Shown: piece after piece, positions 1-64,000 of the stretch | Numbering within the stretch: position 1 is the stretch's first letter | Layout of the letters: each line of letters begins with the position of its first letter | From: Candidatus Celerinatantimonas neptuna | GTDB taxonomy: Bacteria; Pseudomonadota; Gammaproteobacteria; Enterobacterales; Celerinatantimonadaceae | DNA length: 64,000 bases | NCBI GenBank assembly: GCA_911810475.1 | Contig: OU461276.1 | Span: forward strand, 675,501-739,500 | Reading direction: 5' to 3' | Made by a program: the position numbers and the translations under genes | Notes under the pieces: generated by a model | Database searches by the model: none | What the model saw: only the letters and a program-made list of their open reading frames with translations | Told to the model about the DNA's origin: nothing

Positions 1-819
1 TAGGGAATGGGCCTGCCAACATGCTTTATGATCCAAAGCATAACCGACAGTCTTAGGATAACGATATTGCAATTCAACACCGAAAGGATCATCAAAGTTG
101 GCAATCAACACCCCATCTTTTGTCATATTAAACAATTTAGCCTTTGCCTGTGCATAGGCTTCCATCGTTCCATGATAATCAAGATGATCCCGGGTCAGAT
201 TGGTAAAAACCGCTGCTTTAAATGGAATACCAGCCACCCGCTTTTGATCCAAACCATGCGATGATACTTCCATTGCAACCAATTCGATGCCCTGCTCTGC
301 AAATTCACTCAACTGACGGTAAATCGTTAAAATATCCGCGGTGGTATTCAGAGCACCATGTAACTGGCCTGGCTGTCCATTACCTAACGTCCCCATAACA
401 GCTGATGGGATCCTCTTTTGAATGGCCAACGATGCTATTAAGTGAGTTACTGTACTTTTACCATTGGTCCCGGTAACACCAATAATCGTATTCGGTAAGT
501 CAGGATAAGCACCATGAGCCAACTCAGCTAAATGATAACTTAATTGAAAACAGTCGATGATCAATACGCCCTGACGATATTCGAATGTCCCGTCAGATTC
601 TTTTGAATCACTCTCTTTAAGTACTGCAACAGCACCATTGATGATCGCCTGTTCGATATAACGGCGACCATCACTCTGATGGCCTTTAATTGCGACAAAC
701 AAACTTCCCGGTAATACAGCCCGGCTATCGATAAACAGATTGTTAATTTCAATTTGTAAATCCATATCAGACTGGCTTTCAAACCAACCCGACAGTAACT
801 GCTCTAATCTAACCTTCAT
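1..819 (-). CDS. murE: MurE, UDP-MurNAc-tripeptide synthetase (N-terminal part; runs off the left edge)
   Basis: MurE adds meso-diaminopimelate to UDP-MurNAc-L-Ala-D-Glu in cytoplasmic peptidoglycan precursor synthesis. I read 273 codons without a stop from the ATG at 817-819 to the window edge. The Mur-ligase ATP loop GTNGKST is at residues 117-123 (K121), followed by NTTADI, then EVSSHGLDQKR and TNLTRDHLDYHGTMEAY, all family signatures. The loop has Ser where many MurE have Thr, a conservative change. The start lies 11 bases inside the end of ftsI, which indicates translational coupling in the division and cell wall operon. The C-terminal substrate-binding domain is outside the window, so the DAP-specific motif cannot be checked. 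Confidence 0.95.
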   Translation of the reverse strand, partial: MKVRLEQLLSGWFESQSDMDLQIEINNLFIDSRAVLPGSLFVAIKGHQSDGRRYIEQAIINGAVAVLKESDSKESDGTFEYRQGVLIIDCFQLSYHLAELAHGAYPDLPNTIIGVTGTNGKSTVTHLIASLAIQKRIPSAVMGTLGNGQPGQLHGALNTTADILTIYRQLSEFAEQGIELVAMEVSSHGLDQKRVAGIPFKAAVFTNLTRDHLDYHGTMEAYAQAKAKLFNMTKDGVLIANFDDPFGVELQYRYPKTVGYALDHKACWQAHSL

Positions 820-2551
820 TATCTGCCTCCCGAGTCTTTTCATCATCAAGGGACACAAGATGTAAATCATGACCATCAGGTGGAACATTCAAATATTGCA
901 AACTCCCCCCCATGACTTTGCCAAAAACGGGGGCGGCAACCTGTCCACCAGAATACTGATCACCTTGTGGATTATTCACGACAACAGCAATAGCTAATCT
1001 CGGGTTAGAGACTGGCGCAACGCCAGCAAATAACGCAACATAATTATCACTATACCCACCAGCATCGGCCTTACGACTCGTTCCTGTTTTCCCTGCGACC
1101 TGATATCCGGGAACCTGCGCTAACGGTGCCGTTCCTTGATCACTCACAACCGACTCCAGCATTTTCAATAGCATACGTGTATTTTTCTCTTTGAATACTC
1201 GTTTGCCCTGTGGGGGTTTAGTTAATTTCAAAATAGAAATAGGTCTGTCAATACCACCTGACCCTAAAATAGAATACGCATGTGCCAACTGAAGAGGTGT
1301 AACCGTCAAACCATAACCAAACGCCATGGTCGCTAATTCAAAATCGGACCAGCGATGACGATTCGGCATAATTCCAGTGGCTTCACCATCAAGCCCGGTA
1401 CCTAATATATTCCCAAACCCAACGGTATAGAAAGTACTCAACAACGAATGGACACCACAACGAATAGCTAATGTAGCGGCACCGATATTACTGGATTTTT
1501 CAAGAATCGTCGTCAGACTCATATTGCCCAGAATACTGTCATCCCGAACAATATGACCGCTGACACGAATATAACCAGGACGGTTATCAATGACGGTATC
1601 TTTGTTAGCAACACCTTTTTCAAGAGCCGTCAGAACTGTAAATGGCTTCATTGTTGAACCCGGCTCATAAGCATCTGTAACAGCCCTGTTGCGGTAACGA
1701 AAACTTTGCAGCTGACTGCGATCATTTGGATTAAACGATGGACTATTGGCCATAGCTAAAACTTCACCGGTCTGAATATCCAAAACCACAATGCTTCCCG
1801 ATGTAGCCTTTGTCGCTTCAACTTCCCGTTTAATTTCCCGATAGGCGAGTGTCTGGATCCGCTGATCCAGACTAAGATGCAAATCATGACCTGGTTCCTG
1901 AGGTCTGATAACCGCAAGATTTTCAATGGTGCGCCCCAATCTGTCTTTGCGCACGATTCTTTCCCCGGAATGACCGGTCAACCATTGATCATATGCTAGT
2001 TCAACGCCTTCCTGACCATGATCATCAATATTGGTAAATCCAACTAAATGAGCACTAATTTCACCTGCCGGATAAAACCGTCTGGATTCGGGTTTAAGAT
2101 AGACACCAGGAATTTTCAGCTCTTTAATATAGTTTCCAAGCGATAAATTTAACTGGCGACGCAAATACACAAAGCGGCGTTTAGGATTTGCCACTTTGGC
2201 TTTTAACACACTTTCTTTAACACCCAATGCAGACGCTAACGCTTTCCACTTGCGGGCCTGCAAAAAACTCTGTGTATCATGAACCCGCTTAGGATCAGCC
2301 CATACAGCACAAACAGGTACACTGACAGCTAACTCATTTCCATTGCGATCGGTGATCATCCCTCGTTGTTCTGGCATTTTTTCAGTCCGCACAGAACGCA
2401 TATTCCCTTCATTGATCAAATGCTGGGAATTCACAACCTGTATGTAAGCAACACGACCAGCCAGAGCAGAAAACACCAAAGCAATTGCTCCAAGCACCAA
2501 CCAAAAGCGCCAACGGATATATAACGAAGGTGACTTTATCTTGCGTTTCAT
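809..2551 (-). CDS. ftsI: Penicillin-binding protein 3 (FtsI), septal transpeptidase
   Basis: FtsI is the inner-membrane transpeptidase that cross-links peptidoglycan at the division septum. The protein is 580 residues, close to the family length. A short cytoplasmic tail precedes one membrane segment at about residues 14-38. The class B PBP dimerisation region follows, with TDRNGNELAVS near residue 70. The transpeptidase domain shows all three active-site motifs: STMK at 299-302 (catalytic Ser299), SSN at 353-355 and KTG at 488-490. The gene overlaps ftsL upstream by 4 bases and murE downstream by 11 bases, the usual dcw arrangement. Confidence 0.97.
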   Translation of the reverse strand: MKRKIKSPSLYIRWRFWLVLGAIALVFSALAGRVAYIQVVNSQHLINEGNMRSVRTEKMPEQRGMITDRNGNELAVSVPVCAVWADPKRVHDTQSFLQARKWKALASALGVKESVLKAKVANPKRRFVYLRRQLNLSLGNYIKELKIPGVYLKPESRRFYPAGEISAHLVGFTNIDDHGQEGVELAYDQWLTGHSGERIVRKDRLGRTIENLAVIRPQEPGHDLHLSLDQRIQTLAYREIKREVEATKATSGSIVVLDIQTGEVLAMANSPSFNPNDRSQLQSFRYRNRAVTDAYEPGSTMKPFTVLTALEKGVANKDTVIDNRPGYIRVSGHIVRDDSILGNMSLTTILEKSSNIGAATLAIRCGVHSLLSTFYTVGFGNILGTGLDGEATGIMPNRHRWSDFELATMAFGYGLTVTPLQLAHAYSILGSGGIDRPISILKLTKPPQGKRVFKEKNTRMLLKMLESVVSDQGTAPLAQVPGYQVAGKTGTSRKADAGGYSDNYVALFAGVAPVSNPRLAIAVVVNNPQGDQYSGGQVAAPVFGKVMGGSLQYLNVPPDGHDLHLVSLDDEKTREADNEG

Positions 2552-2865
2552 GGCGTCACCAATATCTCATTTTTTGGCTGAGGGCGAATCATATTCAATC
2601 TGCTTTGCGCTAACTGTTCGATCCGATTATGCTCATCCAAAGCATTTTCTTCGATCAAAAGATGACGCCAATCGTTATTCAACTCATCCCGCTTGACAAT
2701 CAACTCCGAACGTTGAGTAATTAACGTCCGGGTATCTTGGGTTACAACAACAATAGCCATACCAGAAGCCAGGCAGATCACAATAAGCAGCCACATCAGC
2801 TTAAAATGCTTCAAATCATAAAAAATAATGGCTAGTAAATTAGTTCTCTGCGGTATTGAACTCAT
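2548..2865 (-). CDS. ftsL: Cell division protein FtsL
   Basis: FtsL is a small bitopic protein that joins FtsB and FtsQ and activates FtsWI at the septum. The product is 105 residues. It has a cytoplasmic tail, one hydrophobic segment at about residues 22-41 ([19 protein letters not shown]) and a periplasmic coiled-coil-like stretch ending in RLNMIRPQP, which is typical of FtsL. It overlaps rsmH upstream and ftsI downstream by 4 bases each. FtsL is poorly conserved in sequence, so the call rests on size, topology and its fixed place between rsmH and ftsI. Confidence 0.93.
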
Positions 2866-3797
2866 CCCAGACGCTCCGCGACTCGTAAAACCGAGCTTCT
2901 TGCCCGATTATTTTGTTGAACTTCCGTATCCGAAGGCTTACGAGCCTTCCCAATTGCTTTAAGTTTTCTTCCCTTTTGTAACTGGGCTTCTGTTAGCGGC
3001 AGCCCCCTTGGATGACTTTCTCCATTTTGTTGCTGCCTGATAAATCGTTTGACCAACCGATCTTCAAGAGAATGAAAGCTAATCACCGATAAACGCCCTT
3101 CGGGTGCCATCACATTAACAGCGCCTTTTAGCGCTAAAGAAATTTCATCCAACTCACTATTGATATAGATTCGAATGGCCTGAAAACTTCGAGTCGCCGG
3201 ATGCTTGTGTTTCTCTTTAACCGGGACCGCCTGGCTTATCAAATCCGCTAATTCAACAGTTGTTTCAAGTGGCTTTTCACTACGTTGCCCAACAATTGCA
3301 GTCGCAATCCGTTTAGCAAAGCGTTCTTCACCAAATGTTTTTAAAACCCATACTATTTCGCCATGATCCGCATCAGCCAGCCACTGAGCTGCTGATTGTC
3401 CGTGCTCTGGGTCCATTCGCATATCAAGCGGCCCATCACGTAAAAAACTAAACCCCCGACTCGCATCATCAAGTTGTGGAGATGAAACTCCCAGATCAAA
3501 CAAAACGCCGTCTATCTTCCCTTTCAAATCAAGTTGATCGATATAAATTTCAATCTTCGAAAACGGCCCATGCAACACACTGATACGCGGATCTTCTTCT
3601 GCTAACATTCGAGCCACACGGATCGCCTGTGGATCCCGATCAATGACAATTAATCGCCCTTGCGGCCCGAGTTTTGATAAAATAAGCCGACTGTGTCCAC
3701 CCCGGCCAAAAGTACCATCGACATAGATTCCTCCGGCCCGAATATTTAAAGCTTCGACCGCTTCATCCAACAGCACTGTTTTATGTTTAAATTCCAT
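2862..3797 (-). CDS. rsmH: 16S rRNA (cytosine-1402-N4)-methyltransferase RsmH
   Basis: RsmH methylates N4 of C1402 of 16S rRNA in the ribosomal P site, using S-adenosylmethionine. I choose the ATG at 3795-3797, giving 311 residues beginning [17 protein letters not shown], the normal family N-terminus. A longer in-frame extension reaches 3929 but lies wholly inside mraZ and matches nothing. An ATG at 3803 is also possible. The SAM-binding motif [10 protein letters not shown] is near residue 27, and [11 protein letters not shown] and RSFQAIRI are further RsmH signatures. It sits 7 bases after mraZ and overlaps ftsL by 4 bases. Confidence 0.96.
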
Positions 3798-3804
3798 TAT
3801 CATC

Positions 3805-4260
3805 TTATAAAGAGAAATCTCGTAATTGGTCACTAAGCAGATCGTCATCTTCCGAGTCTTGCAGATCCTCGGCAATCTGAGCATCCCAATGGGCTGCTGA
3901 CCATATTTCAAATTTGTTGAGCTGACCAACCAACATCACTTGTTTTTCCAGTTGCGCATGTTGACGCAAGGGGGCTGATATCAGCAGACGCCCGTTCTTA
4001 TCCATCTGACAATCATCTGCATATCCAAGCAACAACCGCTGTAAACGCCTCTCTAGCGGGTTCATACTGGATAACTTACGCAGTTTACGTTCAATCTCCT
4101 CCCACTCATTTAGTGGGTATAACAGTAAGCAATTCAATGTGATATCAACTGTGCAAACAAACTGTCCCTGGCACTCTTCGAGCAATAGATCACGATAGCG
4201 TGTCGGCATCGCCAGCCTTCCTTTACTATCGAGATTGACCGAATTCGCACCACGTAACAT
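3805..4260 (-). CDS. mraZ: MraZ, transcriptional regulator of the division/cell-wall cluster
   Basis: MraZ is an AbrB-fold DNA-binding protein that represses its own operon. The product is 151 residues, the family length. It shows the two repeated SpoVT-AbrB half-motifs: [16 protein letters not shown] at about residues 9-24 and [14 protein letters not shown] at about residues 84-97. It is the first gene of the dcw cluster here. Four phased repeats directly upstream (4271-4305) look like its own operator. Confidence 0.96.
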
Positions 4261-4270
4261 AATTCATCTA

Positions 4271-4305
4271 ATCCTTTCAGATCCACATTGATCCACTTTT
4301 TACCA
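4271..4305 (-). promoter_or_regulatory. Probable MraZ operator: four 10-bp-phased TGGNN-type repeats
   Basis: Read on the minus strand toward mraZ, the pentamers TGGTA (4305-4301), TGGAT (4295-4291), TGGAT (4285-4281) and AGGAT (4275-4271) recur at exactly 10-base intervals with 5-base spacers. MraZ in E. coli binds direct TGGGN repeats with 5-base spacers upstream of mraZ. The spacing here is the same but the third G is replaced. The last unit also overlaps the ribosome-binding region. Binding is inferred from spacing and position. Confidence 0.65.
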
Positions 4306-4757
4306 CAATAATAAGTTTAAGGACCCAATAGAACCTTTGCAAGCCACCTAATGAAGGATACTGATGAAAATTTCTGCAAATTTATCGAAGATATCGTTAA
4401 TCTATTGATAACCCAAAAGAATTAATGATCGCGTATTAGAGTAAGAAAAATCACAAATAATCTTTTACAGCAAAGGAAATAGCCAATTTCTGGCATTGAA
4501 TAAGGATTAGTTCACATTTCATGATATTTTTTGAGATAGAAAAAATTCCTAAAATGAATGAGAAATGGGCTAAAATAAGATGAATCCAAAATTGAAAAAT
4601 GAACATAACCATTTGATCAAAAATGCTTTTCTCATAATAAGCTGACAAAAACGTAACGATCATCAGAAGAGAAATGCCATAGGATTAACTCATATAATGC
4701 AGGTAATAATCTCAACACGCTCTCATATCAGAGTCAGATATGAATGAATATTAAATA
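4306..4757. other. AT-rich intergenic region between mraZ and purA, no gene seen
   Basis: These roughly 450 bases must hold the mraZ promoter. I could not fix a convincing -35/-10 pair. A 70-codon open frame at 4451-4663 (minus) is rich in Ile, Phe and Met, has no recognisable family and no clear ribosome-binding site, and I do not call it a gene. Confidence 0.5.
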
Positions 4758-4758
4758 A

Positions 4759-4785
4759 AAATGCGACCATGAGACGGTCGCATTT
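4759..4785 (-). terminator. Rho-independent terminator of purA
   Basis: A perfect 10-bp stem (AAATGCGACC at 4759-4768 with GGTCGCATTT at 4776-4785) with a 7-base loop lies 20 bases after the purA stop codon. It is followed on the minus strand by a U-rich tract. Confidence 0.9.
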
Positions 4786-4804
4786 AAGGCCAAACCACTA
4801 TCCA

Positions 4805-6109
<1,305 letters not shown>

Positions 6110-6294
6110 TCAGTGCAGTTGTTAAAAAATGAGTCTACCAGATTTGACCAAGCGATGGGAGTGACAACGGACAATTATTACGCATAAATGACAAAATAAT
6201 TATGGAGAAAAATGACAAAATTAAATAACTATTCTCATAGAGCATGAATCAATTACCCGCAAATCATTTTAAACAATACGATCATCCATAATAA

Positions 6295-6324
6295 AAAAAT
6301 CCGACCCAATCAGGCCGGATTTTT
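6295..6324 (-). terminator. Rho-independent terminator after hflC
   Basis: The arms AAAAATCCGACC (6295-6306) and GGCCGGATTTTT (6313-6324) pair over 12 bp, with one G-U in the minus-strand transcript, and the loop is 6 bases. A T-run follows on the minus strand. It ends the hfq-hflX-hflK-hflC unit before purA. Confidence 0.88.
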
Positions 6325-6346
6325 ACATTAAACATCAACCAATCGA

Positions 6347-7225
6347 CTAATCAGCTTTTGCCCCTTTTCTGAATACATCAAAAAACTGACTGTCTGGCTG
6401 GATGATCATCACATTATCACCTTTATCAAAGCTATTCCGATAAGCCTGCAAACTCCGCCAGAATTCAAAGAACTTAGGCGCTTTACTATATGCTTTAGCA
6501 TAAATTCCGGCAGCATGAGCATCACCTTCACCACGAATTATCTGAGACTTGCGTTTTGCATTTGCCAATAAAACTGTCACGGTTCTATCGACATTAGCCC
6601 TGATAATTTCTGCCTGTTCGCGACCTTCTGAACGATGTTCTGCAGCAACTGCATGTCGTTCTGCACGCATCCGTTTATAGATGCTGGTGCTCACTTCTTT
6701 TGGTAAATTAATCTGTTTAATTCGAACATCCAATACAGTCACACCGATTTCAGACGAACGAGCCGAACGTTTTAACGCTTCTTCCATAATGGCACTACGC
6801 TGACCAGAAACAATCTGATCAATCGTCCGGCCACCAATCTCACTGCGCAATCCGTTATTAATCTTACGCTTCAATAACGACTCAGCCTGAGAAATGCTTC
6901 CTCCAGTTGAAAGTAAGAACTTACCAAAATTGCTGATCCGCCATTTTACATACGAATCAATGATCAGATCTTTTTTCTCAGAAGTGAAGAAGCGGTCCGG
7001 ACTACCATCCATCGTTTGAATCCGGGCATCCAATTTTCGAACCGAATCAATAAAAGGGACTTTAAAATGAAGCCCTGGCGAATAAATTTCCGGCTGATTA
7101 TCAGCACTTCGCTTTATTTTACCAAATTGAATCACCAATCCCCGCTGCCCTTGTTGCACAACAAAAACAGACGAATAACCCAGCAATAACACGACAATTA
7201 AAGCAATAATTCCATACTGTTTCAT
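6347..7225 (-). CDS. hflC: HflC, SPFH-domain modulator of FtsH protease
   Basis: HflC assembles with HflK into a large cage in the inner membrane that surrounds FtsH and limits its access to membrane substrates. The protein is 292 residues. An N-terminal membrane anchor (about residues 4-24) is followed by the band-7/SPFH domain (VQQGQRGLVIQFGKI, SPGLHFKVPF) and a long helical region with RAERHAVAAEHRSEGREQA. It starts 3 bases after the hflK stop, so the two are co-translated. Confidence 0.97.
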   Translation of the reverse strand: MKQYGIIALIVVLLLGYSSVFVVQQGQRGLVIQFGKIKRSADNQPEIYSPGLHFKVPFIDSVRKLDARIQTMDGSPDRFFTSEKKDLIIDSYVKWRISNFGKFLLSTGGSISQAESLLKRKINNGLRSEIGGRTIDQIVSGQRSAIMEEALKRSARSSEIGVTVLDVRIKQINLPKEVSTSIYKRMRAERHAVAAEHRSEGREQAEIIRANVDRTVTVLLANAKRKSQIIRGEGDAHAAGIYAKAYSKAPKFFEFWRSLQAYRNSFDKGDNVMIIQPDSQFFDVFRKGAKAD

Positions 7226-7228
7226 ACT

Positions 7229-8407
7229 TTAATTCCTCCCATAACGATTGCTGCGAGAATCGCTACGCAATGGTATTGAACTATCGCTTTGATTATGATT
7301 CGAAGTCGAATCGCTCGATTTCACAGACGATGGATCACTATCTGTTACCGTCGCACTTTTACGATGTTTCGCATGCTCTAATAACTTATCGATAGGCAGA
7401 TAAATCATATTGCCGCCGCCATGCTTAACATCGAGGAAAATCTTCGCTGATTTACCATAAATCGATTCCATGGTCTGCAAATACAACCGTTCACGAGTAA
7501 TTTTTGGTGCCTGACGATACTCAGGAAGTAATTTCTCAAACTGAGCGACTTCACCTTCTGCATTCAGAACAACCTGTTGTTTATAAGCTTCAGCCTGCTG
7601 AATAATACGTTGTACATTACCACGAGCTTTAGGCTCTACAGCCCGTTCATAAGCTTCAGCTTCCCGGATATAACGCTGTTCATCTTCTTGGGCAGCAATC
7701 GCATCATCAAAGGCATCTTTGACTTCTTCAGGTGGTCGTGCCGGCAAGAAGTTCACATCGACAACCGTTAGTCCCATATCATATGGTTTGATAATCTTTT
7801 CAATTAATTTCCAGGTTTCCTGACGAACCTGTTCACGACCTACAGTCAAAATGTTATCCATTTTGGTGTGACCGATCACATAACGAAGTGCACTATCTGT
7901 CGCTTGACGTAAACTATCATCGGCATTGGTCACACTGAAAAGATATTTTTCCGGATTAGACACACGATATTGCACATCTAGTTCAACACGTACAACATTT
8001 TCATCTTCAGTCAACATGAAACCTGATGCAGGAATAGATCGAATCGACTTGACATCAACCGGAATCACTCTATCAACGAAGGTCGGTTTCCAGTGAAGTC
8101 CTGGAACGACCGTTCCCTGATAGGCACCGAAACGAAGCAAAACACCTCGTTGAGCCTCTTTAATCGTATAAAAACCGCTAATCACCCAAATAATGACTAA
8201 CAGTGCTAAAACGCCCACGATGATCCGCCCGTTAAACGGACTCGTACCCGAACGCCCTCCCGAAGGCTTACCTCCGAATAACCCCATCAAACGTCGGCCC
8301 AATTTTCCTAAAATAGCATCTAAATCAGGAGGGCCCTGATTTTTGTTTCTGTTTCCCCAAGGGTCACGATTACCATTCCCCTTGTTGCCAGGCTCGTTCC
8401 AGGCCAT
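7229..8407 (-). CDS. hflK: HflK, SPFH-domain partner of HflC
   Basis: HflK is the larger subunit of the HflKC complex. The 392-residue protein starts with the Gly/Asn/Pro-rich cytoplasmic tail typical of HflK (MAWNEPGNKGNGNRDPWG). One membrane segment follows at about residues 64-82, then the SPFH domain (IKEAQRGVLLRFGAYQG). The C-terminal tail is Ser/Asp/Asn-rich and of low complexity (about residues 352-392), probably disordered. It is flanked closely by hflX and hflC in one operon. Confidence 0.97.
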   Translation of the reverse strand: MAWNEPGNKGNGNRDPWGNRNKNQGPPDLDAILGKLGRRLMGLFGGKPSGGRSGTSPFNGRIIVGVLALLVIIWVISGFYTIKEAQRGVLLRFGAYQGTVVPGLHWKPTFVDRVIPVDVKSIRSIPASGFMLTEDENVVRVELDVQYRVSNPEKYLFSVTNADDSLRQATDSALRYVIGHTKMDNILTVGREQVRQETWKLIEKIIKPYDMGLTVVDVNFLPARPPEEVKDAFDDAIAAQEDEQRYIREAEAYERAVEPKARGNVQRIIQQAEAYKQQVVLNAEGEVAQFEKLLPEYRQAPKITRERLYLQTMESIYGKSAKIFLDVKHGGGNMIYLPIDKLLEHAKHRKSATVTDSDPSSVKSSDSTSNHNQSDSSIPLRSDSRSNRYGRN

Positions 8408-8438
8408 TTGACTCTCCGCTGTTTGTTCTGATTAAACT

Positions 8439-9737
8439 TTAGTTCGTCCGTACTGAATTTATAAAACTAGGCATCTGCGATTCATATCGCTTACACAACC
8501 TCTGCCACTCAACCTGAGGCATACGAACGTCAAGCAGCCAATTTCCCTGCTCATCGAATGACTCATGAGAAACCGCTTCAAGCTGATATAACTGGCTGCG
8601 CAAACGACCTGCCGTTAATGGTAGGTGTAGCTGCTCTTCGACCATCGTTCCAGATAACCGTTCGCTAATAGCCTGAAGCAATAAGTCAATACCTAATTCC
8701 TGCTGCGCACTGATCCATACCCGCAACGGTTGCCCTTCATCATCACGATCAAGATGTGGTTCAATACCCTCACACTGATCAATTTTATTCATAACCAATA
8801 ACTGAGGAACTTCGTTCGCATCGATCTCCTCAAGCACCAACTGAACCTGCTCAATATTATCAGCAACGCGATCATCGCTACAATCAATGACATGAAGCAA
8901 TAACTGCGCGTCACGTGTTTCCTGTAAAGTTGCTTTAAATGCAGCAACCAAATCATGAGGAAGATGCCGGATAAAACCGACGGTATCCGCTAATATCGAT
9001 GCGCCGACATCCTGAACTTCAATCTTACGAAGTGTCGGATCAAGTGTTGCAAAAAGTTGATCTGCCGCATAAACACCTGATTGTGTCATCGTATTGAAAA
9101 GTGTTGACTTCCCTGCGTTAGTATAACCAACCAAAGAAACGGTAGGGACCTCAGCCCGTTGTCTGGCTCGGCGACTCTGTTCTCGCTGTTTACCAACTTT
9201 AGCTAAGCGGGCAAGAATATTCTTAATACGAATCCGGAGTAACCGACGGTCAGTCTCAAGCTGAGTTTCCCCCGGACCTCGCAGACCAATCCCCCCCTTC
9301 TGACGCTCCAAATGCGTCCATCCTCTAACCAAACGGGTTGATAAGTGGCGAAGTTGGGCTAATTCGACCTGAAGTTTCCCTTCATGCGTTCTGGCACGTT
9401 GTGCGAAAATATCCAGAATTAAAGTTGTTCTATCCAGAACCCGACATTCACACAAGCGTTCCAGGTTCCGCTCTTGAGCAGGAGATAGAGCATGATTAAA
9501 GATCACGACATTCGCTTCATGTAAACGAACTGCCTGAGCTATTTCATCAGCTTTACCTTCTCCAACGTAGTACTTAGAATGTGGCGCATTACGACTTCCC
9601 GTCACAACAGCGACTGACTGGACACCAGCAGAACTGACCAACATTTCTAACTCTTGCAGGTCTTCCCGTTCATCTTCAACTGAAAAATGAATATGAACGA
9701 GAACAGCCCGCTCACCGGCTTCATAGCGGTCAAACAA
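8439..9737 (-). CDS. hflX: HflX, ribosome-associated GTPase
   Basis: HflX is a TRAFAC GTPase that binds and splits stalled 70S ribosomes under stress. The protein is 432 residues. An N-terminal HflX domain has the glycine-rich GGIGLRGPGETQLETDRR, followed by a G domain with G1 GYTNAGKST, G3 DTVGF and G4 NKID. The start codon appears to be TTG at 9735-9737, chosen because the product then begins MFDRYEAGE like its orthologues. It lies 41 bases after hfq in the conserved operon. Confidence 0.97.
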   Translation of the reverse strand: MFDRYEAGERAVLVHIHFSVEDEREDLQELEMLVSSAGVQSVAVVTGSRNAPHSKYYVGEGKADEIAQAVRLHEANVVIFNHALSPAQERNLERLCECRVLDRTTLILDIFAQRARTHEGKLQVELAQLRHLSTRLVRGWTHLERQKGGIGLRGPGETQLETDRRLLRIRIKNILARLAKVGKQREQSRRARQRAEVPTVSLVGYTNAGKSTLFNTMTQSGVYAADQLFATLDPTLRKIEVQDVGASILADTVGFIRHLPHDLVAAFKATLQETRDAQLLLHVIDCSDDRVADNIEQVQLVLEEIDANEVPQLLVMNKIDQCEGIEPHLDRDDEGQPLRVWISAQQELGIDLLLQAISERLSGTMVEEQLHLPLTAGRLRSQLYQLEAVSHESFDEQGNWLLDVRMPQVEWQRLCKRYESQMPSFINSVRTN

Positions 9738-9778
9738 GTTTTAAAACTCCTTATCCATCACTTCAAAACCAGACGCGA

Positions 9779-10018
9779 TTATGCTTCACCATTCTCTGTC
9801 GGAGTATGATGTGACACAGGTCTGGCTGGTACGACCGTCGAAATAGCATGTTTATAGACCATTTGACTAACCGTGTTTTTTAATAAAATGACAAACTGAT
9901 CAAACGATTCAACTTGTCCCTGCAGTTTAATACCATTCACTAAATAAATAGAAACAGGGATTCGTTCCCGACGCAGCGCATTTAAAAATGGGTCTTGTAA
10001 TGATTGCCCCTTAGCCAT
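9779..10018 (-). CDS. hfq: RNA chaperone Hfq
   Basis: Hfq is the hexameric Sm-like protein that pairs small RNAs with mRNAs. The 79-residue product has Sm1 ([20 protein letters not shown]) and Sm2 ([14 protein letters not shown]), with the proximal-face residues Q8, F42 and YKH all present. The C-terminal tail is only about 14 residues beyond the Sm core, shorter than the roughly 102-residue E. coli protein. It lies between miaA and hflX as in most gammaproteobacteria. Confidence 0.98.
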
Positions 10019-10093
10019 TGATGTTTTCCTTATTTTTTATAGTAAATATAGTGCCGGATAATAAAATTAATTATATACCAGTAAACTGCGGCC

Positions 10094-11032
10094 TTATAGA
10101 CAGAATTTCAAGTTTCTCGGGAACTTATTTAACAAATCGTTAAAAACATCAGTCGATTCGGAATCTAACCAGCAGACATCAGACCAACTTCTAAGCCAAG
10201 TAAGCTGGCGCTTTGCCAATTGTCTGGTTGCCGCTAATGCCTTAAAACGCATCTGTTCAAAATCATATTCACCACTCAAATATTGCCACATTTGCCGGTA
10301 TCCGACACAGCGCATCGAAGGCAGTGATAAAGATAAATCACCACGCCTTATCAGTTGATTGACCTCCATTTCAAATCCCTTTTCAATCATCGAATCAAAA
10401 CGTTGTTCGATACGATGATGCAAAGTCTGGCGTTCAGCCGGAGCCATAGCAAATTGATAAAATCGATAAGGTAATGGATCACGCTTAATTGCCGTCAGCT
10501 GTGTCAGACTTTGTCCTGATAGACGATAAACTTCAATCGCTCGCGTTAACCGCTGAGGATCATTAGGATGAATTCGCTCAGCACTTATCGGGTCAAATTG
10601 GGCCAATTGCTCGTGAAGAGCAGGCCATCCATGTTGCCGGGCCTCTTCAGAAATCTGCTCCCGAAGTTCTTCATTTGCACTAGGCAATTCAGAAATCCCT
10701 TCTAATAGAGCTTTGAAATAAAGCATAGTTCCACCAACTAAAATCGGCAACTGTCCTTGGTGGTGAGCTTCATCAATTTCACGAATTACATCCTTATAAA
10801 AGGAGGCTGCAGAATAGTTCTGTAGCGGATCCCGAATATCAATTAAAGCATGTGGATAACGACTTTGTTCTTGCGCAGTAGGTTTTGCCGTACCTATATT
10901 CATTTCCCGATAAACTAGCGCTGAATCAACACTCACAAGCCGGGCCGGCAAACGATCATAGAGCGCCATTGCCAAAGCCGTCTTACCTGAGGCTGTAGGC
11001 CCCATCAGGGTCAAAACAGGCAGTTGATTCAT
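10094..11032 (-). CDS. miaA: tRNA dimethylallyltransferase MiaA
   Basis: MiaA transfers a dimethylallyl group to N6 of A37 in tRNAs that read UNN codons. The product is 312 residues. The P-loop [11 protein letters not shown] lies at residues 11-21, followed by [29 protein letters not shown] and RCVGYRQMW, all MiaA hallmarks. Its ATG overlaps the mutL TGA (ATGA, 11029-11032), so translation is coupled. Hfq follows after 75 bases. Confidence 0.97.
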
Positions 11033-12816
11033 TTACGGGCAATCTCCAATAATTGTTCACCACTAAACGCAAATAATAAAGATTCTGGTAAATATCCTGT
11101 TTGTGGATCCAGAACCTGCTGGTAAATACCTAAAGCAGCAGACCAGTTAAAACTGAGCTGCAAACTGCCAACTTTAGCAAGTTGCTGGCAACACCAATTA
11201 GGATCTTCAATTGATGTTGTACTTGCTCTGGCACAATTCTCTGCAAGCATTGCAATCATATTCTGATGGTTTGCTCTACGTAGACAACTGGGGACTTCCA
11301 TCAGAACCAGAGTCATCTGATCACCACGAAGCAGAAAACCTAACTGCTCAAATAGTTGCAAGTGTTGACTAACCCACTGCTGGGCACTAGATTCAAGTTT
11401 TATCTTTTGCGGTAACAATAAAGGTGCCCGAACAAGCCCTTTAGCCCATTGCTCTAAAAAACGTTGCTGATTATATAGTTGCCAGGCCAGAGCAAGATCT
11501 AAAAGCGCCATTTGAGAAACCTGATCTCCCACGAGCAAATAACGTGATTCAATCAACTGCAGTGGCCTCAAAACAGCTGATGAAGATACATCCGTATCAT
11601 GATGTATTAGCTCACCTGACGCATCCGTATGCGTTTGATCTAACCACTGGGTTTGGGTCGCTATCTGTTTTCGACCAGGACGGGATTGTGGTTGAAAATT
11701 TAATGACTTAGGTTGATACAGTGTTTTTTCAGAAGACAATTCAGAAACAAAACTTTCTTGAGTTTCAGATGATACATAGCCATGTGTTGGAGCTTCTGAC
11801 AGAGAAGACGGCTCTCCCATCGACGTTTTTAATACATCGACTAAAACTCGCTGAATATAATCATGAACCAATCGAGCCTGATGGAAACGAACTTCATGTT
11901 TTGTCGGATGCACATTCACATCAACCTGCTCTGGAGGGATCTCCAAATACAGGACAAAAGAAGGATTTAGATGTTCATCAAGGTAGTGTGCGAAACTCTG
12001 ACGAATCGCATGATGGATCAGTTTATCCCGAATGACCCGACCATTGACATAAAAGTACTGTTGATCATAACCACTGCGAGCGATTTCAGGAAGCCCCAAC
12101 CATCCCCAAAGTCGCATGTTCTGATGTTGGTTGTCAAGTTGAACTACCTGTTTAATAAACCCGTTACCAAGCACCCCAGACACTCGCTTGTCATATCGTT
12201 CACGGTTTGTTACAGCACGGAACTGACGTAACAGCTTACCATTATGAGACAGTTTCATTGATACATCGTAATGGCTCAATGCCAGCCGTTTTATCAGCTC
12301 ATCGATATGCGTAAATTCAGTCTTTTCGCTGCGTAGAAATTTTCGTCTGGCAGGGGTATTAAAAAAAAGATCAAGCACCTCAACAGAAGTCCCTACCGGA
12401 TGTGCTGCTGGTAAAACTTCAACAGCCATATCACGACCCGATGCACGAGCCTGCCAGGCGTTATCCTGGTCAGAAGGATGAGAAGTCAACGTCAACCGGG
12501 AAACCGAACTAATACTAGCTAATGCTTCACCGCGAAATCCTAATGTGGCAATATGTTCCAAATCATCCTGACTGCTAAGCTTACTAGTTGCATGTCGGGA
12601 TAAAGCCAGGGTCAATTCATTTTCATGAATCCCCCCACCATTATCGCGAATCAGAATTCGTTTATGACCCCCGCGATCAATTTCAATTTCAATCGAACTT
12701 GCCCCGGCATCCAGACTATTTTCAACAAGTTCTTTGACAACTGATGCCGGTCTCTCAACCACTTCACCAGCTGCAATCTGGTTCGCAAGCTGAGTTGGCA
12801 GAACTCGAATAGGCAT
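11029..12816 (-). CDS. mutL: DNA mismatch repair protein MutL (MutH-dependent type)
   Basis: MutL links MutS mismatch recognition to strand incision. The protein is 595 residues. The N-terminal GHKL ATPase domain shows [21 protein letters not shown] and [11 protein letters not shown]. The C-terminal dimerisation domain lacks the endonuclease motif DQHA(X)2E(X)4E. The equivalent stretch reads [16 protein letters not shown]. That pattern is known from species that use MutH and Dam methylation, so incision by MutH is predicted. The gene lies between amiB and miaA in the conserved order. Confidence 0.97.
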
Positions 12817-12834
12817 ACTCTATATCCTTTATGA

Positions 12835-14181
12835 TCAGCTACGAGGAATCACTAAAACCTGCCCAACGTAAAGACGACTGTTGGATAAACGGTTAGCCGT
12901 TTTTAACGCCCGAATCGAAGTACGATAGCGATCTGCAATCAAAGAAAGCGAATCACCTCTTTTAACGGTATATTTCACCTTACCATAATGCATGGCATAC
13001 CAGGTTCCCAGCGGAGGATGCTGACGATAATACTTGCGAAGCCCTAAGAAAATAGCTCTGGCTAAAACTTGCTGGTGATGAGGAGAACTTAACAAACGTT
13101 CCTCAATCGGATTGGTAATAAATCCTGTTTCAACCAGCATTGATGGAATATCAGGTGATTTGAGGACAGCAAGACTGGCATGCTGAGGAACCCGCTTATG
13201 CATCACGGTCACTTTTTTCAACTGATTGACAATATCGCTGGCAATCCGAAATCCAGAGTTCATGGAATGATCCATACTCATATCCAGTAATGCACGGGCA
13301 AGATATTGATCATTGGGAGTCGTTTTTAAAACTTCTCCGGCACCTCCAAGCAATTCAGTAGGCTGCTTACTCCTGTCTAACCAGCGGCCGATTTCCCGGT
13401 TCGCCCTTCTTGCCGACAAGACCCATACTGATGCACCTCGAGGTTTGGGAGATGCAAAGCCATCAGCATGAATTGAAATCAACATATCCGCATGACTTTT
13501 CCGAGCCAATTCAGAACGCTTATCAAGCGGAATAAAATAATCACCTTTGCGAATAAGAACCGCTTTCATTCCTCGTTCACGGTTAACTAATCTGGCTAAC
13601 CGCTTGGCAATCGGTAACGTTACATTTTTCTCATCAATTCCGTCAGGTCCTATCGCACCTGTATCCTTACCACCGTGGCCGGCATCAATCGCGATAATAA
13701 TTTTACGCTCATCAGACACAACCGCTTTTTCACTTTTAACCGGCTTTTTACTAGTTTGAAGTAACTGCTTAGGAAATGAACTATGATCGGGAAGATCAAT
13801 AACTAACCGGGGGCCATATTTGCCAGCAGCAGGCAGAGGAAAAACAGTTGGCTTCACAAGGTGGCTAAGATCGGCAACCAACCTGATCCCCCCCTTTCGG
13901 GGCGATTTACTATAACGTAGTTTTGTCAATAATTTACCGCGAATATGGACCTTACGCAGCGCCACACGAGTTCGGCTCTTCGACAAGTCAATCACTAATC
14001 GATTCGGCTTTTTCAGTCGAAAAAAACTAAACTGAGGACTTTTCGTCAAATCTAAAACAATTCGTGTATGTCCCGAACCGGACCACACTCGAATATTGGA
14101 AATAATGTTCGGCTTGGCCTGTGCCACACTGCAAAACAGTAAAACAACCAAAGCCAGTAACCAAGTCTGTGACCGCTGCAT
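12835..14181 (-). CDS. amiB: N-acetylmuramoyl-L-alanine amidase AmiB, with AMIN and LysM domains
   Basis: This periplasmic zinc amidase splits septal peptidoglycan for daughter-cell separation and is normally activated by EnvC/NlpD. The 448-residue protein has a signal peptide (cleavage after about AQA, residue 22) and an AMIN targeting domain (about residues 25-130). The Amidase_3 catalytic domain follows (DAGHGGKDTGAIGP with zinc His, then SIHADGF, LVETGFITNP), ending in one LysM repeat (YTVKRGDSLSLIADRY). It follows tsaE by 20 bases. Confidence 0.96.
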   Translation of the reverse strand: MQRSQTWLLALVVLLFCSVAQAKPNIISNIRVWSGSGHTRIVLDLTKSPQFSFFRLKKPNRLVIDLSKSRTRVALRKVHIRGKLLTKLRYSKSPRKGGIRLVADLSHLVKPTVFPLPAAGKYGPRLVIDLPDHSSFPKQLLQTSKKPVKSEKAVVSDERKIIIAIDAGHGGKDTGAIGPDGIDEKNVTLPIAKRLARLVNRERGMKAVLIRKGDYFIPLDKRSELARKSHADMLISIHADGFASPKPRGASVWVLSARRANREIGRWLDRSKQPTELLGGAGEVLKTTPNDQYLARALLDMSMDHSMNSGFRIASDIVNQLKKVTVMHKRVPQHASLAVLKSPDIPSMLVETGFITNPIEERLLSSPHHQQVLARAIFLGLRKYYRQHPPLGTWYAMHYGKVKYTVKRGDSLSLIADRYRTSIRALKTANRLSNSRLYVGQVLVIPRS

Positions 14182-14201
14182 AAAAAATAATCTATCGCTA
14201 A

Positions 14202-14678
14202 CTACTTATCTTGTAAATAAATGCTATTCAAATAATCGACCAGTTGATCGCCACTATCCGAATGCCCTATCAACTCAGCATAACGCCCATAATCCTGATA
14301 AAACAATTTAATCGTCAGATCAGCATCATCAAGCATTCCTACGCCTTTTTCCGGCCATTCAACAATCGCTAACTGACCTGGTCCAAAATAATCACGCACA
14401 CCAATAAACTCAAGTTCTTCCGGATCAGCCAAACGATAAAGATCAAAATGGTTAACCTGCCAGGGATCAAGCTCATAAGGCTCAACCAGCGTATAAGTCG
14501 GGCTTTTAACATTTCCCTGATGGCCCAATCCCTGAATAATGCCCCGGGTTAGCGTCGTTTTCCCCGCACCAAGATCACCTTCCAAAAAAATCGTCATTGC
14601 CTGATTAAGACCTCTTGCAATATTGCGTCCCAGAGCAACAGTTGCTTGAGCATCATTCAGGTTAATTTGCCAATTCAT
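14202..14678 (-). CDS. tsaE: TsaE, ATPase of the tRNA t6A37 synthesis complex
   Basis: TsaE is the P-loop ATPase that works with TsaB and TsaD to put threonylcarbamoyl on A37 of ANN-decoding tRNAs. The product is 158 residues. The Walker A motif GDLGAGKTTLTRG is at about residues 35-47, followed by SPTYTLVEPY and HFDLYRL. The start overlaps the end of nnrD by 4 bases, a coupling also known elsewhere. Confidence 0.97.
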   Translation of the reverse strand: MNWQINLNDAQATVALGRNIARGLNQAMTIFLEGDLGAGKTTLTRGIIQGLGHQGNVKSPTYTLVEPYELDPWQVNHFDLYRLADPEELEFIGVRDYFGPGQLAIVEWPEKGVGMLDDADLTIKLFYQDYGRYAELIGHSDSGDQLVDYLNSIYLQDK

Positions 14679-16192
14679 TCCATCTGTTCCGGATTCACCA
14701 ATACCCTTATTTCGGGTAATAAATCGCCAGCGAGCATTCCCCGTTGACCGTTCACTGCAGCCCTGTCTGCCGCTTCACCATGCAAACATACAGCCAAACA
14801 TGCTGCATCAACTGCCGGCACATGCTGAGCAAGCAAACCACCGATTATACCTGAAAGGACATCGCCCATGCCACCACTAGCCATTCCCGGATTACCAACC
14901 GCTAATACATAGCATTGTTCATCTGGTGTTGCGACTATCGTACCTGCGCCTTTAAGCACAACAACCGCATCATATCGTCTGGCAATTTTGATAGCCGCAG
15001 CAAAACGATCCTGCTCAACATCTCTCACCTGACACGCTAACAATCGTGCGGCCTCCCCCGGATGAGGAGTTAAAATCCAGTTTCCTCGGGCTTTTGGCTC
15101 TTGTGCCAATAAATTAAGGCCATCGGCATCAAGCACTAATGGCTTATCACTCTCAAGTGCATACTGCCAGAGCCACTTCGACCAGTCACTTTGTCCAAGC
15201 CCAGGCCCCACAACTAAAACACTCGCCTGTTGAATTGACCGGCTCAACTGTACCTGATCAGTCAGCGTTAATCCGTGGGCCATAAGTTCAGGACGACCAG
15301 ACAAAACAATTGAAAGATGCTCAGGACGCGTTAGTACTTCAATGAGTCCGGCTCCGGTCCGCTGACACGCTTCACCGGCCAATCGAATCGCACCAGCAGT
15401 GCCATAATCACCGCCAAGCAAAACAACTCGACCAAAATACCCTTTATGAGCAATAACACTGCGAAACGGCAACCATTTTTTAAAACGGGCATAATCACCT
15501 CGCTGTACACGCCCTTTGTGCCAATTTTCTAAAGGCTTAGACAGTCCCAAATTCGAATACAGAATGTCTCCACAGTAAGCAGCTGCCTGACCGGTCAAAA
15601 GGCCTTGTTTGATCCCAATAAATGTAATTGTCGCAGTAGCTTTAACGGCAATTCCAAGTGGTTGACCGGTATCAGCACTCAACCCGGAAGGTATATCCAG
15701 AGCCAGAACAGGAGAGTTCAATGCATTCATTTGAGTAATCAAATCAATACAGTCAGAGCGAACAGCGCCTTTAAGGCCCGATCCCAATAATGCATCAATC
15801 ACAACATCACACGGACCAGCCTGAGACAATGTATCCAACATCCGAACATTTGCACCCTGTAATTTTTGCCAGGCACAAGATGCTTCATTAGGGAAATGGA
15901 CCGGATCCCCATGCAACAATAATTCAACAGTAAACCCCTGCTCCGCAGCGAGACGGGCTACAACTAAGCCATCTCCACCATTGTTTCCTCCTCCCGCTAT
16001 AATTAATAAGCGTCGGGCATCAGGCCAGTGGCAACGAAGTAGATGATAACTACCCGTTCCGGCTCGCTCCATTAATTGATCTAAAGATATCTTGCCCTGT
16101 TCAGCAAGTTGGGGTTCGGCTTGTTTAACCTGTTCGGCTGTCCATAATGAATATGGTAAAGTCGCGGTAAAATCATCTGTAATATTAACCAT
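14675..16192 (-). CDS. nnrD: Bifunctional NAD(P)HX epimerase / ADP-dependent NAD(P)HX dehydratase
   Basis: This enzyme repairs hydrated NADH and NADPH. The N-terminal NnrE domain epimerises S/R-NAD(P)HX (GGGNNGGDGLVVARLA, then ALLGSGLKG). The C-terminal ribokinase-like NnrD domain dehydrates it using ADP (LTPHPGEAARLL, GNPGMASGGMGDVLSG). I choose the ATG at 16190-16192 (505 residues). A 32-codon upstream extension would lie inside queG and has no family counterpart. The start codon shares the palindrome CCATGG with the divergent queG start. Confidence 0.95.
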   Translation of the reverse strand: MVNITDDFTATLPYSLWTAEQVKQAEPQLAEQGKISLDQLMERAGTGSYHLLRCHWPDARRLLIIAGGGNNGGDGLVVARLAAEQGFTVELLLHGDPVHFPNEASCAWQKLQGANVRMLDTLSQAGPCDVVIDALLGSGLKGAVRSDCIDLITQMNALNSPVLALDIPSGLSADTGQPLGIAVKATATITFIGIKQGLLTGQAAAYCGDILYSNLGLSKPLENWHKGRVQRGDYARFKKWLPFRSVIAHKGYFGRVVLLGGDYGTAGAIRLAGEACQRTGAGLIEVLTRPEHLSIVLSGRPELMAHGLTLTDQVQLSRSIQQASVLVVGPGLGQSDWSKWLWQYALESDKPLVLDADGLNLLAQEPKARGNWILTPHPGEAARLLACQVRDVEQDRFAAAIKIARRYDAVVVLKGAGTIVATPDEQCYVLAVGNPGMASGGMGDVLSGIIGGLLAQHVPAVDAACLAVCLHGEAADRAAVNGQRGMLAGDLLPEIRVLVNPEQME

Positions 16193-17324
16193 GGTTCCAG
16201 ATCCTAACATCGACTTACAAAGATTAGCCCAAGATATCAAGCTCTGGGGAAAAGCGCTAGGCTTTAACGATATTGCCATCACTGACACTGATGTTAGTAC
16301 TCACCATCAGGCTTACCAGCATTGACTAGCACAAAACTATCATGGCCGGATGAGTTTCTTAGAACGCAATCAGGAACTTCGTAACAATCCAACATTATTG
16401 CATCCGGGCACATTGCGGGTGATTAGCGTCAGAATGAATTACCTCCCCCGTAATGCGGGCTTTGCGACGACTTTAAAAAATCCCAATCAAGCTTATATCA
16501 GCCGTTATGCTTTAGGACGAGACTACCATAAAGTGCTTCGCAAACGCTTAAAGCATCTGGCAGAGAAGATCAAAACTGTCTACGCCGGCCTTGAATACCG
16601 TCCTTTTGTTGACTCAGCTCCCGTCATGGAGCGCCCTCTGGCAAAAAAAGCAGGTCTTGGATGGACAGGGAAACATACTCTGTTAATCAATCAGCACGAT
16701 AGTTCCTGGTTTTTTCTAGGAGAACTACTGGTAAATATTCCTCTCCCTATCGATCAATCGGTTCAAGAGCAATGCGGTCATTGTGTCGCATGTATGAAAC
16801 AATGCCCAACTCAGGCAATTATTTCCCCTTACCAGGTTGATGCAAGGCGCTGTATCTCTTATTTAACCATCGAAAATGACGGACCGAGCCCTGAACAATT
16901 CAGGCCATTTATGGGCAACCGTATCTATGGGTGTGATGATTGTCAGCTTGTCTGTCCCTGGAATCGCCATAGCACTCTTGGCACAGAATCTGATTTTCTG
17001 GCACGACACGAACTTGACAAAGTATCCCTTTTAACCTAATTCCAATGGGATGAGAGCACATTTCTCAAAAAAACAGAAGGGTCACCCATTCGTCGTATCG
17101 GCTATATATGATGGCAACGAAATATAGCAGTAGCACTTGGGAATACCCCCGCTTCACCAAGTATTATAACGACCTTAGAAGCACACAAGAAAACAGCAAC
17201 CCCATTAGTGCAAGAACATATTAACTGAGCTCTAAAACAACAGCATAAGAAACTGGCAACGATAACGCGTCAGACGCAACGATTAATCCGAATTATTGAA
17301 AAGGGTCTTCCCCGGGATGCCTGA
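16191..17324 (+). pseudogene. queG: Epoxyqueuosine reductase QueG, broken by four in-frame stop codons
   Basis: QueG reduces epoxyqueuosine to queuosine in tRNA wobble position 34, using cobalamin and two [4Fe-4S] clusters. From the ATG at 16191 one frame runs 378 codons to the natural end EKGLPRDA and a TGA at 17322, the length of intact QueG (about 379). It is interrupted by TGA at 16323-16325, TAA at 17037-17039, TGA at 17109-17111 and TGA at 17226-17228. By comparison with remembered E. coli QueG the lost residues are Trp, probably Leu, Arg and Trp, each one base change from a stop. No frameshift is seen. Both cluster motifs, CGHCVACMKQCP and CDDCQLVCPW, are intact. An in-frame ATG at 16350 could give a 229-residue fragment, but it lacks both ends. 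Confidence 0.93.
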
Positions 17325-17349
17325 TAAGCATCAAAACATATATATAATC

Positions 17350-17640
17350 GTATATAAAGAAGTGGACCCCAATGCCCATATCGCGCATGATCCGAACAAT
17401 ACGCTTACGATTAACGTGATGCCCTTTTTTAGCCAGCTCGTTTCAAATTCGCCTACTGCCCATAAACGGATACTGGAAGTGAATTTCGTCAATGATACGA
17501 CGCAACTCAATTTCCTCAACAGATAGTCCAAAAGGCTGATAGTCAGCCGTTGAGCGAGCAATGTTCAGAATCCCACACTGCCGCTTTATCGATAATTGGG
17601 AACCACTTCTGCCGTCGTCGGACTCACTTTTAATCATCAC
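17350..17640 (-). mobile_element. Remnant of an IS3-family transposase (OrfB N-terminal part)
   Basis: Reading leftward from 17640, the frame gives SIKRQCGILNIARST, GLSVEEIELRRIIDEIH, YPFMGSRRI, a TGA, then NELAKKGHHVNRKRIVRIM and RDMGIGV. This is the N-terminal region of IS3-family OrfB transposases. The TGA replaces the Arg expected after GSRRI. The rve integrase core with its DDE residues is missing and no terminal repeats are visible, so this is a dead fragment. It begins about 25 bases beyond the end of the queG pseudogene. Confidence 0.75.
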
Positions 17641-17999
17641 CTACAAGATAGACTAGAATTGATTAATACTCATCTCAAGGTTCTGTTATTACGTATGGGG
17701 ATTACCGGGAAAAAAGAACAAAAGACACGCAAAAATATATTAAGGAATAAGGAATAAACAACAGCCCCCACCTTCAACTCAAAACAGCGTAACCAACAGG
17801 AAATTTCTGGCAAGTAGCCTTAAATCTCCTGTTATCATCTTTCTATCTCACAAATTACTTTAGATGGTCCGTTGACAATTGAACCTAATCAACTAATTTT
17901 TAACAATATACATAAAAAATCAGCAAATATTTATCACATAAACTTGACCATTTTTTTCGAATAGCTACGATTTCACTGAATCCTTTAAGAGCCAAACAC
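17641..17999. other. Intergenic region upstream of the antiporter, no gene recognised
   Basis: A short plus-strand open stretch (about 17635-17757, containing LINTHLKVLLLRMGITGKK) matches nothing I recognise and has no start site. It may be debris from the same event that left the transposase remnant. The AT-rich part from about 17870 must contain the promoter of the antiporter gene. Confidence 0.4.
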
Positions 18000-19829
18000 A
18001 TGACAAATCTTGCTCTGGCATTATCACTAATTGCTGCCATTTCACTCGCTGCTCAATGGATAGCCTGGCGACTCAAACTACCCGCTATTCTATTCTTACT
18101 AGCCGCAGGACTTTTTTTAGGGCCCATCGGCCAGCTCCTCGATCCCGATCTACTGATGGGAAAACTCCTTTTCCCGCTGGTTTCCATTGCCGTTGCAATT
18201 ATCTTATTCGAAGGTGCTCTTACATTACGCTTTCATGAGATTAAAGGGCTCGTCAAGGTCGTGTGGAATCTAGTCAGTGTCGGGCTATTCGTCACATTCG
18301 CAATCCTGACTTGCACCAGTCATTTTCTGCTTGGGATCTCCTGGCGTGTCTCGCTGCTATTTGGCTCAATTATGGTCGTGACCGGTCCGACCGTCGTTGC
18401 CCCTTTATTACGTACTATTCGCCCCCGCACCGAACTGGACAAAATTCTAAGATGGGAAGGCATCATTGTCGATCCTCTGGGCGCAATTTTTGCTGTCCTC
18501 ATGTTTGACTTTATTATGGTTCAGGCTTCTCAGGTGGCTATCATCCACGGCATTGCTATTATCAGCAAAACCATAGGATTAGGAGGGATATTGGGATTAG
18601 GAGCAGGTTTTGCCGTCGCCACTGCACTAAAACGCGGCTGGGTTCCGCTTTATTTAAGAAAGGTTGGAGTGCTGGCCATAGTCTTACTTGCATATTCATT
18701 AAGCGAGCAACTCCAACATGAATCAGGACTGTTAACCGTCACGGTTATGGGAATGGTATTAGCCAACAAATCAGATCTTGATATTGCCGACATTATGGAG
18801 TTTAAAGAAGATCTCTCGGTTATTCTGATTTCGGCTTTATTTATCCTGCTAGCTGCCCGGGTTAACCTTGATAATCTAATCGCTCTGGGATGGCCACTAC
18901 TTATATTACTAGGCGTAGTACAGTTCATAGCACGGCCATTATGTGTCCTGTGCAGCGCCTACACACCGAAACTTAGCTGGCGGGATAGGGCATTTCTTTC
19001 CTGGATAGCTCCTCGAGGGATTGTCGCAGCTGCAGTTAGCTCCCTATTTGCTTTGCGACTTCAACAAGCAGGCGTTGCAGATGCTGATAAACTAGTCTCA
19101 CTGTCATTTGCAGTCATCATTGCCACAGTCATCTTACAAAGCCTGACAGCAGGACCTGTCGCACGATTATTAGGTGTCGTACAAGAAGCCCCAAGCGGCA
19201 TTCTTCTGATCGGAGCGAATACATTAGCGCGCTCCATCGCTAAAGCACTACGCAAAGCTGAATTTAATGTATTATTAGCCGATCCGGTATGGGAAAACTA
19301 TCGGTTAGCACGAATGGACGGATTAGATGTTTATTATGGCAACCCGCAATCAGAACAAGCCGAGGCAATACTGGATTTTTCATCCATTCGACAAGTTTTT
19401 GCACTCTCACCTAACCGCCATCAGAATGCCAATGCAATTGCCCATTTTGCTTACACGTTCAGTCCTGAACAGGTTTACTCCATCCGGTCAACACAAGGGA
19501 AAGGATTCGCCAATCAGGAAAGTACTGCTTTTCGGGCCCGGCAAATTCTGTTCTCAGAAGATTGTACCTTTACCAAGCTAAACTCACTTCTCAAACAAGG
19601 ATGGCAGGTTAAAACAACCAAACTCAAAGAAGCATTCGACTGGCAAGCATATAAAGAACGTCAAAAAGAGGCGTTACCTTTATTCGTTGTCGATAAAAAA
19701 GGGTTACTGGTTCCCATGATAGGCAACGGCTACCAACCGGAAGCAGAGGAAACCATTATTGCCTTATCACCACCGACTCAAAACACTTCCCAAGCAAGCA
19801 AGACTCAAAATGCTAAAAATCTCTCATAA
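18000..19829 (+). CDS. CPA1-family Na+(K+)/H+ antiporter with a C-terminal Rossmann (RCK-like) domain
   Basis: The 609-residue protein has about 12 hydrophobic segments in residues 1-390, with CPA1 signatures such as ILFEGALTLRF, the discontinuous-helix region VTGPTVVAPLLRTIRP and the ion-site pair in EGIIVDPLGAIFAVL. A soluble domain beginning GILLIGANTLARSIAKAL (about residue 400) is a TrkA-N/RCK-type nucleotide-binding fold. The tail is polar. It should exchange cytoplasmic Na+ or K+ for H+ and help pH or salt homeostasis. The transported ion cannot be read from sequence. It stands alone, convergent with pnuC. The start is preceded by a weak AAGAG. Confidence 0.88.
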   Translation: MTNLALALSLIAAISLAAQWIAWRLKLPAILFLLAAGLFLGPIGQLLDPDLLMGKLLFPLVSIAVAIILFEGALTLRFHEIKGLVKVVWNLVSVGLFVTFAILTCTSHFLLGISWRVSLLFGSIMVVTGPTVVAPLLRTIRPRTELDKILRWEGIIVDPLGAIFAVLMFDFIMVQASQVAIIHGIAIISKTIGLGGILGLGAGFAVATALKRGWVPLYLRKVGVLAIVLLAYSLSEQLQHESGLLTVTVMGMVLANKSDLDIADIMEFKEDLSVILISALFILLAARVNLDNLIALGWPLLILLGVVQFIARPLCVLCSAYTPKLSWRDRAFLSWIAPRGIVAAAVSSLFALRLQQAGVADADKLVSLSFAVIIATVILQSLTAGPVARLLGVVQEAPSGILLIGANTLARSIAKALRKAEFNVLLADPVWENYRLARMDGLDVYYGNPQSEQAEAILDFSSIRQVFALSPNRHQNANAIAHFAYTFSPEQVYSIRSTQGKGFANQESTAFRARQILFSEDCTFTKLNSLLKQGWQVKTTKLKEAFDWQAYKERQKEALPLFVVDKKGLLVPMIGNGYQPEAEETIIALSPPTQNTSQASKTQNAKNLS

Positions 19830-19873
19830 TATTCAGCCATAACCTGGGCATGCACGGCTCAGGTTAATCAACT

Positions 19874-20617
19874 CTATTTAGCCGTTTCAAAAAAGCTTAA
19901 ACGACAAGATTTATACCAGTTGACAGCACCATAGATACTATTAGCCAGATAAGCAATCCACATAACTAATACCGCATATGCCGCCGGATTAAAACGACCG
20001 GCGACAACCCACATCCAGACCGAAAGTACATTAACAACAACCCAGCCAATCCATTGTTCCCAGTAACCTTTCACCATCAACAACATGGCAAAGATGCTGA
20101 TCATATTGGTTGATGAGTCTACATAAGGCATTGCATCATTCGTATAATGGACTAAATAGTAACCATAGCCATAAATACAAACCGATAAGAAAACCAGATA
20201 AATAAGCGATTGCGACAAAGTAAGAGCCCGAACTTTAACCTCGCTATTCTCCATATGTTTGGACCAGAAATACGCCCCAATAAACTGAAAAGGAAAGTAA
20301 AACAAAAAGTTCAGCGCTGCATCACCATAATAAGTCGAATAATAAGCCGCTGCACCATAGACAAAAGCATTCACCAGACCGAACTGAAAGTTCGACAGTT
20401 TACGCATATTAATCAGGAACACACAGATGATGCCACTCAGACCGGCAATAATATAAACCAAATCAAGCCTGCTCGGATGAAACAGCGAACGATCAGCTAT
20501 CGAAGGAAGCAAAACAGCCAGACACATTAATCCTAATGCTATTTTTTGCTTACCGGTTAAGCTCAAAAAATCACGGACAACTAATCGGGGATCAAATGCA
20601 GCAAACATCGTGTTCAT
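19874..20617 (-). CDS. pnuC: PnuC-family nicotinamide riboside transporter
   Basis: PnuC proteins facilitate diffusion of nicotinamide riboside (or a related vitamin) across the inner membrane, where a kinase traps it. I choose the ATG at 20615-20617 (247 residues, MNTMFAAFDP). An upstream in-frame extension of 22 codons looks untranslated. There are about seven hydrophobic segments and the family signatures FPFQFIGAYFWSKHM and WEQWIGWVVVNVLSVWMW, with tryptophans at the substrate site. No nadR or other kinase gene is adjacent. The substrate is inferred from family membership only, and thiamine-type PnuT relatives exist. Confidence 0.82.
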   Translation of the reverse strand: MNTMFAAFDPRLVVRDFLSLTGKQKIALGLMCLAVLLPSIADRSLFHPSRLDLVYIIAGLSGIICVFLINMRKLSNFQFGLVNAFVYGAAAYYSTYYGDAALNFLFYFPFQFIGAYFWSKHMENSEVKVRALTLSQSLIYLVFLSVCIYGYGYYLVHYTNDAMPYVDSSTNMISIFAMLLMVKGYWEQWIGWVVVNVLSVWMWVVAGRFNPAAYAVLVMWIAYLANSIYGAVNWYKSCRLSFFETAK

Positions 20618-20723
20618 GAGGGAAACATCCTTTAAACATATGTATTTCCCGATTGTACCGTCCCCCGAATACAAATGCAGCACATACCCTCAAGTGTAAT
20701 AAAACTCAAAAGAACGACACAAA

Positions 20724-20756
20724 AAAACAGCATTTGAAAATTTCAAATGCTGTTTT
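20724..20756 (-). terminator. Rho-independent terminator after katG
   Basis: A near-perfect inverted repeat (CAGCATTTGAAA at 20728-20739 and its complement at 20741-20752) is flanked by A-run and T-run on both sides. It lies 28 bases beyond the katG stop, separates katG from pnuC and could act in both directions. Confidence 0.85.
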
Positions 20757-20784
20757 ATGAGAAACCGTTATTCAACAGCGACAA

Positions 20785-23494
<2,710 letters not shown>

Positions 23495-24184
23495 ATGTTT
23501 ATCTTACGCAATCGTTTACTACTCTCGTCGTTTATCATTCCCGCCATTGCACTAAGTCCTCTTACTCAGGCAAGCAGTACCACTGAACATTCAGGTGAAG
23601 GTACATTCTATAGTTATGGAGGCGGTGGAAACTGCAGTTTTCCCACAGATGATTCCATTCTTACCACGGCGATTAATGCAACAGACTATAATGGTTCTCA
23701 AGCATGTGGAGGAATGATTCTGGTCACCAGCACCGCAACCGGAAAAAGTGTCAAAGTCAGAGTTGATGATCAATGCCCTGAATGCTCAAAAGGTGATTTA
23801 GATTTAGATCAAACCGCATTTGCCAAAATTGACGATACCTCTAAAGGGAATATTCCGATCACATGGCATTATATTGCCAACAACAACGCTGGCGACATTA
23901 AGCTTTACTTTAAAGAAGGTTCAAGTCAATGGTGGACAGCCGTTCAGGTCAGAGATAGCCGGTATCGAATCACAAAATTAGAATACCGTCAAAGTAATAC
24001 AACGACCTATACCACTTTACCTCGTACCACATATAACTATTTTCTTGCTTCAAGTGGTTTCGGCACCGGACCTTATGATTTTAGAATCACTGATTCAAAA
24101 GGACAATCCATCGAGGTGTACAATATTCCGCTGACTGTTACAACTGAGATTGATACAGGAAAACAACTCCCGAAAAGTTCATAA
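23495..24184 (+). CDS. Secreted bacterial expansin (DPBB domain plus CBM63)
   Basis: Expansins loosen plant cell walls or bind cellulose and peptidoglycan without hydrolysis. The 229-residue protein has a signal peptide (cleavage near residue 26, TQA-SS). A double-psi beta-barrel domain follows (about 33-128) with EGTFYSYGGGGNC and the acidic residues of VRVDDQCPE and LDLD (Asp91, 92, 101, 103, 105). Domain 2 (about 133-228) resembles Bacillus subtilis YoaJ (EXLX1): GSSQWWTAVQV (Trp146, Trp147) and TYNYF (Tyr180) match the flat aromatic cellulose-binding face. The four cysteines in domain 1 could form disulfides. A good ribosome-binding site (AAAGGAG) precedes the ATG. Expansins are scattered in bacteria, mostly plant-associated ones, so acquisition by transfer is likely. 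Confidence 0.88.
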   Translation: MFILRNRLLLSSFIIPAIALSPLTQASSTTEHSGEGTFYSYGGGGNCSFPTDDSILTTAINATDYNGSQACGGMILVTSTATGKSVKVRVDDQCPECSKGDLDLDQTAFAKIDDTSKGNIPITWHYIANNNAGDIKLYFKEGSSQWWTAVQVRDSRYRITKLEYRQSNTTTYTTLPRTTYNYFLASSGFGTGPYDFRITDSKGQSIEVYNIPLTVTTEIDTGKQLPKSS

Positions 24185-24347
24185 TACGTTCTAGACTGAG
24201 CCTACCCTCGAAGGATTCGCTAGCAATCCCACGCCACTGGATCAAAGCACTTTACCCTGGTGATGAGCCGGCCAATTGACTTAGAAAATACAGAAAATAA
24301 AACCATCGATACAATAATTGAAGACAATAGAGGAAGAAAAGAAGAAT

Positions 24348-24423
24348 TGGAGCGGCACACGAGGTTCGAACTCGTGACCTCGACCTTGGCAAGGTCGCGC
24401 TCTACCAACTGAGCTAGTGCCGC
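24348..24423 (-). tRNA. tRNA-Gly(GCC), third copy in transcription order
   Basis: The minus strand folds as a cloverleaf: acceptor GCGGCAC/GTGCCGC, D-arm AGTTGGTA, anticodon loop TTGCCAA (anticodon GCC) and T-loop TTCGAAC. CCA is encoded. It is identical to the next two copies. Confidence 0.97.
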
Positions 24424-24461
24424 ATTTCTAAAGCAAATCTGAAACAATATATATCAAAATT

Positions 24462-24537
24462 TGGAGCGGCACACGAGGTTCGAACTCGTGACCTCGACCT
24501 TGGCAAGGTCGCGCTCTACCAACTGAGCTAGTGCCGC
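24462..24537 (-). tRNA. tRNA-Gly(GCC), middle copy
   Basis: It is identical in sequence to the copies on either side, with CCA encoded and anticodon GCC. It lies exactly 114 bases from each neighbour, with nearly identical spacers, as expected for tandem duplication. E. coli has the same triplet (glyV, glyX, glyY) beside orn. Confidence 0.97.
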
Positions 24538-24575
24538 ATTTCTAAAGCAAACCTGGAACAACATATATCAAAATT

Positions 24576-24651
24576 TGGAGCGGCACACGAGGTTCGAACT
24601 CGTGACCTCGACCTTGGCAAGGTCGCGCTCTACCAACTGAGCTAGTGCCGC
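24576..24651 (-). tRNA. tRNA-Gly(GCC), first copy in transcription order
   Basis: It is identical to the two downstream copies, with anticodon GCC and CCA encoded. It is the promoter-proximal gene of the cluster, about 36 bases after the predicted transcription start. Confidence 0.97.
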
Positions 24652-24693
24652 CCAACAAACAATTACTAAATTGCCTGCCTTATAGGGCTGCGA

Positions 24694-24721
24694 ATTATAC
24701 GAACCTGCTATTAATTTGCAA
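24694..24721 (-). promoter_or_regulatory. Promoter of the tRNA-Gly cluster
   Basis: On the minus strand, TTGCAA (24721-24716) and a perfect TATAAT (24699-24694) are separated by 16 bases. A GC-rich stretch (GCAGCCC) follows where the discriminator of stable-RNA promoters is expected. It reads into the first tRNA. Confidence 0.7.
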
Positions 24722-24764
24722 CCCTTTACCCCAGAAATTTTCTCAAAAACCATCTGGTTGGTGA

Positions 24765-25316
24765 TTATCCAGCCAAATTGAAAAAAGTTTTCTGGTAATG
24801 ACGAAGTTCCTCGATAGACTCGCGAATATCATCTAATGCCAAATGCGTCCCAGTTTTCTTAACGCCATCGAGTAACTCAGGGCGCCAGCGTCGGGCCAGT
24901 TCTTTAATCGTACTGACATCAATATTCCGATAATGGAAAAAAGCTTCCAACTCAGGCATATGAATACTCATAAAACGGCGATCCTGGCCGATGGTATTAC
25001 CACACATAGGTGATACGCCTTCGGGTAACCACTGACGTACGAAATCGAGTGTTTCACGAGTAGCCTGAAGCTCACTTATCTGACTCTGACGAACTCTCTC
25101 AACTAAACCAGATGCCGTATGAGTCCGGGTACACCATTCATCCATAGCCAAGAGTTCTTCTTCATTCTGATGAATCGCAATAACCGGCCCTTCAGCTAAA
25201 ACCTGAAGCTGGGAATTCGTCACAATTGTTGCAATTTCAATCACTTTATGCCGGAGTGGATCCAGTCCGGTCATCTCCATATCTACCCAGATCAAATTTT
25301 TTTCACTGACTGTCAT
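24765..25316 (-). CDS. orn: Oligoribonuclease
   Basis: Orn is a DEDDh 3'-5' exonuclease that degrades di- and oligoribonucleotides, including pGpG from c-di-GMP breakdown. The product is 183 residues. Exo I has DMEMTGLDP, and the other acidic residues are in [11 protein letters not shown] and in [11 protein letters not shown] near the C-terminus. It is divergent from rsgA and next to the tRNA-Gly cluster, as in E. coli. Confidence 0.97.
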
Positions 25317-25404
25317 CTTTCACCTATTTGACTAAACTTTTCCGTATGACCTAATTACAGGTATCATAGACGTTTATTCTAATAGTTAAAACAAGCAGCA
25401 CATT

Positions 25405-26442
25405 GTGGCAAAAAAGAAACGACTCAATCAAAGCCAGCTCAGACGGATGCATGTCAACGCGCAAAAAAGGCTTCATCAACACGACCAGCTCGAATGGAGT
25501 GAAGAGCAACTCGGTGCTGCTGAATCGGGTATTGTCATTAGCCGATTCGGCCAACATGCCGATATTCAGGCAAGTGATGGACAAATATTCCGTTGCAATA
25601 TACGCAGAACGATTGACTCTCTTGTGACAGGAGATGAAGTCATCTGGCGCAAAGGAGACGAAAGCCACTCAGGGATCACCGGCATGGTCGAAGCTGTTCA
25701 TGAACGTCGTTCGAAACTAGAACGACCCGACTATTATGATGGATTAAAAGCGATCGCGGCTAATATCGATCAAGTCATCATCGTCAGTGCACTCAAACCC
25801 GAATTTTCCCACGACATCATTGATCGCTATTTGGTTGCAGTTGAAAACACCCATCTGGAACCTGTGATTTTACTGAATAAAATTGACTTATTCACCAATG
25901 AAATGCACCGCTCCATCGAACCGGTTCTCGATGAATACCGTCGTTTGAATTACCGTATTTTGACAGCCAGCAGCATCAGTGAATATGGCATGGACGAACT
26001 CAAATCACAGCTTCGGGGAAAAACCAGTGTGTTTGTCGGACAGTCGGGGGTTGGCAAATCATCACTGGTCAATATGCTGCTTCCGGATATCCAAACACAG
26101 ACCAAAGAAGTGTCCAATACATCCGGTCTGGGTCAACATACGACAACCACAGCTAGGCTGTATCTGCTTCCTGATGGCGGACGCCTTATCGACTCTCCGG
26201 GGATCCGGGAGTTTCAACTCTGGCATTTAGATGCGGCTCAAGTAACAGAAGGATTTCGCGAACTGGCCCAACTTCAGGGACTCTGTAAATTCAGAGATTG
26301 TAAACACATCAGCGATCCCGGTTGCGCATTCGTTGAAGCGGTCAAATCCGGTCAGGTTAGCGAACAACGCTATCAAAGCTATTTGAAAATTTTGCAAAGT
26401 ATGGAGCAAAATCGCCCAAGCCGACATATTCCACCGCGCTAA
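25405..26442 (+). CDS. rsgA: RsgA, circularly permuted GTPase of 30S ribosome maturation
   Basis: RsgA binds nearly mature 30S subunits and tests the decoding centre. The 345-residue protein starts at a GTG (25405), giving MAKKKRLNQSQLRRMHVNAQKR, the basic N-terminus seen in orthologues. An OB domain (VISRFGQHADI) is followed by a GTPase with permuted motif order: G4 NKID, then G1 GQSGVGKSSLV, then G3 DSPG. The zinc site CKFRDCKH-(x6)-C follows. It lies upstream of psd on the same strand, separated by about 100 bases. Confidence 0.97.
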   Translation: MAKKKRLNQSQLRRMHVNAQKRLHQHDQLEWSEEQLGAAESGIVISRFGQHADIQASDGQIFRCNIRRTIDSLVTGDEVIWRKGDESHSGITGMVEAVHERRSKLERPDYYDGLKAIAANIDQVIIVSALKPEFSHDIIDRYLVAVENTHLEPVILLNKIDLFTNEMHRSIEPVLDEYRRLNYRILTASSISEYGMDELKSQLRGKTSVFVGQSGVGKSSLVNMLLPDIQTQTKEVSNTSGLGQHTTTTARLYLLPDGGRLIDSPGIREFQLWHLDAAQVTEGFRELAQLQGLCKFRDCKHISDPGCAFVEAVKSGQVSEQRYQSYLKILQSMEQNRPSRHIPPR

Positions 26443-26544
26443 TTGTCTAAAAGACAAATGATGGACATCAAAGTGTCCCTCACGCAGAATAAATAAACGA
26501 TGAAAGATGGATTCATCTAAACTCCTGAAAAGAGGTTATTTAAC

Positions 26545-27405
26545 GTGCTTGATAAACTACAGGTTGCCTTACAATATATTTTACCGAAACACTTACTTTC
26601 CAGAGTGATCGGTTATCTGGCCGATGCTCGCGCCGGTCAACTCACCACATGGATCATTGAGCAATTCATTCGCCGGTATCGCGTCGATATGAATGAAGCA
26701 CAACAAAGCAATCCTGGCGATTACTCAACATTTAATGAATTTTTCACCCGGGAACTCAAGCCCGGAGCTCGCCCAATTGTTGAAGGGGAGCAAAAACTTG
26801 CCCATCCAGCCGATGGACGTGTAAGTCAACTGGGGCCAATTCACTTTGGCCGAATTATTCAGGCCAAAGAACACAACTACAGCACTCGTGCACTTCTTGG
26901 AGGAAACGAAGCACTGACCAGAGAATTCGAAGGGGGTAAATTTGCGACAATCTATCTTTCTCCCAGGGATTACCACAGAGTCCACATGCCAATTGATGGA
27001 ACATTAAGACAAATGATCCATATTCCGGGGGAACTTTTTTCAGTAAACCCAGTAACAGCTAATCATGTCCCCGGGCTGTTTGCCCGAAATGAACGTGTTG
27101 TCGCCATTTTTGATACAGCTATAGGGCCTCTTGCCATGGTATTAGTCGGGGCAACTATTGTTGCCAGCATCGAAACAGTCTGGTCAGGAACCGTGGCACC
27201 AGTCAGTAAACGAATCAACCACTGGAACTATCAATCACAAGCACCAATATCCCTTAAAAAAGGTGAAGAAATGGGGCGCTTTAAACTGGGTTCTACCGTT
27301 GTATTACTCTTTGCTAAGGATGCAATTGATTTTGCCAAAAGCGTTCGACAGGGTGATGTCACTCAGATGGGAAGTCTTCTGGCAACGACGGCTCATCCAG
27401 AGTAG
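26545..27405 (+). CDS. psd: Phosphatidylserine decarboxylase proenzyme
   Basis: Psd makes phosphatidylethanolamine in the inner membrane. It cleaves itself to form a pyruvoyl prosthetic group. The 286-residue protein begins at a GTG (26545) and carries the self-cleavage site LGST in [11 protein letters not shown] near residue 251, plus the [11 protein letters not shown] and [13 protein letters not shown] motifs. Its last 47 bases overlap the end of the convergent helicase gene on the other strand. Confidence 0.96.
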
Positions 27406-29701
27406 CCCGTTTCCAGAAAGCACGCAGTTGTTCTGGTAACTGCGTGCTTTGACAAGTATGACAAACCCAGTGTTCAGGCAACAAAGACTGATAATCACTT
27501 TGAATATAGCGGTCATCAGCCAGAATAATAGTCCCCCAGTCATCTGCACTGCGGATCACCCGCCCAGCCGCTTGCACAACCCGATGCATACCAGGGTATC
27601 GATACACCAGTGCAAATCCATCTTCACCCTGCGTTTGCAAATAATCCCGACGATGTTCATTCTCAGCATTGAACTGGGCTAACCCCACTCCAACAATCAT
27701 AGCTGAACTCAGTTGTTGACCCGGTAAGTCAATCCCTTCAGAAAAGATCCCTCCCAACACAACCAAACCAATACAAGGTGATTCAAGCGATGCCAGCTTC
27801 TCTAAAAACTGATGTCGTTCTTTATCATTCATCTGCCGTGTTTGACAGACAATCGGAAGTGTATCCTCTACTAGCTCAGCCACAGACTGTAAATAATCAA
27901 ACGATGGGAAAAAAACCAGCTGATTACCCTGATGCGCTTGAAAACTGCTAGCGATTAAATCAGCCAGCCTGGCATAACTGAACTGTCGATAACGATAGCG
28001 GGTATTAATGTCACTGAGCAACCAGATCCCTTGTTGAGATGCCCGATAAGGGCTTGGCAAGACAAGTTGATAATGTTCATCTTCAAGCCCGAGAGCTCTG
28101 GCCGAACTGGCTAATGGATGAAGAGTAGCCGAAAACAGAATACAGGCATGCGCCTTGGCAAATCGAAGTTTAAGTTCAGGAGCAACATCCAGACAATCAA
28201 TTTTAACCACTGAAACCCGCTCTCGTCTGGCTAATTGATATTGATAATGCTCAGCAAACAGCTCACTTCGCTCAAGCAACTTATACACATCAAAGTACAG
28301 CTCCATCACCCGCTCATCCAAAATGACAGCGTCACTTAATGCCTGCTCAATAGCGAGACTAAAACGACGCGCACTGCGCAAAAGAGCTTTTGGTATCTCA
28401 ATACTGAGCAATTCGCCTTGAATATCCTTTAGCTCATTGACCAGGGCAGAAAACTGTCGCCGTAATGATTTAACAGATTTAGCAATCGGTTCAGGCATCC
28501 CCGAATCCCGACTCAACCGCTTTAGATGGGCACCATTTACTTGTGCCGAATATAAACTTCTTGCCCGTTCAAGCAGATTATGCGCTTCATCAACCAGTAG
28601 CGCATAACAACCGCCTAATGGCTCATTGAGCCAGCTTAAAGCTCCCTGGCTGTCAAATCCATAATTGTAATCACCCACCACGACATCAAACCATGGCGCT
28701 AACATCATCGCCAGATAATAAGGGCAGATCTGATGCTGTTCACCGAGTCGACGTAATCGGTCGCCATCCAGCTGAGATTCACCCATCAACACGTCAAATA
28801 GCGTATGAAATTTATTGTAAAATTCTGCAGCATAAAGGCATTGCGGCTGGCACATCGCCCCGGGATTCAGACAAGCTCGCTGTTTACCACTTAACACAAT
28901 GGCCCGAAGATGAGCCCCATTCCGGTTGAGCCGGGTCAAGGCATCCAACGGAAGTGACTGAGTGCTATTTTTAGCGGTCAGATAAACGATGCGATCAATC
29001 GACTTCCCCAGTAATAAGCAACTAGGATAAATCGTCGCCAGCGTTTTACCAATCCCCGTTGGAGCTTCAACCAACAATTGCGACGCTGACTGAACCGTAT
29101 GATAGACACTTTTAGCCAAGCGCCTCTGACCGGGGCGAAATGGTAAACAGGGAAACTGTAAATCAACCAATGATGCATTTCGAACTAAAATCTGCTGCTG
29201 ATATAAAAGACGCCAGGTTAAATAACGATCGAACCAACGATCGACTTCATCACGATCCTGCATATGCTGATAAACAGTATCTAATTGCTTTAACAGATGA
29301 CCCGATTCATCAAGATAAGTCAGATGCAAAGCAATCTGAGGCTGTTTGCGCCATTCACACCACAGAAAACCATAAACTTTCAGCTGTGCCCAATGAAGAT
29401 ATCGAGCACTCTCTGGCACCTGGTCAGCAGAAACTTTCAGCGTTTTAATCTCTTCGATCACCCCTTCAGTCTCATCCACACCATCCGCCCGCCCTTCTAA
29501 TATCAGATGATGTCCATCTTTTTGCCAAAGACCACTTAAAACCACTTCACTCTGATAAGATTCAGCTTGCTTTTTCTGATAGCGTTTTTGAGCACTAATT
29601 CCGACCAGCCCACTCACTGCCGGTAAAAAACGACTATCTAAGGAACCCTGAGTGGCGACTAACTCACATAAAGCCCGAACAGCAACTTTAAATTCACTCA
29701 T
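27359..29701 (-). CDS. XPD/DinG-like superfamily 2 DNA helicase with a PD-(D/E)XK-like N-terminal domain
   Basis: The 780-residue protein combines two parts. Residues 1 to about 150 contain GRADG (Asp73) and EIK (Glu84-Lys86), the spacing of a Cas4/RecB-type PD-(D/E)XK nuclease core. From about residue 185 there is a Rad3-family helicase: Walker [10 protein letters not shown] (212-220), four cysteines at 277, 284, 288 and 326 that suit a [4Fe-4S] cluster, and DEAH at 371-374. Near the C-terminus are [16 protein letters not shown] and [15 protein letters not shown] role in DNA repair or replication-fork processing with 5'-3' polarity is inferred from the XPD family. The ATG shares one base with the epmA stop (TGATG), so it is co-translated with epmA. 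Confidence 0.85.
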
Positions 29702-30690
29702 CAGGCGCGCTCATGGGCAAAACTTATGACTGAAGCAATATTATCTTCAGCAAAAGCCAGCATAAAAACACGATCCAACCCTAAAGCAACACCTGAACAA
29801 TCTGGCAATCCGGCTTTTAACGCGGCCAATAATCCTTCATCCAGAGTCATTTCCGATAATCCTTCATTCAGACGGGCCTGATTATCCTGCTCAAAACGAC
29901 GCCGTTGCTCAACGCTGTCACTTAATTCATGAAAACCGTTCGCCAGCTCAACGCCTTTAAAATACACTTCAAACCGCTCACTCACGCGAGGGTCAGTTGC
30001 AGAAATGCGGGAAAGGGATGCCTGGCTCGCGGGGAAACCATCGATAAAACAAGGTGTAGTTTGGCCAATTTGAGGCTCAACCCCCAGCGCAAATAAAAGC
30101 TGTAACTGCGTATCACGGTTTGTCTCTCGTTTTAGTAAATCACACACATCAAAAGGCGTACCTGCACCAACCAATTCTTCTGGCGAAGCCGTTAACGGAT
30201 CAACCCCCAGGCACTGTAAAAATGCCTGCTGATAACTCAAACGATCGGCCTTCCCACACCCCAGCAAAAGCTGTAACAGCTGGTCCATTTCACCCATCAG
30301 CTGAATATGATTAAACCCTGGACGATACCATTCCAGCATCGTAAATTCAGGATTATGCAACCGACCAGCTTCTTCATTACGAAAGCTCTTACAGATCTGA
30401 TAAATCGGACCACTACCCGCTGCCAATAATCGCTTCATATGAAATTCAGGAGATGTCTGCAAATAAAGCGTTTTACCTTCGGGTGCAGCAGGTCCTGCCA
30501 ACTGCGTAGAAAAATTACAAAGATGCAGATCCGTGACCCCACAAGCCCCTAATATGGGTGTCTCCACTTCCATCACCCCTTTTTGCTCAAAAAAGTGACG
30601 GACCTGACTTAACAGACAGGCTCGTTTTTTTAATTGCTCAAAGGAAGCGGAAGGCCGCCACAACGTTTCCAAATCATTCAACTGGCTCAC
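29701..30690 (-). CDS. epmA: EpmA, elongation factor P beta-lysine ligase
   Basis: EpmA is a class II lysyl-tRNA synthetase paralogue without the anticodon domain. It attaches (R)-beta-lysine to Lys34 of EF-P. The 329-residue protein has class II motif 2 (ICKSFRNEEAGRLHNPEFT), motif 3 (GVALGLDRVFML) and the substrate loop FHELSDSVEQRRRF. It lies beside frdABCD and close to efp and epmB, so all parts of the EF-P modification system except the hydroxylase EpmC are in this window. Confidence 0.96.
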   Translation of the reverse strand: MSQLNDLETLWRPSASFEQLKKRACLLSQVRHFFEQKGVMEVETPILGACGVTDLHLCNFSTQLAGPAAPEGKTLYLQTSPEFHMKRLLAAGSGPIYQICKSFRNEEAGRLHNPEFTMLEWYRPGFNHIQLMGEMDQLLQLLLGCGKADRLSYQQAFLQCLGVDPLTASPEELVGAGTPFDVCDLLKRETNRDTQLQLLFALGVEPQIGQTTPCFIDGFPASQASLSRISATDPRVSERFEVYFKGVELANGFHELSDSVEQRRRFEQDNQARLNEGLSEMTLDEGLLAALKAGLPDCSGVALGLDRVFMLAFAEDNIASVISFAHERA

Positions 30691-30978
30691 GGATATTCAT
30701 TCCTGCTTCATCTTAAAAGATGACAATATCAAAGATAATGCCAATTTTACGACAAATAGGTCAGGGAGTGTTAACGTTTGCGACGCTGTTTCCTGAGCAA
30801 AAATGACACGAAATAACATAATCAAAAGAAAGCATCATCATTATTTCAAATTTATTGAAACATAAATTCTGTTTTATTCAATAACAACCCGTCTTTACAG
30901 TTAGTTAAAGCTAATATCATTTGATAATGTGTTTTAACGCAAATGATAACAATCAATTACAAATTGTCTGCCAAACTG

Positions 30979-30992
30979 TTGATTTTAATCAA
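30979..30992 (+). promoter_or_regulatory. FNR box in the frdABCD promoter
   Basis: TTGATTTTAATCAA is a perfect match to the FNR consensus TTGAT-N4-ATCAA. If it acts as a class II site centred at -41.5, transcription starts near 31027, with CACAAT (31014-31019) as -10. This predicts anaerobic activation of fumarate reductase, as in E. coli. Confidence 0.85.
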
Positions 30993-31050
30993 CCGGGATG
31001 CGTAAACGACCGGCACAATAAGCACATAAAACAACTCAAGGAGCATTGCT

Positions 31051-32835
31051 GTGAAAGTTATTCAAACGGACGTAGCGATTATTGGAGCAGGCGGTACTGG
31101 TCTGCGATGTGCTATCGAAATAGCCCGATCCAATCCAGAGCTGGATATCGCTCTGATTTCAAAAGTATATCCAATGCGAAGTCACTCTGTGGCTGCTGAA
31201 GGTGGTGCCGCGGGCGTCGTGCAAGCCCATGACAGCCTCGACAATCACTTTAATGATACCGTTTCAGGTGGTGACTGGTTATGTGAACAGGATGTCGTTG
31301 AACATTTTGTCGAAGAAGCCACCAAAGAGCTCGTTCAACTCGAACATTGGGGATGCCCCTGGTCTCGCAAAGAAGACGGGTCTGTTAACGTGCGCCGGTT
31401 CGGTGGAATGAAAATTGAGCGAACCTGGTTTGCTGCCGATAAAAGCGGCTTCCATATTCTTCACACATTATTCCAGACTTCAATGCAATATCCGTCAATT
31501 CATCGTTTTGATGAACATTTTGTGCTTGATCTTATTTGTGAAGATAATCAAATCAAAGGCGTGCTGGCTATTGATCTGATGGAACACGAAGCCAAATTAA
31601 TTCAGGCTAAATCAGTCGTTATCGCAACCGGTGGTGCTGGCCGTGTCTATCGTTACAACACCAATGGAGGCATTGTGACCGGTGACGGTATGGCACTGGC
31701 ATACCGGCATGGTATTGCCCTGCGTGATATGGAATTTGTTCAATATCACCCAACCGGTCTGCCCGGAACCGGTATTCTGATGACAGAAGGCTGTCGTGGT
31801 GAAGGTGGGATCCTGACTAATAAAGATGGTTACCGTTATCTTCAAGACTACGGATTAGGCCCGGAAACACCAATCGGCGAACCTAAAAACAAATACATGG
31901 AACTTGGCCCACGCGATCGCTTAAGCCAGTGTTTCTGGCAGGAAGCACAAAAAGGTCGAACCATTCAGGGCCCTCTGGGCGATTACGTTAATCTGGATCT
32001 TCGCCACTTAGGTGCCGATTATCTTAATGAACGTCTTCCATTTATCTGCGAATTGGCCCAAGCCTACATGGGGATTGACCCGGTTAAAGAGCCGATTCCG
32101 GTTCGTCCAACCGTTCACTACACCATGGGTGGCATCGAAACTGACGGCCAATGTGCAACCAGTATGAAAGGGCTTTACGCAGCAGGGGAATGTTCTTCTG
32201 TCGGACTACATGGTGCCAACCGTCTTGGCTCAAACTCTCTGACTGAAATTATTGTCTTCGGTGCCATTGCCGGACGTAATGCCGCCGCCTATGCTATGAA
32301 GCATCAACATAGCGACAGCCAGTCATTAGTTGAAAAAGCACAAAAAGCACTCGATCAGGCATTAGCACTCAAATCAACCGGTGGGAATGAAGATCCTGCA
32401 ACCATTCGCAACGAAATGGGCGATTCGATGGAAGCTGGTATCGGTATCTACCGTACCGCAGAGACCATGCAACAAACCATCGATAAACTCGGCGAACTGA
32501 AAAAACGCTATAAACAGATCAAACTGACCGACCATTGCGATGTTTACAACACAGAATGGTTATATGCCGTTGAACTTGGTTATCTCTTAGACGTAGCCCA
32601 GTCCATGGCTGTGTCAGCAATTAATCGTAAAGAATCCCGTGGATCTCATCAGCGACTAGACGGCTATACTGAACGTGATGATGAAAACTTCCTGAAACAT
32701 ACTCTGGCTCATTATCGGGCTGATGATCTTCCGGAAATCAGCTATTCATCGGTCAAAATCACTAAATCTCAACCTGCCGTCAGAGCCTATGGTGCCGCGG
32801 CCGAAAAGGCTCATAGCAGTGAGAAGGAGGCATAA
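31051..32835 (+). CDS. frdA: Fumarate reductase flavoprotein subunit FrdA
   Basis: FrdA carries covalent FAD and reduces fumarate to succinate on the cytoplasmic side of the membrane. The 594-residue protein starts at GTG 31051 with AAGGAG upstream. It shows the FAD-binding [17 protein letters not shown], the flavinylated His in [11 protein letters not shown], the substrate-site HPTGLPG and [10 protein letters not shown], and the C-terminal FAD contact RLGSNSLTE. It is the first gene of frdABCD and is probably driven by the FNR box at 30979. Confidence 0.97.
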
Positions 32836-32837
32836 TC

Positions 32838-33578
32838 ATGGCTGAAACATTAACCTTAAAAGTGATGCGATACCGGCCAGGTGAAGATAAAAAGCCTCGC
32901 TTACAAAACTTCGAAGTGCCGTTCACCCGTGAAATGTCACTTTTAGATGCACTGGGCTATATCAAAGATAACCTGGATTCGACTATCGCTTACCGCTGGT
33001 CATGTCGTATGGCTGTTTGCGGAAGCTGTGGCATGATGGTTGACGGTGTTCCTAAACTCGCTTGTAAAACGTTTTTACGTGATTATCAGAGCAAAGGAGA
33101 AATGACCGTTGAAGCTCTGGCCAATTTCCCGATTGAACGTGATTTGATTGTAGATATGTCAGATTTCGTTGCAAAACTAGAATCGGTTAAACCTTACATC
33201 ATTACCGAAAAACCACGCAAACTGGAAGATGGGTGCACAACCCAGACACCTAAACAGTTAGCTCGCTATAAACAGTTTTCCATGTGTATCAATTGTGGAC
33301 TGTGCTACGCCGCTTGTCCTCAATATGGGCTAAATAAAGACTTTACCGGTCCAGCTGCACTGGCATTGCTACACCGCTACAACGTCGACAGCCGTGACGA
33401 AGGGAAACGTCAACGAATGGAAATTCTCAATACCGAAGATGGTGTCTGGAGCTGTACCTTCGTCGGTTATTGTTCAGAAGTTTGTCCAAAACATGTGGAC
33501 CCTGCTGCGGCAATCCAGTTGGGCAAAGTCAATAGCAGTAAAGATTATCTAATCAGCATGCTCAAGCCGGGGAAATAA
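32838..33578 (+). CDS. frdB: Fumarate reductase iron-sulfur subunit FrdB
   Basis: FrdB passes electrons from menaquinol through three clusters to FrdA. The 246-residue protein has the [2Fe-2S] ligands in [15 protein letters not shown] with a later Cys (KLAC), and the [4Fe-4S]/[3Fe-4S] ligands in [12 protein letters not shown] and [17 protein letters not shown]. It starts 2 bases after frdA. Confidence 0.97.
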
Positions 33579-33580
33579 TT

Positions 33581-33970
33581 ATGTCGATACGTCAACCTTA
33601 CGTTCGCCCAATGAGATCCAACTGGTGGCTTAAAAACACGTTTTACATCAAATATATCATTCGGGAAGGCTCATCAATTGCCCTGACGATTTACAGCCTG
33701 GTTCTACTGGTCGGATTATTCCGGCTGACCCAGGGTGCAGAAGCTTTTCAGGGATGGCTTCATGCCATGCAAAGCCCGGTTGCAATCATTTTCCATATTA
33801 TTGCACTGGTCTGGATTCTCTATCACAGTGTGACCTGGTTCAGCCTTGCGCCAAAAGCCGCGGAAGTCTGGCTCGGCAATAAACGGGTCAGTGATAAAGC
33901 AATTATTCAAACCATGTATGTTCTGCTGATCGTTGTCAGTGTGATCGTACTCGCCATCGTAGCCATATAG
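33581..33970 (+). CDS. frdC: Fumarate reductase membrane anchor FrdC
   Basis: FrdC is one of two small subunits that anchor FrdAB and form the menaquinol site. The product is 129 residues with three hydrophobic segments (about 32-51, 65-86 and 107-128) and the typical N-terminus RQPYVRPMRSNWWLKN. It lies between frdB and frdD with short spacers. Confidence 0.95.
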   Translation: MSIRQPYVRPMRSNWWLKNTFYIKYIIREGSSIALTIYSLVLLVGLFRLTQGAEAFQGWLHAMQSPVAIIFHIIALVWILYHSVTWFSLAPKAAEVWLGNKRVSDKAIIQTMYVLLIVVSVIVLAIVAI

Positions 33971-33980
33971 GAGAAATGCC

Positions 33981-34337
33981 ATGAAACGTTCTAACGAGCC
34001 TATCTTTTGGGGATTGTTCGGTGCCGGTGGCATGGTTTCTGCGATTCTGACACCTGTCTGCATTTTAATTACCGGGCTGTTAGTCCCCCTTGGAATTTTC
34101 AGTGCAGACAAATACAGTTTTGAACGTGTCAGCACCCTGGCTGGACATTGGATCGGAGCAATTGTATTACTCATCTTGATCAGTTTGCCGATGTGGCATG
34201 CAATGCACCGAATCTATCATGGATTACACGATCTGGGAATCCATGTCGGTTTAAAAGCCAAAGTACTTTGCTATGGTATTGCGTTCATCGTATCGATTGT
34301 CAGCATTGTATTATTGCTACAAATTCTGTTGGCATAA
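33981..34337 (+). CDS. frdD: Fumarate reductase membrane anchor FrdD
   Basis: FrdD pairs with FrdC in the membrane. The 118-residue product has three hydrophobic segments and family motifs SNEPIFWGLFGAGGM near the start and HRIYHGLHDLGI in the middle. It is the last gene of the operon, followed by a strong terminator. Confidence 0.95.
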   Translation: MKRSNEPIFWGLFGAGGMVSAILTPVCILITGLLVPLGIFSADKYSFERVSTLAGHWIGAIVLLILISLPMWHAMHRIYHGLHDLGIHVGLKAKVLCYGIAFIVSIVSIVLLLQILLA

Positions 34338-34350
34338 TCTGTTAAAAATA

Positions 34351-34378
34351 AAAAAGCCTGCTTTTTTGCAGGCTTTTT
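34351..34378. terminator. Bidirectional terminator between frdD and efp
   Basis: AAAAAGCCTGC (34351-34361) pairs perfectly with GCAGGCTTTTT (34368-34378) around a T6 loop. A-run and T-run flank the stem on both strands. It lies between the convergent ends of frdD and efp and can serve both. Confidence 0.93.
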
Positions 34379-34393
34379 TATTCACATTTGAAA

Positions 34394-34963
34394 TTATTTA
34401 GCCACCCGGCTCACATACTCACCGCTTCGGGTATCCACTTTGATCACTTCACCAATTTGAATGAACAAAGGAACACGAACCACGGCACCGGTACTTAATG
34501 TGGCAGGTTTACCACCCGTTCCGGCTGTATCACCTTTAAGACCAGGATCAGTCTCGGTCACTTCCAATTCAACAAAATTCGGTGGAGTTACGGCAATAGG
34601 CGCTTCATTCCAGGTTGTAATCGTACAGATATCCTGCTCAACCAACCATTTTTCATTGTCGCCAAGCGCTTTTGCATCGGCAGCAATCTGTTCGAAAGTA
34701 TCGTTATTCATAAAATGCCAGAACTCACCATCGTTATACAGATAAGCCAGTTCAATATCCATGACATCTGCACCATCAACAGTTTCACCCGACTTAAAAG
34801 TTTTTTCTAAAACTTTACCGGATAACAACCGACGAATTTTCACCCGGTTAAACGCCTGACCTTTACCTGGTTTCACAAATTCGTTCTCAATAATAGAGCA
34901 AGGCTCACCATCGAGCATAATTTTTAGCCCGGAACGGAATTCATTGGTACTATATGTTGCCAT
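34394..34963 (-). CDS. efp: Translation elongation factor P
   Basis: EF-P binds between the P and E sites and rescues ribosomes stalled at polyproline stretches. The product is 189 residues with three beta-barrel domains. The modified loop reads VKPGKGQAF with Lys34, the residue that EpmA and EpmB beta-lysylate. The Lys, rather than Arg, agrees with both modifying genes being present. It is divergent from epmB with 32 bases between start codons. Confidence 0.98.
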
Positions 34964-34995
34964 CTTTTCCTCTTAACCAATTATTCGTTTTTCAA

Positions 34996-36021
34996 ATGTC
35001 GCAAATTGTAACCCGAAATAGCAGTCCTTTGCAGATAAATTGGCAAAAAGAACTGTCAGATGTGATCACCGATCCCAGGCAACTATTGCTTGAACTTGAC
35101 TTAAACCCAGACGATTATGCCGAACACATAAAGGCTCGGCGTCTATTCCCTTTAAGGGTTCCACGCTATTTTGTCAGCCTCATGCAACGTGGCCACCCAA
35201 ATGACCCACTGCTGCGTCAAATTCTACCTGACTTGGCTGAGTTCAATATAACGCCCGGATTTAGCCCTGATCCGCTCAAAGAACAGCAGGGCCCGGTTCC
35301 GGGGTTACTCCACAAATACCATAACCGGGTTTTGTTAGTCGTCCGGGGGGGATGTGCTGTAAATTGTCGTTACTGCTTCCGGCGTCATTTTCCTTATCAG
35401 GATAATGCTCCGGGCCGTCACGGTTGGGATAAAGCAATCGAATATATAAATGCCCGCCCGGCCATCAATGAAGTTATTCTGAGCGGAGGCGATCCGTTAA
35501 TGGCCAATGACCGGCATCTGGCCAAACTCATTGATGCACTGGCCGATATCCCTCATTTGAAGCGATTACGAATTCATAGCCGCCTCCCTGTTGTAATCCC
35601 CAGTCGAATTACTCCTGGGCTGGTCGCACACCTCTCGAAATGCCGTCTGAAATGCACTCTAGTCACACACGTCAATCATCCAAATGAAGTAAGTGAACGA
35701 TTCAAACAGGCAATACGCCCATTACACCAGTCCGGTATCTGGCTTCTTAACCAAAGTGTTCTCCTGGCTGGCGTCAATGATAATGTCCAGACATTAGCCG
35801 AGCTGAGTGAAGCATTGTTTGATAGTGAAATCCATCCCTATTATCTGCATTTACTGGATAAAGTCAGTGGTGCGGCTCATTTCGAAGTTTCACAGGAACA
35901 GGCTATAGCAATCATGCAGGAACTCTATACACTGCTCCCGGGATTTCTCATTCCTCGACTGGTACGCGAAGAACCCCATAAACAAAGCAAGACACCGCAA
36001 GATCTAGGATTAAGTCGATAA
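34996..36021 (+). CDS. epmB: EpmB, lysine 2,3-aminomutase for EF-P modification
   Basis: EpmB is a radical SAM/PLP enzyme that turns (S)-alpha-lysine into (R)-beta-lysine for EpmA. I choose the ATG at 34996 (341 residues, MSQIVTRNSS), matching the E. coli N-terminus. The longer frame from 34954 overlaps efp. The radical SAM cluster motif is CAVNCRYC (Cys120, 124, 127), followed by EVILSGGDPLM. A MITE-like repeat begins at the base after its stop codon. Confidence 0.96.
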   Translation: MSQIVTRNSSPLQINWQKELSDVITDPRQLLLELDLNPDDYAEHIKARRLFPLRVPRYFVSLMQRGHPNDPLLRQILPDLAEFNITPGFSPDPLKEQQGPVPGLLHKYHNRVLLVVRGGCAVNCRYCFRRHFPYQDNAPGRHGWDKAIEYINARPAINEVILSGGDPLMANDRHLAKLIDALADIPHLKRLRIHSRLPVVIPSRITPGLVAHLSKCRLKCTLVTHVNHPNEVSERFKQAIRPLHQSGIWLLNQSVLLAGVNDNVQTLAELSEALFDSEIHPYYLHLLDKVSGAAHFEVSQEQAIAIMQELYTLLPGFLIPRLVREEPHKQSKTPQDLGLSR

Positions 36022-36127
36022 TTAATCTCACTTAGGATAGGAAGCCACAATGAATAGCAATCCAATCGATTTAATGACAAAGTCGAGCTTAAAGCCTTGT
36101 GCTTTCTTATTCCCAAATTGAGGTTAA
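36022..36127. repeat. MITE-like repeat, degenerate 106-bp copy
   Basis: The left end, TTAATCTCACTTAGGATAGG followed by AAGCCACAATGAAT, and the right end, TTCCCAAATTGAGGTTAA, match the ends of the element at 61729-61928 and form an imperfect inverted pair. It has no coding capacity. It abuts the epmB stop codon. Confidence 0.6.
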
Positions 36128-36224
36128 AAATAACGGTAAAAACGAGGCCAGCTATCAAAATTCCGGCAACCCCCCGATAGACTGTTATAATCGTTCTCAT
36201 TGAGCCCATTTGTGTTGAGATATC

Positions 36225-36542
36225 ATGGACCAGAAAAAAATAATTAAGCAACTGCAAATCAATATTAAAGAGATCTATCATAAAGCAATTGATGCAGACA
36301 AAATCATCAGCGAGAGACAAGGTGAAGGGTTAGGTCAATTTGACAAAATATTTGTTGAAGAAAGTCTTTTTCATAGTGAATCCGATCATTTTCTGCCTTA
36401 TGTCGAAGAGCTTGCAGCAGATTTGTTAACGCTACAAAACACCGAAAACCAGCAAGAATTTATCACAAATCTTGAAGTACTGGTCGTTAAAATCGAACTG
36501 GCACATAAAACACTCGCTTCGTTTAAACAATTTCTCGCCTGA
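36225..36542 (+). CDS. Small helical protein, possibly related to primosomal protein PriC
   Basis: The 105-residue product is acidic and helical, with no signal peptide or membrane segment. The stretch GQFDKIFVEESLF, then DHFLPYVEELAADLLTL, resembles the N-terminal helices of PriC (the FD...LF and VEE...NL pattern). PriC helps reload the replicative helicase at stalled forks. Full PriC is about 170-180 residues and its basic C-terminal half is missing here, so this is either a truncated or minimal PriC or an unrelated helical protein. It stands alone between epmB and the convergent signalling gene. Confidence 0.45.
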   Translation: MDQKKIIKQLQINIKEIYHKAIDADKIISERQGEGLGQFDKIFVEESLFHSESDHFLPYVEELAADLLTLQNTENQQEFITNLEVLVVKIELAHKTLASFKQFLA

Positions 36543-36582
36543 ATCATTTTCTCATATCCGGCCAGGTATCTGCCAACCGTAC

Positions 36583-38466
36583 TCAGGCCGGTTGAACCAA
36601 TTGTTCTAACAAATAAGTCTCTACATCCGCGGCGGGTAAAAAAGGCGCATAGATTGACCCGCAAACAAAAGCACCAGGAATAGAATCTTGAATGATTTTA
36701 AGCTGTTCATGTGCGACAACCCCTTCAAAAATCACCTGTCGTTTCAACATTAACAACAGTTGATTCAACGCATTCAAATATTTTAGATAACAGCTTTGCG
36801 TCAATTCAGCCGTAATCGGTGCAATAACTTTAATATAATCACTGGGATCACGAATCAGTCTACGCCAGCTGCCGACACTTGTCGTAAACTCTGACAAAAT
36901 CACCGTCACGCCCACCTTTCGCAATTCATCAAGTAACACTGGCAATTTACAACTACGCTGCACATCAGACGACTCTAAAGCCAGCATAACCTGATGAGGA
37001 ATAATCGAAGAACATTTTAAATGCTTCTTCAACAAAGCAATTTTAGCCGTTCCCAACGAGGCAAGGGATATCGGCAGAATTAATTTCAAACGACTATCAA
37101 TTTTCTGCTGCCACAACTTATGCTGCAAAAAAGCATTTTCAAACAACCAGTCAGTCAAGACACGATAGAAGCTCGCCTGCTCAGCAATATGAGTCAGCTC
37201 ATCATGTTCAATACGCCCTATTTGCGGATGCTGCCAACGCATCTTAATTTGCAATGCGACCGGCAATTGTGTATTCACCTGAATAACCGGCTGATAAAGC
37301 AAACTCACCTGCCGATGCTCCAACGCCCCACTAATATCTTCTAACAATTGATAATACCGCCTGATCTTACGCAAAACATCTTCATGAAAATAACGTATCG
37401 GCTCACCTTGTTGATATAAAGAAATATTCACCTGAGTCAGCAGTTCATCAGGTTCAATATGGCAATAATTCACAGGCACAATACCCATCTTAATATCAAT
37501 ATAAAATGTTTGATGTTCCAGTCCATAAGGCTGCGTCATTAATTTATAGAGATAATCAGCATATTGGGATACGGATTCATGAGAAGCTTTAGGGTAAATA
37601 ACCAACAAACGATATGATTCAATACGAACCACATAAACCTCGGAAGACTTTTTACGATTCAACCTCTGAACCATCATTTGCAATAACTGCTGCGCAAGTA
37701 AACTATCAGCGGTCATTAACTGAGACTGAACCAGTTCAATAGCAAATACCGTAAAAGCCTCATCACCGGATAATTTTTGTTTCAGCCATTGATTAAGCCA
37801 ATTACGACTGAAGAGGCGAGTTGATTGATCATGCGTCATTAACCAGCGATTTAGCCTGTATTGATACCACCAGCATCCAAATAGAATTGAACATGCTATT
37901 AACATACCAACAATCGACCACAATAATAACCGCTGTTGATCCTGAAACATCACGGTTACAGCAGACTGATATCGGGTAATACGATGAAATTCCCGATTCA
38001 CTAACACATTAATCGGAGCACTAAAACTCTCAAGCCAGCCCAGGACTTTCGGAACCTCGATACGCGTTCTGGGCAGACTATCCAACATAGGTTCAATTCG
38101 CTGAACCTCAGAAAACATATCAGCCACCAAAGCCTTAGCACCGGGGATATGATCTAAATCGGATACTTCGTTACCATGCAACAAAACCGGGAAACGGCTC
38201 CAAAAAATATTATACCGAAACAAAACCTGTTGTTTGTCGTTCCCTTTAAGCTCATATAAACGTAACGTATTGATAAATCGACGATGCTCTTCCTGAAGTT
38301 GCACCAGTCCCCAAGCTGTGGACGATGGCCATGATTCAAGAATGACCGATGCACGATACATCTTAAAACCAGTCCACAACGCACTCAATAAACAAATCAA
38401 TAATGCCGCTGAGGCAGCGATTCTCACAAAACTCCAACGCTTAATTTGAAACAATGAAATCACCAT
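36583..38466 (-). CDS. Membrane protein with degenerate GGDEF and EAL domains
   Basis: With the ATG at 38464-38466 the protein is 627 residues. Two membrane segments (about 16-33 and 181-201) enclose a periplasmic sensor region of about 145 residues. A GGDEF-like domain begins THDQSTRLFSRN, but the active site reads IESYR (282-286). The EAL-like domain has QIK (406-408) for EAL, SEF (525-527) for the DDFG loop and no KID. Neither c-di-GMP synthesis nor hydrolysis is expected, so it should act by binding a ligand or partner. The start shares one base with the upstream stop (TGATG). A periplasmic partner encoded upstream suggests a PruR-DcpA-like pair. Confidence 0.85.
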   Translation of the reverse strand: MVISLFQIKRWSFVRIAASAALLICLLSALWTGFKMYRASVILESWPSSTAWGLVQLQEEHRRFINTLRLYELKGNDKQQVLFRYNIFWSRFPVLLHGNEVSDLDHIPGAKALVADMFSEVQRIEPMLDSLPRTRIEVPKVLGWLESFSAPINVLVNREFHRITRYQSAVTVMFQDQQRLLLWSIVGMLIACSILFGCWWYQYRLNRWLMTHDQSTRLFSRNWLNQWLKQKLSGDEAFTVFAIELVQSQLMTADSLLAQQLLQMMVQRLNRKKSSEVYVVRIESYRLLVIYPKASHESVSQYADYLYKLMTQPYGLEHQTFYIDIKMGIVPVNYCHIEPDELLTQVNISLYQQGEPIRYFHEDVLRKIRRYYQLLEDISGALEHRQVSLLYQPVIQVNTQLPVALQIKMRWQHPQIGRIEHDELTHIAEQASFYRVLTDWLFENAFLQHKLWQQKIDSRLKLILPISLASLGTAKIALLKKHLKCSSIIPHQVMLALESSDVQRSCKLPVLLDELRKVGVTVILSEFTTSVGSWRRLIRDPSDYIKVIAPITAELTQSCYLKYLNALNQLLLMLKRQVIFEGVVAHEQLKIIQDSIPGAFVCGSIYAPFLPAADVETYLLEQLVQPA

Positions 38467-38969
38467 CAATGATGTACGATGATACGGCGCAGCTGCCAAA
38501 CCATATATGAATTATATTGGTTATCTTTGAGCTCTGGATAACGAAAAACTGGCAACATTAGCCATAAAGGCCCCCGATCCCGAACTGACATTATTTTTCC
38601 ATTGTCAGACCAGGCTAATATCGGATGATACTTTTGAATCTTTTTAAAATTCAAATCAATCTGGTAGTCATTCAAGGCAATCAGTGTCAATCGATCAGAG
38701 CCTGCCCCCACTTTTTTTAAAATTGCTGATAACCGGGGTCCACGATACTTATGTGGTTCACTCACCCAAGGGTTTTTCGTTTTAAACACATATTGAGGTA
38801 ATGCTTTGAGCTCAGCAAGTGTAAAATCAACCCGATGCACTTCGCCTCCTTTAGTAATCGCCCCGGAAACACTCAGAATAACCCTGTCAGAGGCACGCCC
38901 CTGAGCACTGAATACGCTCAGAAAAAAGACCATAATCATGATGCCGACAACGTTACGATTCTGCCTCAT
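38466..38969 (-). CDS. Periplasmic SUOX-fold (molybdopterin-binding-like) protein, PruR-like
   Basis: I choose the ATG at 38967-38969 (167 residues), with AAGGAA upstream and a signal peptide (hydrophobic core near residues 9-20, cleavage near GRA-SD). The mature part has the oxidoreductase molybdopterin-binding pattern: LSVSGAI, FTLAELKALP, YRGPRLSAILKKVG, ALNDYQIDL and RDRGPLWLMLP. No cysteine is present, so the Mo ligand of sulfite oxidases is missing. Small proteins of this kind, such as Agrobacterium PruR, bind pterins and control a GGDEF-EAL partner. That role is inferred from fold and from coupling to the gene at 36583. Confidence 0.75.
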   Translation of the reverse strand: MRQNRNVVGIMIMVFFLSVFSAQGRASDRVILSVSGAITKGGEVHRVDFTLAELKALPQYVFKTKNPWVSEPHKYRGPRLSAILKKVGAGSDRLTLIALNDYQIDLNFKKIQKYHPILAWSDNGKIMSVRDRGPLWLMLPVFRYPELKDNQYNSYMVWQLRRIIVHH

Positions 38970-39587
38970 TACTAAATTCCTTGATTGCTGATTCAGGCGA
39001 TAATGCAACATCAGTTCACAATATTCACGGCTATCATGCCCTGGGAGCTCTCGTTAGTTTAGATGAAATCTTGCTCAGCCGATAAAACTTCCAAGGTTGG
39101 ACTTAAAACAACTGAACACACTTTGACTATGAGCTTAGCACTGTATATAAACAGACCTCAAAAAGCGCCCTTGATATTGCATCACCATTCAGACAAATAT
39201 TGACGCTGTAAACATTTCATCAAAAAAGTTTTTTATCATTTAATACAGTTTAATTGATAAATTACAAACAGCAGTGGATAACATATAAGTTAATATTAAA
39301 ATTGTTATAAAACAATATAGCTAATTATATACCAGACAAATATTTTCTAATATGTACAATAGATTAAATCTCTATAAACATATAAATTTACTACCAATTA
39401 CTTATAATTATCCTAGAGGCTTTAAAAAAGTAAAAATCCAATCATAAGCCCAGTTTCTATCAAATCTCAGAGTTTTTCTATTATTCAAATAACTTTTTGC
39501 TATAAGTCGTTTTAATTTATAACTTTGACTCCACTCATTTGTTTCGTAAACTAAATGTAAAATTTTATACAGAACGGAATCATCAAG
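38970..39587. other. AT-rich intergenic region upstream of the ABC importer operon
   Basis: About 600 bases without a convincing gene. The section from 39230 to 39560 is very AT-rich. Promoters for the divergent PruR-like gene and the importer operon must lie here, but I found no clear operator or conserved hairpin. Confidence 0.45.
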
Positions 39588-41159
39588 ATGCTCAAAAAAT
39601 TTGTCACTGCGACGCTACTGGTATGTGCCAGTAGCCTTTTTGTCGTTCATGCAAAAACACCAGCAAATACCCTGGTAGTTGCTCAATCGCTAGATGATGT
39701 TACCAGTCTTGATCCGGCTCAGGGGTTTGAGCTCACATCGGTACAAAGCTTTACCAATCTCTATCAACGCTTGGTCCAGTCGAATCCGCACAAACCGACT
39801 CAGTTGCTTCCGACCTTAGCCAGTAGCTGGCAAGCTAAACAGCATAGCCTGATATTTACACTACGAAAAAATGCTCGATTCGCCAGTGGTCATCCACTGC
39901 GGCCTGAAGATGTAATCTTCAGCCTGGGCCGGGTCGTCAAACTAAATCTGGCTCCTTCGTTTATTCTGACTCAGCTCGGATGGACAAAAGACAATGTTGA
40001 CAGCCATTTAACAAAAGTATCGGCAGACCAAGTCAAAGTTTCTTGGAATGTGAATGTGGGTCCTTCTTTCGTTTTAAGCCTGTTATCGGCTCCTGTTGCC
40101 TCGATTGTCGATGAAAAAACAGTGATGGCTCATGCAAAAAACGGAGATCTTGGACATCACTGGCTCAATGATCACTCAGCTGGAAGTGGCCCATTTCAGA
40201 TCAAACGTTATATTCCACACCAAGCATTACTAATGAGTGCAAACCCGACCTCTCCGGCCGGGGCTCCCAAAATGAAATATCTGCTGCTAAAAAATGTTCC
40301 TGATGCAGCAACCCGCCAATTGTTACTCGAACAGGGTGATGCAGATATTATTCGTAACTTAGGAAGTGATCAGTTTATTTCACTGCAAAACAAACCTGGG
40401 GTCAAAACACTGTCATTACCTTACGCATCACTCTACTATCTGATGTTTAATACCCAATCTAAAAGTAATCCGGTTCTGGGTAATCCAAAATTCTGGGAAG
40501 CAGCGCGCTGGGCATTTGACTACAAAGGCATTGCAGTGGATCTGATGCATGGCCAGTTCCAAGTTCAACAATCATTCTTACCTCAGGGATTTAAAGGTGC
40601 ATTAACCAGTCAGCCTTATCATTATGATCCGACTAAGGCAAAACAGATCCTAAAAGCCGCTGGTATCAAAAATCCACACTTCAAACTAGTTGTTAGCAAT
40701 CAACCCCCTTATTTGGATATTGCTCAGGCACTGCAAGCTAGCTTTGCAAAAGCCGGGATCAAAGTTGAAGTCATTCCAGGTGTCAGTTCGCAAGTTTCAA
40801 GCCAGGTCAAAAGCCATCATTACGAAGCAGATTTAACATCCTGGGGACCCGATTATTTTGACCCGAATACTAATGCATCAGCATTTGCATATAACCCGAA
40901 CAACGGCAGTAAAACACTCGCCTGGCGGGCGAACTGGCAAACACCTGAGCTCAACAAACTGACATTAGCAGCCCGGGCTGAAACAAATGAAGCCGAGCGC
41001 GTCAGAATGTATCAGAAACTTCAGCTTCTAGTTCGCAAAAGCTCTCCGTTTGTTGTTGGTTTGCAAAACAAAAAACTGGTCGCCATGCGAGATGATATTA
41101 AAGGCTATCTGCAGGGCATCACCCCAGATATGGTTTTCTATCAGAATGTTAGTAAGTAA
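39588..41159 (+). CDS. ABC importer, family 5 (peptide/nickel-type) periplasmic binding protein
   Basis: The 523-residue protein has a signal peptide (cleavage after about VHA, residue 22) and the family 5 solute-binding fold: LVVAQSLDDVTSLDPAQGFEL near the mature start, PTLASSWQ, LRPEDVIFSLGRV and GSGPFQIKRY. It should capture oligo- or dipeptides in the periplasm. The exact ligand cannot be read from sequence. It is the first of five tightly packed genes, and the next starts at the base after its stop codon. Confidence 0.9.
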   Translation: MLKKFVTATLLVCASSLFVVHAKTPANTLVVAQSLDDVTSLDPAQGFELTSVQSFTNLYQRLVQSNPHKPTQLLPTLASSWQAKQHSLIFTLRKNARFASGHPLRPEDVIFSLGRVVKLNLAPSFILTQLGWTKDNVDSHLTKVSADQVKVSWNVNVGPSFVLSLLSAPVASIVDEKTVMAHAKNGDLGHHWLNDHSAGSGPFQIKRYIPHQALLMSANPTSPAGAPKMKYLLLKNVPDAATRQLLLEQGDADIIRNLGSDQFISLQNKPGVKTLSLPYASLYYLMFNTQSKSNPVLGNPKFWEAARWAFDYKGIAVDLMHGQFQVQQSFLPQGFKGALTSQPYHYDPTKAKQILKAAGIKNPHFKLVVSNQPPYLDIAQALQASFAKAGIKVEVIPGVSSQVSSQVKSHHYEADLTSWGPDYFDPNTNASAFAYNPNNGSKTLAWRANWQTPELNKLTLAARAETNEAERVRMYQKLQLLVRKSSPFVVGLQNKKLVAMRDDIKGYLQGITPDMVFYQNVSK

Positions 41160-42215
41160 ATGAAACCATCCGCAAGTTCTGTCGGGGCTATGCCCCGACC
41201 TTGGTTAGGCCTCAGCCGCCGTTTGGCTAGTGGTCTTATTTCGTTGATTCTGACGCTGTTCGGACTGCTCATCTTCACCTTTATACTATCAAGAGCAGCC
41301 CCTATCGATCCGGCATTACAATTAGTGGGGGATCATGCCAGTCAGGCCACCTATCAACAGGCCCGGCATCAACTCGGTCTGGACAGGCCACTGCCAATTC
41401 AGTTCCTCCATTACCTGGAACAGTTAGCTCATGGCGATTTAGGAACCTCTCAGCTCACACAACAGCCCGTAGCTCATGACTTAATGCGCACCTTTCCGGC
41501 CACTATTGAACTTGCTACTTCAGCCATGTTTTTTGGTGCTTTATTTGGCATTTTACTGGCCATGGCTGCTGTCTATAAACCCGGCCATCTGATGGATCAT
41601 TTAGCCAGACTAATTTCCCTATTAGGTTATTCTGTCCCGGTTTTCTGGCTTGGATTACTCGGGTTATTGCTGTTTTATGCCACACTTCACTGGTCCGCAG
41701 GTCCAGGACGACTGGATGATATCTATACCTACACCATGACAGAACAAAGTGGCTTTGTTCTGATTGATGCATTACGCAGCGGCGACCCGGATATCTTACT
41801 CAATGCACTTGCCCACTTATGGTTGCCGATGTCCGTTTTAGCACTGCTGGCGATGGCTTCTATTACCCGTTTGCTTCGCGCTGCGATGCTTGAAGAGAGT
41901 AACAAGGAATATGTCATTCTGGCACAGGCTAAAGGTGCCGGACGATTGAGAATTTTAACTGCCCACATTTTTCCTAATATTCTAGGAACTCTGATTACCA
42001 TTCTGGCTTTGTCCTATACAAGCTTACTCGAAGGTGCCGTTCTCACTGAAACCGTCTTCGCGTGGCCTGGATTAGGCCGTTACCTGACGAGTGCATTGTT
42101 CGCCTCTGACACATCAGCCGTACTGGGCGCGACATTACTCATCGGCACTTGCTTTATTTTACTCAATGCATTAGCCGATACCCTCACCCGATGGGTCGAT
42201 CCGAGAACAAGATGA
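41160..42215 (+). CDS. ABC importer permease, DppB/OppB type
   Basis: The 351-residue protein has about six membrane segments. The EAA-type cytoplasmic loop is around YVILAQAKGAGRLRILTAHIFPN, the contact site for the ATPases. The N-terminal region with LGLDRPLPIQFLHYL is typical of DppB-type subunits. It directly follows the binding-protein gene and overlaps the next permease gene by 4 bases (ATGA). Confidence 0.93.
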   Translation: MKPSASSVGAMPRPWLGLSRRLASGLISLILTLFGLLIFTFILSRAAPIDPALQLVGDHASQATYQQARHQLGLDRPLPIQFLHYLEQLAHGDLGTSQLTQQPVAHDLMRTFPATIELATSAMFFGALFGILLAMAAVYKPGHLMDHLARLISLLGYSVPVFWLGLLGLLLFYATLHWSAGPGRLDDIYTYTMTEQSGFVLIDALRSGDPDILLNALAHLWLPMSVLALLAMASITRLLRAAMLEESNKEYVILAQAKGAGRLRILTAHIFPNILGTLITILALSYTSLLEGAVLTETVFAWPGLGRYLTSALFASDTSAVLGATLLIGTCFILLNALADTLTRWVDPRTR

Positions 42216-43060
42216 CCGATACAACACAAACTAATACCACATTTAAATTTCCACGCTGGCTCAATACATATCATATTGGGCTGGCGCTGGTTCTCCTGCT
42301 CATTGCAATTGCCTTACTTGCCCCCCTGATTGCACCATTTAACCCCAATGTACAACACATTTCGGAACGATTAATGGAGCCGAATGCCCACCACTGGTTC
42401 GGCACAGACCGGTTTGGCCGGGATCTCTTTTCACGAGTTCTTTATGGCGCCCGTCCGACATTGATTCTGGTATCCCTGGTTGTCATATTAACCGTTCCTA
42501 TTGGACTGACTATCGGTATTTGTGCAGGATATCTGGGTGGATGGTTTGAGCAGATCCTGATGCGCTTCACCGATATTGTCATGTCACTCCCCAGTTTGGT
42601 AATTGCATTAGCATTAGTCTCTATTTTGGGCCCCGGCCTGATGAATGGTGCGCTGGCTCTAGCATTTACCAGCTGGCCGGCATTTGCCAGACAATCACGA
42701 ACAGAAACACTGGCTCTGCGGCGAAGCGACTACCTGGCCGCTGCAAAAATGCAAGGGATCGGAGGATGGCGACTGATCATCGGTCATATATTGCCTTTAT
42801 GCCTTCCCAGCGCAATCGTTCGGGCGGCCCTTAACCTGGGGGGAATTATTCTATCAGCTGCCGGATTAGGATTCTTAGGAATGGGAATTCAACCACCCAC
42901 TGCCGAATGGGGCTCAATGGTTGCCAGCGGTAGCCGTGTTATCTTTGATCAATGGTGGATTGCTGCAATCCCTGGTTTTGCCATTCTGTTTGCCAGTCTG
43001 GCCTTTAATCTGCTCGGCGACGGGCTGCGTGATAAAATGGACCCCCGCCATGACAAATAA
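42212..43060 (+). CDS. ABC importer permease, DppC/OppC type
   Basis: With the ATG at 42212 the product is 282 residues. A longer frame from 42149 lies inside the upstream permease. DppC-type motifs are HHWFGTDRFGRDLFSRVLYG near residue 70 and the coupling loop RRSDYLAAAKMQGIGGWRLI. About six membrane segments are present. It overlaps the following ATPase gene by 11 bases. Confidence 0.93.
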   Translation: MTDTTQTNTTFKFPRWLNTYHIGLALVLLLIAIALLAPLIAPFNPNVQHISERLMEPNAHHWFGTDRFGRDLFSRVLYGARPTLILVSLVVILTVPIGLTIGICAGYLGGWFEQILMRFTDIVMSLPSLVIALALVSILGPGLMNGALALAFTSWPAFARQSRTETLALRRSDYLAAAKMQGIGGWRLIIGHILPLCLPSAIVRAALNLGGIILSAAGLGFLGMGIQPPTAEWGSMVASGSRVIFDQWWIAAIPGFAILFASLAFNLLGDGLRDKMDPRHDK

Positions 43061-43886
43061 CACATTGCTGATCCACATAAAACAACTTCAAATCGGGCTG
43101 GCAAATCATCAACAACTGGTGAAAAACCTCAGTTTTACGCTGGGCAGAGAACGGGTTGCACTGGTCGGAGAATCAGGCTCTGGAAAATCACTCACCGCCA
43201 GAACCCTAATGGGTCTGCTACCCCACTCATTATATCCAAAGGCCAACCGACTTGAGGTCTTAGGACACCCTGTTTTAGATTTTAATCAGCGCCAGTGGAA
43301 TCAACTTCGCGGCAATCATATCGCCATGGTGCTGCAAGATCCCAAATACGCCCTGAATCCGACCCGAAATATTGGGATGCAAGTAGCTGAACCTCTGGTC
43401 CTTCATCAAAAACTCTCACGAAAAGTGCGCATAGAAAAAGTTGAATATATGCTCGATGCTGTCGGCCTGCCCAATCCTAAACAATTGCGAAAAATGTATC
43501 CTCACCAGCTTTCCGGTGGTATGGGACAACGCGTGATGCTGGCCATTGCACTGATTAATGACCCTGAATTATTAATCGCTGATGAGCCCACATCGGCCCT
43601 TGATCATGCTATCAGGGATCAGGTTTTAGCGTTAATTCACGATCTGGTTGAACAACGTAATATGGGATTGCTGCTGATTAGCCACGATTTACAACAAGTC
43701 GCAGATTATTGCCAGCGTGTTTTAGTCATGTATCAGGGGCGCCTATTAGATGAGCTGCCAGCAGATCAATTAGCTAATGCCACGCATCCTTATACCAGAA
43801 CACTATGGTCCTGCCGGCCAAATCGCTCCAAAAGAGGCCAGGCTCTACCAACACTTGATCGTCAGCAACTGGAGGATTGTGCATGA
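43050..43886 (+). CDS. ABC importer ATPase, DppD type
   Basis: The ATG at 43050 gives 278 residues. Walker A is GESGSGKSLTART, the signature is LSGGMGQRVMLAIAL and Walker B is LLIADEPTSALD, followed by the switch His in LLISHDL. The C-terminal extension after the nucleotide-binding domain is the short oligopeptide-type tail. It powers the importer together with the next gene, which it overlaps by 4 bases. Confidence 0.93.
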   Translation: MTNNTLLIHIKQLQIGLANHQQLVKNLSFTLGRERVALVGESGSGKSLTARTLMGLLPHSLYPKANRLEVLGHPVLDFNQRQWNQLRGNHIAMVLQDPKYALNPTRNIGMQVAEPLVLHQKLSRKVRIEKVEYMLDAVGLPNPKQLRKMYPHQLSGGMGQRVMLAIALINDPELLIADEPTSALDHAIRDQVLALIHDLVEQRNMGLLLISHDLQQVADYCQRVLVMYQGRLLDELPADQLANATHPYTRTLWSCRPNRSKRGQALPTLDRQQLEDCA

Positions 43887-44575
43887 ATCTACTGGAACTG
43901 GATCAGGTTAGCGTCACCCATGTACAGGGCTACCAGCACAATACCGTTGTCCATGATATCAACTTCAATGTAGCCGCAGGGGAATGCTTTGGTCTCGTCG
44001 GTCCATCAGGGTGCGGCAAATCGTCATTACTGTGGGTTTTAGCGGGTCTGAATCAAAACTGGAATGGTCAGATAACGATGCTGGAACATCAGCTCATCCC
44101 GGGGAAGCCATTTAAAGGGACACTGCGCCAACAAGTACAGATGGTCTTTCAGGACCCTTATGCCTCTTTACACCCTAAACATCGCCTGCGTCGGACTCTG
44201 GCAGAACCCCTTAAGCGCCTCGGAATGGATCACATCGACGATCGTATTCAAGAAGGTTTCAGACAGGTCGGTCTGGACAAAACAATGATTGATCGCTACC
44301 CGCACCAATTATCGGGAGGGCAACGTCAACGGGTTGCTATTGTCAGAGCTCTATTGCTGGAACCCAAGTTGTTATTGCTCGATGAGCCGACCTCCGCATT
44401 AGATATGTCCGTTCAGGCAGAAATCCTAAACTTGCTCAATGAACTCAAAGCAAGTCATCAGCTCACCATGCTACTAGTAAGCCACGACCCAGATGTCATC
44501 GACTATATGTGCGATCATGCCGTCATAATGAAAAAAGGCCGTATCGAACATGAAACACACTATGACCCAGTGTAA
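43883..44575 (+). CDS. ABC importer ATPase, DppF type
   Basis: The ATG at 43883 (AGGA upstream, overlapping the previous stop) gives 230 residues. Walker A is GPSGCGKSSLLW, the signature LSGGQRQRVAIVRAL and Walker B LLLLDEPTSALD. It is shorter than usual DppF (about 330) because the oligopeptide C-terminal extension is absent. It ends only 7 bases from the convergent SNase-like gene and I see no terminator there. Confidence 0.92.
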   Translation: MNLLELDQVSVTHVQGYQHNTVVHDINFNVAAGECFGLVGPSGCGKSSLLWVLAGLNQNWNGQITMLEHQLIPGKPFKGTLRQQVQMVFQDPYASLHPKHRLRRTLAEPLKRLGMDHIDDRIQEGFRQVGLDKTMIDRYPHQLSGGQRQRVAIVRALLLEPKLLLLDEPTSALDMSVQAEILNLLNELKASHQLTMLLVSHDPDVIDYMCDHAVIMKKGRIEHETHYDPV

Positions 44576-44582
44576 GTAGAAA

Positions 44583-45425
44583 CTAGCTGAGAAATACCAG
44601 GTTCTCCGGTGGTTGAGATAACCGGATTGCCCCTTTCTCATCGATTTCGATAAGATTGTCTACATGGGTAAAATGCAACTGACTTAAAATCAGAACAGGC
44701 AGTTGCTTTTGCTTGAGCCAATCCACAAATTGATAAGCCTCAAATTCACCATTCTGATACATAAAATCAACTAAGCGACGAAATAGTTTAGGTAACAATA
44801 AGAACCGTTCAGTAATATCATCAATCGACTGGATTAATGTGAACTGGTTAGTTTGATCCTCTTCCCATATTCCCAATTTCTGAGCCCGCCCCTGAACAAC
44901 TGTGGTGGCAAATAACGCCCGAAGATCATAAAACAGGCCATCATAAAATGTTGGATAAGCCAACCCATCCAACAACATCTGATAGTTTACCGATGCTTTA
45001 GCGACCGCATCGTTAAGGTAGAATTTCTGACCATCATCAAACAAATTATCCCCGGCGAACACAAAAACAATTGGGCGACCATAACGATCGGTTTTACGGG
45101 CCAGAATATATCCGGGAACACCATCATCGGCCTGCTGAACTTCGGCATGCCCGCTATTCCAGACAACATGCTCAATTCCCAATAACTCAAACAGTCTATT
45201 AGTTGCAGCTTTGGCAAAATGTAAAGGTTGATGTTGTTTATGATAATGCGTTTCTAATGTATCGATTGCTTCGATCCGAAGCTGAGCATGTTGCTGATGA
45301 TTTAACTTGACTTGTCCTGCCAGAGTGCCCCACAGCATGTCATTATTGGCTTTAAATCGAATTGAATCACCATCAGGCGAATAACCAACAATGTGAAATG
45401 TTCCTTTAATGACTTTAAATGACAT
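44583..45425 (-). CDS. Staphylococcal-nuclease-like (SNase) domain protein
   Basis: The 280-residue product has the thermonuclease core in residues 15-175: SPDGDSIRF, LRIEAIDTLETHY (the Arg, Asp and Glu positions of the SNase active site) and DRYGRPIVFVF (the second catalytic Arg). About 100 residues follow that I do not recognise. There is no signal peptide, so it is probably cytoplasmic, unlike secreted thermonucleases. Calcium-dependent DNA or RNA cleavage is plausible but unproven. It is monocistronic. Confidence 0.78.
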   Translation of the reverse strand: MSFKVIKGTFHIVGYSPDGDSIRFKANNDMLWGTLAGQVKLNHQQHAQLRIEAIDTLETHYHKQHQPLHFAKAATNRLFELLGIEHVVWNSGHAEVQQADDGVPGYILARKTDRYGRPIVFVFAGDNLFDDGQKFYLNDAVAKASVNYQMLLDGLAYPTFYDGLFYDLRALFATTVVQGRAQKLGIWEEDQTNQFTLIQSIDDITERFLLLPKLFRRLVDFMYQNGEFEAYQFVDWLKQKQLPVLILSQLHFTHVDNLIEIDEKGAIRLSQPPENLVFLS

Positions 45426-45809
45426 CGATTAGCTCCTTGAGATTAATTCTAAATCCTTCGACGATCGACCATCGCCAAACGTTATTTTTCTACCCAATCA
45501 TGCTCAATCCGACATAAAAAAGTAGATCACCTCCCACGCCAAATCTTTATTAACTTTCTTGTTATATATTCTTTTATGCCAATTTTAGCCTGACAGATCA
45601 AGGGATTGAGATAAAAAACCATAATATAAAAATAATCATGTTCCGTTTTCTTACACACAATAAAGACAATGCTTACTTTTATTTAAATCATGAACTTAGT
45701 TATTTTAAGACAGCCTGATTTTCTTAAATTAAGGTGTACCAGCAGAACTAATAATTAGGAAATATAGAACTCTAATCGACTCATCCGTAATGATGTCAAA
45801 AGATCAAAA
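45426..45809. other. Intergenic region between the SNase-like gene and the aldB terminator
   Basis: About 380 AT-rich bases with no open frame of recognisable product. The part next to 45425 must hold the promoter of the SNase-like gene. Confidence 0.45.
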
Positions 45810-45839
45810 AAACCGCTCACCTTTGAAGATGAACGGTTT
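45810..45839 (-). terminator. Rho-independent terminator of aldB
   Basis: On the minus strand AAACCGTTCA and TGAGCGGTTT pair over 10 bp with one G-U around a 10-base loop, followed by seven T. It lies 23 bases after the aldB stop. Confidence 0.9.
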
Positions 45840-45862
45840 AACATCAAAACAATAAACGATGT

Positions 45863-47380
45863 TTAGAACAAACCTAATGGACTGGTGCTATAACTCACCA
45901 ACAGGTTTTTAGTTTGCTGATAATGCTCCAGAGCCTGTTTATGTGTTTCACGACCAATACCTGACTTTTTATACCCACCAAATGCCGAGTGCGCAGGATA
46001 CATATGATAACAATTCGTCCATACACGACCCGCTTTGATCTCACGCCCCATGTGATAAGCCAGGTTCATATCACGCGTCCAGACACCCGCACCCAACCCA
46101 AATTCAGTGTCATTGGCAATTTGCAGGGCTTCCTCACGCGATTTAAATGTTGTTACACTAATCACCGGACCAAAAATTTCTTCCTGGAAAATCCGCATCT
46201 TATTATTACCCAGTAACATCGTTGGCTGAATATAGAAACCATTTTCAAGTCCCGATGATAACTTCAGGGCATCGCCACCAGTTAGCACCTTAGCCCCTTC
46301 ATCACGACCGATCTGAATGTAATTCAGAATTTTCTCATACTGTTCCAGTGATGCCTGTGCACCGACCTGAGTTTCAGTGTCCAGTGGATTACCACGGATG
46401 ATCAACCGGGAACGTTCAATCACTTTTTCAATAAATGCTTCATAAACATTTTCATGAATCAACGCACGCGAAGGACAGCTACACACTTCCCCCTGATTGA
46501 AGAATGCTAAAACCATCCCTTCCACACATTTATTCAGATAATCATCTTCATGATTCATGATATCTTCAAAATAGATATTCGGTGATTTACCACCTAACTC
46601 AACCGTACTTGGAATGATATTTTCAGCTGCACAACGCAGAATATGCTGACCAACCGGTGTTGAACCCGTAAACGCAATTTTTGCAATTCGAGTGCTGGTT
46701 GCCAGTGCCTGCCCAGCTTCTTTACCTAATCCATTTACAACATTAACCGTACCGGCAGGTAATAGATCACCGATGATTTCCATCAGAATAAGAATCGAAG
46801 CAGGTGTTTGCTCTGCCGGCTTAAGGACGACACAGTTACCGGCGGCCAAAGCAGGCGCCAGTTTCCAGGCACTCATCAAAATCGGGAAGTTCCAGGGAAT
46901 AATCTGACCCACAACCCCGAGTGGTTCATGAATATGATAGGTCACCGTATTTTCATCGATCTCAGCCACACTACCTTCCTGAGCACGCAGACATCCGGCA
47001 AAATAACGGAAATGATCCAATGCCAGTCCCATATCAACCAATGATTCGCGAACAGCTTTGCCATTGTCCCAAGTTTCGGCAACAGCCAGTTTTTCTTTAT
47101 TGGCTTCCATCCGATCGGCGATACGAAGCAATAAATTCGCTCGTTCAGTCGGCGCGGTTTTTCCCCATGCAGGAGCAGCCCGGTGGGCGGCATCAAGGGC
47201 TAATTCAATATCTTCAGCAGTCGAGCTTGGCACCTGGCAAAACTGTTCGCCATTGACTGGGCTGATATCATCTAAATAGTCACCTTTAACCGGTGCGACC
47301 CATTCACCACCAATGTAGTTCTGATACTGAGATTTAAATTGGACCAGGGAATCCGGTTGATCAGGGTTAGCATAAAGCAT
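45863..47380 (-). CDS. aldB: NAD(P)-dependent aldehyde dehydrogenase, AldB/ExaC type
   Basis: This cytoplasmic enzyme oxidises acetaldehyde and similar aldehydes to acids. The 505-residue protein has the Rossmann site GSTPVGQ, the general base in ELGGKSPN and the catalytic Cys in [15 protein letters not shown]. It ends in the subgroup-typical YSTSPLGLF, very like E. coli AldB. A strong AGGAG precedes the ATG. An AraC-type regulator is divergent, which suggests local control in response to aldehyde or alcohol. Confidence 0.93.
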
Positions 47381-47685
47381 GTTCTCTCTCCTTTGGGTTT
47401 CTCTTTAATCGCAGCCTTTTATTTTTATAGGGCTAAGCGCTTAGTTACAGGTACAGAGTGACACATAAAATTCACTTTCACTTGTCTGAGAATCCAAAAT
47501 ACTTTACTGAATTTCTACATCAATAACATTTTTATTACAAAATGCTTGCGAAACACCCCAAAATTTGAATACTAATAGAAAAGAAAATGATTGAACCCTG
47601 ATAGGCGAACTGCCTGTCGACACTGGATATACTTGTCATAAACCTCGCTCCTGTGATGATACTGTTATATTCCCCCGGAGGCTCC
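47381..47685. promoter_or_regulatory. Divergent aldB/araC-type control region with a 12-bp palindrome
   Basis: About 300 bases between divergent start codons. A perfect palindrome, CTAAGCGCTTAG, lies at 47433-47444, roughly 55 bases upstream of the aldB start, where a regulator could bind. No further repeats are clear. Confidence 0.45.
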
Positions 47686-48612
47686 ATGCTCACAAACCTA
47701 TCATCTTTAGCTTGTCGATATCAGCGCAGTATCAGCCAGCTTATCGAAAACCGTACTCTGTTCGAACACCAGGAAGTCAATTTCTCTATTTACGACACAT
47801 TCCAAAGCACCTCTGGAGTCGAACTCGGAGCAGAAAGTATTCTCTATTGTGGCATGCTAAAAGGACGCAAAATCATGCATGGCGAATTTGTCAGTGAATT
47901 TCTTCCACATGAATCATTTGTTATGGCCCCGGGACAACGCGTTAATATCGATTTCCCCGATGCCAGTGTAAATAACCCAACCATCTGCATGACCTTCGAA
48001 ATTGAACCTAACAAACTCCGTGAAATCTGCGATATGCTCAATCAACGCAGCCCTCTTCCGAAAGAGCTGGGCGACTGGCATATTCAATCACAACATATGC
48101 TTCATACCTTTCATACCGAAGCCACGCAGCAATTACTGTTACGAATTGCCAATAGTTTTTTATGTGAAGATCCCGACAAGGATTTGGTGCTAAAACTGGG
48201 TGTAACTGAACTACTGGCCCGGATCCTCAGACATAACGGCCGGGAATTTCTACTGAATTGTGCGAAAAGTGATCCGACTCATTCGGCTTTAACCCAAGTA
48301 ATGCAGTATATTGAAGAACATTTGAATGAAAAAATTGAAATTGACGATTTATGCAAACTGGCCTGTATGAGCCGGAGTAAACTGTATCTACAATTCAGAA
48401 ATATCGTCTACTGCAGTCCCAAAGAATATATCGTTCAGCGGCGGCTGGAAAAAGCCCGCCAGCTACTCAGCCATGGCTATAATATTACTCAGGTCTGCTT
48501 TGATGTCGGATTCAGCCACCCCAGCCATTTTACCCGGCGATTTAATCAACAATACGGTATTACTCCCCGTGAATTTGTTCGCCATTACAACCAACCAGCT
48601 CTCAACAGTTAG
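47686..48612 (+). CDS. AraC-family transcriptional regulator, probably of aldB
   Basis: The ATG at 47686 follows GGAGG by 4 bases and gives 308 residues. An upstream ATG at 47653 lacks such a site. An N-terminal AraC_N-type sensing domain covers about residues 20-190. Two helix-turn-helix motifs follow: IDDLCKLACMSRSKLYLQF and ITQVCFDVGFSHPSHFTRRF, ending in GITPREF. Divergence from aldB suggests it activates that gene. Its last 11 bases overlap the convergent sotB. Confidence 0.9.
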   Translation: MLTNLSSLACRYQRSISQLIENRTLFEHQEVNFSIYDTFQSTSGVELGAESILYCGMLKGRKIMHGEFVSEFLPHESFVMAPGQRVNIDFPDASVNNPTICMTFEIEPNKLREICDMLNQRSPLPKELGDWHIQSQHMLHTFHTEATQQLLLRIANSFLCEDPDKDLVLKLGVTELLARILRHNGREFLLNCAKSDPTHSALTQVMQYIEEHLNEKIEIDDLCKLACMSRSKLYLQFRNIVYCSPKEYIVQRRLEKARQLLSHGYNITQVCFDVGFSHPSHFTRRFNQQYGITPREFVRHYNQPALNS

Positions 48613-49786
48613 GGGCTGTCGCACGAGCCATTTGAAAACGCCAACAGCAAAACCCAGAAACGATCACACTGATCAAGGCCACTATTGCACCGATTTCACC
48701 AATGTGGGCCATCCCCAGATGCAGACTAACCTGGCTTCCCAACAATGCACCACTGCCAATACCGATATTAACGATCCCCGAAAAGAACGCCATGGCAACA
48801 TCAGTCGCATCACTAGCCAGAGCCAGGACCCGAAGCTGCATGCATAAAAAGAAAAACGTGAGCATCACGCCCCACACCAGCACAAGTGTAACAATAGCCA
48901 GCTTAGATGAGCTAAAAGGTAACAATGCTCCCAGAACCAACGCTAACATGGCAATCACGCCATTAAGTAGTAACGTGGGCGAGCGTTCGTTCAACCAGCT
49001 AAACACCAAACTAGCCAGAATACCTGCCGCTCCGAAGATAAACAGAATCGATGTTGCAAACTGGCTGGAGAAATTAGCAATCTGTTCAATAAATGGCTCA
49101 ATATAACTATAAGCACAGTAATGCGCTGTCACCACAGAAAATGACAACAGATAACAACTGACCAGTGCAGGACGTTTAAATAAAGCGGGAATACTGCCGA
49201 GCGACCCCGCGTTTTTACTCTCAACCCGTGGCAAAATCCGCCAAATCAGCAATGCGGTTATCAATGCGATCAGACCAATAACCGCAAACGATAAACGCCA
49301 GTTAGTCATTTCATCAATGACCCGACCAATCGGTAACCCAATGATCGTTGCAATTGAACTGCCTAATACAATCAAACTAATCGCTTTGGTCTCGCCGCCC
49401 TTCGGTGCCACCCGCACAGCCAGTGATGGAATAATGGCCCAGAACACCGAATGAGCAATGGCAACCCCAATCCGGGAAATCACCAAAACATTAAAACTCC
49501 AGGCAAACACAGAAAGAATATGGCTGAGAATAAACAGTGTAAATAAGCCCAACAATAACTTGCGTCGCTCTATATGTCCGGTCAATAACAAACAAGGTAC
49601 CGAGAGAATCGCGACACACCAGGCATAAATGGTGATCATAATCCCGACCTGTGCTGCCGACATCGCAAACGAATGACCGATATCGGTCAGCAACCCAACC
49701 GGAATAAACTCAGACGTATTAAAAATAAATGTCGAGGCCGCCAGTACCATAACCGGTAGCCATGCTCTATATTCAGAACGATTCAT
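48602..49786 (-). CDS. sotB: MFS sugar/drug efflux transporter, SotB type
   Basis: SotB (YdeA) exports arabinose, IPTG-like sugars and some toxic compounds. With the ATG at 49784-49786 the protein is 394 residues with 12 hydrophobic segments. SotB-like stretches include FIFNTSEFIPVGLL, AQVGIMITIYAWCVA, VTAHYCAYSYIEPF and DATDVAMAFFSGI. A TTG four codons upstream is an alternative start, and neither has a strong ribosome-binding site. The physiological substrate here is unknown. Confidence 0.88.
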   Translation of the reverse strand: MNRSEYRAWLPVMVLAASTFIFNTSEFIPVGLLTDIGHSFAMSAAQVGIMITIYAWCVAILSVPCLLLTGHIERRKLLLGLFTLFILSHILSVFAWSFNVLVISRIGVAIAHSVFWAIIPSLAVRVAPKGGETKAISLIVLGSSIATIIGLPIGRVIDEMTNWRLSFAVIGLIALITALLIWRILPRVESKNAGSLGSIPALFKRPALVSCYLLSFSVVTAHYCAYSYIEPFIEQIANFSSQFATSILFIFGAAGILASLVFSWLNERSPTLLLNGVIAMLALVLGALLPFSSSKLAIVTLVLVWGVMLTFFFLCMQLRVLALASDATDVAMAFFSGIVNIGIGSGALLGSQVSLHLGMAHIGEIGAIVALISVIVSGFCCWRFQMARATAPNC

Positions 49787-49979
49787 CACTAACGCCAAAG
49801 GGGGAAAGAGGTGTCATTTCGTGATCGCGATCATATATAAGAAGTGTTCAAATAGCGATACATGAATTAAAAATTTCACAAGTAAATTATAAAATAACAA
49901 ACAACTAAGAAAGAGCAGAAAAAGCTAAAACATCAACCAATAAGCAAATCCAACCTTTTGAAATATTCTACTGGAATGC

Positions 49980-50684
49980 TCACTTCATACGTCTAAAAAA
50001 ATAGGTCGACTGATGGTGCTGAATATTCTCAACCGTCATCGAAAAATCAAGGATCGTCCCATCAGGTGCGTGGCTAATTGATGTTATCTGCAACAACGGC
50101 GTCCCCTCATTCACCTGCAAATATTGAGCAATCGTTGTTGGTGTTAAAATCGGTTGAAATGTAAATGAATTACCTTCAATCACAAACCCGGCTTCGTGTT
50201 CAATATATGCAAATTTCGATTGCTCCATATGGGCAATGGATAGCGTGGGATACAATTTAACCGGAAGGTATGATTCCTCATAATGAATCGCCCATTCACC
50301 TAAATAACGAACCCGGACAATATAATAAACTGACTCACCATAAGGAATTTTCAAATGTCTAGCGATACTGGCCGGAGCAGACATCATGGTAAACGTAATC
50401 ACCTGGCTGGACAGCGATTTCTGTGATTTTTGAGCCTGCTCACTTAAACTGTGCAACCCTTTATTTTCATGAATCACTTCTTTACCCACGACAAAATTAC
50501 CACTGCCATGTCGTCGCTCGACCAGGGATTCATCCACAAGACAATCAATCGCTCTTCGCAAAGTCATGCGAGAAACCTGATACACCGATGCTAACTGATG
50601 TTCACTGGGTAAAGGGTGCTGCAAGCTAAACTCGCCACTATTAATCCGGTTTTTCAACTGTTCGGCTATCCGTAAATAGATCAC
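49980..50684 (-). CDS. GntR-family regulator (HutC/UTRA type), probably of the alpha-glucoside locus
   Basis: The 234-residue protein starts at a GTG (50684). The N-terminal winged helix (residues 3-70) shows PLPSEHQLASVYQVSRMTLRRAI and VERRHGSGNFV. The UTRA ligand domain follows (YYIVRVRYLGEWAIHYEESYLP). It is divergent from the PTS and GH4 genes, so it probably represses them and responds to a phosphorylated alpha-glucoside. A 20-bp palindrome lies upstream at 50737-50756. Confidence 0.9.
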   Translation of the reverse strand: MIYLRIAEQLKNRINSGEFSLQHPLPSEHQLASVYQVSRMTLRRAIDCLVDESLVERRHGSGNFVVGKEVIHENKGLHSLSEQAQKSQKSLSSQVITFTMMSAPASIARHLKIPYGESVYYIVRVRYLGEWAIHYEESYLPVKLYPTLSIAHMEQSKFAYIEHEAGFVIEGNSFTFQPILTPTTIAQYLQVNEGTPLLQITSISHAPDGTILDFSMTVENIQHHQSTYFFRRMK

Positions 50685-50736
50685 TTTTATACCTGCTGAT
50701 TCACTCTCATCATAAAATAATAGACCAACTTATCTT

Positions 50737-50756
50737 TTATAATCATGTAATTATAA
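50737..50756. promoter_or_regulatory. 20-bp palindrome upstream of the GntR gene, candidate operator
   Basis: TTATAAT (50737-50743) and ATTATAA (50750-50756) are exact inverted copies around CATGTA, 52 bases before the regulator start codon. UTRA-type GntR regulators bind palindromes of this length, so autoregulation is plausible. The AT-rich content makes chance occurrence possible. Confidence 0.4.
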
Positions 50757-50949
50757 ACTGAATATCTTCAGCCCAATGCGTTTCTGTCCAGATGTCTAGA
50801 AAATACAGGTAACTTATACAAAACCACTTCAAATAAGTTCGTGATAACTATCACATTTCATTTCTCAGACGGACTTATTAAACACCATCAGTCCCTATCC
50901 TGAATTCGTCAGCCACAAAAATTAGCCGAAGAAACAACAATAACAGCGC

Positions 50950-51058
50950 TTAAGACGTGTTGACGAGTGATAAGCATATGTCAGCACGACACCGACGACT
51001 TGGAATGGAAATCACGACAACATACTTGGGTCAAACCGTCACGATCAACACGTCTTAA
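50950..51058. repeat. 14-bp perfect inverted repeat in the PTS leader
   Basis: TTAAGACGTGTTGA at 50950-50963 is exactly complementary to TCAACACGTCTTAA at 51045-51058, with 81 bases between. The second arm ends 20 bases before the PTS start codon. It may be a paired operator, an RNA hairpin that controls the operon, or the ends of a tiny mobile element. Confidence 0.6.
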
Positions 51059-51078
51059 CAAATCTGGGAGGAAGTATC

Positions 51079-52647
51079 ATGCTAAGTCAAATACAACGAT
51101 TCGGAGGGGCCATGTTTACGCCCGTGCTCCTCTTCCCTTTTGCAGGGATCATGGTTGGAATATCCATCGTTTTAAAAAACCCCGATATAGTGGGATCACT
51201 GGCAAATCCTCACAGCAGTTTTTATCAAATCCTGAAAATACTCGAAGAGGGGGGATGGACCATCTTTCGCAATATGCCGCTGATCTTTGCCATTGCCCTA
51301 CCCATCGGGCTTGCCCAAAAAGCCCAGGCACGCGCGTGTTTAGTCGTTTTTCTGTCTTATCTGACCTACAACTACTTCATTGCAGCCATGGCAACATTGT
51401 GGGGAAGTTACTTTGGTATCGATTTTAGCCAGGCCCCGGGAGGTGTCAGCGGATTAACGCTAATCGCAGGGATAAAAACACTCGATACCAACATCGTCGG
51501 CGCTATTCTGATTGCATCACTAATGACCTATCTGCATAACCGCTGTTTCGATATCAAACTTCCCGATTATCTTGGGATTTTTCAAGGGAGCGCCTTTGTC
51601 GCAATTATTGGCTTTTTCGCCATGCTTCCCTGCGCCTGGCTCACTCTACTGATCTGGCCTAAAGTCCAGATAGCCATCGGGTCATTGCAACACTTTATGA
51701 TAGCCAGTGGCGTATTAGGAGTATGGCTCTATACCTTCCTTGAACGGATTCTAATTCCAACCGGGCTCCATCACTTTATCTATGGCCCATTTATTTTTGG
51801 CCCAGTCGCGGTTGAAAATGGCATCATGATGGACTGGGCACAACATATACAAGCGTTCAGTCAATCCACTTTACCGCTGAAACAACTCTTTCCGATCGGT
51901 GGTTTCGCACTTCAGGGCAACTCTAAACTATTCGGCTCAATCGGCATCGCTCTGGCCATCTATATGACCGCGGATGACAAAAATAAAGGGAAAATAGCCG
52001 GGCTACTCATTCCCGCTGCTCTGACATCCATCCTGGTCGGCATCACCGAACCTCTGGAATTTACTTTTCTGTTTGTCGCGCCATTTTTATTTGTCATCCA
52101 TGCCCTGCTGGCCGCAACAATGGCAACCATCATGTACAGCCTGGGTGTAGTCGGCAATATGAGTGGTGGACTGATTGAAATCATATCTCAAAACTGGCTT
52201 CCTATGTTTCATCATCACGCCTCTGTCATGTTCACTCAAATAGCCGTTGGTCTGGGTTTCACAGCAATTTACTTTTTACTCTTCAGAACACTCATTCTCC
52301 GCTTCAACCTTAAAACGCCCGGACGAGATAGCGAAGCCAAACTCTATACCAAGTCAGATTACAAATCGAAACAGGCCACTGGTGGCACCGTGCCATCGGC
52401 AGCTAAAGAAAGCTTAGCCAGTCGAATTATCGAAGCACTGGGAGGAGAAACCAATATTGAAAAACTCAACAATTGCGCCACACGGTTAAGGGTCACCGTT
52501 GCCGATCCTCAACGCATCGCTACCGATCAAATTTTTAAATCAATGGGGGCACACGGCGTCGTCCGAAATGGACAAGCCATTCAAATCATCATCGGACTCA
52601 GTGTGTCTCAGGTCAGAGAAGAATGTGAAGGCTTACTTCATATCTAA
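51079..52647 (+). CDS. PTS enzyme IICB, alpha-glucoside type
   Basis: The 522-residue protein imports and phosphorylates alpha-glucosides such as maltose. The EIIC domain (about 1-410) has roughly ten hydrophobic segments and the glucose-family motifs RILIPTGLHHFIYGP and GITEPLEFTFLFVAPFLF. The EIIB domain (about 440-515) carries the phosphorylated Cys in NNCATRLR. No EIIA is fused, so a glucose-type EIIA from elsewhere is needed. Klebsiella AglA and E. coli GlvC are close in kind. GGAGG precedes the ATG. It is co-oriented with the GH4 gene 24 bases downstream. Confidence 0.92.
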   Translation: MLSQIQRFGGAMFTPVLLFPFAGIMVGISIVLKNPDIVGSLANPHSSFYQILKILEEGGWTIFRNMPLIFAIALPIGLAQKAQARACLVVFLSYLTYNYFIAAMATLWGSYFGIDFSQAPGGVSGLTLIAGIKTLDTNIVGAILIASLMTYLHNRCFDIKLPDYLGIFQGSAFVAIIGFFAMLPCAWLTLLIWPKVQIAIGSLQHFMIASGVLGVWLYTFLERILIPTGLHHFIYGPFIFGPVAVENGIMMDWAQHIQAFSQSTLPLKQLFPIGGFALQGNSKLFGSIGIALAIYMTADDKNKGKIAGLLIPAALTSILVGITEPLEFTFLFVAPFLFVIHALLAATMATIMYSLGVVGNMSGGLIEIISQNWLPMFHHHASVMFTQIAVGLGFTAIYFLLFRTLILRFNLKTPGRDSEAKLYTKSDYKSKQATGGTVPSAAKESLASRIIEALGGETNIEKLNNCATRLRVTVADPQRIATDQIFKSMGAHGVVRNGQAIQIIIGLSVSQVREECEGLLHI

Positions 52648-54000
<1,353 letters not shown>

Positions 54001-54013
54001 AGCAATACCCCAC

Positions 54014-54042
54014 AAAAAAGCCATCTCCGTAGATGGCTTTTT
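54014..54042. terminator. Bidirectional terminator between the GH4 and GH15 genes
   Basis: AAAAAGCCATCT and AGATGGCTTTTT pair perfectly around the loop CCGT. A-run and T-run make it usable in both directions between the two convergent genes. Confidence 0.92.
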
Positions 54043-54063
54043 CAACGGGCCTTCGAACATAAC

Positions 54064-55389
54064 TCAAAGGGCGGCACGTAATCTGGCCGCCATCAGATAC
54101 GTCGCGTAACTCCAGGTTAAATCACGGACACTTTTCATATAGCCAGTACGACGATCATATTGTTCACTCATATGGCAGTGATCCCAGTGACGCTGTGTCG
54201 TCAGAATATGCCGATCGCCTAATGACACAATATCGGCAACTGACTCAATATCCTGCGAATACACATCTGAAAAATACGACTGAACCCGGGGGATTAATGA
54301 TTCATCAGACTGTGCTAGTGCGGCAATTTTATAAAAAAAAGCCGCCATTGCATTGCCACTGATAAACCAGGGATGCCCGATATTATAGTGATCAGATGTA
54401 TCGCCATCGTAATTATCAAATGGATATCGCCCTAAATTAGGCCCAAGCCCAATGGCCATATCATCATGATTCAATGGATATTCCGAAATAAAGGATCTCA
54501 CAACAGCAGCAGATGTTGCCATGCTCCGAGACGTATCAATACTAAATTCAGGATTCTTGCCAACCTCCCCGTATAACAACGCAAGTAACACATCGATGTT
54601 CTTATCATTTCCTTTTTCACCATCTGAACCGGGGGTAATATTTGATTTAAAATAATCACGCCCCTGAATATGAAGTTGCATGCGATCTTCAAGATCTGAA
54701 ATACATTCATCCAAAATGGCAGAATCAATAAAATCTGTAAAAATTTCATATTTCCGGCAATCAGAAAAAGCCCTGCGGATAATTTTACTGGTGAAAAAAT
54801 GCTCGCCATACACCTCTTCCCAAATATTAAAACAAGAATCCAGATAAACATTCACCAGATAATTCAAATCAACCTTAATATTCTCTAATGCCTGTTGTTT
54901 AACCACTTCTGAAAGTAACCCCGATTCAACTGCATCTATATGAGCGATTATACGCAGTGCAGGCCCATCATTTTGAACAGTCCAGTTTGCCGAAGGGGTT
55001 CCATTTAAATTCCACCTTGCATACCCCAATGAAACATCCTCTGAATGAGACTGAACCACCTTAGTAAACTGAATATAATTCTTAATTACCCCGGTAAGCT
55101 TCGCGCACCAACCGGAATAAGTATCCAATTTAGCCACCGCAATAACCTCATGCATCGTAATTGCCGAATCCCGAACCCAGTCATAGACATAATTCTGATC
55201 AGTTTCAGGGTCAGCCGGAACTGAAGGTGACGCAATAATCGCCCCTGACAGCGACGCGATGCCAGTCATCATATTATCCTGACGAATGATATTGTTATAA
55301 AGCAAGCCAATCACCGTCGTCACATCCGCACTGGAGCACAGTAATTCCGGGTTATAACTTAACGGATAGTAAAATTGAACCTGACTCAT
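54064..55389 (-). CDS. Cytoplasmic glucoamylase-like glycoside hydrolase (GH15)
   Basis: GH15 enzymes release glucose from the non-reducing ends of malto- or isomalto-oligosaccharides by inversion. I choose the ATG at 55387-55389 (441 residues), with GGAG 9 bases upstream. The catalytic acid lies in NIWEEVYGEHFFT and the base in MSEQYDRRTGY. VYDWVRDSAITMHEV and NDGPALRIIAH are subsite residues of the (alpha/alpha)6 barrel. There is no signal peptide and no starch-binding domain, so an intracellular oligosaccharide is the likely substrate. It is convergent with the alpha-glucoside genes but separately transcribed. Confidence 0.88.
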   Translation of the reverse strand: MSQVQFYYPLSYNPELLCSSADVTTVIGLLYNNIIRQDNMMTGIASLSGAIIASPSVPADPETDQNYVYDWVRDSAITMHEVIAVAKLDTYSGWCAKLTGVIKNYIQFTKVVQSHSEDVSLGYARWNLNGTPSANWTVQNDGPALRIIAHIDAVESGLLSEVVKQQALENIKVDLNYLVNVYLDSCFNIWEEVYGEHFFTSKIIRRAFSDCRKYEIFTDFIDSAILDECISDLEDRMQLHIQGRDYFKSNITPGSDGEKGNDKNIDVLLALLYGEVGKNPEFSIDTSRSMATSAAVVRSFISEYPLNHDDMAIGLGPNLGRYPFDNYDGDTSDHYNIGHPWFISGNAMAAFFYKIAALAQSDESLIPRVQSYFSDVYSQDIESVADIVSLGDRHILTTQRHWDHCHMSEQYDRRTGYMKSVRDLTWSYATYLMAARLRAAL

Positions 55390-55632
55390 GATCATCTTCT
55401 CCTAAGCTGATTCTGAGTAAATCTGTATTCAGATTGGTTCATCAGATGCGTTTGGTCAAAAAAAAACGGTACCAAGCTCAAATTTCATACAAAAACAGAA
55501 TAGCGAATGTGGACTTATTTAGGGGAGTTCACATAAATACGATCATCCTCTGAACATGCTCATAACAATCTGGCAAACGCCATAAATAAGATTTATTCTC
55601 AATAATAATCAAACTAATACAGGATAAAGAAA

Positions 55633-57018
55633 ATGGGATCACGCATCGAAAAAGATTCAATGGGCGAAATTGAAGTTCAGGATGGCTGCCTGTGGGGCTC
55701 ACAGACCCAACGTTCAATTCAGAACTTTAAAATTGGACATGACCACTTTCCAAGAGAGATCATTCGGGCCCTGGGCATTTTAAAAAAAGCAGCCGCAATC
55801 ACCAATTGTGAATTAGGGTCATTAGATAAAACTAAAGCAGACTTGATTCAAAATGCCGCTGAATATGTCATCCGGGGAGATTTAGATGATCAATTTCCAC
55901 TGGTCATCTGGCAGACGGGTTCAGGAACACAAACCAATATGAATGCTAATGAAGTCATCGCTAACAAAGCTATTCTGCTGGCAGGCCATGACATCTCAGA
56001 TAAAATCATCCACCCCAATGATGATGTGAATAAAGCCCAGTCCTCTAACGACACTTTTCCAACAGCAATGCATATCGCTGCTGCAGAACAACTAACCCAC
56101 AACCTGTTGCCATCACTAGAAACATTAGCAACAACACTTCAGAACAAATCAAGTGAGTTTGAAAAAGTCGTCAAAATTGGCCGGACCCATATGATGGATG
56201 CAACCCCACTCACCGTCGGACAGGAATTCTCAGGGTGGGCACAACAAGTTGGCAATGCAATCACCCGAATCAAACATGTGCAACCAGAATTATTCGAACT
56301 GGCCATTGGAGGAACAGCCGTCGGAACCGGTTTAAACACCCACCCACAATTTTCTCAAAGAGTATCAGCCGAAATATCAACACTGACCGGCCTGCCATTT
56401 AGAAGTGCCCCCAATAAATTTGAAGCCCTGTCGGCACATGACGCACTGGTCAATGTCAGCGGCGTACTCAAAACAATCGCCTGTTCCCTGATGAAAATTG
56501 CCAATGACATTCGTTTATTAGGGTCAGGACCACGCTCAGGTTTAAATGAATTACAATTGCCAGCAAATGAACCGGGCTCATCCATCATGCCCGGCAAAGT
56601 TAACCCGACACAGTGTGAAGCACTATCAATGGTCTGTGCACAGGTAATCGGCAACGATACTGCTGTCAACGTGGGAGGATGTAGCGGACACCTACAGCTC
56701 AATGTATTCAAACCACTAATCGTCTTCAATGTACTGAATTCAATACGACTATTAAGTGATGCCAGCCGCAGCTTTAACGAACATTGTCTTGAAGGCATTA
56801 CTATTAATGCAAAAAATATTGAAGAACATGTGAGCAATTCACTGATGCTGGTGACCGCATTAAATCCGCATATTGGATATGATAATGCCGCAAAAATTGC
56901 CAAAGCAGCATTTGCCAATAACACCACACTCAAAGAAGAAGCAGTGCGACTCGGGCTCCTAACCGAAAGTGAATTTGACCGTTATGTTAACCCTGAAAAC
57001 ATGACTCATCCGTCATGA
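55633..57018 (+). CDS. fumC: Class II fumarate hydratase
   Basis: FumC interconverts fumarate and malate without an iron-sulfur cluster. The 461-residue protein has the superfamily signature [11 protein letters not shown] (mobile active-site loop), [24 protein letters not shown] and the catalytic His in [17 protein letters not shown]. Located 21 kb from frdABCD, it could help feed fumarate to that enzyme. It is monocistronic and convergent with groEL. Confidence 0.96.
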
Positions 57019-57042
57019 TTTGTATTATTTTCGAGCCAATAA

Positions 57043-57075
57043 AAAGCCCCGTAAGTGATTCACTCACGGGGCTTT
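57043..57075. terminator. Bidirectional terminator between fumC and groEL
   Basis: AAAGCCCCGTAAGTG (57043-57057) pairs with CACTCACGGGGCTTT (57061-57075), with one mismatch or wobble and a 3-base loop. The T-run after the stem on the minus strand is the stronger (groEL direction). Confidence 0.9.
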
Positions 57076-57113
57076 AAAAAGAAACGATTAAGTTTCTAAG
57101 CAGTAAGCAGGGT

Positions 57114-58772
<1,659 letters not shown>

Positions 58773-58797
58773 TCAGTAGTTAAATTTAAACCGACAA

Positions 58798-59091
58798 TTA
58801 AGCTTCAACGATAGCCAGAATATCTGACTCGCTCATGATAAGGACTTCTTCACCGTCCAATTTTTCGGTTTTCACACCATAACCGTCGTTGAAAATTACT
58901 ACATCACCAACTTTTACAGCTAATGGTTTAACGTCACCATTGTCCATAATTCGGCCAGTACCTACAGCGATCACTTCACCACGAGTGGATTTTTCTGCTG
59001 CAGAACCTGTCAGAACGATACCGCCAGCTGATTTACTTTCTTGTTCTTTGCGCTTAACGATGACGCGATCATGCAACGGACGAATACTCAT
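58798..59091 (-). CDS. groS: 10 kDa chaperonin GroES
   Basis: GroES caps the GroEL chamber as a heptameric lid. The product is 97 residues, with the N-terminal [18 protein letters not shown], a mobile loop [15 protein letters not shown] (about residues 21-35) that contacts GroEL, and [19 protein letters not shown]. It is transcribed from a sigma32-type promoter about 105 bases upstream. Confidence 0.98.
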
Positions 59092-59195
59092 TGCTTAGTC
59101 TCCTTTAAAAAACACAGCGTGTTACGTGTTGTTTATGTGTTGTTTATGAAAAACAGATAATGCTGTCATTCATAATCAAATCTCAAGTGACAATT

Positions 59196-59227
59196 TAGAT
59201 GGGGTCTCATTTTTGAGTTCCAAGGGG
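59196..59227 (-). promoter_or_regulatory. Sigma32 (heat-shock) promoter of groESL
   Basis: On the minus strand CCCCTTGGAA (59227-59218) and CCCCATCTA (59204-59196) are separated by 13 bases. This closely matches the sigma32 consensus CTTGAA-N13/14-CCCCAT. It reads toward groES. Confidence 0.88.
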
Positions 59228-59282
59228 AAAAAGAAAAAAATTTTAATATTTTTTCTTTTTCACGTTCTAAATCTCAAATTTT

Positions 59283-59735
59283 TCAGCCTAAACGATGATG
59301 ATCATCGTCATCATCGTGACGTTTATACTCACCTTCAAATGTGTTGCCTGAACCACCAGATTGCCCGGGATGATTAAAATGGACATGTTTGGACGTTAGT
59401 ACTTTTTTAGCCAGGCGAGAGCGTATCCAGGGGATTAATAACACCATTCCGGTTAAATCTGTGATAAACCCAGGCATCACTAAACATGCACCGGCAATAA
59501 TCAATATCACACCTTCGACCACCTGCTGAGCCGGAACTTCCCCTTTGGCTAATTTATCCTGAACACTTAATGCCGTTTGTAATCCCTGACTACGAACCAG
59601 TGACGCGCCGACGATAGCCGTCAGAATGGTTAAAGCAATCGTCGGAATAGCTCCGATTACGGCGCCGACGTGGATCAGAACATATAGTTCTGCAACCGAT
59701 AATCCGGCAATTGCTAAAAATAGATACAAAAACAT
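59283..59735 (-). CDS. fxsA: FxsA-family membrane protein
   Basis: FxsA is an inner-membrane protein known in E. coli for relieving phage T7 exclusion by the F plasmid. Its normal role is unclear. The 150-residue product has three or four hydrophobic segments in residues 1-105, with the family stretch GASLVRSQGLQTALSVQDKLAKG. The tail is hydrophilic and of low complexity, ending EYKRHDDDDDHHRLG. It precedes groES as in E. coli but has a separate 190-base gap containing the sigma32 promoter. Confidence 0.92.
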   Translation of the reverse strand: MFLYLFLAIAGLSVAELYVLIHVGAVIGAIPTIALTILTAIVGASLVRSQGLQTALSVQDKLAKGEVPAQQVVEGVILIIAGACLVMPGFITDLTGMVLLIPWIRSRLAKKVLTSKHVHFNHPGQSGGSGNTFEGEYKRHDDDDDHHRLG

Positions 59736-59935
59736 GCGCTCCTCCTGTTATGTTGGCGCGTTAAGTCATAAATGGAGACAAACCGGACTCTTTTAAACCC
59801 AACCATGAATAATGGCTAAATCAGAGTCAAATATCCTGTGAAGAAATCAACGAAATAATGTATTTACCTTCCCGAGCGTGTAAAATCAGCGGCCATCTTT
59901 TAATTTTAGAGACACAAAACGGAACAGGTTGAATC

Positions 59936-61216
59936 ATGACGACGACAAACAAACTATTGGCCGATCTCAAGGCCCGCGGGTTGATTAATCAGTGCACAGC
60001 CGAAGAAGAGCTGGCCGAGCATCTCAATACCGGCACCCGCCGTTTGTATTGTGGCTTTGATCCAACCGCCGATAGCCTGCACATTGGCTCTTTAGTCCCT
60101 TTATTAATGCTGCGCCGATTCCAGTTGGCAGGTCACAAACCTTATGCCTTAGTCGGCGGTGCAACCGGCCTTATCGGTGATCCGAGCTTTAAAGCAACTG
60201 AACGACAACTGAACACGAAAGACATTGTCTCAGGCTGGGTCCAAAAACTTAAAGCACAAGTCAGCCGGTTTATCGAATTTAATGATGGCGAAACAGGTGC
60301 AGAGCTTGCTAATAACCTCGACTGGACCAGCCAGATGAGCACCATCGACTTTCTGCGCGATGTAGGCAAGCATTTTAGTGTCAATGCTATGATCCAAAAA
60401 GAATCAGTTAAACAACGGATTAACCGAGAAGGTGCCGGGATCTCATTTACCGAGTTCAGCTACATTCTACTTCAATCTTACGATTTTGCAGAATTAAGTC
60501 ACCAACAAAATGTGACCATTCAGATTGGTGGCTCCGATCAATGGGGAAATATCACCGGCGGAATCGACCTGGCACGGCGGATGTATCGCAACCAGGCCTT
60601 CGGATTAACAATGCCATTGGTCACAAAATCCGACGGCACCAAATTCGGAAAAACCGAAACCGGTACGATCTGGCTTGATCCGACTAAAACATCACCTTAT
60701 GCGTTCTACCAGTTCTGGATCAACACCGCAGATACCGATGTTTATCAATTCCTGCGCTACTTTACATTCTTATCAGTAGAACAAATTGAACAGATTGAAG
60801 CTGAAGACAAAAATGCTCAGGGCAAGCCACAGGCTCAGGGAATTTTGGCCCGGGAAGTTACTCGGTTGGTACACGGCGAAGAAGGCCTGACATCAGCAGA
60901 ACGAATCACCAAAGCATTATTCTCAGGTGATTTAGCACAGCTCAGTGAAAACGATCTGGAACAATTAGCATTAGACGGTTTGCCAACAACCAGGGTTAAC
61001 GCAGAGCAGCATACGCTCATTGAATTACTGACCCAGACTGAACTGGCCAAATCCAACAAAATGGCCCGTGAATTTATCGGTAACGGCGCTGTAGCCATCA
61101 ACGGTGAAAAACAAACCGATGTTGCAGCAGAAATAACCCAAAGCAGTGCACTTTACCAACGCTACACCCTCATCAAACGAGGTAAAAAATTGTTTGCATT
61201 GTTGATTTGGGAATAA
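59936..61216 (+). CDS. tyrS: Tyrosyl-tRNA synthetase
   Basis: TyrS charges tRNA-Tyr. The 426-residue protein is class Ic, with the HIGH-type motif HIGS in [11 protein letters not shown] and the KMSKS equivalent KFGKT. The tyrosine pocket is marked by [10 protein letters not shown] and [12 protein letters not shown]-terminal S4 RNA-binding domain starts near [15 protein letters not shown]. No T-box or other leader control is visible. Confidence 0.97.
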
Positions 61217-61362
61217 AACCTGGGGCTGTTGAGCATTGGCGATCTATTTATCCATCCGGCCAAGAGCTATAGCTTATCGCTGGAATGCAGTGAGGCTCGC
61301 CTGTTCAGAATAGAGAACGGGGATCATCAAAGCTCAACTTACCTTAAATGAAGGAATAAAAC

Positions 61363-61608
61363 ATGAACGAAAAAAAACAAATCAGCGCAGCTGAAATGGT
61401 CAAACTAGCCAACGAAGCATTGCATGGCCATGACGATTATATTGATGGTGTCATCGTATATGAAGTCGAACAATCGACAAACGCCATTGTCTTCAAAGGT
61501 GAAAACTTCTTAGATGAACAAGGGTTACCAACCTGGAAGAGCACCGCCGCATTTAATCTCTATAAATGGTTAAGCCATCAATTTTCAGATCTCTACCAGG
61601 TTTGTTAA
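61363..61608 (+). CDS. yciN: YciN-like small protein (DUF2498)
   Basis: The 81-residue product matches the small YciN/DUF2498 family of unknown function. FKGENFLDEQGLPTWKSTA and the following FNLYKWLSHQFSDLY closely resemble the same region of E. coli YciN. It is cytoplasmic, with no signal peptide or membrane segment. GGAAT precedes the start. It stands alone downstream of tyrS. Confidence 0.88.
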   Translation: MNEKKQISAAEMVKLANEALHGHDDYIDGVIVYEVEQSTNAIVFKGENFLDEQGLPTWKSTAAFNLYKWLSHQFSDLYQVC

Positions 61609-61637
61609 CGCCAATAGCCCACGCAATATCAGACTTT

Positions 61638-61656
61638 GGCCTCTATTTATGAGGCC
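61638..61656. other. Short hairpin downstream of yciN, possible weak terminator
   Basis: GGCCTC (61638-61643) and GAGGCC (61651-61656) form a perfect 6-bp stem with a 7-base loop, but no T-run follows on either strand. Its role as a terminator is doubtful. Confidence 0.3.
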
Positions 61657-61728
61657 ACCTCATATCGATTAATGCACAAGACTCACAAATAAGCAGATAT
61701 CTTTGTTAAAAATCAGGCGACAATTTAC

Positions 61729-61928
61729 TTAACCTCAACCTGGGATAAGAAGTCACAATGAATCACGATTGATTCATGATGGGTCAGTGTTGTTTTCTGA
61801 TGCAGGATTGAAGGTCGAGTTCAAGGCAAATCTGAGCCGCCATAGCCATTCTATGGCAAGCGAATTTAACGCCAATATCGACTTTAATCCCTATCAGAAA
61901 AGGCTTTATTATCCCGAGTTGAGGTTAA
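61729..61928. repeat. MITE-like element, 200 bp, with 20-bp terminal inverted repeats
   Basis: The left end TTAACCTCAACCTGGGATAA (61729-61748) and the right end TTATCCCGAGTTGAGGTTAA (61909-61928) are inverted repeats matching at 18 of 20 positions. The interior has no recognisable protein. A related, shorter copy is at 36022-36127, sharing AGAAGTCACAATGAAT-like sequence inside the left end and the right end. This suggests a non-autonomous element mobilised by an IS elsewhere in the genome. No flanking target duplication is obvious. Confidence 0.7.
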
Positions 61929-62129
61929 ATACAGCTTCATGTTTTATCCCAAAAAGCGCAAAAATAAATGCCCGGATAGTCGCTAAACCTTCATTATCTC
62001 TAGAGAACATGCCCCTAAAGCACCTACATTCTCTAAACATATACCTATCAATATCACCGTACTTCTGTAAATTAGTGTCTATCTTACAAGAAACTTAGCC
62101 TATTTTGAAAATATGGTGTAACATCGCAT

Positions 62130-62172
62130 TTATAACTACCTATTTGTGCTATATTTGGCACAATAGTTATAA
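62130..62172. promoter_or_regulatory. Nested inverted repeats in the aroQ-accBC leader
   Basis: TTATAACTA (62130-62138) pairs with TAGTTATAA (62164-62172), and inside them TTGTGC (62144-62149) pairs with GCACAA (62158-62163). The nested stem has a 5-base bulge and an 8-base loop, and lies about 30 bases before the aroQ start. It may be an operator or a leader hairpin. No T-run follows. Confidence 0.5.
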
Positions 62173-62201
62173 CAAAGAATCAAATAAGGTTTTTACCGAA
62201 A

Positions 62202-62660
62202 ATGAATGACATTTTGACGATTTTAGTGATAAATGGCCCCAACTTAAATCTACTCGGTCAACGTGAACCAGAAATTTATGGCCACCAGAGCCTGGCTGAC
62301 ATTGCGAAACAACTCGACCAACAAGCTCAGTCACTTCATGTCAAACTGGAACATTTTCAATCGAATCATGAAGGGGCGATTGTCGATCGCATCCATCAGG
62401 GGATGGGGAATGTTGACTTTATCATCATCAATCCCGGTGCCTTTACCCATACAAGCGTAGCGCTTCGCGATGCGCTTTTGGGAGTTAATATCCCATTTAT
62501 CGAAGTACACCTTTCTAATATTCACGCCCGCGAGCCATTTCGCAAACATTCCTATCTGTCTGATAAAGCAATCGGAGTGATCTGTGGTCTAGGAAGTCAG
62601 GGGTATCAATTTGCGTTGAGTGCAGCCGTCAAACAGTTGCATTCATCAAAAAATAACTAA
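62202..62660 (+). CDS. aroQ: 3-dehydroquinate dehydratase, type II
   Basis: AroQ converts 3-dehydroquinate to 3-dehydroshikimate in the shikimate pathway. The 152-residue protein forms the small dodecameric flavodoxin-like fold. The signature is [18 protein letters not shown], with the catalytic Arg and Tyr in it. [16 protein letters not shown] and [14 protein letters not shown] with the active His follow. It is upstream of accB by 13 bases and probably co-transcribed with accBC, a common arrangement. Confidence 0.97.
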
Positions 62661-62673
62661 TAAAGAGAACATC

Positions 62674-63126
62674 ATGGACATTCGTAAAATCAAGAAACTG
62701 ATCGAACTGGTTGAAGAGTCAGGTATTTCAGAATTAGAAATCACCGAAGGTGAAGAATCGGTTCGAATCAACCGATATTCCAGTCAAGTAGCTCAACCAG
62801 CAGTTTACAATGTAGCCCCTCAACCTGTAGCAGCTCCGGTTGCAGCGCCAGCTGCTGCACCAGCACCTGTCGCAGAAGAGCCCAAAGTAACCGGACACAC
62901 CGTTCGCTCACCAATGGTTGGAACATTCTATCGTTCCCCATCACCAGATGCGCCTTTCTTCGTTGAAGAAGGCCAGAAAGTCAATGTCGGTGATACCCTT
63001 TGTATCATTGAAGCTATGAAAATGATGAACCAGATCGAAGCAGACAAAGCAGGTACCGTCAGCAGCGTTCTAGTCGAAGACGGCCAGCCCATTGAATTTG
63101 ACGAACCGCTATTCATAATCGAATAA
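62674..63126 (+). CDS. accB: Biotin carboxyl carrier protein of acetyl-CoA carboxylase
   Basis: AccB carries the biotin that shuttles CO2 between AccC and AccAD in the first step of fatty acid synthesis. The ATG at 62674 gives 150 residues beginning [18 protein letters not shown] longer frame from 62620 overlaps aroQ. An Ala/Pro-rich linker (about residues 47-70) leads to the biotinyl domain, with the modified Lys116 in EAMKM. AccC follows after 11 bases. Confidence 0.97.
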
Positions 63127-63137
63127 AAGAGGCTACC

Positions 63138-64000
63138 ATGCTCGATAAAGTTGTCATCGCAAACCGTGGCGAAATTGCGCTACGGATATTAAGGGCCTGT
63201 AAAGAGCTGGGAATTAAAACTGTTGCAGTTCATTCCACAGCCGACCGGGATCTTAAACATGTGCTGTTAGCTGATGAAAGCGTCTGTATCGGCGAACCCG
63301 CAGCGGCTAAAAGTTATCTAAATATTCCAAGAATCATTGCTGCGGCTGAAGTTACTGATGCCATTGCGATTCACCCTGGCTACGGCTTTTTATCAGAAAA
63401 TGCCGAGTTTTCTGAAATGGTCGAAAAAAGTGGTTTTATCTTCATCGGCCCAACGGCTGATACCATTCGCATGATGGGCGATAAAGTTTCAGCCATTGCC
63501 GCAATGAAAAAAGCCGGCGTTCCCTGTGTCCCGGGCTCTGATGGATCACTCGACCACGATAACGCACGAAATATTAGCATTGCCAAACGCATTGGTTATC
63601 CGGTAATCATCAAAGCCTCCGGTGGTGGTGGTGGTCGCGGAATGCGCGTTGTTCACGAAGAAAAAGAACTTCTGAACGCCATTGAGCTGACGCAGTCCGA
63701 AGCCGGTGCCGCATTTGGTAACAGCACCGTCTACATGGAAAAATACCTGGAAAACCCACGCCATGTGGAAATTCAGGTGCTCTCAGACGGTCAGGGTAAC
63801 GCCATCTATCTGGGAGAGCGCGACTGCTCAATGCAGCGACGCCACCAGAAAGTTGTTGAAGAAGCCCCAGCCCCAGGCATTACTGCTGACATGCGCCGTT
63901 ATATTGGCGAACGCTGTACCCGAGCCTGTGTTGAAATCAACTATCGCGGTGCCGGTACATTTGAATTCTTGTATGAAAACGGCAACTTCTACTTCATCGA
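63138..64000 (+). CDS. accC: Biotin carboxylase AccC (N-terminal part; runs off the right edge)
   Basis: AccC carboxylates biotin on AccB with ATP and bicarbonate. From the ATG at 63138 the frame is open for 287 codons to the window edge. It shows the biotin-carboxylase N-terminus [19 protein letters not shown], then [13 protein letters not shown], the ATP-grasp glycine loop [13 protein letters not shown], and [20 protein letters not shown]. About a third of the protein, including the C-terminal end, lies outside. Confidence 0.97.

Follow-up and report, generated by a model that had tools for sequence, protein, structure and literature searches.

Vitamin B12 is used by most bacteria, many of which obtain it solely by import (PMC6461909), and the way in which a lineage sheds its dependence on this vitamin therefore matters for the ecology of microbial communities. 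For the enzymes QueG and MetH, QueH and MetE have been named as the B12-free alternatives (PMC6461909, PMC10378866). QueG requires cobalamin, its absence tracks the lack of cobalamin use, and in Rickettsia QueH takes over (PMC5615194). Most bacteria carry both MetH and MetE (PMC6461909). A full-text search of the queuosine literature for a QueG pseudogene returned the Rickettsia paper only (PMC5615194).

We have analysed a stretch of 64 kb, here called the window, which corresponds to positions 675501–739500 of the closed, single-contig genome (4,132,137 bases) of Candidatus Celerinatantimonas neptuna. The queG found there is similar to the described QueG (TIGR00276) in its full-length homology, its Fe-S motifs and its position beside nnr, but it contains four internal stops and is thus not a working gene as read. 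The situation resembles that in Rickettsia (PMC5615194) in that there is no working QueG, QueH is present and the cobalamin-dependent enzymes are gone. However, in Rickettsia queG is absent and the parasite genome is small, whereas here queG is still recognisable, the genome has 4.1 Mb, and a congener keeps both queG and queH intact. As in the MetH/MetE redundancy (PMC6461909), a single reaction is served within the family by one enzyme that depends on cobalamin and one that does not, but in the present genome metH has decayed and metE alone is intact. The features are collected in Table 1.

Table 1. Coordinates of the features discussed in the text; numbers without a prefix are positions in the window.
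Feature	Coordinates	Strand	Remarks
queG pseudogene, full QueG frame, 377 codons	16191..17324	+	translation, TIGR00276 match, single genome copy, alignment with 28 relatives
Internal stop TGA, codon 45	16323..16325	+	invariant Trp (TGG) in 28/28 relatives
Internal stop TAA, codon 283	17037..17039	+	Leu in most relatives, Val once; CTG in the congener
Internal stop TGA, codon 307	17109..17111	+	variable column (Arg, Gln, others); the congener has CGT (Arg)
Internal stop TGA, codon 346	17226..17228	+	invariant Trp (TGG) in 28/28 relatives
First Fe-S cysteine motif, CGHCVACMKQCP	16773..16808	+	intact in the queG read-through translation
Second Fe-S cysteine motif, CDDCQLVCPW	16932..16961	+	intact in the queG read-through translation
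Longest open piece in queG, 229 codons, internal ATG to TAA	16350..17039	+	53 QueG codons missing at the start and 95 at the end
nnr (NAD(P)H-hydrate repair)	14675..16192	-	divergent from queG; Pfam and position
metH pseudogene	C1:874713-878024 (L212:7621-11052)	-	12 stops and at least 6 frame changes; the adjacent metA is intact
btuB, broken	C1:2110744-2112793 (L213)	+	2 frameshifts and 1 TGA; behind a cobalamin riboswitch
queH copy 1, intact	C1:2787965-2788489	+	profile match, 229 bits; conserved cysteines present
queH copy 2, intact	C1:2510008-2510532	-	profile match, 224 bits; conserved cysteines present

The frame of queG opens with ATG 16191 and closes with its natural TGA at 17322–17324, and its read-through translation matches the NCBIfam profile TIGR00276 with 489 bits over positions 1–337 of 337. 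An earlier note on this DNA had reported four nonsense codons (at 16323, 17037, 17109 and 17226), no frameshift and two intact Fe-S motifs, all of which were borne out by translation of the full frame. It had also given the affected residues as Trp, Leu, Arg and Trp, and the corresponding columns of the alignment with 28 relatives show this to be right. The additional statement that each of these residues is one substitution away from a stop is true of TGG and of TTA and CGA, the ancestral codons that were inferred, but not of the CTG and CGT of the congener, which are two steps away. The alignment has 106 invariant columns, in which three further changes were found besides the stops. The intact QueG of the congener is 70% identical to the queG product here, in line with the identities of the neighbouring genes (nnr 61%, tsaE 65%, amiB 71%, mutL 63%, miaA 65% and HflX 84%). 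A search of the whole closed 4.13 Mb genome gave no second queG, the window copy being the only one, and queG is thus lost as an intact gene, as had been proposed. Among the 159 genomes of the order, internal stops in QueG occur in only one of the 108 genes above the cut-off, namely in that of the present genome.

The decay is targeted, since queG is the sole clear loss among the 82 genes covered by a 344 kb comparison with the congener. General decay of the genome was considered and rejected, the 81 other compared genes being essentially clean. Two other matches with one stop each (mraZ-like and ftsQ-like) are due to differences at the start or end only, and the comparison also gave one short frame-split match.

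The last step of the queuosine pathway has a B12-free enzyme, QueH, which makes queG dispensable. The use of QueH had been listed in the earlier note as one of three ways of coping with a loss of queG, together with a suggested search for tgt and queA. Two intact queH copies were indeed found, and both tgt and queA are intact. With these genes in place the pathway should remain complete, and, judging from the gene content, queuosine is most likely still made in the tRNA via Tgt, QueA and QueH, which would mean that QueH is active in the cell. The two queH copies share 70% identity, and each of them is ca 61–62% identical to the queH of the congener, which has a long branch. Neither copy appears to be clearly orthologous to this single queH.

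The congener has an intact queG together with its one queH, while the other searched members of the family have queG and lack queH. In the survey of the 159 genomes of the order, 101 were found to have QueG only, 38 QueH only, seven both (including the present genome) and 13 neither, and there is thus a strong mutual exclusion of the two enzymes (Fisher P ca 1e-18). Two further species of the family show apparent damage in queA or tgt: queA of one of them (G007:C1:1625601-1626614) has two in-frame TGA codons, and tgt of the other (G004:C16:27656-28752) is split with a TAA. Each of these could be either a real loss or a sequence error.

Since QueG needs cobalamin, further B12 genes were also checked. 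The metH gene is a pseudogene, the stops of which were counted over 1139 alignable codons. It is intact in 11 of the 12 other relatives searched, the congener among them, and metE is intact in the present genome. The receptor gene btuB is broken as well, and the cobalamin riboswitch in front of it is retained (85 bits). The order trmA–riboswitch–btuB–brnQ–murI is common to this genome and the congener, in which btuB is intact. A frame of 1907 aa beside btuB and murI was discarded, since it arises from 5000 masked N bases. A search for the B12-binding domain (PF02310) gave only the MetH remnant here and only MetH in the congener. Both B12 users that were found, queG and metH, are thus broken together with the receptor, while their substitutes, queH and metE, remain intact. 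The number of stops is one in 578 codons for btuB, as compared to 12 in 1139 for metH (P 0.07). The fewer stops in btuB give a weak hint about the order of the losses, from which we infer that the B12 users may have decayed before the receptor.

In our view, queG is very probably a pseudogene whose decay forms part of a general abandonment of vitamin B12. It is also likely that the bacterium is abandoning the vitamin altogether, with both users and the receptor dying together, QueH and MetE taking over, and a congener that has the full set. B12 would then no longer be taken up or used in this organism. QueG uses cobalamin as its cofactor in the reduction of epoxyqueuosine to queuosine and QueH performs the same reaction without it, while MetE stands in for the cobalamin-dependent MetH. 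As QueH and MetE are both carried, neither of the B12-dependent enzymes would be needed. The selection on queG and metH was most likely lifted by a life that is poor in B12 or independent of it, with the two substitutes in place. These genes gained stops at similar density, metH acquiring frameshifts too, and btuB also broke. The earlier note had interpreted the locus as a loss of queG with QueH as a possible replacement, which agrees with the present results, or as an unusual read-through, which does not (see below). The wider cause, namely that metH and btuB have decayed in parallel, lay beyond its view.

A narrower explanation is that queG became redundant through QueH alone and that the losses of metH and btuB are coincidental. 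The presence of two queH copies is consistent with this, and the near-exclusion of QueG and QueH across the order would be sufficient to account for queG by itself. However, queG is the only clear loss among the 82 genes, and yet both B12 enzymes and the receptor that were examined are all broken, and the stop densities of queG and metH are equal. We therefore consider the coincidence to be unlikely.

The loss of constraint was examined using a codon model that lets a lineage evolve first under constraint and then neutrally, with stops allowed. According to this model, the constraint on queG ended ca 0.03 neutral substitutions per site ago (support range roughly 0.01–0.06), and no neutral tail was obtained for the intact neighbour and control genes. 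This value is short compared to the split from the congener and supports in part the suggestion of a recent loss. The sense codons of queG alone give a neutral tail of zero, with an upper bound of about 0.027 per site, and omega on its own branch is not raised, whereas the stops alone would require a tail of about 0.1. Stops are also in excess over missense changes at the invariant sites of queG, with P between 0.001 and 0.06 depending on the mutation model. The discordance in metH was found to be the same in kind, with 0.014 from the sense codons and about 0.14 from the stops. Given that the surely dead metH yields just 0.014, the test based on sense codons has little power, and since metH shows the same mismatch between stops and missense changes, this mismatch is a weak point against queG being a pseudogene. 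The apparent excess of stops probably reflects either poor performance of the model on saturated branches or a shared mutation bias.

The same control applies to the absence of indels. The stop densities of the two genes are equal (12/1139 codons in metH and 4/377 in queG, Fisher P = 1), and at the frameshift density of metH the probability of zero frameshifts in the 377 codons of queG is 0.09–0.16. An excess of constraint deduced from the missing indels was accordingly rejected. The ratio of stops to frameshifts, 4:0 against 13:8, gives P 0.27. Stops without indels are thus ordinary for this genome, and the view that four of them call for a special explanation is not supported.

These results also bear on the possibility that the four stops are suppressed or recoded and that full-length QueG is produced, which was at first favoured by the sense codons and by the excess of stops over missense changes. 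The 377-codon frame and its Fe-S motifs are intact, the omega on its own branch is not raised, and two of the three TGA codons are at invariant Trp positions. However, TAA is involved as well as TGA, and codon 307 is not in a Trp column. The frameshifted metH, which is untranslatable as one frame, equals queG in stop density and shows the same stop/sense mismatch, which removes the original argument. The constraint on the queG frame is not beyond that of a dead gene in the same genome. In addition, the nearby intact genes have no internal stops, and QueG is unnecessary given QueH. Read-through, as raised in the earlier note, is thus very improbable.

We have also considered a truncated, partly functional QueG of 229 aa, translated from ATG 16350 to the TAA at 17037. 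Although these open codons hold both Fe-S motifs, the product would fall short of a model that spans the domain by 53 codons at the N-terminus and 95 at the C-terminus, and such a short form is present in 0 of the 28 relatives, which makes this option hardly credible. Finally, errors of sequencing or assembly are extremely improbable: the stops are known from one strain of the species, but the genome is a closed single contig in which the other compared genes are essentially clean, and four isolated substitutions in one gene together with damage in two functionally linked genes are unlike errors.

Returning to the loss of B12 use as the preferred explanation, it is important to point out that a loss of QueG backed by QueH is a known pattern. 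The proposed concerted exit from B12, next to a congener that uses the vitamin, is a clean new example, in which an intermediate step is captured in one genome: broken B12 genes, intact substitutes and a riboswitch that still precedes the damaged receptor gene, with the complete set present in the congener. If this reading is true, the pair would constitute a natural experiment on what drives the loss of a shared vitamin in a gammaproteobacterium with a large genome. The analysis also calls for caution, as a lone gene with several stops and a retained frame is not evidence for recoding, and it is useful to take a frameshifted pseudogene from the same genome as a control.

A last observation concerns the neighbourhood of queG, which adjoins nnr in the same placement as in the relatives. 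The nnr gene heads the run nnr–tsaE–amiB–mutL–miaA, and if it begins at ATG 16192, the start codons of nnr and queG appear to be common to one CATG (window positions 16185–16200). With this start, the upstream region of the run would fall within queG, in its 5' part. A deletion at this place would damage genes that the cell needs, which may protect this end of queG.

Follow-up and report, generated by a model that had tools for sequence, protein, structure and literature searches.

What does a receptor pass on to the cell once its enzymatic half has lost both active sites? This question is raised by a pruR-dcpA operon in the window, a stretch of 64,000 nucleotides of the Candidatus Celerinatantimonas neptuna genome (Table 1). 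PruR pterin signalling was discovered only recently, and to our knowledge its output has so far been either c-di-GMP turnover or a histidine kinase. The genome consists of 4.13 Mb in one contig, belongs to the same genus as Celerinatantimonas diazotrophica, and contains 22 GGDEF and 11 EAL matches.

Table 1. Features of the pruR-dcpA locus and its neighbours in the window.
Feature	Coordinates	Strand	Remarks
pruR	38466..38969	-	periplasmic SUOX-fold pterin-binding protein (identity by homology), 167 aa including signal peptide
PruR Trp, equivalent to A. tumefaciens Trp160	38496..38498	-	pterin site, by homology; invariant in alignment A3
PruR Asn-Asp-Tyr, equivalent to A. tumefaciens Asn102/Tyr104	38664..38672	-	pterin site, by homology
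dcpA homologue	36583..38466	-	627 aa; receptor with two TM helices whose GGDEF and EAL domains are degenerate
DcpA periplasmic domain	37933..38367	-	all-helical, residues 34-178
WX7E motif WGLVQLQEE	38287..38313	-	signature of DcpA/DTB periplasmic domains
Degenerate GGDEF domain	37399..37842	-	residues 209-356
ESYRL replacing GGDEF	37606..37620	-	E283 to L287
Degenerate EAL domain	36592..37350	-	residues 373-625
Most conserved stretch within the dead EAL domain	37192..37302	-	residues 389-425
QIK replacing EAL	37243..37251	-	starts at Q406
SEFT replacing DDFG	36883..36894	-	starts at S525
PriC-like protein	36225..36542	+	105 aa; neighbour whose conservation marks the syntenic locus; does not belong to the sensor
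epmB-like gene	34954..36021	+	radical SAM lysine aminomutase; syntenic neighbour
efp (which we take it to be from established family knowledge)	34394..34963	-	syntenic neighbour

The pruR gene starts with an ATG at 38969, with AAGGA just upstream, and ends with a TGA (38468-38466) that shares one base with the dcpA start codon (ATG, 38466); the first-pass annotation had correctly noted this TGATG overlap, and both genes lie on the minus strand. The PruR protein begins with a signal peptide (a hydrophobic segment followed by AQGRA/S) and contains no cysteine at all, so that a Mo-ligating Cys is absent. Solved PruR structures of Vibrio, Klebsiella, and Agrobacterium proteins (7kom, 7kp2, 7kos, and 7rkb) were matched by phmmer with E values of 7e-26 to 1e-16, and the AF2 model (pLDDT 87) superposed on 7kos with an rmsd of 1.6 and a TM of 0.89 by target. 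The earlier description of a secreted SUOX-fold protein without the Mo-binding Cys is borne out by these matches, and support for the identity of PruR comes from its sequence and structure models as well as from synteny and a wide survey. The pterin-site residues of A. tumefaciens PruR given in a review (PMC13259868), Asn102, Tyr104, and Trp160, correspond to Asn114, Tyr116, and Trp172, each shifted by 12 when numbered from an upstream ATG at 39011. By homology with the Agrobacterium system, this protein, the only PruR found in the genome, would bind a pterin.

The DcpA homologue is predicted to cross the membrane twice, with TM helices at roughly residues 12-31 and 180-200, in line with the two-pass membrane protein proposed at first. 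Its receptor domain is the only one of the DcpA type found in the genome by a single-sequence search, and in the alignment the WX7E motif has an invariant E60 and a W52 that is conserved in at least 90%. The protein matches PF00990 at 1.9e-8 and PF00563 at 2.5e-26, and a GGDEF-EAL fold is still predicted (model pLDDT 87). The GGDEF-EAL model aligned with 5m3c_A (PA0575) at Z 31.5 over 405 residues with an rmsd of 7.3, which probably reflects domain orientation, and the EAL domain alone with 8arv_A (BifA) at Z 31.2 and an rmsd of 2.0. Sequence, structure models, synteny, and survey agree on the coupling of PruR to a DcpA-type receptor.

Pairs of PruR with DcpA or DTB are known in thousands of proteobacterial sequences, according to the review (PMC13259868). 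There, the A. tumefaciens system is likewise a two-gene operon with a secreted SUOX-fold PruR that lacks the Mo-ligating Cys, a DcpA with two TM helices, a WX7E periplasmic domain and a GGDEF-EAL half, and a pteridine reductase in the genome. A candidate PruA/FolM pteridine reductase gene was also found in the present genome (G000:C1:4023385-4024065); the protein carries TGX3RXG and YX3K, and its best NCBIfam match is dihydromonapterin reductase, at 204 bits versus a cut-off of 249. The PruR-DTB systems share the PruR and WX7E module and also have an output other than c-di-GMP turnover, but this output is a histidine kinase rather than a dead GGDEF-EAL module (PMC13259868). Whereas A. tumefaciens DcpA has both c-di-GMP activities, both sites are lost here, and the part of the review available to us makes no mention of degenerate DcpA proteins (PMC13259868).

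The sites were assigned by alignment to intact proteins of the same genome. In the GGDEF domain the loss of the motif stands, but the letters originally given, IESYR, do not; the aligned site is ESYRL, shifted by one residue. The QIK in place of EAL and the loss of the DDFG loop (SEFT) were seen in the alignment as first read. Of the seven catalytic residues in the EAL site, five have been lost and two are kept (K and the E of EGV), and the changes in the pocket comprise E to Q, N to P/I, E to A, DD to SE, the last E of EGVE to V, and Q to C. The intact GGDEF and EAL catalytic residues that mark a dual cyclase/phosphodiesterase are absent. It is a general observation that some divergent GGDEF or EAL motifs are active, and the present protein retains K and one E in its EAL site; an active enzyme with a non-standard site is nevertheless most improbable, as this site lacks the E of the EAL motif, both D, the N, and the second E, and the GGDEF motif is lost entirely. 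The C. diazotrophica orthologue also lacks both sites (SENEF and QMR) and retains an intact ORF, and the degeneracy is therefore not due to chance or sequencing error. Alignment, sister species, and survey support the loss of both catalytic sites, and it is well supported, at the level of these residues, that the DcpA homologue would neither make nor hydrolyse c-di-GMP.

Dead GGDEF-EAL proteins as such are common, and some of them act as receptors. LapD and FimX are two such proteins, without catalysis but with c-di-GMP binding, the DcpA model superposes on both, and the Arg following the EAL motif is kept (QIKMRW), the counterpart of which in LapD, R450, lies at the centre of the site. A comparable receptor, in which the dead EAL domain still binds c-di-GMP and integrates pterin outside with c-di-GMP inside, is nonetheless unlikely here. 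Most of the pocket residues have changed, which speaks against c-di-GMP binding, the pocket of C. diazotrophica differs again (QMR and others), and inspection of the DcpA homologue revealed no I-site (RxxD). The NCBIfam LapD model NF045673 gave no match to the window protein up to E 1. LapD of P. fluorescens is, like the DcpA homologue, an inner-membrane GGDEF-EAL protein without catalysis, but it has a HAMP domain, signals inside-out to the protease LapG, has kept c-di-GMP binding, and has no PruR.

Another membrane GGDEF-EAL protein with degenerate sites is CsrD of E. coli, which targets CsrB/C for RNase E; its output is non-catalytic, as that of the DcpA homologue would be, but it differs in its RNase E/CsrB output and in its sensor domain. 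An adaptor of this type, with an output in the control of RNA decay rather than in contact with a c-di-GMP enzyme, is very unlikely in our case, since the genome has its own CsrD-like protein in the G000:C1:854252 region (L061), whose best match to the CsrD model NF008281 reaches 513 bits against a cut-off of 663 bits. The same model gave no match to the window DcpA up to E 1. This result, together with the separate CsrD-like protein, rules out that the DcpA homologue is CsrD itself. The CsrD-like protein has a GAPES4 sensor and a partly degenerate EAL domain (DRAG for DDFG).

With the PruR alignment as query, ORFs downstream of PruR were retrieved from relatives as well as from 80 named genome contigs; the DcpA protein as query found no related loci in the genome contigs. 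Co-occurrence of the pair is strict; pruR lies upstream of dcpA in 25 of the 26 relatives' loci and the exception (L039) lies at a contig end. An EAL-like domain was present in 87 of the 144 PruR-linked downstream ORFs, 76 of them distinct. Both sites are intact in 26 of these, the EAL site only in 24, the GGDEF site only in 9, and neither in 17; since the loci were chosen by similarity to the window, these counts are not frequencies for all PruR systems. Motifs were called from a full-length alignment, as HMM-based calling missed the GGDEF domain of C. diazotrophica.

The states are distributed by genus. At the Aeromonas locus (L066-L085) the EAL site is intact and the GGDEF motif reads GGDQF, GGDQL, or VGDQF; because of this E to Q exchange the cyclase is presumed lost, and the PruR-linked DcpA proteins are apparently phosphodiesterase-only receptors throughout the sampled genus. 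Agarivorans and Aliagarivorans (L025-L033) have an intact GGDEF site and a dead EAL site. Genomes of the Oceanimonas/Zobellella type carry a double-dead copy at the locus and an intact copy elsewhere, Celerinatantimonas carries a double-dead copy only, and both sites are likewise dead in L034, which comes from another family. In two more PruR-linked DcpA proteins GGDEF alone is altered, to NSDEF in L206 (G268) and to GGDVF in L046 (G147), which suggests further single losses elsewhere.

Gene order connects these genera. The priC-like gene, epmB, and efp follow pruR-dcpA in Celerinatantimonas, Agarivorans, Aliagarivorans, Oceanimonas, and Zobellella, and groEL lies upstream of it in Aliagarivorans, Oceanimonas, and Aeromonas. 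Given these shared neighbours, the pruR-dcpA loci of these genera are orthologues. The 105-aa PriC-like protein falls below the Pfam cut-off and is kept between epmB and dcpA in several genera. Elsewhere in the window (24348-24651), three tandem tRNA-Gly(GCC) genes are spaced by exactly 114 bases.

A tree (INDEPENDENCE) was computed after removal of the motif columns, and on it the EAL site changed state at least 2 times and the GGDEF site at least 4 times. When the double-dead proteins were all constrained to be monophyletic, the log-likelihood fell by 73 units (AU p 7.7e-6, about 8e-6), and a common origin of these forms is thereby rejected. Long branches (L034 and L024) are present in the tree and make the placement of L034 unsure. 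The synteny makes the case for repeated loss without the tree. EAL was probably the first site lost in the family to which Celerinatantimonas belongs, and GGDEF probably the first in the Aeromonadaceae. Because the same locus has lost GGDEF, EAL, or both in related genera, the enzymatic output of the receptor has been repeatedly dispensable there, with the sensor retained. The pair type and dead GGDEF-EAL proteins are already known; the unusual feature is the repeated loss at one locus.

Loss of activity may also be the beginning of decay, and the cytoplasmic half could be a remnant drifting towards a pseudogene or a mere folded stub. Between the two Celerinatantimonas species, identity is 21% in the GGDEF domain and 36% in the EAL domain, compared to 63% in the periplasmic domain and 70-90% in the neighbouring genes, and this fast divergence of the dead domains fits relaxed constraint. 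As dS is saturated in this pair, dN/dS was left unused for the dead half. A remnant is nevertheless fairly unlikely. The 627-codon ORF is intact in both species despite saturated synonymous sites, with no stop codon where about 29 would be expected in an unconstrained frame (3/64 x 627), and the operon, the WX7E motif, and the well-conserved periplasmic domain have been retained. Within the dead EAL domain, residues 389-425 are conserved above the level of the domain (65% identity, permutation p 0.005). EAL domains in general are also well conserved in this stretch. In the independent double-dead clade, omega of the dead domains lies between 0.07 and 0.30. Close double-dead pairs of the Oceanimonas/Zobellella type gave values of 0.03-0.19 for the periplasmic, 0.07-0.19 for the GGDEF, and 0.16-0.30 for the EAL domain, compared to 0.02-0.20 for intact EAL domains and 0.02-0.04 for the dead EAL domains of close Agarivorans/Aliagarivorans pairs. 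These low values indicate that the dead domains are constrained, the double-dead EAL domain less than when it is active.

On balance, we regard it as somewhat probable that the PruR-DcpA pterin receptor has been turned into a non-catalytic adaptor with docking to another protein as its output. The pterin input and the loss of catalysis are both well supported, and we infer docking, in keeping with the protein-protein interaction suggested at first, because catalysis is lost and selection is retained. The degenerate EAL domain of LapD docks the active cyclase GcbC via its alpha2 helix, and a ligand strengthens this docking. The conserved patch of the DcpA homologue extends into a model helix (residues 421-430) that may correspond to this helix, and its dead EAL domain could dock in a similar manner.

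The adaptor would then be a vertically inherited PruR-DcpA receptor whose cytoplasmic half became a pseudoenzyme. A reduced pterin, probably the product of the FolM/PruA-like reductase, would enter the periplasm and bind PruR, and PruR would contact the helical domain of DcpA that bears the WX7E motif, as homology suggests and as conservation of the motif here would allow. Both TM helices would carry the signal to a GGDEF-EAL module which, judged by its sequence, is without catalysis. The putative output is altered docking to another protein via the dead EAL domain, most likely to one of the cell's active GGDEF/EAL enzymes. For the family as a whole, it is plausible, though somewhat short of probable, that c-di-GMP enzymology was exchanged for pure docking repeatedly and independently, in opposite orders of loss and at one locus.

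If this is true, a periplasmic pterin signal would reach c-di-GMP enzymes, or a wholly different target, via a pseudoenzyme adaptor. At one syntenic locus, orthologous receptors have been reduced in three ways (to EAL alone, to GGDEF alone, or to neither), always with the sensor kept, and intact paralogues accompany some of the dead copies, by which it can be tested whether the receptor depends on c-di-GMP turnover as its essential output. The locus would offer a natural series showing how signalling enzymes become adaptors.
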